A stretch of 35,276 nucleotides of DNA from Bdellovibrio sp. Its GTDB lineage: Bacteria; Bdellovibrionota; Bdellovibrionia; Bdellovibrionales; Bdellovibrionaceae. Positions 1 to 35,276 of this stretch are shown here, one piece after another. The position numbers were made by a program, and so were the translations under genes. The notes below the pieces were generated by a model that saw nothing but the letters and a program-made list of their open reading frames with translations, was not told where the DNA came from and made no database searches. How positions within the stretch are numbered: the first letter of the stretch is position 1; each line of letters opens with the position of its first letter. Location: NCBI GenBank assembly GCA_014376935.1, contig JACMQO010000019.1, positions 1 through 35,276 of the forward strand, given 5' to 3'.

Positions 1-1073
1 AAAATTTCGGGCTTAATTTGTTCGGGCATCGAACGTTCGTCACTTTCGTGCCACATGCGGTAAACGGTGCCGGGGCCAATACGTGCGGCGCGTCCGGCGC
101 GTTGCTTGGCCGAGAATAAAGAAATACGTTGTAGGTCTAACTGGGCAAAGCCCACTTTCATTTCGGCAACGGCGACTTTACGAAGTCCTGAGTCGATGAC
201 CGCATCAACGCTTGGTAGTGTTAATGATGATTCGGCAATGTCGGTGGATAAAATAATGCGGCGTAATGTTTGTAGTTTTAAAATTTCTTTTTGTTCGGCC
301 AATTTGACCGAGCTGTGCAAGATATCAATTCGCACAGAAGGAATCTTTTTAACTAGATAACTTTCAGCTTTTCGCATTTCACCAATACCAGGCAGAAAAA
401 TTAAAATGTCTTTTTTACCTTCATGCCACGCCAGTCCCGCCATTGCCGTTAGCGCACTGTAAAAGTCATTATCACATTGCAAGCGTTGGGTTTTAGTCGA
501 GTACTTAATTGTTAAAGGATGGGGCGGCGCTTCGATTTCAACGCTGTTGTGATCAGGTAAATACTGTTCTAACGCTTTTGAGTTTAACGTGGCCGACATC
601 ACGATCAGCTTTAAATTTTCATTCGATAGAATTTGCTTTTCAACTGCAAGACCTAAAGAAATATCCATTAAAGAAGATCTTTCGTGGAATTCATCAAAAA
701 TTAAAATGCCGATTGAATCCCAAAATTTTAGGTCGGCCGCTTTCTTGATAAACAAACCTTCGGTCATAAATAAAAGCTGAGTTTTAGAGTTGAACATAGG
801 TTCAAAGCGCACGTGGTAGCCGACTTCTGAACCTAAGGTCCAACCATTTTCTTCAGCGATGCGATCCGCGGCACTGACGGCGGCAATTCGCTTTGGAACC
901 AAGACAATAATTTTTTTATCAACGATTCCTGCATCCATATACCAGCGAAGCAAAGTCGCAGGAACACGCGTCGTTTTACCAGACCCCGGAGAAGCCTTTA
1001 GAATTAAATTCTTACTCGATTGAATTTTCTGTAAAATGGGCTGTAAGTAAGAGTCAATCGGTAATGAAATCAT
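1..1073 (-). CDS. hrpB: ATP-dependent RNA helicase HrpB (N-terminal part, cut by window edge)
   Basis: DEAH-type RNA helicase of the HrpB family. About 357 N-terminal residues are visible; the family is usually over 800, so the rest lies before base 1. Seen: Walker A ASPGSGKTT at residues 27-35, motif II as DEFH at 127-130 (the HrpB form of DEAH), MSATL near 162, a TDIAES motif and a QRAGRAAR motif VI near the visible end. The start is the ATG at 1073-1071, 7 nt after the stop of the RsmI-like gene, so it is very likely the third gene of a co-transcribed run. The exact RNA substrate of HrpB is poorly defined in bacteria. The identification is firm; the function in this cell is family knowledge only. 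Confidence 0.93.
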   Translation of the reverse strand, partial: MISLPIDSYLQPILQKIQSSKNLILKASPGSGKTTRVPATLLRWYMDAGIVDKKIIVLVPKRIAAVSAADRIAEENGWTLGSEVGYHVRFEPMFNSKTQLLFMTEGLFIKKAADLKFWDSIGILIFDEFHERSSLMDISLGLAVEKQILSNENLKLIVMSATLNSKALEQYLPDHNSVEIEAPPHPLTIKYSTKTQRLQCDNDFYSALTAMAGLAWHEGKKDILIFLPGIGEMRKAESYLVKKIPSVRIDILHSSVKLAEQKEILKLQTLRRIILSTDIAESSLTLPSVDAVIDSGLRKVAVAEMKVGFAQLDLQRISLFSAKQRAGRAARIGPGTVYRMWHESDERSMPEQIKPEI

Positions 1074-1080
1074 AATTTCA

Positions 1081-1737
1081 TCACGCTGAATAAACTAAAA
1101 TCATAAATTCGGCTTTATCAAATTTCAAATTGGCCAATACGTTTTTAGGTGAACCTTCTAAAATCGTTTCATTTTCTTGAGATAAATTTAAAGCCAGTAA
1201 AATTTTACGATCGACCAAATGCGTACGGCACTCTTCCATCAATTTTTTTAAACGGTAAGGAGTATCCATTAAGACAAAAGGGTCTTTAATTTTTTTAACG
1301 GTTTGCCATTCTTTTTCGCGAGCCACATTTTCGGCTGCTAAAAAGCCGATGAATTGAAAACGTCTTAGGCGCTCTGAGCTTAAAGACAGTAACCCCATTA
1401 AAGACGACGCCCCTAAGGCGCTGGCCACGGTTACGTTTTGCTTGCGGCACAAGGCAATAAGATTGTTTCCCGGATCGCAAAAAGCAGGTGTTCCACAATC
1501 GGAAACCAAACAGACATTTGAAGTCGCGCACAGTTCAGCTAACACTTTTAAGTCATCTGGTGTGCTATGCTCATCTAATACTTCATAGTTTTTAGCTTTG
1601 ATTTCTAAGTGTTTTAATAGCTTCGACGTTTCTTTGGTCGATTCACAAATGATAACGTCCGCGTTCTTCAAAGCTTCGATTCCACGCAAAGTGATTTCGT
1701 CTAAACGTCCAATAGGTGTGGCGACAAGGGTTAACAT
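1081..1737 (-). CDS. Short RsmI-like tetrapyrrole-methylase-family SAM methyltransferase
   Basis: A 218-residue protein of the RsmI/tetrapyrrole (corrin/porphyrin) methylase fold. Seen: the N-terminal VATPIGRLDEITLR motif, a CESTKETSKLL segment where RsmI has EDTRxTxKLL, and VSDCGTPAFCDPG matching the VSDAGTPxxxDPG SAM-binding loop. RsmI 2'-O-methylates C1402 of 16S rRNA and is normally about 280 residues. This protein lacks the C-terminal region and has ALGASSL where RsmI carries a GPSA motif, so it may be a divergent paralogue with another substrate. It starts 5 nt after the HAD gene and ends 7 nt before hrpB. Fold and cofactor are well supported; the rRNA target is not. Confidence 0.8.
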   Translation of the reverse strand: MLTLVATPIGRLDEITLRGIEALKNADVIICESTKETSKLLKHLEIKAKNYEVLDEHSTPDDLKVLAELCATSNVCLVSDCGTPAFCDPGNNLIALCRKQNVTVASALGASSLMGLLSLSSERLRRFQFIGFLAAENVAREKEWQTVKKIKDPFVLMDTPYRLKKLMEECRTHLVDRKILLALNLSQENETILEGSPKNVLANLKFDKAEFMILVYSA

Positions 1738-1742
1738 ATCAA

Positions 1743-2462
1743 TTACCTTCTAAAATTTTTAATGCGGTGAATGTCGGCCGTGACCGTCTGCTTGCGGGCA
1801 TGCGTGGTATCTAGAAAGATGACCTCTACGTCCGGGCAGTGCTGTAGAATCGCATTGACGTTAACAGGTTCATTTTCAAAAAAGTAAACTTGATTGTAAG
1901 CGGATCTATCTAAACGCTCGAACCATTCTTTTTTATAAAGCTCGTCATCCATGGTGCGATTAGGTTTTAAAAAAAGCTTATGATCTTCAACGGGAAATCC
2001 CCATTTTTGTAATACTTGTTTAGTCCCGATACCCATTCGGGCTTGATCGCGGCCCGTTAGATACATGATTTCAACTCCGGCCGCTTCCATCTCTAAAACA
2101 AATTCGATCGCGCCGATATATGGAACGTCGTAGTGAAGATATTCATTTGAGAAGAACCGCTCAAACCAAAAGTCGCGCAATTTTTCTAAAATTTCAGAAT
2201 GAGTTTCTATTTTATAGCCCTGACGAATGACGGCTTCTCTGACACCCCAGTCCGTCAACAGCACTTCGGTATTTTTTAAGTCTTCTAAATTATGAAGATC
2301 GGCAAATTCGTGCAGTATTTTTTGCGTACGGGTGCTGACATTAAAAAGAGTCGAATCTAAATCAAAGACCGCCAGCGTACGCAAATTTTGCTTCGTCGTT
2401 TGCGTCGCGTTTTTTATGATTTCGTTAAGTTTTGATGAATTATCAACCACATGAATTGTCAT
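1743..2462 (-). CDS. HAD-superfamily hydrolase-like protein
   Basis: A 239-residue HAD-fold protein. Motif I is FDLDST with the nucleophile Asp34 and Asp36. Motif II is the threonine of YLTGRD (about residue 136). The helical cap lies between them (residues 45-120). The usual acidic motif IV (DD or DxxxD) is not obvious: the corresponding strand reads VYFFENEPVNVN, with glutamates at about 196 and 198. This could mean a weakened or altered metal site. Small-molecule phosphatase is the default guess, but the substrate cannot be told. First gene of the minus-strand run with the RsmI-like gene and hrpB; the spacing to the next gene is 5 nt. Confidence 0.75.
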   Translation of the reverse strand: MTIHVVDNSSKLNEIIKNATQTTKQNLRTLAVFDLDSTLFNVSTRTQKILHEFADLHNLEDLKNTEVLLTDWGVREAVIRQGYKIETHSEILEKLRDFWFERFFSNEYLHYDVPYIGAIEFVLEMEAAGVEIMYLTGRDQARMGIGTKQVLQKWGFPVEDHKLFLKPNRTMDDELYKKEWFERLDRSAYNQVYFFENEPVNVNAILQHCPDVEVIFLDTTHARKQTVTADIHRIKNFRR

Positions 2463-2612
2463 TCGTTAAAGTATCGCGTTCTTAGCGCGAAAAGAAAAGT
2501 CTTTTCTTGGAAACAGCAGACGACTTTGTTATCTTTGCAGTGATCACCACCAGAGTTTTAAGGTAGAACTTTTTTCAAAAATGACTGGCAAATAGTTTCA
2601 CCGGAGGCCCTT

Positions 2613-3386
2613 TTGAATGAACCCGTTTTAAGAATTAAAAATTTACATAAAACATATCCTAACGGAGTGCATGCCTTAAAAGGTGTTAGTTTTGATGTAA
2701 AAAAAGGTGAATTTTTAGTTATTATTGGGCTGAGCGGATCCGGCAAATCAACACTACTTCGTTGCATCAACCGATTACACGATCCGACCAGTGGTGAAAT
2801 TTTATTTCAAGGTGAAGACAGCGCAAAGTTAAAGACGCCGAATCAAATTCGTACTTTAAGAAACAGAATCGGTATGATCTTTCAGCATTTCAATTTGATT
2901 CCACGTCACACTGTCTTAGGAAACGTACTTGTTGGTAAGTTGGGTCATACGTCGACGATCAGAAGTTTGTTGGGTTTATTTTCAGATCAAGATAAAGCTG
3001 ATTCCTTAAGATATCTTAAGTTAGTGGGTATTGCCGACAAAACTCATATACGTGCCGATCAACTTTCAGGCGGGCAGCAACAGCGCGTAGCGATTGCCCG
3101 CGCCTTAACACAAAACCCCGAGGTTTTGTTAGCTGATGAACCCGTGGCTTCTTTAGACCCGGCAACCTGTCATGTCGTCATGGATTACTTACGTAAAGTG
3201 AATCAAGAGCTTGGTATTACGGTTATCTGTAACCTTCACTTCTTGTCGTTAGTTCGTCAGTATGCCACGCGGGTGATTGCTTTAAAAGGTGGAGAAGTCG
3301 TCTACGAAGGTGATCCAAATAATATCGACGAAGCGTGGTTTGAAAAAATTTACGGCGAAGGCGCCAAAGAAGTTCACATCAACTAA
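2613..3386 (+). CDS. phnC: Phosphonate-type ABC transporter ATP-binding protein
   Basis: A 257-residue ABC ATPase of the PhnC family, energising import of phosphonate, phosphite or related phosphorus compounds through PhnE. Seen: Walker A GLSGSGKST (39-47), Q-loop around FQHFN (90-94), signature LSGGQQQ (151-157), Walker B VLLADEP with catalytic Glu176, and the H-loop His209. The start is a TTG at 2613: GGAGG (2603-2607) sits 5 nt upstream, and the nearby ATG at 2617 is out of frame. phnE follows after 25 nt. No phnD (periplasmic binding protein) and no phn catabolic genes are nearby, so the substrate is inferred from family only. Confidence 0.88.
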   Translation: MNEPVLRIKNLHKTYPNGVHALKGVSFDVKKGEFLVIIGLSGSGKSTLLRCINRLHDPTSGEILFQGEDSAKLKTPNQIRTLRNRIGMIFQHFNLIPRHTVLGNVLVGKLGHTSTIRSLLGLFSDQDKADSLRYLKLVGIADKTHIRADQLSGGQQQRVAIARALTQNPEVLLADEPVASLDPATCHVVMDYLRKVNQELGITVICNLHFLSLVRQYATRVIALKGGEVVYEGDPNNIDEAWFEKIYGEGAKEVHIN

Positions 3387-3411
3387 TGATCAACGTTAAG
3401 GGGGTTTCCAA

Positions 3412-4443
3412 ATGAGCGGTCCTATTCTTCGCAGATCCGTACTTGATGGAATTTCATTTGCAACATTTGTTTCGGCGATCCTTACGATCATCGTTCATCC
3501 AACGCGTGAGCAAATGCTGAACTTGCCGATCGTTGCCGGTATTTTTTTAATTTCGTTTTTAGTAGGCTGTTTAGTCAGTCAGATTTTAAATTCAATGGGA
3601 ATTAAAACATTAGGTCAAAATTTATTCGAACCCGACTACGAAAAAGCCAAGGCCGAAGCAAAAGCCTGGTATCGAACTTTTTGGGGCTGGCATTTATTTT
3701 TATTTATTTTAGTTTTATTTGTTGTCGGAATTAATAAAACAAAATTTTCGGTGATCGAATTATTAGATCAAGATGGCTTTGCCGGAGCTTCGCGTTTATT
3801 CAAAGGATTGTTCTCTCCAAATTGGAGCATTCTGCCGACGGCCGTTTATAATATTATCGAAACTGTTTTTATGGCTTTTTTAGCGACCATGTTTGCCATT
3901 CCGGTGGCTTTCATTTTGAGTTTTATGTCGGCTAAAAATGTGGTGATGGGAAGGCCTGTCTCCTACGCCATTTATTTTGTGTTAAAAGCCATATTGAACT
4001 TAACTCGTTCGATCGAAGCCTTAGTTTGGGCGATTATATTTTCTGTTTGGGTGGGGATCGGTCCATTTGCCGGCATGTTGGCTTTGATGATTCATTCGAT
4101 CGCATCGTTAACAAAACAATACGCCGAAATGGTTGAAAACGTAAGTGATGGTCCGATTGAAGGCGTGCGATCATGCGGTGCAAATAAACTTCAAACAATT
4201 TGGTTCGCGATCGTTCCGCAAGTTATTTTACCTTACATTTCTTTTACCGTCTATCGTTGGGATATCAACGTGCGCATGGCGACCATCATCGGTCTAGTTG
4301 GTGGTGGCGGTATCGGTACGATGCTGATACAGTATCAGGGTCAAGCCATGTGGTCTGAGGTCGGCACGATTATCTTTGTAATCGCGATCGTCGTCTGGGC
4401 GATGGATTTGGCTTCATCTTATATCCGAGAGGCTTTGAAATAA
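3412..4443 (+). CDS. phnE: Phosphonate-type ABC transporter permease
   Basis: A 343-residue inner-membrane permease. The C-terminal 200 residues are typical PhnE: the EAA-like cytoplasmic loop (about 235-262, VSDGPIEGVRSCGANKLQTIW) and the following IVPQVILPYISF and GLVGGGGIGTML segments. It is longer than typical PhnE proteins (around 260-280). The extra N-terminal part holds two additional predicted membrane segments (about 10-28 and 38-62) and a charged EKAKAEAKAWYRTFW stretch before the next helix. ATG at 3412, preceded by AAGGGGG at 3398-3404. It forms an operon with phnC and is followed after 1 nt by a thioesterase gene. Confidence 0.87.
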   Translation: MSGPILRRSVLDGISFATFVSAILTIIVHPTREQMLNLPIVAGIFLISFLVGCLVSQILNSMGIKTLGQNLFEPDYEKAKAEAKAWYRTFWGWHLFLFILVLFVVGINKTKFSVIELLDQDGFAGASRLFKGLFSPNWSILPTAVYNIIETVFMAFLATMFAIPVAFILSFMSAKNVVMGRPVSYAIYFVLKAILNLTRSIEALVWAIIFSVWVGIGPFAGMLALMIHSIASLTKQYAEMVENVSDGPIEGVRSCGANKLQTIWFAIVPQVILPYISFTVYRWDINVRMATIIGLVGGGGIGTMLIQYQGQAMWSEVGTIIFVIAIVVWAMDLASSYIREALK

Positions 4444-4444
4444 T

Positions 4445-4846
4445 ATGATTTCTGAATACAAACTTTTAATCCGCGAACATCACTTAGATTCTTACGGTCA
4501 CGTTAACAATGCGACCTATTTAAATTTATTCGAAGAAGCCCGCTGGGAGATCATCACTTCACGCGGCTACGGCTACAGTAAAGTTCACGAAACAGGACAA
4601 GGCCCAGTGATTTTAGATGTGAACATGAAATTTTTAAAAGAATTAAAACTGCGCGAAACGATCACGATCACTTTAGAATTAGAATCCTACGAAGGGAAAA
4701 TCGGTAAAATTACTCAACGTATGATCAAATCAGACGGCGACATCGCGTGCGAAATGAAAATGACGATGGGATTTTTCGACCTGAAAGCCCGTAAACTAAT
4801 TCTTCCATCTCCCGAATGGAAAATCGCGGTCGGTTTAAATACCTAA
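4445..4846 (+). CDS. Acyl-CoA thioesterase, 4HBT/YbgC-like hot-dog fold
   Basis: A 133-residue cytosolic single hot-dog-domain protein. The N-terminal LIREHHLDSYGHVNNATYLNLFEEAR matches the 4-hydroxybenzoyl-CoA/YbgC/FadM group, where the residue in the D-x-x-G-H-V-N-N segment (here Asp15) is catalytic. Full length for the family. Its start codon lies 1 nt after the phnE stop, so it is translationally coupled with the transporter, though no functional link is obvious. Likely substrate is an acyl-CoA; chain length cannot be inferred. Confidence 0.82.
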   Translation: MISEYKLLIREHHLDSYGHVNNATYLNLFEEARWEIITSRGYGYSKVHETGQGPVILDVNMKFLKELKLRETITITLELESYEGKIGKITQRMIKSDGDIACEMKMTMGFFDLKARKLILPSPEWKIAVGLNT

Positions 4847-4933
4847 AGCCAAACTTCGATGGTCAGAAAATTAATATGCGTATCGCCAAAATCCAAAAAT
4901 CGTTACCGGGTTGAAGTGTTGCGTATTTGATGT

Positions 4934-4983
4934 TTTCTCTCTGCAACTTGTACAGTCCGAACTGTACAAGTTGCAGAGAGAAA
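4934..4983. repeat. Perfect 23-bp inverted repeat with 4-nt loop
   Basis: Left arm 4934-4956 and right arm 4961-4983 are exact reverse complements, with loop CCGA (4957-4960). The arms contain CTTGTACAGT and ACTGTACAAG next to the loop. It lies between the convergent thioesterase and HTH regulator genes. Neither strand has the U-tract of an intrinsic terminator directly after the stem, and the length and perfection exceed the other terminators in the window. It could be a bidirectional terminator, a protein-binding site or a mobile repeat; I cannot choose. No second copy was seen in the window. Confidence 0.85.
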
Positions 4984-5018
4984 TAAGAAAGAAGCTTTGG
5001 CGCGATTATCTAAAAATT

Positions 5019-5555
5019 CTACTTCGTTGAGTCAACTTTTTCAATGCACCTTTGCGACCATTTCTTCGAACGTTTGAATGAAGGATCACGCATAAATTTT
5101 ATAGCCATGGCCGACAAAGCTTTTGCTTTTTGCTTTGGATCACACGCTTTTAGCCAAGGATGATTTGTGGCCGCGGGCAAAAGTACTTTCCATATGGATT
5201 CAGAAAACGTGGTCCGAGCTTTTGGTCTGATCGCATAAACCAGTTCGCAATCCATAGCTTCGGCGGCCGCTTTTAAAGTAGCTAAATGAATTGTGCCTTC
5301 TATTTCTTTTTCTTCATATTGCATGTATGCAGAACGCGTAATGTTTAGTTTTTCAGAAACCCCTTGGGCCGATAAAAATAAGGCAGTTCTAGCTTTGCGC
5401 AGCCAAGAATAGGGGGTGCTGTTTGATGGACTTAGATCGAGTTCTAAAAAAGGATGAATTTGTTGATCCGAATCTTTTAACTCGTACAAACGGTGCCAAA
5501 CTAAGAATGCCTTTTCTTTTTCAAGTTCAGTCACGGGAGTAAATATTTTTTTCAT
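5019..5555 (-). CDS. HTH regulator resembling mobile mystery protein A
   Basis: A 178-residue XRE-type DNA-binding protein. Residues about 50-112 hold WLRKARTALFLSAQGVSEKL, an HTH with LNITRSAYMQYEEKEIEG, then TIHLATLKAAAEAMDCELVYAIRPK. This WxRxxRxAL...EG.I.L.TLxxAAEAxDCxLVYAxxP pattern is that of 'mobile mystery protein A', a regulator usually encoded beside a Fic-domain partner (mobile mystery protein B). No Fic gene is adjacent here. Residues 120-178 form a basic C-terminal extension rich in Lys and Trp. No clear Shine-Dalgarno precedes the ATG at 5555. The 23-bp hairpin lies 35 nt past its stop. Fold firm; family assignment from memory of the motif. Confidence 0.72.
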   Translation of the reverse strand: MKKIFTPVTELEKEKAFLVWHRLYELKDSDQQIHPFLELDLSPSNSTPYSWLRKARTALFLSAQGVSEKLNITRSAYMQYEEKEIEGTIHLATLKAAAEAMDCELVYAIRPKARTTFSESIWKVLLPAATNHPWLKACDPKQKAKALSAMAIKFMRDPSFKRSKKWSQRCIEKVDSTK

Positions 5556-5793
5556 TTCAGAAGTTACAGCAAAATGGCTGACGGCCCTACGAAGCCCAAG
5601 ACTGAGCTGAAAGTAAGGCTAATCCGAGATTCAGATAACCGTACAGCGACGGCCGGGCGATGGTCTAGCAAATTCAATTTTCACTCTTAAAACGTCAATA
5701 AGTTACACACTCTAACTCACATTCAAGCACGTCTTATTTTAATCCGAAAACTTACTATCAAATTAGTATTTCGATTAGATAAAGAGGTTATCG

Positions 5794-6558
5794 ATGCAAA
5801 AATTTTATGTTGCTCATGAAGGAATCCAAAAAGGACCGTGGTCTTTAGAGGACGTAACTGGCCTATTAAATAAAAAAGAATTAGCGTGGCACGATTACAT
5901 TTACGATTCAAAAACCGAAGACTGGATTCTCTTATTAGAATTCCCACCATTGACTGAAGTTTTTAATAAAAGCTTTGCGAACCCGATTGTGGTTGATCCG
6001 AATAAGGCCAAAGAGATTTTAGATCCGGTCAAAGACCGCGCTTGGTATATTTTAAAACAAAATAATAATTATGGTCCTTTTTCGCAGGGTGAAATGGTGC
6101 AAATGCTGCAAAGTAAAACTTTGTTCGAGTTTGATTTCATTTGGAAAAAAGGTCTTGAATCATGGAAGCGTTTAGCTGACGTTCCCGAATTCACAGCAGA
6201 CAGCATGAAAGAACTTTACCAAACATTTAATAAAGACCCGAACAGCGAAATATTTTTCAGACGCCGTCATGCACGCGTCGGTTTTCAAAGTTCATTAATC
6301 ATTCACGATAAAAAAAGAGTCTTCAAAGCCCACAGTTTAGAAATCAGCGCGGGTGGTGCGGGGCTTGTGATTGAAAATGTCGATTTTAAATTGGATAGCG
6401 AACTGCACCTGCATTTCTGTCCAAGCGAAGGTGTTCCAGCATTTAATACGGCTTGTAAGATCGTTAGCCGATCTGGAAACAAGTACGGCGTGCAGTTCTC
6501 GAACGTAACGACCATGATTAAAGATACAATTACGAAATACACAAAAAGAGCTGCTTAA
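5794..6558 (+). CDS. GYF_2-GYF_2-PilZ domain protein
   Basis: A 254-residue protein with three modules. Residues 3-55 (YVAHEGIQKGPWSLEDV...) and 84-133 (WYILKQNNNYGPFSQGEM...) are tandem GYF_2 (DUF4339-like) domains with the conserved GPxS/GPFS turn and a W near the end. Residues 153-250 resemble a PilZ domain: RRRHAR (156-161) gives the arginine-rich c-di-GMP motif, and EISAGG (183-188) occupies the second [D/N]xSxxG motif with Glu in place of Asp/Asn. A c-di-GMP receptor role is therefore plausible but not certain. No signal peptide. ATG at 5794 with GAGG 6 nt upstream. The VWA lipoprotein gene begins 22 nt after its stop. Confidence 0.8.
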   Translation: MQKFYVAHEGIQKGPWSLEDVTGLLNKKELAWHDYIYDSKTEDWILLLEFPPLTEVFNKSFANPIVVDPNKAKEILDPVKDRAWYILKQNNNYGPFSQGEMVQMLQSKTLFEFDFIWKKGLESWKRLADVPEFTADSMKELYQTFNKDPNSEIFFRRRHARVGFQSSLIIHDKKRVFKAHSLEISAGGAGLVIENVDFKLDSELHLHFCPSEGVPAFNTACKIVSRSGNKYGVQFSNVTTMIKDTITKYTKRAA

Positions 6559-6580
6559 GCAGTATGTGAAAGGATTTCGC

Positions 6581-7582
6581 ATGAAAAATAAAATCGGTAT
6601 TGCCATTTTAGTAACTGCGACTACTTTTTTATTTAGTTGTAGTAATAAAGGGACTAGTTTTTCTTTGCCTTCGACGCAAGACTCTTTCGGGCAAGTGATC
6701 ACTAGAAATAATAAAGTCGACATTCTATTTGTTATCGATAACTCGACATCGATGATGCAATATCAACAGCGGTTAGCGGCGCGCGTGCCGGACATGATCA
6801 GCCAACTCAATTCATTAAAAATGGATTATCATGTTGCGGTGACAAGTACGACCATGACAACCGATTCTTCACGCTATCCGATGACTCGCCAAATAGTTGG
6901 TTCACCGAAATATTTAACTAGTGCGAATATCAATTTACTAGCTAGCCGTCTTATCGTTGGCGAATCTGGGTCAGATGTCGAGCGTGGTCTTGACGCTTTA
7001 AAATATGTCACGAGTAGTTACGCGGCGACAAATGCTCCGGGATTTTTGAGAGCAGATGCTTTATTTACCGTGATTTTTTTAGGTGATGAAGATGATCAAA
7101 GCAGCGAATTTGGTGCAAGCAATTCGAATGACTTCGTCAATTACATGAATACATTTAAGCCTCCGTTTGCAGAAGGCGGTCGAGCTTGGATTGCAAATTT
7201 CATCGGAAGTTTAGTGAATCAAGGCTGTGATAATCTAGGTGGTACTGTTTCAATTGGTTATAACTACATGCGGTTAGTTGATGTTTCAGGCGGAATTAAA
7301 TCTACAATTTGTGCCGCCGATTTATCAGCGGCCATTTCAAATATTCAGTCGCGTGTCGTCAGCCAGCTAACGGCCTTTAAGTTAAAATCGGCCCCGAACA
7401 AATCGACATTGAAAGTTTATGTCAGCGGTCGCACGATCGTTGAAGATTCGATTAATGGTTGGACTTTAGTCAACGAAGTGAATGGATCAGCTTCAAACTA
7501 CTTTATTCAATTTCACGGCGTTTCAGTTCCGGCGGCAGATGAAGTTGTGACGGTTGATTTTACTCCGGCTTCGGCTAGCTAA
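6581..7582 (+). CDS. VWA-like lipoprotein
   Basis: A 333-residue lipoprotein. The signal peptide ends in the lipobox LFSC with Cys20, so it is membrane-anchored, probably outer membrane or periplasm. Residues 45-60 (KVDILFVIDNSTSMMQ) carry the DxSxS metal-ion (MIDAS) motif of a von Willebrand factor A fold: Asp53, Ser55, Ser57. FLGDEDDQSS further on fits a later VWA strand and acidic loop. The start was set at ATG 6581, with GAAAGGA 7 nt upstream, rather than the in-frame GTG at 6566. Substrate or binding partner is unknown. Follows the PilZ gene by 22 nt and ends at a strong terminator. Confidence 0.82.
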   Translation: MKNKIGIAILVTATTFLFSCSNKGTSFSLPSTQDSFGQVITRNNKVDILFVIDNSTSMMQYQQRLAARVPDMISQLNSLKMDYHVAVTSTTMTTDSSRYPMTRQIVGSPKYLTSANINLLASRLIVGESGSDVERGLDALKYVTSSYAATNAPGFLRADALFTVIFLGDEDDQSSEFGASNSNDFVNYMNTFKPPFAEGGRAWIANFIGSLVNQGCDNLGGTVSIGYNYMRLVDVSGGIKSTICAADLSAAISNIQSRVVSQLTAFKLKSAPNKSTLKVYVSGRTIVEDSINGWTLVNEVNGSASNYFIQFHGVSVPAADEVVTVDFTPASAS

Positions 7583-7607
7583 TTTTCTTATTATTAAATT
7601 TAGATAG

Positions 7608-7641
7608 AAAAAATCGCCCGCAGAATCGGGCGATTTTTTTT
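7608..7641. terminator. Bidirectional intrinsic terminator
   Basis: Stem AAAAAATCGCCCG (7608-7620) with CGGGCGATTTTTT starting at 7627, loop of 6 nt, and runs of A on the left and T on the right. It can terminate the plus-strand VWA gene and the convergent minus-strand membrane protein gene. Confidence 0.92.
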
Positions 7642-7645
7642 AAAA

Positions 7646-7855
7646 TTACCGCTTTCTTTTGATTTGTTGCATCCTGCGGCTGATAATGGCGGCTTGCGCG
7701 CGATAACCAGAGCGCCGACTGATTATCAGCGCGCAGCAGACTCCTAATGCCAATCCACAAGCGATCATAAGGGGCGAGTTGTGTGACATCACCAATGCGT
7801 AGAAAGAAAGTGCACCATAGAAATAAGGTCGCGCTTCGTAAATAAGTTTTTCCAT
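7646..7855 (-). CDS. Small two-helix membrane protein, unknown function
   Basis: A 69-residue protein starting MEKLIYEARP. Residues about 12-44 contain two short hydrophobic stretches (FYGALSFYALVM and PLMIACGLALGVCCALII), followed by a strongly basic tail (RRSGYRAQ...RRMQQIKRKR), which by the positive-inside rule should be cytoplasmic. The start was chosen at 7855 because AAGGGGA lies about 6 nt upstream; an upstream in-frame start at 7885 has no such site. Not recognised as a named family. Convergent with the VWA gene across the shared terminator. Confidence 0.6.
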   Translation of the reverse strand: MEKLIYEARPYFYGALSFYALVMSHNSPLMIACGLALGVCCALIISRRSGYRAQAAIISRRMQQIKRKR

Positions 7856-8224
7856 TTCGATTCCCCTTGTCGTTATGCAAAGCAATCAAAGGACCAATTT
7901 AAAACGAAATTGTTGGGTTCTTAGCTTTGTAAATTGTCTAATTTTTTTTAACAATTTTTTTATCTCAAAGAATTCATCAGTGAAATCAGTACGTTCAGAA
8001 TCAATCGTCATAACTTTCAACATGTGTTTTTTTTGGTCGTACCAGGGTGGGATTTTTTGCGCGATTCAGTTTTCTTTATTCCAATAGATTAGATCGTATT
8101 ATGAACCTTGTTGTTCTTTTTGATCTTATTTTTCATTAAAAGGATCAAAATATGATACCTTAAAACGCACCATTGTTTGTTCGACTGAAGTCAGGCAACT
8201 TTAATTCAACAAGGCAGGTGCAGA
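7856..8224. other. AT-rich intergenic region without a supported gene
   Basis: 369 nt between the divergent small membrane protein and the 52-aa ORF. It is AT-rich with poly-T stretches. A long-loop inverted repeat is present (TTTTGATC at 8118-8125 with GATCAAAA at 8143-8150), and TATGAT at 8151-8156 resembles a -10 box about 70 nt before the 52-aa ORF, without a good -35. A 70-codon plus-strand frame at 7875-8087 has no ribosome site and low-complexity Phe/Ser content, so I do not call it. Confidence 0.5.
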
Positions 8225-8383
8225 ATGAAACTAATCATTAATTTTTTAAAAACAGTCATGGGTAGGTCGTTAGCTAACGTTGAATCAGAAAGTTTATTAC
8301 GCAAAGAATATTCGGTGTACACAGGCCGTGGTTTAAATAGCTTCGTAAACGAAAACCCGGTCTCGTTTTTAATTCGACTTTAA
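8225..8383 (+). CDS. 52-residue ORF preceding an HTH regulator
   Basis: ATG at 8225 with AGGTG (8217-8221 region) just upstream; the frame is open to TAA at 8381-8383. The peptide begins MKLIINFLKTVMG, a short amphipathic or hydrophobic helix, and ends NENPVSFLIRL. It has no recognisable export signal of full length. The next gene, an HTH regulator, begins 17 nt later with its own AAGGA, so the two are probably co-transcribed. Not recognised. It could be a small regulatory peptide or a leader for the regulator; a chance ORF is possible. Confidence 0.55.
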   Translation: MKLIINFLKTVMGRSLANVESESLLRKEYSVYTGRGLNSFVNENPVSFLIRL

Positions 8384-8400
8384 AAATAAAGGAAAGTTTC

Positions 8401-9210
8401 GTGAAAGAATTTAAATCGCAAAAAATTAAGTCGGTTCTTAAAAGTCTTTTAAAAAAGAAAGACATCACTTACGAAGACTTAGCCGCGCAGATGGAATGCT
8501 CGGTACCGACGATCAAAAGAATGTTAGGAGCCGAAGAGCTTTCGTTAAACCGTTTACTGCAGCTGTGTGAAATCGTTGAAATTGACTTGGCTGACCTAGA
8601 AGCCTTAACCAAAGAAGAAAAATCACAAAACGAAAAATTCACACCCGAACAAGAAAAGTTTTTAGCTAAAAACACAAATTTTTTCGCTTATTTGATGAAT
8701 CTGTTTGATGGTAAAACGCCTAAGCAAATCGCCGAATCAAATCAACTGACTCAAAAATCGACCGACAAGTATTTGATCGCCCTTGAAAAATTAGAACTGA
8801 TTAAAGTAACCGGAAGCCAAAAAGTTAAACCCAATTTCAAGAACGTGCCCCATTTGGGTAACGGCCCTTTAGGCCGAACTTACGCCGATGCCTTTGTGCA
8901 TAGTGGTGCTAAATTTTTTTCTAAAATTATTCAAGAGTCATTGAATAGCCATCCCGAGGGCGAAAAAGTAAAAGCTAAGTTTTCGCTGAACGGCAGCAAG
9001 GTTACCAAAGCCAGTTACGAAGCTTGGGTGCAGCAACAAGAAAGTTCAAATTTAGCTTTCGAAAAGTTGTGCAAATTTGAAGAAAAAACAAAGCCAACCG
9101 AAGAGCTTGTCACAGTCGTTATTATGCAAGCTCATGCGCCGGTGGAAAATGATTACAGTGGGCTTAAGCAATTGGAAAATTCGTTAGCAACGATAGTGAA
9201 TATCGCTTAG
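8401..9210 (+). CDS. HTH (XRE-like) transcriptional regulator with C-terminal effector-like domain
   Basis: A 269-residue protein. Residues 8-72 are a Cro/CI-type HTH: ITYEDLAAQMECSVPTIKRMLGAEELSLNRLLQLCEIVEIDLADL. Residues 85-135 (FFAYLMNLFDGKTPKQIAESNQLTQKSTDKYLIALEKLELIKV) look like a second, winged-helix-type segment. Residues 140-269 are an uncharacterised domain ending in a predicted beta strand (TVVIMQAHAPVE). GTG start at 8401 with AAGGA 8 nt upstream. The layout (XRE, winged helix, C-terminal domain) is analogous to TIGR02147-type regulators, but I cannot claim homology. It follows the 52-aa ORF by 17 nt. Confidence 0.72.
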   Translation: MKEFKSQKIKSVLKSLLKKKDITYEDLAAQMECSVPTIKRMLGAEELSLNRLLQLCEIVEIDLADLEALTKEEKSQNEKFTPEQEKFLAKNTNFFAYLMNLFDGKTPKQIAESNQLTQKSTDKYLIALEKLELIKVTGSQKVKPNFKNVPHLGNGPLGRTYADAFVHSGAKFFSKIIQESLNSHPEGEKVKAKFSLNGSKVTKASYEAWVQQQESSNLAFEKLCKFEEKTKPTEELVTVVIMQAHAPVENDYSGLKQLENSLATIVNIA

Positions 9211-9246
9211 GCTTACTTTAAACTACAAACCATCTTAGTCGTTTCA

Positions 9247-9266
9247 CCGACGTCTTTTAACGTCGG
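9247..9266. repeat. Short hairpin after the HTH regulator
   Basis: CCGACGT (9247-9253) pairs with ACGTCGG (9260-9266) around a CTTTTA loop, 37 nt after the HTH stop. No U-tract follows on the plus strand, so it is a weak terminator candidate at best. Confidence 0.45.
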
Positions 9267-9363
9267 GGATTAATTGAAGGATGCCCTTTTATTTAACCTG
9301 TACTAAATAGGGGTACAGATCATTTCCCAACTCCCTTTTTAAGAATTTATTTAAAAATAAAAT

Positions 9364-10770
9364 CTAGTATTTCATTAACGCTTCGACGTTTAATTTACCG
9401 TTTGAAGTCATTTTGCCTTCAGCGGCAGGGATGCGTACGGCAGAACCTAAGATCGCCGCTTTAACTTGAGCGTATGTTTTTTCAGGGTGAGCTGACCAAT
9501 ACAAGGCCGCCGCACCAGCAACGTGTGGACACGCCATTGAAGTTCCGTCCCAGTTCGCGCCCATGATTGGAATAACAGTGTCAGAGTATTTGTTACCAAC
9601 AGTTGTCGAAAATACTTTCACGCCCGGAGCCGCGATATCAACAGAGGTACGACCCCAGTTAGAGAACGATCCTAATTTGTTGTTCACATCAACGGCTGCA
9701 ACCGAAATGATATTATCATTTGTGTAAGAAGCTGGAACACCCGGTTTAGAATCAGTATCGTTATCGTAACCAACGCCTTCATGACCGTTACCTGCGGCCG
9801 CGATGAATAATACGTCATGATCTTGAGCGTACTGAATAATATCCTTTAAAGCTTGGTTCTGCGCTTCTTCAGCTGGGTCATCGCCTTCTGAACCCCAAGA
9901 GTTCGAAAGAACTTTCGCCCCGTTATCAACAGCGTACTTAACCGCTTTGATGGCATCAGCTGTTGTTCCACCTTCGTCGCCGATAAAACGTAAAGCCATG
10001 ATCTGCGCATTAGGTGCAACGCCAGAAATTCCTTTTCCGTTATTACCTGCTGCTGCAACGTTACCCGCGCAATGAGTTCCGTGACCTGGATTTTTACCAG
10101 CTAAAATGTCATTGAAACTTGTCGCCGCCAAATCGTAAGGCTTATTGTCGTTTGATAAGAAATCCCATCCAACAACGTCATCGATGAAACCATTGTTGTC
10201 ATCGTCGATTCCGTTTGCAGGAATTTCTTTTGGATTTCTCCACATTTGTCCGACTAGGTCTTCATGCGTGTAATCAACACCCGTGTCGATAACGGCTACG
10301 ATGATTTTTCCACCACGATTGAAATTTAATGCAGCATCAAGTCCGATATCTTTCATGCCCCATTGTTTCGAAGCTAAAGGATCAGCACCTGTTGTGATTG
10401 CCGGAGCTGCTGGAATTTCAGGATTATCAACAGCGGCTGCGGCCGTTTGTGGATGTCCTTCTAAATACTGCTGAAGAGCCGCATTTTGCTTAAGCTTTGC
10501 TAAATTTGGATTTTGGTAAGCTTTGAATTTGAAATTGGGTTGTGTGTAAACAACGGAACCGCTTTCCATCATACCTTTAAATGATGTTTGGTTGATGTTG
10601 CCCGAAACGTGAACCCAAGTGTCTGTTAAAACTTCTGTTTTAAGACCACTTTGTGCCATCATCATTGCTGTTTTCTTTGCAGAAACAGGTGATGCTAACT
10701 TCACAAGCATGTCGCCTGCGTGCGCTGCTGTCGTAGCTAGCACGATAAAACCTATAAGAACTTTATTCAT
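9364..10770 (-). CDS. Secreted subtilisin-like serine protease (S8 family)
   Basis: A 468-residue exported endopeptidase. A signal peptide ending about AHA (15-18) is followed by an inhibitor-like propeptide (about 20-85) and a linker. The S8 catalytic domain spans roughly 135-450, with Asp162 (VIDTG), His230 (GHGTHCAG), oxyanion Asn328 (AAAGN) and Ser411 (GTSMACPHVAG). An Asp/Asn-rich insert (NGIDDDNNGFIDD, about 187-199) probably binds calcium. GGAGGGG precedes the ATG. The catalytic set is complete, so it should be active after propeptide removal. It stands alone between the HTH regulator and the nuo operon. A role in degrading prey or environmental protein is inference. Confidence 0.93.
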   Translation of the reverse strand: MNKVLIGFIVLATTAAHAGDMLVKLASPVSAKKTAMMMAQSGLKTEVLTDTWVHVSGNINQTSFKGMMESGSVVYTQPNFKFKAYQNPNLAKLKQNAALQQYLEGHPQTAAAAVDNPEIPAAPAITTGADPLASKQWGMKDIGLDAALNFNRGGKIIVAVIDTGVDYTHEDLVGQMWRNPKEIPANGIDDDNNGFIDDVVGWDFLSNDNKPYDLAATSFNDILAGKNPGHGTHCAGNVAAAGNNGKGISGVAPNAQIMALRFIGDEGGTTADAIKAVKYAVDNGAKVLSNSWGSEGDDPAEEAQNQALKDIIQYAQDHDVLFIAAAGNGHEGVGYDNDTDSKPGVPASYTNDNIISVAAVDVNNKLGSFSNWGRTSVDIAAPGVKVFSTTVGNKYSDTVIPIMGANWDGTSMACPHVAGAAALYWSAHPEKTYAQVKAAILGSAVRIPAAEGKMTSNGKLNVEALMKY

Positions 10771-10998
10771 AATCCCCTCCGTGTTGATATGGATAAAAGT
10801 CTAGGTACTAAAATGGCACTTCTCCAACAAAAAAACAGGTATCAGAGCAATTGCGTTGAAAGATTTCTGTCAGATCCCAGAACTCAGTTATCTCGTTGTC
10901 ATCATTTAGGTTTTTTGCAAGAATCTGAATGAAAATGAGTTGAGAAAGACCACTGCGTAACCGTCGTGGAGCGATCCTTAATTAAAGGAGATCAGAAA

Positions 10999-11646
10999 AT
11001 GACTGAACAAAAAGGTTCTGCAACCGATGCTGCTTTGACGACGCAATCCGCTGACGATATGTCGCGATCATTTGCGTTCACGACAAAACTTGATGCGTTG
11101 GTAGCATGGGGCCAAAGAAATTCTTTGTGGCCACTTCCATACGGTACTGCTTGTTGCGGGATCGAATTGATGAGTGTGATGGGTCCTAAATACGACTTAG
11201 CCAGATTCGGCGCAGAAGTTGTTCGATTCTCTCCACGTCAAGCTGACATGCTTGTTGTTGCGGGAACAATCACTGAAAAAATGGCACCAATTTTAATTCG
11301 TATTTATCAACAGATGTTAGAACCAAAATATGTTTTATCAATGGGTGCTTGTGCCAGTTCGGGTGGTTTCTACCGCGCGTACCACGTTCTTCAAGGCGCT
11401 GATAAAGTGATACCAGTTGATGTGTACGTACCAGGTTGTCCTCCAACGCCAGAAGCCGTTCTTGATGGAGTCATGACTTTACAAAAAATGATTAAAGACC
11501 ACACGCCACGCCCTTGGAAAGACAACTGGAAATATCCATACGCAGAGCGCTTGAACGAAAACGATCCGGTTCGTTTGATTTCAAAAGAAATCGATTCAAT
11601 TCCGATGGTGGCTCAACCGCAAGTGACTAAAGGAATGGGCGTATGA
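10999..11646 (+). CDS. nuoB: NADH-quinone oxidoreductase subunit B
   Basis: A 215-residue subunit of respiratory complex I at the hinge between the hydrophilic and membrane arms, holding the terminal cluster N2. The ligands are visible: adjacent Cys52-Cys53 (YGTACCG), Cys118 (MGACASSGG) and Cys147 (VPGCPP). The start was set at ATG 10999, with AAAGGAG 8 nt upstream, instead of an in-frame GTG at 10966 with no such site. The residues before 25 are variable in this family. First gene of the nuo operon here; its stop overlaps the nuoCD start as ATGA. nuoA, which usually precedes it, is absent. Confidence 0.96.
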
Positions 11647-13328
11647 GTTCTTTTGAAATTCTAAAAACAGATTTAACAAATAAATTCGGCGCCAACGATT
11701 TTAAATTTATTACCACACCCGTTGGCGATGATGTGATTGAATGCACGAAAGAATCAATTCCTGCACTACTTCGCTATTTAAAAGAATACGCTGATTTTAA
11801 TTTCTTAATGGATATTTGCGGCGTTGATTATCCAACACGTGCAAAACGTTTCGACGTTGTTTATCACTTATTCAGTTCAAAAGATTTCCGTCGTTTACGC
11901 ATAAAAACGCAAGTGTCTGAAGGCGAAGCTGTCGGCACGATCACGCCGATCTGGCGCGGCGCTGACTGGTTTGAACGTGAAGCGTTCGACATGTTCGGAA
12001 TTAAATTTGCCGGTCATCCGAACTTAAGAAAAATTTTAACGCATGAACAATTTGTTGGTCATCCTCTTCGTAAAGATTACGAAGCTGATCGCCAACAGCA
12101 TTGTGATACGGTGATGCCGATTCGTTTTGACGATACGCCTACACAACGCGGTGATGTTTTAAATTCTAAATTTGTTCCATTAAACATTGGTCCATCACAT
12201 CCAGCTATGCACGGAACATTACGTGTGATGGTTGAGCTTGATGGTGAAACAATCGTGCGTGCCGGCTGCGAAATCGGATACCTACACAGATGTTTCGAAA
12301 AAATGGCAGAGACTCATCCCTACAACCAAGTTATTCCGTACACAGATCGTTTGAACTACTGTTCAGCGCCCATGAATAACGTCGGGTATTGTAAAACAGT
12401 TGAACGTTTGTTGGGTGTAGAGATTCCTGATCGCGCGAAAAACATGCGTATTATTTTATGCGAACTTTCGCGCATCATCGATCATATTATTTCGGTCGGA
12501 ACGGGTGGACTAGATCTTGGAGCCTTAACGGGTTTTTTCCATCTATTTACTTTCCGCGAAAAAGTTTACAACTTATTTGAAAAACTTTGTGGTGCTCGTT
12601 TAACCGTATCGATGACTCGCGTCGGTGGTATGGCTCAAGATGCGCCTGAAGGCTGGTATGAAAGCGTTTTAAAATTTTGTGATGAAATGTCAGATGGTAT
12701 TGAAGAGATTCAAAAACTTTTGATCGAAAGCAAAATCTTTATCAAACGGACGCAAGGTGTTTGCCCGGCTTCAAAAGAACAAGCGCAAGCTTGGGGTTAC
12801 ACCGGACCGTTACTTCGCGCTTCGGGAATCAACGTTGATTTACGTCGTACGAATCCATACTACGGTTACGAAAAATATGACTTCGACGTTCCAGTTGGTG
12901 CGTCGGGTGATATTTACGATCGTTATTTAGTACGCGTTGAAGAAATGCGCCAATCGATCCGTATTATTCGCCAAGCCTGTAAGAATGTTCCAAAAGGCGA
13001 TTACACCATCAGAAATAAAAATATCGTCTTACCAGAGAAAAAAGACGTTTATGGAAACATCGAAGGCTTGATGAATCACTTTATGTTGGTGATCAAAGGT
13101 TTGCGCCCACCCATCGGTGAAGTGTACGATGCGACTGAAGCGGCGAATGGTGAACTTGGTTTCTACTTAGTCAGCGATGGCTCGGCAAATCCGTACCGTT
13201 TAAAAGTACGTCCCCCTTGCTTTGCAATCTACCAATCGTTCCCTGAAGTTGTTCAGGGTTCGATGTTAGCCGATGCGATTGCCACGGTTGCCAGTATGAA
13301 CGTTATCGCGGGCGAATTAGATCGATAG
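11643..13328 (+). CDS. nuoC: NADH-quinone oxidoreductase fused subunit C/D
   Basis: A 561-residue natural fusion of NuoC (about 1-155) and NuoD (about 175-561), similar in size and order to the fused form of E. coli. NuoC part: [15 protein letters not shown] and GHPLRKDYE. NuoD part: [38 protein letters not shown], and a C-terminus ending GELDR. His190 and Tyr239 line up with the His and Tyr that contact the quinone head group in the 49-kDa subunit. Overlaps nuoB by 4 nt. nuoE follows after 91 nt, the only sizeable gap in the operon, which contains a hairpin. Confidence 0.95.
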
Positions 13329-13334
13329 TCATGA

Positions 13335-13358
13335 CGAAATCGGTTTCGGCCGACTTCG
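13335..13358. repeat. Intercistronic hairpin between nuoCD and nuoE
   Basis: CGAAATCGG (13335-13343) and CCGACTTCG (13350-13358) pair with one A-C mismatch around the loop TTTCGG. It lies 6 nt after the nuoCD stop in the 91-nt gap and lacks a direct U-tract. It may protect or process the mRNA, or lower downstream expression. Confidence 0.45.
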
Positions 13359-13419
13359 AATGAATTATTTGCGATTAGATTTTTTGTTTTAAGATTTTTT
13401 AAAGTAAAAGGGATAAAAA

Positions 13420-13893
13420 ATGTTTCAATTATCTTCTGAAGGTAAACAACAAGTTCTGAACGAACTAAAAAGATACGAATCAAAGCAGTCTGCTGTGCTA
13501 CCTGCTTTGTATATCGGTCAGCGTGAAAATAAGGGCTTTATTACACCTGCGGTGATTCAAGAATTATCGCGCGTGATGGAAATTCCTGAATCACAAATCA
13601 ACGAAGTTTTCACATTCTACACGATGTACAATAAGAAGAATGTTGGAAAATACCACGTCCAAGTGTGCCGCACTTTATCTTGCATGTTAAACGGTGCTGA
13701 AGAATTAGTTGGTCATTTATGTGAACAATTAAATACACGCGTTGACCAAATGACGACCGACGGCCGCTTCACAATTTCAGAAGTTGAATGTTTAGGTTCA
13801 TGCGGAACGGCTCCGATGATGCAAATCGGTGATAAATACTTTGAAAATTTAACTCCTGAATCAGCAATGAATTTATTGCGGACGATGAAATAA
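13420..13893 (+). CDS. nuoE: NADH-quinone oxidoreductase subunit E
   Basis: A 157-residue thioredoxin-fold subunit of the NADH dehydrogenase module, holding the [2Fe-2S] cluster N1a. Ligands Cys83 and Cys88 (CRTLSC) and Cys124 and Cys128 (CLGSC) are present. The N-terminal helical bundle (residues 1-70), with LPALYIGQRENKGFITPAVIQEL, is typical. AAAAGGGA precedes the ATG. nuoF starts 11 nt after its stop. Confidence 0.95.
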   Translation: MFQLSSEGKQQVLNELKRYESKQSAVLPALYIGQRENKGFITPAVIQELSRVMEIPESQINEVFTFYTMYNKKNVGKYHVQVCRTLSCMLNGAEELVGHLCEQLNTRVDQMTTDGRFTISEVECLGSCGTAPMMQIGDKYFENLTPESAMNLLRTMK

Positions 13894-13904
13894 GGGGCGC
13901 GCAA

Positions 13905-15218
13905 ATGGCAATTCAAGAAACAAAATATTTAACAGAGTTTTACCATTTACCAGAATTCAAAGGCATCGACGGCTACAAGAAAAACGGCGGTTACGTTGAA
14001 TTAGAAAAAGCTTTGAAAATGCAACCCCAAGCGATCATCGACGAAGTGAAAGCTTCAGGTCTTCGCGGTCGTGGCGGCGCAGGTTTTTCGACCGGAATGA
14101 AATGGGGATTTTTACCTAAAAATAACGAACCACGATATTTACTTTGTAACGCCGATGAAGGCGAACCAGGTACATTCAAAGATCGTATGATGATGGAAAA
14201 GGCTCCACACCAATTAATCGAAGGCATGATCATCTCTGGTTTCGCAATCGGTTCTAAAAAATCTTACATCTATGTGCGTGGTGAATACGACCAATCGATC
14301 AACACGTTAGAAACGGCGATTCAAGAGGCTTACAAAGCCGGATACTTAGGTAAAAATATTCTAGGTTCTGGTTTCGATCATGATATGGACGTGTACCGCG
14401 GTGCGGGCGCTTACATCTGCGGCGAAGAAACCGGCATGATTTCTTCACTTGAAGGTTTAAAAGGCCAACCAAAATTGAAACCACCATTTCCGGCGGTACA
14501 AGGTTACTTAAAAAAACCAACGATCGTGAATAACGTAGAAACTTTAGCAGTTGTTAAATACGTTATCCGTGATGGGGCAGCTCATTACAAAAAAATTGGA
14601 ACTGAAAAATCAACAGGAACAAAATTATTCAGTCTATCTGGTAACGTCATGAAGCCAGGTAATTTTGAAGTTCCATTGGGATTTCCGTTAAAAGATATGG
14701 TTTTCGGTCTTGGTGGCGGTATGAAGCCAGGCCGTCAGTTAAAAGCCGTTATTCCGGGTGGATCGTCTGCTCCGGTTTTAAATGCTGAAGAGTCAAATCG
14801 TGCTTTACTTGATTACGAAAACTTAGCGCAAATGGGAACGATGTTAGGTTCGGGCGCAATTATCGTGATCGATGATTCAAATTGTATGGTTCAATGTTTA
14901 TCTAATTTGATGCATTTTTATCATCATGAATCGTGCGGCCAATGTACTCCATGTCGTGAAGGCACGGGTTGGTTAGATAAAATCACGCGTTCAATTTTAT
15001 CTGGTAAAGGTCGCCTTCAAGATATCGAATTATTATTAAAAGTAGCTGATAACATGAAAGGTAAAACGATTTGCGCTCTATCAGACGCGGCCGCTTTACC
15101 GGTTCTAAGTTTCGTACCGAAATTCCGTGATGAATTTGAATATTTCGTGCGTGAAGGAAAATCAAAAGTAAAAGGAACTGCTTACAAAGGACATTCATAT
15201 GCTGAAATGCACCATTAA
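13905..15218 (+). CDS. nuoF: NADH-quinone oxidoreductase subunit F
   Basis: A 437-residue NADH- and FMN-binding subunit, the electron entry point of complex I. Seen: GLRGRGGAGFSTGMKW (52-67) for nucleotide binding, CNADEGEPGTFKDR (81-94), the FMN-region GAYICGEETGMISSLEG (168-184), and the N3 [4Fe-4S] ligands Cys344, Cys347, Cys350 (SCGQCTPC) with Cys390. Length is normal. The end overlaps nuoG by 20 nt, which implies translational coupling. Confidence 0.96.
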   Translation: MAIQETKYLTEFYHLPEFKGIDGYKKNGGYVELEKALKMQPQAIIDEVKASGLRGRGGAGFSTGMKWGFLPKNNEPRYLLCNADEGEPGTFKDRMMMEKAPHQLIEGMIISGFAIGSKKSYIYVRGEYDQSINTLETAIQEAYKAGYLGKNILGSGFDHDMDVYRGAGAYICGEETGMISSLEGLKGQPKLKPPFPAVQGYLKKPTIVNNVETLAVVKYVIRDGAAHYKKIGTEKSTGTKLFSLSGNVMKPGNFEVPLGFPLKDMVFGLGGGMKPGRQLKAVIPGGSSAPVLNAEESNRALLDYENLAQMGTMLGSGAIIVIDDSNCMVQCLSNLMHFYHHESCGQCTPCREGTGWLDKITRSILSGKGRLQDIELLLKVADNMKGKTICALSDAAALPVLSFVPKFRDEFEYFVREGKSKVKGTAYKGHSYAEMHH

Positions 15219-16791
15219 TGGCGTAGCCCTGGAAGTCAAACCAGGCACAACTATCATCGAAGCGATGAATAACAACGCGCAAAGAATCGCTCACTATTGC
15301 TGGCATCCAGGATTAAGTGTTGCGGGTGTTTGCCGTCTTTGTATGGTCGAAATCCAAGGAAATCCACGTGTTCAAATCGCTTGTAACACGATGGTGACTG
15401 AAGGCATGGTCATCAACAACACATCTGATAAAGTAAAAGACGCTGTTAAATGGGGTTTAGATTTCCATTTGATCAATCATCCGTTGGATTGCCCTGTGTG
15501 CGATCAAGCCGGCGAATGCGGTTTACAAGATCAGTACATGGAATATGGCCAATACGATTCAGAAATGGCAGAGAAAAAACAAAAGAAACACAAAGTTGTC
15601 GATCTGGGCCCAACGGTGGTTCTAGATTCTGAACGTTGTATTCTTTGTTCACGCTGCGTTCGTTTCACAGACGAAGTTTCTAAAACAAATGAATTAGGAA
15701 TTTTCAACCGTGGTGACCACGCTGAAATCGGTACGCATGCGGGTAAACCACTAGATAATAAATATTCATTGAACACGGTTGATATTTGTCCAGTCGGAGC
15801 TTTAACTTCGAAAGACTTCCGTTTCAAACAACGCGTTTGGTATCTTAAAGATTCTGAAACAGTATGTAACGGCTGTTCTACGGGCTGTAACGTTAAAGTT
15901 TATTTCAATAAAGAAGGCTTGTTCCGCGTAAAACCAATTTACAATGCTGAAGTCAATGGCCACTGGATGTGTGATGAAGGTCGCGACACTTATAAGTTTG
16001 TGAACTTAGGCGCACGTTTAACTAAAGCCTACCAATTCGTAAGCGGTACTTGGATTGAAAATTACGCGGGTGCAGCTGCTAAAGTTGCGGGTGCGAATTT
16101 GAAGTCTGCCAAAGCTGAAGAGATCGGATTAGTTTTAACGGGACAACATACCGTTGAAGAGTACGAATCAATTGTTTCAACGTTCGTGAACACGTTTAAA
16201 ACAAAAAACATTTTCCACTGGGTGAATAACAAAGAAAGCTTTGAATCTTTCGATGGTATTTTACTTCGTGGTGATAAAAACCCGAATACAAAAGGTTTGC
16301 TACAAGTTTTAGAAAAACACGGAATCAATGCTTCATGGTCGCAATTAGAAGAAGGCTTAAAATCTAAAAAAATTAAGCACCTTGTTGTGGCGGGTCCTGA
16401 AAATACATTCGTGTATCCAGATCTTGAACAAAAGATGCAATTGTTCTTAACAGCTGAAAATTTAGTTGTCTTAACAGCCGCGAAAACCCCGGCTTTAGAG
16501 GCATACAAAGGCTCTAATAAAATTACAGCAATTCCTTTAAAAACATACATCGAAAAAGACGGCACATTTATCAACTTCCAAGGTCGCGCGCAAAAATTCA
16601 AAAAAGCAACGACCGTGGTTAGTGAAGCGTTAACATTATCTGATGCAGCAACATTGATGGCTGGGCAAGATCTACAACTTCACGTGGCAAGCCCACGCGA
16701 AGTTTTAGTGGCTGAACACATCCGTGCGGATCAAGTGCATTTAGAATCGCGCACGAAAAATGAATTCGTATTTAATCGCGGCCGCCTGTAG
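15199..16791 (+). CDS. nuoG: NADH-quinone oxidoreductase subunit G (short form)
   Basis: A 530-residue iron-sulfur subunit. Ligand sets: N1b Cys34, Cys45, Cys48, Cys62; N5 His94, Cys98, Cys101, Cys107; N4 Cys147, Cys150, Cys153, Cys197. There is also an N7-type set, Cys223, Cys226, Cys230, Cys258, which only some bacteria keep. After residue 270 the molybdopterin-oxidoreductase-like domain is much shorter than in E. coli (about 900 residues in total), and no molybdopterin site is evident. The frame is open throughout and the C-terminus flows into nuoI with 11 nt spacing, so this looks like a natural short form, not a truncation. Confidence 0.93.
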   Translation: MLKCTINGVALEVKPGTTIIEAMNNNAQRIAHYCWHPGLSVAGVCRLCMVEIQGNPRVQIACNTMVTEGMVINNTSDKVKDAVKWGLDFHLINHPLDCPVCDQAGECGLQDQYMEYGQYDSEMAEKKQKKHKVVDLGPTVVLDSERCILCSRCVRFTDEVSKTNELGIFNRGDHAEIGTHAGKPLDNKYSLNTVDICPVGALTSKDFRFKQRVWYLKDSETVCNGCSTGCNVKVYFNKEGLFRVKPIYNAEVNGHWMCDEGRDTYKFVNLGARLTKAYQFVSGTWIENYAGAAAKVAGANLKSAKAEEIGLVLTGQHTVEEYESIVSTFVNTFKTKNIFHWVNNKESFESFDGILLRGDKNPNTKGLLQVLEKHGINASWSQLEEGLKSKKIKHLVVAGPENTFVYPDLEQKMQLFLTAENLVVLTAAKTPALEAYKGSNKITAIPLKTYIEKDGTFINFQGRAQKFKKATTVVSEALTLSDAATLMAGQDLQLHVASPREVLVAEHIRADQVHLESRTKNEFVFNRGRL

Positions 16792-16802
16792 GAGATAAAA
16801 CT

Positions 16803-17327
16803 ATGTCAGTAGTAAAACAAAAAGACGAATCAAAAGAGTGGTACTTAATCGGTATAACAACCGGCTTAATTATCACGATGAAACATTTATTGGTGAATCT
16901 TTTTAACAAAAAGAAAATGATCACTTTAAATTACCCTGAAGAGAAGTATGAGTACTCTCCACGTTTCAAAGGTAACCACGTATTAACCGTAAAAAAAGAC
17001 GGATCAATCCGTTGTACGGCATGTATGTTATGCGCGACAAATTGTCCGGCTGAATGTATCACGATCAAAGCCAGTGAACATCCAGATGCTCAGGTTGAAA
17101 AATACCCGATCAGCTATGAAATCGATATGCTTCGTTGTGTATTCTGTGGTTTCTGCGAAGAAGCGTGTCCGGTGGATGCAGTTCGCCTAGGCCCTGAATG
17201 GCAAACTCCAGGGTTGAACGGTTCAAACTTTACATACGACATTAATCACTTAGCGTATCGCCCAGCTTTAAAAGGCGGAGTCGCTTCGATCGTTGACGAT
17301 CAAGATCGTCACAAAGCGGGTATTTAA
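16803..17327 (+). CDS. nuoI: NADH-quinone oxidoreductase subunit I
   Basis: A 174-residue ferredoxin-like subunit carrying clusters N6a and N6b between NuoG and NuoB. The two motifs are Cys71-x2-Cys74-x2-Cys77-x3-Cys81-Pro and Cys112-x2-Cys115-x2-Cys118-x3-Cys122-Pro. The N-terminal amphipathic segment (ITTGLIITMKHLLVNLF) fits its position at the membrane surface. TAGGAG precedes the ATG. Last gene of the operon: a strong terminator follows 58 nt downstream, so nuoH, J, K, L, M and N are not part of this transcript. Confidence 0.95.
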   Translation: MSVVKQKDESKEWYLIGITTGLIITMKHLLVNLFNKKKMITLNYPEEKYEYSPRFKGNHVLTVKKDGSIRCTACMLCATNCPAECITIKASEHPDAQVEKYPISYEIDMLRCVFCGFCEEACPVDAVRLGPEWQTPGLNGSNFTYDINHLAYRPALKGGVASIVDDQDRHKAGI

Positions 17328-17384
17328 GGTTTAAGAAGTTACCAGCTCACTTTTGGTAAGGCGCCTAGTCAATAATACTTAAAG

Positions 17385-17409
17385 AAAGGGATCGAAAGAT
17401 CCCTTTTTT
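17385..17409 (+). terminator. Intrinsic terminator of the nuo operon
   Basis: Stem AAAGGGATC (17385-17393) and GATCCCTTT (17398-17406) around a GAAA tetraloop, followed by T to 17409. The stop codon of the convergent gene (17408-17410) overlaps its T-tract. Confidence 0.95.
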
Positions 17410-17833
17410 ATTGACCATTGCCCTCAGAAGAAAAGCTTTCCATTACTTTTAAAATTTCTTTCAATTCTTTTTTCTTTGTCGTTTTTAAGGTGTTCGCGGC
17501 TTTGATATAAAGACTTTTATTTTTACTGAAGCTTTTTGCTAATATCTGCACTCCCGTTCTAGACGGGTCACCGTCAACAGGGTCTTCCAAGATAATCAAG
17601 GTCAAAAATGCATTTTGTACCAGTGGCAAATCCATTTTTTCATCTAAATCGATTGAGCTTAAAGTTTGAATATCATCGATCACCGTACCCTGCAGGGTTT
17701 TCGCCTTTTGTGCCGTGTAATTTGCTAACCGAATCGATAAAGAAGATCTGTCTGCTTTTTCTTTTAAAGATAATTCTTTTGCGAAAGATAAAGAGCACAT
17801 TGCAAATGTAAAAGCTAAAATTAATTTTTTCAT
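17408..17833 (-). CDS. Small exported protein of unknown function
   Basis: A 141-residue protein with a signal peptide (MKKLILAFTFAMCSLSFAKE, cleavage about after FA-K). The mature part is mostly predicted helical and charged (Lys/Asp/Ser-rich) with no cysteine and no domain I recognise. Its ATG overlaps the stop of the upstream SH3/peptidase-like gene as ATGA, so the two are translationally coupled and may work together in the periplasm. Confidence 0.7.
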   Translation of the reverse strand: MKKLILAFTFAMCSLSFAKELSLKEKADRSSLSIRLANYTAQKAKTLQGTVIDDIQTLSSIDLDEKMDLPLVQNAFLTLIILEDPVDGDPSRTGVQILAKSFSKNKSLYIKAANTLKTTKKKELKEILKVMESFSSEGNGQ

Positions 17834-18822
17834 TCGTTATCCATTGGTTTTACCATCACGCCAATTAATTTGTATTTTGAACCAAAGCGTTTGCTGGCCG
17901 ACGTTTCGTTGATGGCATCATTTGATTTGTAATCGCTAGCATAGCCAGGTTGGCCAGGTTCTCCAAGTTTCACTTCGACGTGGCCGCAATCTTTTTCGTA
18001 AGAGTGGCCGCGACCACCGCAGGCAATTCCGCTACTGTAAACTAAGACAGAGCCCTTCGGAGCTAACGAAGGCGATGTGATTTGCGATGCGTAGGGTTCA
18101 GTCGCTAATAGATTTATGAAGCCGAACTCTTGTAAATCATTTTTAGCATAACGGGCCGCTAGACTGCTGAAGCGTTTTTTTAGTAACCCGCCATGAACTA
18201 ACATTTCTTTAACGCTGCGATAGCATTTAGCAAAACTTTTAGCGCCCTTACGTTTTCCAGCTTTAATCATTTTTTCAACTTCTGAGCTAACGCTATAATT
18301 TTTAATACGTTGTTCTAGCGAATCATCAGCAACCGTTTTTGAACTCGTTTTTCTATTCGTACCCGGGTCATGCTCGATGACATCGGCAGAAAATTCTTTC
18401 ATTTGGCCAGCGGCGGATTTCAGGTCGCTGACATTTTGCTCGCTGGAGGGTGAAAGGTTGATTGCCTTTTCGCCGCAGGTTTCGCAAGAGTTACCAGATT
18501 CAGTTGTAACATAATCTTTGTTGACTGATTTACGAATCCAAATCTCATCGGCGCTTGAACTTTTAACTTTCGATTTCGTTTCTAGAATTTCAACGCGAAA
18601 TGCTTCAACACCCGAAGGACGTAATATTTTAGTCTCTAATACTTTAATTTTTGAACCTGGATTTAATGTTCCTAGAATATTGTCATTCGCATCAGAGGCT
18701 TTCGAAGTAAAATGCGGAGAACTTCGAACATTGTAGCTTGATTTTAAGCGGTACACTTGGGCTTCAGCAGATGCAAAAAAGCCAAGGCTTATCGATAAAA
18801 TAGAATAGAAAATCCAATTCAT
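17830..18822 (-). CDS. Exported SH3-like protein with possible CHAP/NlpC-type cysteine peptidase domain
   Basis: A 330-residue protein with a signal peptide (about 1-21, ending AEA-Q). Residues 23-104 resemble a bacterial SH3 domain (YNVRSSPHF... LNPGSKIKVLE ... WIRKSV). A Ser/Asp-rich linker with CETC (113-116) follows. Residues 190-330 have the order of a CHAP or NlpC/P60 amidase: Cys200 at a helix start (KCYRSVKEML), PKGSVLVYSSG (255-265), then His281 in GHVEVKLG. This suggests a peptidoglycan amidopeptidase, but the third catalytic residue is not clear, so activity is inference. It overlaps the next gene by 4 nt. Confidence 0.62.
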   Translation of the reverse strand: MNWIFYSILSISLGFFASAEAQVYRLKSSYNVRSSPHFTSKASDANDNILGTLNPGSKIKVLETKILRPSGVEAFRVEILETKSKVKSSSADEIWIRKSVNKDYVTTESGNSCETCGEKAINLSPSSEQNVSDLKSAAGQMKEFSADVIEHDPGTNRKTSSKTVADDSLEQRIKNYSVSSEVEKMIKAGKRKGAKSFAKCYRSVKEMLVHGGLLKKRFSSLAARYAKNDLQEFGFINLLATEPYASQITSPSLAPKGSVLVYSSGIACGGRGHSYEKDCGHVEVKLGEPGQPGYASDYKSNDAINETSASKRFGSKYKLIGVMVKPMDNE

Positions 18823-18906
18823 AAGTATTCAATCGGATTACGACAGAAACATCTGAATTGGATTTTAAATAAACTGGACTAGACTGTATGTAAAATCGTG
18901 AGAAAT

Positions 18907-19548
18907 TTAGATATCAAGACCTAAGAAAACCTTGATGTAAGTCCCGCTCAGATCAACACTTTTCGTTGTCGAGTCGATTGAGTTCTTAACGTCACTCCAT
19001 TTGTAAGACATATAGCCCGCTTCGGCGCCGACAATAATAGGGATAACGATCAAAGGCTTAACTTCTAATTCTAAGCCCGCAGAATACGACGTCGCCGTTG
19101 AAGACGATAGATCAACTTTCGTCGAACCACTTTCTTTTAACGTCATGCTACCAGTGTGTGATATTCCGTAAGAAAAAATAGGTCCAAAGTGAACGATCGT
19201 ATCGATTAAGCGGTAGTTTACTAAAACCGCAGTCCGTGTGTAATCGATTTTTGCCGCGATTGTTGAAGAGTCTGCCGATAAACCCATGTTTTCGTAACGA
19301 ATACCAAATCCAATCGGTATTAAAGGAAGTTTAACGATAGCATCAGCGCCGAACCCGTAAGTGGGAACGATGGTTGGTGCATTCGAAGGAACCGTACAAG
19401 ATCCTTGGCAGATATTAGAAATATCTTGTTTTGAAGTTAGTAAACCGTAAGAGGCTCTGGCTTCAAACAAAGCCCAGCTGCTAACTGGTAAAAATAAAGT
19501 TGATAGAAAAGCGGCTTGTAAAAATTTGTTTTTAAATAATGTTTTCAT
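18907..19548 (-). CDS. Outer-membrane beta-barrel protein
   Basis: A 213-residue exported protein starting MKTLFKNKFLQAAFLSTLFLPVSSWA (signal peptide). The rest shows alternating hydrophobic/polar strands, glycines and aromatic ends (for example YGFGADAIVKLPLIPIGFGIRYENMG and AGLELEVKPLIVIPIIVGAEAGYMSYKW), and ends in a short strand TYIKVFLGLDI, all typical of small OmpA/OmpW-like barrels. An in-frame TTG at 19584 would add residues before the signal peptide and is less likely. Two cysteines in QDISNICQGSCTVPS may form a loop disulfide. Function unknown. Confidence 0.68.
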   Translation of the reverse strand: MKTLFKNKFLQAAFLSTLFLPVSSWALFEARASYGLLTSKQDISNICQGSCTVPSNAPTIVPTYGFGADAIVKLPLIPIGFGIRYENMGLSADSSTIAAKIDYTRTAVLVNYRLIDTIVHFGPIFSYGISHTGSMTLKESGSTKVDLSSSTATSYSAGLELEVKPLIVIPIIVGAEAGYMSYKWSDVKNSIDSTTKSVDLSGTYIKVFLGLDI

Positions 19549-19675
19549 ACTCTTTATTAGATCGCGAAAAAGTATCTGTTGCAAAACAATTTACTTTCAC
19601 CTCAAAGCAAGACATTGGTCGTGACGATAAAGACACAGCTATCTTGAAACGAGAATTCGGTTTGAAATAGGCTAT

Positions 19676-20638
19676 ATGTCATTCTATAACGTGCAAGAAA
19701 CTTATCAAAAATTAAACGAAGCCGTTTCGCAAAAGTTATTCACAAAAAAGTTAAATTTGCGTATCTATCAAAGTCCAAGCCTAGCCGCGTTTGATGTGAC
19801 TTTGGGGCTACAGCAGTTTTTATCACACAAGCCTATGATCGGTATTTGCAAGAATGGTTCAAGCCTTATTGAAAATTTGACGCCACAGTGGCTGCGAACG
19901 CAGACCGTTATTCAAGCCAAGCACGAAAACCAATCCTGGTACGAGTTCATTGAAAGCTTAAATCCTGAAACATGTTTTGTGATTTGGGCTTCTGAAAACG
20001 AGATCACGGGCGAAATTACCGTTCAAGGAAAGCAATCTTTAGAAATTCACCAAATGCTTTCTAAAAAAAGAATTTTTTCAATTCAAATTTGCCATGAAGA
20101 AAATTTTAATTTAGAAAGTCTGCAACCCTATTCGATCTTGATCTCAAGAAGTAACTTGTTTCGTTCACATTCTTCAGTGGCGGTTTGCGGTGATAAATTA
20201 AAAGCGCCATCGTTAATCGGCTATTTGCAAAACATCAAACAACTTGATCAAGAAATTAACGGGCAGTTTTTTAAAAAAAGCTCGGACGTCGCTTCGAAAG
20301 AAGCGCAATTTTCAGATCAAAAAATATTTTACTATAATCAATTTGCAACTCTTCCAAGCCGTATCAATGACCGGTTAGTTTTTTATTTTCCTGATATTGC
20401 AGGTTCAGCCTTACAAGAGCTTTTGCAATTAAAGCCCGATGTTAGCTTTACGGCATCGCAAATTCCGTTCTGGATTTTAGATCTGTGGAAAAATTGGTGG
20501 AAAGAAGCCGAATCTGAAAAGCTAATTCGCGGTCTTTTGGTCATCTCGACCACGGCGTTTGATAGTGATGTTGACTTAGTTCATAAAATTGAAAAAGCGG
20601 TTGCGCAGATAAGGCAGAACTCAGTATGGTCTGTCTAG
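19676..20638 (+). CDS. Hypothetical protein upstream of recO
   Basis: A 320-residue cytosolic protein; no signal peptide and no transmembrane segment. I do not recognise it with confidence. The middle part (WYEFIESLNPETCFVIWASENEITGEI... RIFSIQICHE ... ILISRSNLFRSHSSVAVCGDKLKAPSLIGYL) is faintly reminiscent of the large domain of fold-type I PLP enzymes, including a Lys (GDKLKA) roughly where a Schiff-base lysine could sit. That is pattern recognition only. AGG lies just before the ATG at 19676. recO begins 3 nt after its stop, so the two are co-translated. Confidence 0.6.
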   Translation: MSFYNVQETYQKLNEAVSQKLFTKKLNLRIYQSPSLAAFDVTLGLQQFLSHKPMIGICKNGSSLIENLTPQWLRTQTVIQAKHENQSWYEFIESLNPETCFVIWASENEITGEITVQGKQSLEIHQMLSKKRIFSIQICHEENFNLESLQPYSILISRSNLFRSHSSVAVCGDKLKAPSLIGYLQNIKQLDQEINGQFFKKSSDVASKEAQFSDQKIFYYNQFATLPSRINDRLVFYFPDIAGSALQELLQLKPDVSFTASQIPFWILDLWKNWWKEAESEKLIRGLLVISTTAFDSDVDLVHKIEKAVAQIRQNSVWSV

Positions 20639-20641
20639 CCC

Positions 20642-21262
20642 ATGACAGAGAAACAAGATAAGTTCATCATCTTAAAGAAAATAAAATACGGAGAATCTGA
20701 TTTAATTCTGCACGCGCTTTCTAGCACAGGGTCAAAATATTCATTTATGGCTCGTGGGGCATTGAAAAGTAAAAAAAGATTCGGTGGGGGCATTTTAGAG
20801 CCAAGTCACTTCGTGAGTTTATCCTACAAAGACAAAGGCGATGATGGCAAATTACGAATTCTTAACGAAGCGGTTTTAATCGATGATTTTAAGGCCATTC
20901 GGTCTGACTATGACAAATTAGAGTTTGCGCTCTTCTCGGTCAACTGCGCGGGTTGCGTAAGCCAAGAAGGTGACATGCATTCTGATTTCTTATTCAATCT
21001 ACTTGGCTATACGTTACGTGCTATTGGGGCATCGACGAATCTGGGCTCTTTAAAGCTGCATTTTTGTATTAAGTTGTTGTATCAGCAGGGTGTAATTTCA
21101 ATTGAAAATTGGATGACAATCTTTTTGAAATCTAATATCGCCGACAATGAAAAGTTAAATCAAGAGCTTGGTGTCGATATACAAACTTTGGTTGAAACCT
21201 ATTTAGATTCGATCGAGTCCTTAGTGCTGCAATATATAAAAACCGCAGATCCTGGTTTCTAA
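20642..21262 (+). CDS. recO: DNA repair protein RecO
   Basis: A 206-residue recombination mediator that loads RecA with RecR in the RecFOR pathway. The N-terminal OB-fold region (KKIKYGESDLILHALSSTGSKYSFMARGALKSKKRFGGGILEPSHFVSLSY, about 11-60) is diagnostic. The C-terminal helical domain is shorter than average (family about 230-250), and the zinc-type CxxC of many RecO proteins is not evident; the only close cysteine pair is in VNCAGC. Follows the hypothetical gene by 3 nt and precedes the RND gene by 28 nt. Confidence 0.85.
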   Translation: MTEKQDKFIILKKIKYGESDLILHALSSTGSKYSFMARGALKSKKRFGGGILEPSHFVSLSYKDKGDDGKLRILNEAVLIDDFKAIRSDYDKLEFALFSVNCAGCVSQEGDMHSDFLFNLLGYTLRAIGASTNLGSLKLHFCIKLLYQQGVISIENWMTIFLKSNIADNEKLNQELGVDIQTLVETYLDSIESLVLQYIKTADPGF

Positions 21263-21290
21263 TTTTTTAAAACTCGCTAGGATTGGGCTT

Positions 21291-24200
21291 ATGAATTTAT
21301 TAGAAATTTCACTGAAAAGACCGGTGTTTGCATGGGTATTAATGTTCTCGTTAATCGTGTTCGGGGCGATCAGTTTTAATAAGCTGGGCGTCAGTCAAAT
21401 GCCTGACGTCAACTTTCCCATCTTAAATATAACGATCAATTACCCAGGGGCTGCACCCGAAGTCGTTGAAAGTGAAATTATAGATATCACTGAATCGCGC
21501 TTATTGTCTGTTGAAGGTGTTACCGAAATGCGCTCAAGCGCTTCGCAAGGAACGGCCAGCATCACTCTAGAATTTGATATCAACCGTAATGTTGACGTCG
21601 CTTTACAAGAAGTTCAATCAGCACTGAGCCAGTTAAGACTTCCCGTGGGTGTCGATCCAGCGATTATTAAAAAATCAAATCCTGAAGAAGATCCGATTTT
21701 AATTATTTCTCTTTATGGTGCTCCCGTAAAAGACATGATTCAATATTCTAATAATTTCTTAATCGATCAGATTCAATTCTTACCTGGTGTGGGCGAAGTT
21801 AGTTTGAACGGATTTCCAGATCGTAACTTACGTGTTTGGTTGGATTCGGATAAATTAAAAAAGAATGAATTAACGATCGGTGATGTGATCGAAGCTTTAA
21901 GAACGCAGCAGCTTCAGGCTGCAGCCGGTCAGTATGTTGATGGTAAGCGCGAAGTACGGGTTCGTTATTCGGGCGAATCTAGAACGCCAGAACAAATTGC
22001 AAACCTACGCATTTTAAAACGAGGCGGGCAAGCTATTGAAGACCGTGTCTTTAAAATTAAAGATGTGGCTGATATCGAAGATGGCTTAGCCGACATACGA
22101 CGTGTAGCCCGCGTCGACGGAACGCCAGCGGTCTCGATGCAAATTCGCAAACAACGTGGCGCTAACGAAGTTACGATTGCTGATACCGTTTTAAAAACTT
22201 TAAATGAAACAAAATTTCCTGATGGGGTGAAGTACCGTGTGAATGTGAACTTCACTAAATCGACCCGCGCAACGGTTGACTTAGCGATCGAAAAACTTTG
22301 GGTTGTTTCGATTATCACGATTTTAGTGTGTTTCTTGTTCTTAGGAAATTTTCAGTCGGCACTTAATATTTTATTTTCGATTCCAACATCGGTATTAGGA
22401 ACGCTGATTATCCTCTACTTCAGTGGGTTTACTTTAAATTTATTTACACTTTTGGCACTAACGTTGTCCATTTCAATTGTTGTCGATGATGCGATCATGT
22501 TGCTTGAAAATATCGTCCGGCATTACCGTATGGGTAAAAGCTCGTACCAAGCCGCTTTAGATGGTTCAAAAGAAGTTCTTCCTGCGGCCATTGCTGCAAC
22601 CTTAGCGGTTTTGGCCGTCTTCTTGCCCGTTGTATTCATGGATGGCGTTATTGGTAAGTTCTTCTTTCAATTCGGTATCACGATGTCCGCAGCTGTTTTA
22701 ATTTCATTATTAGAGGCCGTAACGATTACACCGATGCGTGCGGCCGCTTTATTGAGGGATGATTTAAAGCTTTCAAAGTTAGAAGTTAAGCTTGATCACA
22801 TTTTTGAAAAACTAGCGTTAAGATACCAAAACTTACTTAAGAAATGTTTTGTTGTCCGGTGGTATTTAATGTTTGGGGCCATCGCGTTCTTTGTCGCAAC
22901 GATGTTCTTGATCAATCACGTGAAACAAGAATTTGTGCCTTCGCAAGATCAAAATTTAATTATGTTATCAGCGCAGACCGCGCCGGGCGCATCGATTGAA
23001 GAAACTAGCAATTTAGTAAAACCATTAGAAGAGATTATAAAATCTTATAAAGAAGTCTCTGGATATTTGATATCAGTAGGACCTGGGCAGTTATTCATGC
23101 CGATCGCTCTTTCAGAGCGCACTGATCGCTCAATAGGTCATACTGACATTATGAATGGCATTCGTGAAAAAGCGAAATCGATTAAGGGATTACGTATTTC
23201 AATGAGAGATATCTCGGCTAGAAATTTAACGACAGGGCGTTTAAATCCGGTCGCGTTTAACTTGCGGGGCCCGGATCTAACTCAATTAAATGACCTAGGT
23301 CAGCAAATTATTAAAAAGTTAGAAGAAGGCAAGTATGCGGTCGATCTGGATACAGATTACAAAATGGGTCTGCCAGAATTATATCTGGTTCCTGATCGTG
23401 AAAAATTGGCGAAAACGGGCGTCAGTGACGAAGCGATCTCAGACGTCTTAAGTGCAGCTATCGCAGGTCTAAGACAGGGAACATTTACTTCTGAAGGTAA
23501 ACAAAATGACATCCGTTTTAAGGTGAAAGAAAACCAAATTTCATCAGTGGATGATGTCAAAAGACTTTTCGTGCGCAATAATTATGGAAATATGATTCCT
23601 ATAGGCCAGCTTGTTAAATCCGAAGAACGTAAATCTTTAAACTCAATCACGCGTATTAATCGCCAACGTTCAGTTTCAATTTACGGAAATATTGCTCCAG
23701 GCACATCACAAAGTGTGGTTTTAGGAAAGACCAAAGAGATTGCTGAACAGTTGCTTCCAGCAGGCTACACGTTCCACTACGAAGGCGCTTCGGCCGGTTT
23801 TAGCTCAAGCTTTAAAAGTTTAAGTTTAGCTTTATTGATCGGCATCATGGTGGCCTACATGATTTTAGCCGTGCAGTTCAATTCGTTCGTCGATCCGATT
23901 TCAGTTCTAATCGCATTACCATTTTCGTTAAGTGGGGCATTACTGATTTTATGGTCGACGAACATTTCGTTGAACTTATTTAGTTTCATCGGGTTGATTG
24001 TTTTGATGGGTATCGCGAAAAAGAATTCGATCATGTTGGTTGAATTCACGACTCACAAACAGAAAGAGCATAATCTATCAACGGCCGAGGCGTTGTTAGA
24101 AGCATGTCCGGTGCGTCTTCGTCCCATTTTAATGACTTCGGTCGCGACGGTGTGTGCGGCGTTACCGTTAGTAGTGGGTTCAAGTTTAGGTATTGAAACT

Positions 24201-24380
24201 AGAAGACCAATGGGTTTAGTTATTATCGGGGGTATGATTGTATCGACATCATTTACTTTATTTATCGTACCTGTTTTCTACCTAATTTTAGCGGGATTAA
24301 AACGTAAGCCGAAAGCTCATAACGATGTTCGTCCCGATCACAAACCAATGCCTGAAGAAGTTCCGAATTTATTAACGTAA
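21291..24380 (+). CDS. RND-family efflux transporter (AcrB/HAE1-like)
   Basis: A 1029-residue inner-membrane proton antiporter. N-terminus MNLLEISLKRPVFAWVLMFSLIVFGAISF is the usual first helix, with two large periplasmic loops (about 30-335 and 540-860). The proton-relay pair Asp399-Asp400 lies in TM4 (SISIVVDDAIMLLEN), and the TM10 lysine is in GIAKKNS (Lys910/911). Full length. The periplasmic adaptor and TolC-like partner that such pumps need are not encoded beside it, so they must be elsewhere or shared. AGGA precedes the ATG. Substrate range unknown. Convergent with the Xer-type gene with 1 nt between the stops. Confidence 0.9.
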   Translation: MNLLEISLKRPVFAWVLMFSLIVFGAISFNKLGVSQMPDVNFPILNITINYPGAAPEVVESEIIDITESRLLSVEGVTEMRSSASQGTASITLEFDINRNVDVALQEVQSALSQLRLPVGVDPAIIKKSNPEEDPILIISLYGAPVKDMIQYSNNFLIDQIQFLPGVGEVSLNGFPDRNLRVWLDSDKLKKNELTIGDVIEALRTQQLQAAAGQYVDGKREVRVRYSGESRTPEQIANLRILKRGGQAIEDRVFKIKDVADIEDGLADIRRVARVDGTPAVSMQIRKQRGANEVTIADTVLKTLNETKFPDGVKYRVNVNFTKSTRATVDLAIEKLWVVSIITILVCFLFLGNFQSALNILFSIPTSVLGTLIILYFSGFTLNLFTLLALTLSISIVVDDAIMLLENIVRHYRMGKSSYQAALDGSKEVLPAAIAATLAVLAVFLPVVFMDGVIGKFFFQFGITMSAAVLISLLEAVTITPMRAAALLRDDLKLSKLEVKLDHIFEKLALRYQNLLKKCFVVRWYLMFGAIAFFVATMFLINHVKQEFVPSQDQNLIMLSAQTAPGASIEETSNLVKPLEEIIKSYKEVSGYLISVGPGQLFMPIALSERTDRSIGHTDIMNGIREKAKSIKGLRISMRDISARNLTTGRLNPVAFNLRGPDLTQLNDLGQQIIKKLEEGKYAVDLDTDYKMGLPELYLVPDREKLAKTGVSDEAISDVLSAAIAGLRQGTFTSEGKQNDIRFKVKENQISSVDDVKRLFVRNNYGNMIPIGQLVKSEERKSLNSITRINRQRSVSIYGNIAPGTSQSVVLGKTKEIAEQLLPAGYTFHYEGASAGFSSSFKSLSLALLIGIMVAYMILAVQFNSFVDPISVLIALPFSLSGALLILWSTNISLNLFSFIGLIVLMGIAKKNSIMLVEFTTHKQKEHNLSTAEALLEACPVRLRPILMTSVATVCAALPLVVGSSLGIETRRPMGLVIIGGMIVSTSFTLFIVPVFYLILAGLKRKPKAHNDVRPDHKPMPEEVPNLLT

Positions 24381-24381
24381 A

Positions 24382-25308
24382 TTAGCCCTTAAATTTAAGG
24401 CGGGTTAATGGATGAGTTTGATCCATTAACCGCGCTAAATGATCGACACTTAGGTGCGTGTATTTCTCGGTCGCTTGTAGACTGTCATGCCCAAGTAAAG
24501 CTTGTAAGGTGCGAAGGTTCGCCCCACTAGCTAATAGGTGAGTCGCGAAACTATGTCTTAAAGCGTGAGGATGAAGGGGATTCATCAAGCCCACTTTTTT
24601 ACCTAAGCTTCGAATCATTTCATAACCGGTGCGGGTATTTAATCCGCCTTCGCCAAATACAAATTCCGATTCAGGATTCAATGCATGAAAATTTTTAAGG
24701 GTTTCAAGGCTGTATTCAGGTAGAATACAAAAGCGTTCTTTTCCACCTTTCCCTTTAATTAAAATTCGTTTCTCTGCAAACTGAATTTGTTTCCACCGTA
24801 ACGTGCACGCTTCGCTGACGCGCAAGCCCCCGCCATACAAAAGTAAGAATAAAGTTTTATCGCGTAAAAGGTTTTTCTTAACGATACCTAAAGAAGCGTT
24901 GTGAACGACTTGCTTTTTAAAATAATCTAAAATCGAAAGCACTTCGTCGACCGATAGAAAATTAGGTATTTTTTTAGGAACTTTGGGGCAAACCAACTGT
25001 TCGGCAAAGTTCTTATCGATCAAATTTTCTTTGAATAGCCAGTTGAAGAAGCTTTTTAAAGCAGCAATTTTACGATTTCGACTGGCTAAACTTAAGCTTC
25101 CCCAACGAATTAAAGCCGGGCGGGCCAAATTCCAAAGCTCTTCATAGTCTGAAATTTGTTTATTCTTGTCAAACGATAAATTGTTTTCATAAAGGAAGGC
25201 TTGTTTTAAATCGAGCGCGTACGCCTTTAGTGTTAACGGAGCTGAAGATTCAACATTCTGTTGATATTTCAAGTAGTTATCAATTGTCTCTTGCACTTCT
25301 AAACTCAT
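24382..25308 (-). CDS. Tyrosine recombinase of the XerC/XerD family
   Basis: A 308-residue site-specific recombinase. Residues 5-105 form the SAM-like core-binding domain; 115-300 the catalytic domain. Catalytic residues: Arg163 (GGLRVSEAC), Lys187 (KGKGGKER), His248 and Arg251 (HALRH), His274 (LLGH) and Tyr283 (EKYTHLS). Size and sequence fit the chromosomal XerC/XerD class that resolves chromosome dimers at dif; the N-terminal half (RNRKIAALKSFFNWL, PKVPKKIPNFLSVDE) looks more like XerC. No dif-like site was identified here. Not linked to other mobile genes, so a housekeeping role is more likely than an integrase. Confidence 0.9.
   Translation of the reverse strand: MSLEVQETIDNYLKYQQNVESSAPLTLKAYALDLKQAFLYENNLSFDKNKQISDYEELWNLARPALIRWGSLSLASRNRKIAALKSFFNWLFKENLIDKNFAEQLVCPKVPKKIPNFLSVDEVLSILDYFKKQVVHNASLGIVKKNLLRDKTLFLLLYGGGLRVSEACTLRWKQIQFAEKRILIKGKGGKERFCILPEYSLETLKNFHALNPESEFVFGEGGLNTRTGYEMIRSLGKKVGLMNPLHPHALRHSFATHLLASGANLRTLQALLGHDSLQATEKYTHLSVDHLARLMDQTHPLTRLKFKG
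24403..24431. repeat. 11-bp hairpin inside the Xer gene end
   Basis: GGTTAATGGAT (24403-24413) and ATCCATTAACC (24421-24431) pair perfectly around a 7-nt loop. It lies 22 nt past the RND stop and within the last codons of the convergent recombinase gene. A 14-bp palindrome CCTTAAATTTAAGG (24387-24400) is adjacent. No U-tract follows. It may help stop transcription from either side. Confidence 0.6.
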
Positions 25309-25403
25309 AAGCTCCTAAATCAAATCGATTTAGTTTAGTATCACTTGAATATTACCATTGTTAAAGGCCAGATAAAAAATATAACGCAGTGCAAATATTT
25401 TGC

Positions 25404-25433
25404 TTGCATTTTCTACACGACCTTGGTTATATT
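25404..25433 (+). promoter_or_regulatory. Possible sigma-70-type promoter of the sigma-54 activator gene
   Basis: TTGCAT (25404-25409), 18-nt spacer, TATATT (25428-25433). The -10 matches 5 of 6 consensus bases. It lies about 75 nt before the chosen start codon. Confidence 0.35.
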
Positions 25434-25505
25434 GCACTCAACGCAACGTATCAAATAGAGATTCAGTTGCCTACTCACACAGCACGTACTCGAAAGGTGG
25501 ATTTT

Positions 25506-26582
25506 ATGTCAGACACAAACTCTTCGTCAGCATTACCGCATTTACCAAGTTCTATCAGCCAACCACAGATGCCAACATGGGCACCTGCTTCTCAACAGAA
25601 GATCATCCCTGAGGCTAGAACGATTATCTATAAATCAGACATCATGACTCAGTTAATGAAAATGATCGAACGCGTTTCTCCTTCACAAGCCAACGTCCTA
25701 GTACTAGGAGAGTCTGGAACCGGAAAAGAGTTAATCGCTCGTGCGGTTCATGAAAAATCTCAACGTAGAAACAAGCCTTTCGTCGCGATCAACTGCGGTG
25801 CCTTACGTGAAACATTATTAGAGTCTGAATTATTCGGGCACGAAAAAGGATCTTTCACAGGTGCTTACACACGTAAGATCGGTTTAGCTGAAGCCGCAAA
25901 CGGTGGAACGCTGTTCTTAGATGAAGTGGGCGAATTACCATTATCAATCCAAGCTAAGCTTTTACGTTTCATCCAAGAAGGCGAAATCTTCCGTGTGGGT
26001 GGTAAAGAGTCTATCAAAGTCGATATCCGTTTAGTGTGCGCAACAAACCGTGAATTAGATCAAGAAGTTGTACGTGGATCATTCCGCGAGGACTTATTCT
26101 ATCGTATTAATACAATCGTCGTTAGTGCTCCGCCGCTACGTCGTCGTAAAGAAGACATTCCGGCGTTAGTGAACCATTTCTTAAATTCAGGTTCACACTC
26201 ATTCATGAATCGTGGAAAAACGATCGACGAAGAAGCAATGCAAATTCTAATCAAATATGAATGGCCAGGTAATATCCGTGAATTACAAAACGCGTGCGAG
26301 CGTCTACAAATTCTATCTGAAGGTCACATGATCATGGTGAATGATCTACCAGATGCAATTCGTAATCCTGAAATCAAAGATGAAGGCGCTGATTTCGATC
26401 CAGCAGTTCCATTATATGAATTAGAAAAGAAATATATCTTAAAGGCATTAGGACATTACGGTGGAAACAAAACTCAAGCCGCACAAGGTTTAGGTATCAC
26501 CATCAAAACGCTTTATAACAAATTGCACGAGTACGGCGAATTTGAAAAATATGCGGTTCACTCGAAACCTGTGAAAGACTAG
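25506..26582 (+). CDS. Sigma-54-dependent transcriptional activator without a sensor domain
   Basis: A 358-residue AAA+ enhancer-binding protein that remodels RNA polymerase-sigma54. Seen: Walker A GESGTGKE (68-75), the sigma54-contact loop as GSFTGA (115-120, usual GAFTGA), Walker B GGTLFLDE (133-140), arginine-finger region FREDLFYR (193-200) and a C-terminal Fis-type HTH (306-345, NKTQAAQGLGITIKTLYNKL). Only a 40-residue unstructured stretch precedes the AAA+ domain, so there is no receiver, GAF or PAS input, as in PspF. Control would be by another protein or by expression level. The start was set at ATG 25506 with AAAGGTGG upstream; an in-frame start at 25389 would add an unlikely extension. 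Confidence 0.88.
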   Translation: MSDTNSSSALPHLPSSISQPQMPTWAPASQQKIIPEARTIIYKSDIMTQLMKMIERVSPSQANVLVLGESGTGKELIARAVHEKSQRRNKPFVAINCGALRETLLESELFGHEKGSFTGAYTRKIGLAEAANGGTLFLDEVGELPLSIQAKLLRFIQEGEIFRVGGKESIKVDIRLVCATNRELDQEVVRGSFREDLFYRINTIVVSAPPLRRRKEDIPALVNHFLNSGSHSFMNRGKTIDEEAMQILIKYEWPGNIRELQNACERLQILSEGHMIMVNDLPDAIRNPEIKDEGADFDPAVPLYELEKKYILKALGHYGGNKTQAAQGLGITIKTLYNKLHEYGEFEKYAVHSKPVKD

Positions 26583-26720
26583 ATTTTATTATTTTTAAAT
26601 TGTCGAATACCGCACGTCGATTGAAGCACAATTTAAGTTAGCTATTCTGAATACAGACACGTCGCCAGACCAGAACAGCCTTTTTATAAAACCTTTCAGT
26701 ACAATAAATAAAACCAAAAA

Positions 26721-26747
26721 AAAAGGAGAGCGAAAGCTCTCCTTTTT
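26721..26747. terminator. Bidirectional intrinsic terminator
   Basis: AAAAGGAGAGC (26721-26731), GAAA loop, GCTCTCCTTTT (26736-26746) with one further T. An extended A-run on the left serves the minus-strand gene. Shared by the convergent sigma-54 activator and H1-like genes. Confidence 0.93.
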
Positions 26748-26772
26748 CATTTTCAAAGTTGAAAACTAAAGA

Positions 26773-27330
26773 TTAGAAATAACCTTCGTCATCGTCTTCG
26801 CCAGCGTCTTCTTTAACTTTGTTTTTTTTAGAAGATTCATCTTCCATATCTTCTTCCATATCTTCTTCTTGCTCGTCTTCTTTAGACTCATCTTCCATAT
26901 CTTCAAAATCAGACTCTTCGTCGTCTTCTTCGTCCATTGGTTCTGAGTTTGATAAAGCATCTTCGTCATCGATATCGATGATAGAATCTAAATCTGTTTC
27001 TTCGTCTAACTCGCTAATTAGTTCAGCCGCTAAAGATTTATCTTGTTTCGGTGCTTTTGCTTTCGGAGCTTTTTTAGCAGCTGCTTTTTTCGCTGCTGGC
27101 TTTGCTGCAGGTTTAACTGCTTTTTTCGCTGGAGCTTTTTTAGCTACGACTTTCTTCACCACTTTTTTAGCTGGCTTAGCCGATTTCTTTGCAGCTGGTT
27201 TAGCCGCTTTTTTCGCAACTGCTTTAGTTGCTTTTTTTGCTGGTTTAGCTTTTTTAGGAGCCGCTTTTTTTACAGCTTTTTTAGTCGTTTTTTTCGCTGC
27301 TTTAGGTGCAGCCTTTTTCTTCTTAGCCAT
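26773..27330 (-). CDS. Bipartite H1-like basic / acidic-tailed protein
   Basis: A 185-residue, low-complexity protein. Residues 1-100 are Lys/Ala/Pro-rich repeats (KKAAPKK, KPAAKK, KKAVKPA type), resembling histone H1 C-terminal tails and bacterial H1-like proteins. Residues 105-120 form a short ordered-looking link (AAELISELDEETDLDSI). Residues 120-185 are almost entirely Asp/Glu with Ser and Met. Nucleic-acid binding by the basic half is likely by analogy; the acidic half could mask it or bind basic partners. GAGG lies 6 nt before the ATG. It is in its own unit, ending at the shared terminator. The repeats could cause slippage variation between strains. Confidence 0.75.
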   Translation of the reverse strand: MAKKKKAAPKAAKKTTKKAVKKAAPKKAKPAKKATKAVAKKAAKPAAKKSAKPAKKVVKKVVAKKAPAKKAVKPAAKPAAKKAAAKKAPKAKAPKQDKSLAAELISELDEETDLDSIIDIDDEDALSNSEPMDEEDDEESDFEDMEDESKEDEQEEDMEEDMEDESSKKNKVKEDAGEDDDEGYF

Positions 27331-27364
27331 TATTTACCTCGTCGTAATTTAGTTATGCAATGTG

Positions 27365-27398
27365 AAAACCCATTCAGAGTAACCAGCTTTGAATGGGT
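27365..27398 (-). terminator. Probable terminator of the lipoprotein gene
   Basis: On the minus strand ACCCATTCA and TGAATGGGT (plus-strand arms 27368-27376 and 27390-27398) form a 9-bp stem with a 13-nt loop and are followed by TTTT. It lies 60 nt past the lipoprotein stop and just upstream of the H1-like gene. Confidence 0.65.
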
Positions 27399-27458
27399 CG
27401 GCAAGATTTGTCATAAAATTTAAAGAAAATTAAATATCAGTTAAGATAAAAGGTTAGC

Positions 27459-28211
27459 TTATAAGTGAAAATAGTCTTCAAGAATGCGCGCCATCGCTGG
27501 CGGAATTATCGATGAAACGAAAAGGCCAGGTGCGTAAGTTCCTTTTTTAGCAATGTAAGTCAGATAGCCAAAGGTTTTTGTCTTATCTTTATTTTTGATC
27601 GGCAACGTAAATCCGATCGGGAATGCTATATTATCAGGCAAAGTCATGAATAAACCAATCGCATTTACACCGACATAAAGGGTGATTTGCGTGTTGTTAT
27701 ACTGCGGAAAATTCAAAGCTAAGCTTGGAAGTTCGCCTTGTCCGGCAGGCATCGCGGGTAAGGCGTTGCCATTCGGTAAACTTGAAGGAGCACTAAAGCT
27801 TGAACCTTTGATAATATATTTAACCGGAATTCGAACGCCAAACTTTATCTTTCCTGACGGATCTAAAATTTGTGAAAAAGTAATGTCAGGATATTTTGCA
27901 AATGAACCAGTTGGACTAAAAGCCAATCCTGAAGGCATCGGAATCATAACGATAAATTCGCCACGTACTTTGTCGAAGTCGAAAGCGATTTGATTTTTAT
28001 TGCTGTCATTACTATCAACGGCTCCTTTTAAATCAACGGCAGCTAAAGGGTCCGGAGTTACGACGTCCGTTGAACCACCACTGCCGCCGTTTGATTGACC
28101 GCTATTTGTTCCTGCGGCTGTGTTCGTCGAGCTTCCAACAGATCCGCCCGAGCAGTTTGTTAATCCGATTAAAGCGAAAGCTAAGATTGTAGTTTTAAAA
28201 AATGTGGTCAT
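27459..28211 (-). CDS. Lipoprotein of unknown function
   Basis: A 250-residue protein whose signal peptide MTTFFKTTILAFALIGLTNC ends in the lipobox LTNC (Cys20). A Gly/Ser/Thr/Asn-rich linker (about 21-55) is followed by a domain rich in beta-type segments (IAFDFDKVRGEFIVMIPMPSG, ITLYVGVNAIGLFMTLPDNIAFPIGFTLPI). No catalytic motif seen. The start was set at 28211 with AAGAGG 6 nt upstream; the longer in-frame start at 28328 would bury the signal peptide. Likely faces the periplasm or cell surface; family not recognised. Confidence 0.7.
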   Translation of the reverse strand: MTTFFKTTILAFALIGLTNCSGGSVGSSTNTAAGTNSGQSNGGSGGSTDVVTPDPLAAVDLKGAVDSNDSNKNQIAFDFDKVRGEFIVMIPMPSGLAFSPTGSFAKYPDITFSQILDPSGKIKFGVRIPVKYIIKGSSFSAPSSLPNGNALPAMPAGQGELPSLALNFPQYNNTQITLYVGVNAIGLFMTLPDNIAFPIGFTLPIKNKDKTKTFGYLTYIAKKGTYAPGLFVSSIIPPAMARILEDYFHL

Positions 28212-28300
28212 AAGTAACCTCTTAAAAATGAACTGCGGTTTGATAACATATACTAGATCGGTCAAAGGTCTAACGAACTTGATATGAAGAAGATAGACGA

Positions 28301-28330
28301 AAAAGCAAAACCCTGGATTCTCATCCAAGG
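28301..28330 (-). terminator. Intrinsic terminator of the flagellin gene
   Basis: On the minus strand CCTTGGAT and ATCCAGGG (plus-strand 28323-28330 and 28311-28318) form an 8-bp stem with one G-U pair and a GAGA loop, followed by TTTTGCTTTTT. It lies about 80 nt after the flagellin stop. Confidence 0.75.
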
Positions 28331-28411
28331 TCTAGCTTTGTGTTTAGATTTTTGACGAAAACGGCAACTATTTTTTTAATTTTATAGAAACCGTTTAATT
28401 ATTTAACTGAA

Positions 28412-29242
28412 TTAGCTTAACAATTTTAATGCTAGCTGATTCGTTTGATTCGCTTGCGCTAATGTCGCAGTACCAGCTTGTAAAAGCACAGTGTTACGAG
28501 CCATCTCAGAAGAAGCTTGAGCAATATCAGTGTCGCGGATACGTGAATTCGCTGCTGATAAATTCTCTTCAGTGACCGCTAAGATGTCTGTTGTCGTTGT
28601 TAAACGATTTTGTAGGGCACCTAAGTTTGCGCGCATTCCGTTAATTCTAGTTTGGCTTTCATCAAGTAAAGCTAATGCAGATCTTGCGCCATCTTTAGAC
28701 AAGAAGTTCACGTCTTGCATTCCTAATGATTCTAACGTCGCTACATTTTCAGCCGCGTTGAATTTGATGACATCATTTTCAGTTGCGTTTGAACCCACCT
28801 GAAAGTCAAATGTTGGCGTTGTTCCATCTAATAGTTTCGTTGAATTCCATGATGTTGTATTGGCGATACGATTCATCTCAGTCTTTAACTGTTGAACCTC
28901 TTTATCGATAAATCCACGTTCACGGTCACCGATCGTATCAGAAGCTGCTTGGATACCAAGCTCACGTAAACGTGTGACTACGTTTGAAACTTCGCTTAAT
29001 CCACCCTCTGCCGTTTGTACTAATGAAATACCATCATTCGCATTACGACGAGCTTGAGCCGACGATTTAATTTGTGCTTTCATGTTTTCAGAAATTGCTA
29101 AACCAGCAGCATCATCGGCTGATTTGTTGATACGGCTACCACTTGATAGCTGAGCCATTGAATTGGCCATTTGGCGTTGACTGCCGATAAGGTTACGTTG
29201 TGCATTAATTGCAGAAATATTTGTTGTTACTCTCATTCCCAT
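28412..29242 (-). CDS. fliC: Flagellin
   Basis: A 276-residue filament subunit, exported through the flagellar type III apparatus (no Sec signal). N-terminal D0/D1: MRVTTNISAINAQRNL ... AQLSSGSRINKSADDAAGLAISENM and NDGISLVQTAEGGL. C-terminal D1/D0: GALQNRL, EENLSAANSRIRDTDIAQASSEMARN and a hydrophobic end ANQTNQLALKLLS. The central variable part is very short (about residues 140-185). GGAG lies 7 nt before the ATG at 29242. It has its own terminator, an unusually long structured leader and a sigma-28-like promoter (separate entries). Other flagellin copies are common in this group but none is in the window. Confidence 0.97.
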   Translation of the reverse strand: MGMRVTTNISAINAQRNLIGSQRQMANSMAQLSSGSRINKSADDAAGLAISENMKAQIKSSAQARRNANDGISLVQTAEGGLSEVSNVVTRLRELGIQAASDTIGDRERGFIDKEVQQLKTEMNRIANTTSWNSTKLLDGTTPTFDFQVGSNATENDVIKFNAAENVATLESLGMQDVNFLSKDGARSALALLDESQTRINGMRANLGALQNRLTTTTDILAVTEENLSAANSRIRDTDIAQASSEMARNTVLLQAGTATLAQANQTNQLALKLLS

Positions 29243-29257
29243 TTGAAAACTCCATTT

Positions 29258-29278
29258 TTATTTAAATATGTTATTCAT
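29258..29278 (-). CDS. Six-codon mini-ORF in the flagellin leader
   Basis: ATG at 29278-29276 reads MNNIFK and stops with TAA at 29260-29258. A near-perfect ribosome site GGAGGAG (plus 29287-29293) stands 8 nt upstream, stronger than the GGAG of flagellin itself. Only 15 nt separate its stop from the flagellin start, so terminating ribosomes could reinitiate. Translation is not proven; the GGAGGAG could also just serve as a standby site. Confidence 0.4.
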   Translation of the reverse strand: MNNIFK

Positions 29279-29408
29279 ATTTTTTTCTCCTCCGTGAAGT
29301 TGTTTGAAGTCTGGCATCCGAGCCTGACCGGCTATAACTGTATCTTCCTTAAATACGTTCGATCGTCCTTAAAAATCTTCCTTGAAAGCCTCCTTGAAAT
29401 GGTAAATG

Positions 29409-29445
29409 AGAACACTCATGTGTTCTAAGAGACATCCTGCCTCTT
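29409..29445 (-). promoter_or_regulatory. Two back-to-back hairpins at the 5' end of the flagellin leader
   Basis: In RNA sense (minus strand) the first hairpin (plus 29445-29427) has a 7-bp stem AAGAGGC/GTCTCTT and the loop AGGAT. The second (29426-29409) is AGAACAC/GTGTTCT with loop ATGA, directly abutting. A GGA displayed in a short hairpin loop is the known preferred site of CsrA. Four AAGGA motifs follow between 29395 and 29346 (plus-strand TCCTT at 29391, 29379, 29366, 29346). Together they suggest post-transcriptional control of flagellin. Confidence 0.6.
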
Positions 29446-29465
29446 TGATTTATTTGTGTAGTTAC

Positions 29466-29492
29466 TAATCGACGTATTTTTGATCTTCTTGA
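29466..29492 (-). promoter_or_regulatory. Sigma-28 (FliA)-like promoter for flagellin
   Basis: On the minus strand TCAA-N15-GTCGATTA (plus 29489-29492 and 29466-29473). This fits the sigma-28 consensus TAAA-N15-GCCGATAA with exact spacing, 3 of 4 and 6 of 8 matches. Start would be near 29458, giving a leader of about 215 nt. Confidence 0.5.
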
Positions 29493-29620
29493 CGGGATGT
29501 TAGAATAGAAAATACGAAAAAATATTATTTTCTCACTGTTCTAGATGGGGCTTCAGGCTTGGTTTTCAAGACGGTAGTCCACGTCTTAATTCGTATGACT
29601 AGTCGCAATCCAGTCGTGAT

Positions 29621-29911
29621 CTAGTCAATTTCTTGAAAGCGACAAAGGGCCATAGAACCACTTAGCGCGTATGATTTTTGTTGCGTGGTTTGTAGATGTG
29701 GATAGGTCGTTAATCCAAAGGTGCACGTTACATCTTCACGGTGAAAATGCGAACACTCTTCGCATGAAAAAGGCAAAATATATTTATTGTAATCAGAGGC
29801 TAAAATGGATTCTTTTTTCATCGACGGTCTAATTCTAGGGGCCGTCTTTTTTGAACGCGTTTGGTCGTTAGTTTCAGTTTGTTGAATCGGCTTAATTTTT
29901 TCAGTGACCAT
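29621..29911 (-). CDS. Small Cys/His-containing protein, possible zinc-binding
   Basis: A 96-residue protein. The N-terminal half is polar and basic (KKTAPRIRPSMKKES). The C-terminal half has CEECSHFHREDVTC and later a Cys in ALCRFQEID; with the two His (HFH) this could bind a metal, forming a small zinc ribbon-like fold. No signal peptide. The start was chosen at ATG 29911 with AGGA 7 nt upstream, rather than an in-frame TTG at 29917. It is divergent from clpB, 46 nt away, and upstream of the flagellin leader on the same strand. Inverted repeats (29596-29602 with 29621-29627) overlap its stop. Not recognised as a named family. Confidence 0.62.
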   Translation of the reverse strand: MVTEKIKPIQQTETNDQTRSKKTAPRIRPSMKKESILASDYNKYILPFSCEECSHFHREDVTCTFGLTTYPHLQTTQQKSYALSGSMALCRFQEID

Positions 29912-29957
29912 TGACAATTCCTAGTTAGAGCTCATCTTTAATAGTGAGGTAACGCGA

Positions 29958-32504
29958 ATGAGTCAAGACATGCAAAAAATGACACGTAAAAGCCAAGAGG
30001 CGATGCAGGCGGCGGCCAAACTAGCCGAAGACAGCCGTCAGTCCATGGTTGAGCCAGAGCACTTACTACTTGAATTGATCGAGCAGGATCAAGGCTTAGT
30101 TCCTAGGCTTATAGAAGAAAACCAAATCGCCCCTAAAGACGTTATACGAAACTTAAATCAAGCAATCCAAAACTTACCCCGCTTAGAAAAAGCGGCCGAG
30201 CAGGTTTACGCCAGTAATCGGTTGCAAAAGATTTTTAAAGGGGCCGAAGCTGAAGCCAAAGCCACCCAAGACGAACTTCTTTCGACCGAGCACTTTTTCA
30301 TAGCGATGCTAAAAAGTGATGACCGCGATCTGCAGAAATTATTTAAGCTGACCAAGATTGAACTTAAATCAATTGAACAAGCGCTTAAAAAAATTAAAGG
30401 AAATAAAAAAGTGACTAGTGAAGATCCAGAAAATCAATATGAAGTGCTAAAAAAGTTCGGTCGGGATTTGACCGAACTTGCGCAGAATGGAAAATTAGAC
30501 CCCGTGATTGGTCGTGACGAAGAAATTCGTCGCGTGATTCAAGTGCTTTCGCGCCGAACAAAAAATAATCCCGTATTAATAGGCGAACCCGGCGTCGGTA
30601 AAACCGCCATTGCTGAAGGTCTTGCTTTGCGTATTATTAAAGGCGACGTGCCAGAAAATTTAATTGGTAAAAAACTAATGGCCCTAGATATCGGATCTTT
30701 AATAGCCGGCGCAAAATACCGCGGTGAATTTGAAGACCGCTTAAAAGGTGTTATCAAAGAAGTCACCGAAAGCGCCGGAGAAATCATTTTATTCATCGAC
30801 GAATTGCACACACTGGTCGGAGCCGGCAAAGGCGAAGGCGCGATGGATGCCGGGCAATTATTAAAGCCAGCCTTAGCGCGCGGCGAATTACGTTGCGTGG
30901 GTGCGACAACTTTAGATGAATACAGACTTCATATCGAAAAAGATGCTGCGTTAGAAAGACGTTTTCAAACAGTATTAGTTGATGAACCAAGTATCGATGA
31001 AACAGTGACGATCTTACGTGGATTAAAAGAAAAATACGAAGTGCATCACGGCGTGCAAATCACCGATGCGGCTTTGGTTGCAGCGGCAAAGCTTTCAAGT
31101 CGTTACATTACAAATCGTTTCTTGCCAGATAAAGCCATCGATTTGATCGATGAAGCTGCTAGTAAGCTAGGAATCGAAAACCGCAGTGTGCCTGAGGCGA
31201 TCGATGAAATCGACCGCAAGATTTTAAGTTTTAAAATCGAATTGGAAGCATTGAAAAAAGAAAAAGATGCGCAGTCGGTAGATCGCCGAAAAAAAATCGA
31301 AGGTGATCTTAGCGACCTTGTTGGTCAATCGCAAAATCAAAAAGAAAAATGGAAGATCGAACGCGGATTCATCGATGAAGTGAAAAAAGTAAAAATCGAT
31401 ATCGAAGCGGTTAAAAATGATATCGCTAAAGCCGAGCGTGACGCGCAGTTTGAAAAAGCAGCGCAATTAAAATACGGCAAACAGCCCGAGTTAGAAAAAC
31501 GCTTAACGGCTCTTGAAGATAAAATTAAAAATAACACCTCAGCGCTTTTAAAAGAACGCGTCGATGCAGAGGACATTGCCGAAGTTGTTGCGAAATGGAC
31601 TAAAATTCCAGTTTCAAAAATGCTTGAAAGCGAAACTCAAAAATTATTAATGATGGAATCTGAATTGCAAAAACGCGTGATCGGCCAAGATCATGCAATG
31701 ACATCAATTTCAGACGCGATCCGCAGAGCGCGCGCAGAAATCTCAGATCCGAATCGTCCGATCGGAACTTTTATTTTTGTAGGCCCAACGGGTGTTGGTA
31801 AAACTGAGACTGTGAAAGCTTTAGCAAGCTATTTGTTTGACGACGAATCAGCCATCATTCGCATCGACATGAGCGAATATATGGAGAAGCATTCAGTTTC
31901 AAGATTGATCGGTGCCCCTCCGGGTTACGTGGGTTTTGAAGACGGTGGTCAATTGACTGAAGCCGTTCGCCGCAGACCATACTCGGTCGTGTTGTTTGAT
32001 GAAATTGAAAAAGCACACTCTGATATTTTTAATATCTTACTACAGGTATTAGATGATGGGCGATTGACCGATAGCCAAGGGCGCACGATCGATTTCAAAA
32101 ATACGATCATCGTGATGACGTCAAACTTAGGCGCAAGCCAAGGAAGCGAATCGATTCAAGCGGCGTTGAAAGAGCATTTCAGACCTGAATTTTTAAACCG
32201 TATCGACGAAATCGTCGAATTTAAATCTTTAGATTTGAAAAACCTAGAAGGCATCGTGAAAATTCAGCTACAAGAAATCACGAAACGTCTTGGCGAAAAA
32301 CAAATCGCTTTAGAATTTTCAGAACCGCTTTTAGCTTACTTAGGTCAAAAAGGTTTCGATCCGGTTTATGGAGCACGCCCTTTAAAACGCGTGATCCAAA
32401 ACGAAATCCTAAACCCAATGGCTAAAAAGTTAATCGCCGGCGAAATTAAACCGAACACGACGGTCAAAATGGATTACAAAGACCAAAAGATTTCGTTTAA
32501 TTAA
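29958..32504 (+). CDS. clpB: ATP-dependent chaperone ClpB
   Basis: An 848-residue AAA+ disaggregase that, with DnaK, extracts polypeptides from aggregates in the cytosol. Order: Clp N-domain (1-145), AAA-1 with Walker A GEPGVGKT (209-216), an M-domain coiled coil (about 400-530) with many Lys/Glu heptads, AAA-2 with Walker A GPTGVGKT (609-616), and the C-terminal D2-small domain. Length matches the family (about 857). The M-domain and two Walker sites separate it from ClpA and ClpC. No CIRCE element was seen upstream. GAGG lies about 9 nt before the ATG. A good terminator follows. Confidence 0.96.
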
Positions 32505-32540
32505 TTCAGTTTTCAATGTTTAGAATAAAATTTAAATTTC

Positions 32541-32575
32541 AAAAACGGCTTAGATGAATGACTTAAGCCGTTTTT
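32541..32575 (+). terminator. Intrinsic terminator of clpB
   Basis: A 12-bp perfect stem AAAAACGGCTTA (32541-32552) and TAAGCCGTTTTT (32564-32575) with an 11-nt loop and further T after it. Confidence 0.93.
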
Positions 32576-32643
32576 GTTTTTGATGTGGTAAACCCGACCC
32601 TTGGACAGTCGTATTCATCTCGGCTCGCGATTAAGATAAATCC

Positions 32644-33180
32644 ATGAAACTAGCGAAACTTATTTTTATTCTTCTTTTATCTCTTCCATCTTTGTCTTTT
32701 GCAGTTGGGACCGCCGTGTCGGCCACGAAAGAAACTCCATTGGTCGACATCGATATCGGTGGTTCATCAGGGGTGTACAATTCAAAATCATTTACCGAGG
32801 TCAACTTAGGTATCAATTTGAATTTCACAGACTGGCTAACCTGGAGAAACGCGGCTTTCAAACGTTTCAGCTCGGGTGGAGACCGTGACCTTCAAGGTGT
32901 TGACTCTACTTTTCGTTTCACCGCGACGACAAAATTTAATGGCGGATCATTTCGCGCGTTCGTCGGGCCCGGTTATCGTTGGGCCGATCCTTCAAACAAA
33001 AATGCCGTTGTCGGAGAGGCCGGTTTAGGAATTAACATTGGACGCGTCGGCGTATCTGGCGGAGCCAAGTACTTAAAGTACGATAAACTCCAAATCGATT
33101 CACGCACTGGACTAGAGACCAGTCGTGAAGATATCGTCTATTTTTTAACTATTTCTGGCGGAGCCGGTTTAAGTTTCTAA
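32644..33180 (+). CDS. Small outer-membrane beta-barrel-like protein
   Basis: A 178-residue exported protein. Signal peptide MKLAKLIFILLLSLPSLSFA, cleaved before VGTAV. The mature part alternates polar and hydrophobic residues with many Gly and aromatic positions (VNLGINLNFTDWLTWRNAAFKRF, FRAFVGPGYRW, VGEAGLGINIGRVGVSGGAKYLKY) and ends in a strand finishing with Phe (GGAGLSF), the usual C-terminal signature of BamA-inserted barrels. The ribosome site is weak. Function unknown. Confidence 0.72.
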   Translation: MKLAKLIFILLLSLPSLSFAVGTAVSATKETPLVDIDIGGSSGVYNSKSFTEVNLGINLNFTDWLTWRNAAFKRFSSGGDRDLQGVDSTFRFTATTKFNGGSFRAFVGPGYRWADPSNKNAVVGEAGLGINIGRVGVSGGAKYLKYDKLQIDSRTGLETSREDIVYFLTISGGAGLSF

Positions 33181-33311
33181 TTTCAAATTTAAAACTAGTG
33201 TCGAACTTTTTTTCATAAAAATTCGACTTCTAATATTTCAAACTATCTTTCATGAAAAGCTCTAGACTGGTCTAGGAACATCCGAAACTAGACTTAGATG
33301 GAGACATGCTT

Positions 33312-34427
33312 ATGAAACGATCAACAGTAGCTCTTAAGATACTTTCGATTATGACTTTGGCTGGTTTTTTTATGAGTAGTACAAAATGCCAACAGCCTGT
33401 TGTCGAAGAGCGCCAACTCAAAAAGAACGTTCGCATCGGCGATGTCAGTGCCACGACTTATCTAGACAACTCTGGGTTTAGTTTTTCTGAAGTGGCTCGC
33501 AACCAATTGTCAGGTGTTCTTTTCGAACGCAACGAATTCTACGAAAGAAATGTTTATCCTGCTCCAGAAGATATGGCAGCAGTATCGGATCAAAAATATT
33601 TTGCTAACCAAAAAATTTCTTCAGTTGTTTCCACTAAAACAGTTGCGCAATTAAAAGCATGGTTTCCAACGGCAAAAAGTCAAAACATCGCATTGAATCG
33701 CGATTCTTCTTGTTTCATGACTCGTCCACAGCATTTTCTTTACGGAACTATTAATTCTTTAGAGACCTACAGCGGAGCCTCATTAAACTTAGGCTTGTCG
33801 AATACTGGCGTGGCCAACATCATTCCTATTTCAGCAAATTTAAAATTTGATAAAATGAGATTAGACTTATCATTCAAGGCGGTTGACCCGTGGACGCAGC
33901 AGACAGTGGCCGCAGTCAACGACGAAGCCTTCAAGAAAGATTACAAAGTTGGATTTGGAGTTGATTTAGGTATCATTCATATCGGTCCTGAATTTTACAG
34001 AACAACAGGTTTGGCAGAGGTCCTATTAAACGGTCTGAAGTCGGCAACTCAGAAGTTAGCGGCCGCGATTTTACAAGAGCCACGTCAAATTTGGAACACG
34101 CGCGTCGTTTATAGTGGTGACAGTTACGTCGCTATTTTAGGTGGAGCAGAGCTTGGTTTGAAAGCCGGTGACAAGCTTAAGGTGTTTAACGAAACCCATA
34201 CTTGGAAAGGCGAAGCTTGCGGAGACAGTTCTGTTTTAACGGGTTCGATCATTGTTTCTGATATTTCTGACCCATGGATCATTGAAGTTGAAGAAGCGGG
34301 CGATCTATTAAGTCGCGCAAAAGTTTTAAATCCAAAAGAATCAGAGACGATCTCGGTTGGTGCTTTAGTGCAACTGTCGTCTTTTGTAGCTCCGGTCGTG
34401 CCGCCGGCGACAACAGCTAAGCCATAA
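33312..34427 (+). CDS. Exported CsgG/FlgT-like protein
   Basis: A 371-residue protein with a signal peptide (KRSTVALKILSIMTLAGFFMSSTKC). The STKC site is not a good lipobox, so lipidation is doubtful. Residues about 60-85 (VARNQLSGVLFERNEFYERNVYP) fit the CsgG-type pattern of a helix with variable FxVxER. The C-terminal 120 residues (SYVAILGGAELGLKAGDKLKVFNETHTWKG) match FlgT-C/CsgG-associated beta domains. Curli secretion or a flagellar basal-body role is possible by family, neither shown here. The start was set at ATG 33312 (GGAG 8 nt upstream); ATG 33306 sits too close to it. A CTAGAC palindrome lies upstream. Confidence 0.65.
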   Translation: MKRSTVALKILSIMTLAGFFMSSTKCQQPVVEERQLKKNVRIGDVSATTYLDNSGFSFSEVARNQLSGVLFERNEFYERNVYPAPEDMAAVSDQKYFANQKISSVVSTKTVAQLKAWFPTAKSQNIALNRDSSCFMTRPQHFLYGTINSLETYSGASLNLGLSNTGVANIIPISANLKFDKMRLDLSFKAVDPWTQQTVAAVNDEAFKKDYKVGFGVDLGIIHIGPEFYRTTGLAEVLLNGLKSATQKLAAAILQEPRQIWNTRVVYSGDSYVAILGGAELGLKAGDKLKVFNETHTWKGEACGDSSVLTGSIIVSDISDPWIIEVEEAGDLLSRAKVLNPKESETISVGALVQLSSFVAPVVPPATTAKP

Positions 34428-34466
34428 TCTGTCATTTCACCTAATCTCAAGTAGACGCTACGCAAA

Positions 34467-34490
34467 ACAGTCCACATTTCTGTGGGCTGT
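34467..34490. repeat. Hairpin just upstream of ribE
   Basis: ACAGTCCACA (34467-34476) and TGTGGGCTGT (34481-34490) pair over 10 bp with one G-U, loop TTTC, 14 nt before the ribE start. No FMN riboswitch (RFN) pattern and no U-tract were found, so it may affect ribE translation or mark the end of the preceding gene. Confidence 0.5.
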
Positions 34491-34504
34491 GATAGAACGG
34501 GCGT

Positions 34505-35125
34505 ATGTTTTCAGGAATCGTCGAAACCACTTCTAAAATCATCAAAACAATCCCGTTAAAAGATAGCGTCCGCATTCATGTCTCAAGACCAAAAAGTTTT
34601 AACGACATCAAGGTGGGCGATAGCATTTGCGTGAACGGAATTTGTCTAACGGTAGAGACCTTCACGAAATCGATGATTCAATTTTGCTTAGGTGCAGAAA
34701 CGCTAAAAGTCTTAGGCGACAATTTTAAATTATGGTCGAAAAAATCGTTAAACCTAGAGCGCTCTCTGCAATTTGGTCAGCGCGTGCACGGGCACTTAGT
34801 CACAGGTCACGTCGATACTTTAGCTCAAGTTGTAAAGTCGTACCAGCAGGGCGAATGCTGGCAAATCGAAATTGAAGTTCCAAAAACTTTAACACCGTAT
34901 TTTTGGAAAAAGGGATCTGTCTGTTTAAACGGTGTAAGTCTTACGGTGAACGAATACTTTAAAGTAAAATCTAAATATTATCTGGACGTATGTTTGATTC
35001 CTGAAACGATCAAAGCCACAAACTTAATTGAATATAAAGAAAAAGAATTTTTAAATATCGAATCAGATTATTTAGCAAAAGCCTATATTCAATCTCGTCC
35101 CGACCAAGTAAAGGTTGTAAAATGA
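34505..35125 (+). CDS. ribE: Riboflavin synthase alpha subunit
   Basis: A 206-residue cytosolic enzyme that dismutates two 6,7-dimethyl-8-ribityllumazine molecules to riboflavin. It starts with the conserved MFSGIVETT and contains two tandem lumazine-binding repeats, 1-96 ([11 protein letters not shown]) and 98-195 ([26 protein letters not shown]), as the family requires. Length is typical (about 200-215). The stop overlaps the ribB start as ATGA. Confidence 0.94.
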
Positions 35126-35276
35126 ATTCGATCACAGAGATCCTAAGTGATTTTAAAGCAGGTAAATTTGTGATCTTAGTCGATGATGAAAATCGCGAAA
35201 ATGAAGGCGATTTAATTTTAGCGGCCGAATTCACAACTCCTCAGGCTGTTAATTTTTTGGCTAAAGAAGCGCGCGG
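35122..35276 (+). CDS. ribB: 3,4-dihydroxy-2-butanone 4-phosphate synthase, N-terminal part
   Basis: The first 51 residues are visible; the gene runs past the window end. [12 protein letters not shown] is the diagnostic acidic active-site loop that binds Mg2+ and ribulose 5-phosphate, the substrate. The enzyme supplies the 4-carbon unit for lumazine. It may be a RibBA fusion with GTP cyclohydrolase II, but that part is outside the window. Overlaps ribE by 4 nt, so both belong to one riboflavin operon. Confidence 0.93.

Follow-up and report, generated by a model that had tools for sequence, protein, structure and literature searches.

Within the 35,276-nucleotide stretch of DNA analysed here (the window), a fliC5-type flagellin gene on the minus strand is preceded by a leader of ~218 nt that, judging from its sequence and its relatives, is most likely under CsrA–FliW control in the manner of hag and flaA, as an elaborate version with multiple sites. 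CsrA flagellin leaders are already known as a kind (Bacillus, Campylobacter) while the architecture found here is new: the leader is deeply conserved, belongs to an abundant flagellin of the filament, exceeds hag and flaA in its number of CsrA-type sites and includes a conserved mini-ORF. It would join flagellin feedback and mini-ORF coupling, two CsrA mechanisms known only separately in the literature consulted for comparison. In the life cycle of Bdellovibrio-like predators a motile attack phase alternates with a growth phase without motility, and the leader makes post-transcriptional control of this switch directly testable in B. bacteriovorus HD100; in the literature mentioning both Bdellovibrio and CsrA, we found no work on CsrA in these predators.

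The flagellin gene and its leader

The gene and its leader comprise the following features, given in window coordinates.

29466..29492, minus strand: sigma-28 (FliA)-like promoter, TCAA-N15-GTCGATTA; from sequence, with GTCAAG and CCGAT boxes kept in orthologues
29427..29445, minus strand: hairpin 1, AAGAGGC-AGGAU-GUCUCUU, GGA in the loop; from fold and orthologue comparison
29409..29426, minus strand: hairpin 2, AGAACAC-AUGA-GUGUUCU, not conserved; from fold and orthologue comparison
29346..29395, minus strand: four AAGGA motifs starting at 29395, 29383, 29370 and 29350; from sequence, orthologue comparison and pattern search
29308..29329, minus strand: hairpin 3, GGUC-A-GGC-UCGGAU-GCC-A-GACU; from fold and a 47-orthologue alignment with covariation
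29287..29293, minus strand: strong Shine-Dalgarno sequence of the mini-ORF, GGAGGAG, doubling as a GGA site; from sequence and orthologues
29258..29278, minus strand: mini-ORF ATGAATAACATATTTAAATAA (MNNIFK*), its stop 15 nt before the flagellin start; from a single-rule ORF search and orthologues
29250..29253, minus strand: Shine-Dalgarno sequence of flagellin, GGAG, doubling as a GGA site; from sequence and orthologue comparison
28412..29242, minus strand: flagellin, fliC5 orthologue, 276 aa; from Pfam Flagellin_N and Flagellin_C and 73% identity to the HD100 copy

Both published fliC5 RT-PCR primers match the HD100 orthologue without mismatch and the flagellin gene is divergent from the ClpB gene in the window as in HD100, which together identify it as fliC5 (bd3052). 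FliC5 is reported to form a large part of the B. bacteriovorus filament (PMC2791853), and deletion of fliC5 leads to shorter flagella and slower swimming (PMC3464611). The 3.27 Mb draft genome, of which the window is contig C81, has eight flagellin-type matches and is Pseudobdellovibrio-type; relatives within the genus include records titled Pseudobdellovibrio sp. and 'Bdellovibrio sp. qaytius'.

The original prediction described a sigma-28-like promoter with exact 15-nt spacing, and this is present: on the minus strand, TCAA at 29492-29489 and GTCGATTA at 29473-29466 are separated by exactly 15 nt. For comparison, the published B. bacteriovorus FliA consensus is TTAAG-N16-CCGATA (PMC3627812). 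The prediction also held that the gap upstream of flagellin is not empty but contains a structured leader, in agreement with the conservation of its parts and with a fold more stable than that of shuffled sequences (-45.1 versus -35.9 kcal/mol, z -2.4). A long-range pairing in the window fold contacts the AUGG before flagellin; conservation of this pairing was not seen. Searches with Rfam 15 covariance models, at gathering and relaxed thresholds, gave no credible match to the leader.

The four AAGGA motifs, predicted to lie 12-20 nt apart, were recovered with spacings of 12, 13 and 20 nt; dinucleotide shuffles contain a mean of 0.96 such motifs (24 of 2000 reach four). GGA triplets number 9 against a mean of 5.8, a modest excess which 64 of 2000 dinucleotide shuffles reach. 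Taken alone, this figure would suit an account in which an AT-rich gap merely contains purine-rich or Shine-Dalgarno-like GGA motifs and chance hairpins, but such an account is contradicted by conservation, a stronger test than these counts, and by covariation over many genera (below) and is extremely improbable.

Two further elements lie upstream of the promoter. Window positions 29540-29592 (GAATTAAGACGTGGACTACCGTCTTGAAAACCAAGCCTGAAGCCCCATCTAGAAC) are conserved in L042-L045. Between clpB and the flagellin promoter there is also a 98-aa cysteine-containing frame with a TTG start (CEECSHFHREDVTC; 29621-29917, minus strand), which has no Pfam match; similar DNA is found in most genus orthologues.

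Conservation of the leader across relatives

A fliC5 orthologue with the leader was found in 12 of 14 genomes of the genus; in G001 and G008 the best match is another flagellin paralogue. All 12 orthologues keep the promoter, hairpin-1 stem, array, hairpin 3, mini-ORF and flagellin Shine-Dalgarno sequence. Elsewhere in the family, Bdellovibrio included, the orthologue has a related, longer leader, in which a first hairpin (often with an AGGA loop) is followed by a GGUCA-loop hairpin, the block GAAAGGAGGGCCUUCAAGGAUGA, a variable insert and hairpin 3, and then by a Shine-Dalgarno sequence, the mini-ORF, a second Shine-Dalgarno sequence and flagellin. The leader is also clearly recognisable in L174, L176 and L178, which belong to another family of the order, and one genome has two leader copies (G081, L180). 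Searching the 141 genomes of the order with a model of the Pseudobdellovibrio leaders (R1, 165 positions) gave matches in only 23; since the central part of the leader is different there, nearly all Bdellovibrio escaped it, and the distribution was instead taken from orthologous upstream regions.

Two abutting 7-bp hairpins, the first with AGGAT in its loop, had been predicted and were found at 29445-29427 and 29426-29409. The hairpin-1 stem occurs within the genus as GAGGC/GUCUC, GAGAC/GUCUC and GUAGC/GCUAC, and is still kept in L048, L051 and L052, where the loop GGA is replaced by AGA or UGA. Other genera have AGGA-loop first hairpins with differing stems (GGUUG-AAGGAA-CAACC, GGAUCC-AGGA-GGAUCC and GGAUCG-AGGA-CGAUCC). 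Hairpin 2 varies among genus orthologues and is absent from L048, L051 and L052.

Hairpin 3 was absent from the original prediction, yet it is the most conserved CsrA-type hairpin of the leader. In a gap-free alignment, its loop reads UNGGAN with invariant GGA in 47 of 47 segments, although these were chosen by a loop motif containing GGA, so that the invariance, unlike the covariation, is partly built in. The set leaves out L128, L134, L136, L141 and L153, five orthologues of one genus with a shifted GGA hairpin of the CGCA-AUGGA-UGCG type. Each of the 45 distinct sequences forms the inner three pairs, in which G-C/A-U exchanges occur (18 at one pair); the outer pairs vary widely among the 47 segments. 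Overall, the 47 orthologues have 63 cells with two-sided changes compared with 29 in shuffles, with the limitation that many sequences come from one genus and cells are not independent events. The covariation score is 0.417 versus 0.185 in shuffles, and the signal is lost when the partner is shifted by 1-3 columns. When hairpins 1 and 3 are taken jointly in the genus alignment (A4), 96.9% of cells pair (87.9% in shuffles), with two-sided changes in 7 cells (2.4 in shuffles).

The first two AAGGA motifs are family-wide (GAAAGGAGG..UUCAAGGANGA) and the last two occur only in Pseudobdellovibrio. Of the 23 stretches that match the array pattern in 84,980 genomes, ten come from Bdellovibrio-type records and every one of these fits a Pseudobdellovibrio orthologue; the remaining 13 belong to unrelated taxa at roughly chance expectation, which indicates that the four-fold array is a Pseudobdellovibrio elaboration. 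The expectation that stems and GGA motifs would be conserved in relatives stands, with covariation, apart from the variable hairpin 2, the hairpin-1 loop GGA of three orthologues and the restriction of the last two AAGGA motifs to Pseudobdellovibrio. The claim that GGA sites are more numerous than in hag or flaA applies in full only to Pseudobdellovibrio. 

The GGUCA-loop second hairpin present outside Pseudobdellovibrio has no GGA and a strongly varying stem (L107, L100, L096 and others), and lies ~150-300 nt upstream of flagellin; a factor other than CsrA may recognise it. Because other genera have this hairpin and long variable inserts, part of the leader appears to serve another purpose, and one could suppose that the whole owes its conservation to a different RNA-binding protein, to export-linked translation or to RNA stability rather than to CsrA. 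We consider this quite unlikely, since what stays constant across taxa is the CsrA signature of GGA in hairpin loops and A-rich single strands, and since CsrA, FliW and a further RNA rich in GGA-loop hairpins all occur in this lineage.

Other flagellin paralogues have leaders of their own. The fliC1-type paralogues (L036, L037, L055, L151, L158) have a different long conserved leader (GCCGAAAGGTA...AACGTGTAC...GGAGGTC), and the paralogues L034, L054 and L066 have a common short leader with AACCAAGGAAAGG and UCA-CGGA-UGA.

A conserved mini-ORF before flagellin

The strongest ribosome-binding site of the leader, CGGAGGAG, precedes the mini-ORF rather than flagellin, a feature missing from the original prediction. 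We applied one rule to all sequences (a purine-rich site, a start codon, 4-10 codons and a stop before flagellin) and found a mini-ORF of 4-9 codons in 61 of 61 leader-keeping orthologues from at least two families of the order, 59 of them with ATG; this count is not blind, as the orthologues were chosen by similarity of leader and protein once the sequences were already known. The rule was satisfied by 1.9% of shuffled sequences and by 1 of 31 long window ORFs, namely the fliC5-type flagellin itself. An exception is the probable relative L152, which keeps the promoter and a degraded first block without a mini-ORF. The distance from the mini-ORF stop to the flagellin start is mostly 12-33 nt (3 nt in L128 and L153). 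The encoded peptides drift (MNNIFK, MKLIT, MKNKY, MELKT), for which reason we rejected the peptide as a sensor of particular codons; translation rather than its product seems to be kept.

By analogy with E. coli iraD, flagellin is probably coupled through a CsrA-blockable mini-ORF. There, as established experimentally, CsrA represses a short upstream ORF coupled to iraD (PMC5574718). Both RNAs have several CsrA sites, predicted in our case, and in both one of these covers the Shine-Dalgarno sequence that serves a short ORF ahead of the regulated gene (PMC5574718); 61 of 61 leader-keeping fliC5 orthologues have such an ORF with a CsrA-type site. The upstream stop overlaps the next start in iraD, whose ribosome-binding site is sequestered (PMC5574718), whereas the window has a gap of 15 nt, and the fliC5 leader has a flagellin target, an ORF of 4-9 codons and FliW in the genome.

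With a gap of 12-33 nt and its own Shine-Dalgarno sequence, flagellin could also be translated independently. CsrA control would then operate without coupling: the mini-ORF site would be a ribosome landing or standby site for high flagellin output, and CsrA would directly occlude both ribosome-binding sites. Nearly all orthologues keep the GGAG or GGAGGA Shine-Dalgarno sequence of flagellin, overlap-type coupling would call for a shorter gap and the peptide sequence drifts, all of which fit this arrangement. A pure standby site, however, needs neither a start codon nor an in-frame stop, yet all 61 orthologues keep both, and we judge the uncoupled arrangement unlikely. Conservation of GGA at the two ribosome-binding sites proves nothing on its own, because GGA is also the Shine-Dalgarno core.

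Mini-ORFs also precede other flagellin paralogues (L150, L121, L129 and L144, encoding MVMTK*, MQFRGG*, MLKQR* and MLKLT*), accompanied in L150 and L121 by a single GGA-loop hairpin, so the module is not unique to fliC5.

CsrA, FliW and proposed regulation

The original prediction proposed checking the genome for csrA and fliW, and each is present in a single copy, in a flgL-csrA-fliW cluster on contig C86; the HD100 order is flgK, flgL, csrA, fliW. Among 141 genomes of the order, 132 have csrA and 118 have fliW. The 76-aa CsrA carries the family domain, and its best sequence match among solved structures is a carbon storage regulator (5dmb chain D), aligned through residue 74 and including the C-terminal extension, the part of CsrA contacted by FliW (PMC7652899).

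The fliC5 leader thus shares with hag and flaA the presence of csrA and fliW, a loop GGA on a compensatory stem, a GGA at the ribosome-binding site and, from the alignment to 5dmb chain D, a CsrA with the C-terminal extension. In the available text on C. jejuni flaA, the leader is likewise that of a sigma-28-transcribed flagellin mRNA, with ANGGA hairpin loops, one GGA over the ribosome-binding site, stems backed by compensatory changes, and csrA and fliW in the genome (PMC4894983). According to the same text, the flaA leader is 45 nt long with two hairpins and no mini-ORF described (PMC4894983), whereas the leader here is ~218 nt, and longer in Bdellovibrio, with 9 GGA and a mini-ORF; CsrA binding is demonstrated there for flaA (PMC4894983) and predicted from sequence for fliC5. 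B. subtilis hag similarly has an upstream CsrA site and a site over the Shine-Dalgarno sequence, FliW as protein antagonist and a CsrA with the C-terminal extension, but only two sites and no mini-ORF described, and csrA follows fliW in B. subtilis and precedes it here (PMC6529632, PMC7652899).

We regard it as fairly probable that the leader is a CsrA translational switch of a sigma-28-transcribed fliC5-type mRNA, with mini-ORF coupling and relief by FliW. Transcription would start from the sigma-28 promoter, and CsrA dimers would occupy the GGA sites of the hairpin-1 and hairpin-3 loops, of the unpaired AAGGA array and of the GGAGG core at the mini-ORF ribosome-binding site. Hairpin 3 is located 26 nt before that site, so one dimer could bridge both. 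Bound CsrA would keep ribosomes off the mini-ORF, and with the flagellin start 12-33 nt past the mini-ORF stop, flagellin translation would probably fall along with it. At low cytoplasmic flagellin, FliW would remove CsrA, closing the feedback loop as in Bacillus hag.

A possible CsrA-sequestering function and a second GGA-rich RNA

The multi-site array suggests that several CsrA dimers can bind, as on sponge RNAs. Like CsrB/RsmZ-type sponges, the leader combines several GGA-loop hairpins with unpaired AAGGA sites; unlike them, it belongs to an mRNA. The C. jejuni flaA leader also titrates CsrA, according to the available text (PMC4894983).

Ten genomes of several genera have a conserved GGA-rich RNA in the gap that separates flgI from the next flagellar gene, a few kb before csrA-fliW (L187:5196-5515, minus strand, or G000:C86, about 17195-17514; HD100 499,375-499,581 in L186). 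The HD100 copy is the published APsRNA1. RNAs of this type contain 7-11 GGA, many in loops of short hairpins (for example, GUUUCAGACAC-AUGGAC-GUGUUUGAAAC, GAUCAC-GGA-GUGAUC and GUGCA-GGA-UGCAC), with 2-5 GGA in loops versus 0.5-1.0 in shuffles, and have no Rfam match. In sequence, the APsRNA1-type RNA looks like a CsrB/RsmZ-type CsrA-sequestering RNA.

Tentatively, the fliC5 mRNA might have a dual function, combining the CsrA-gated mini-ORF switch with uptake of several CsrA dimers alongside FliW and APsRNA1; we hold this possible but doubtful. If true, attack-phase flagellin transcription would release other CsrA targets, and one group of organisms would have a three-part CsrA control circuit of protein, small RNA and mRNA.

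In HD100, at 561,854-563,081 (L182), a flagellin-like ORF (562,130-562,954) has the published APsRNA3 and APsRNA4 on either side, and APsRNA3 may be the 5' part of the leader of that ORF.
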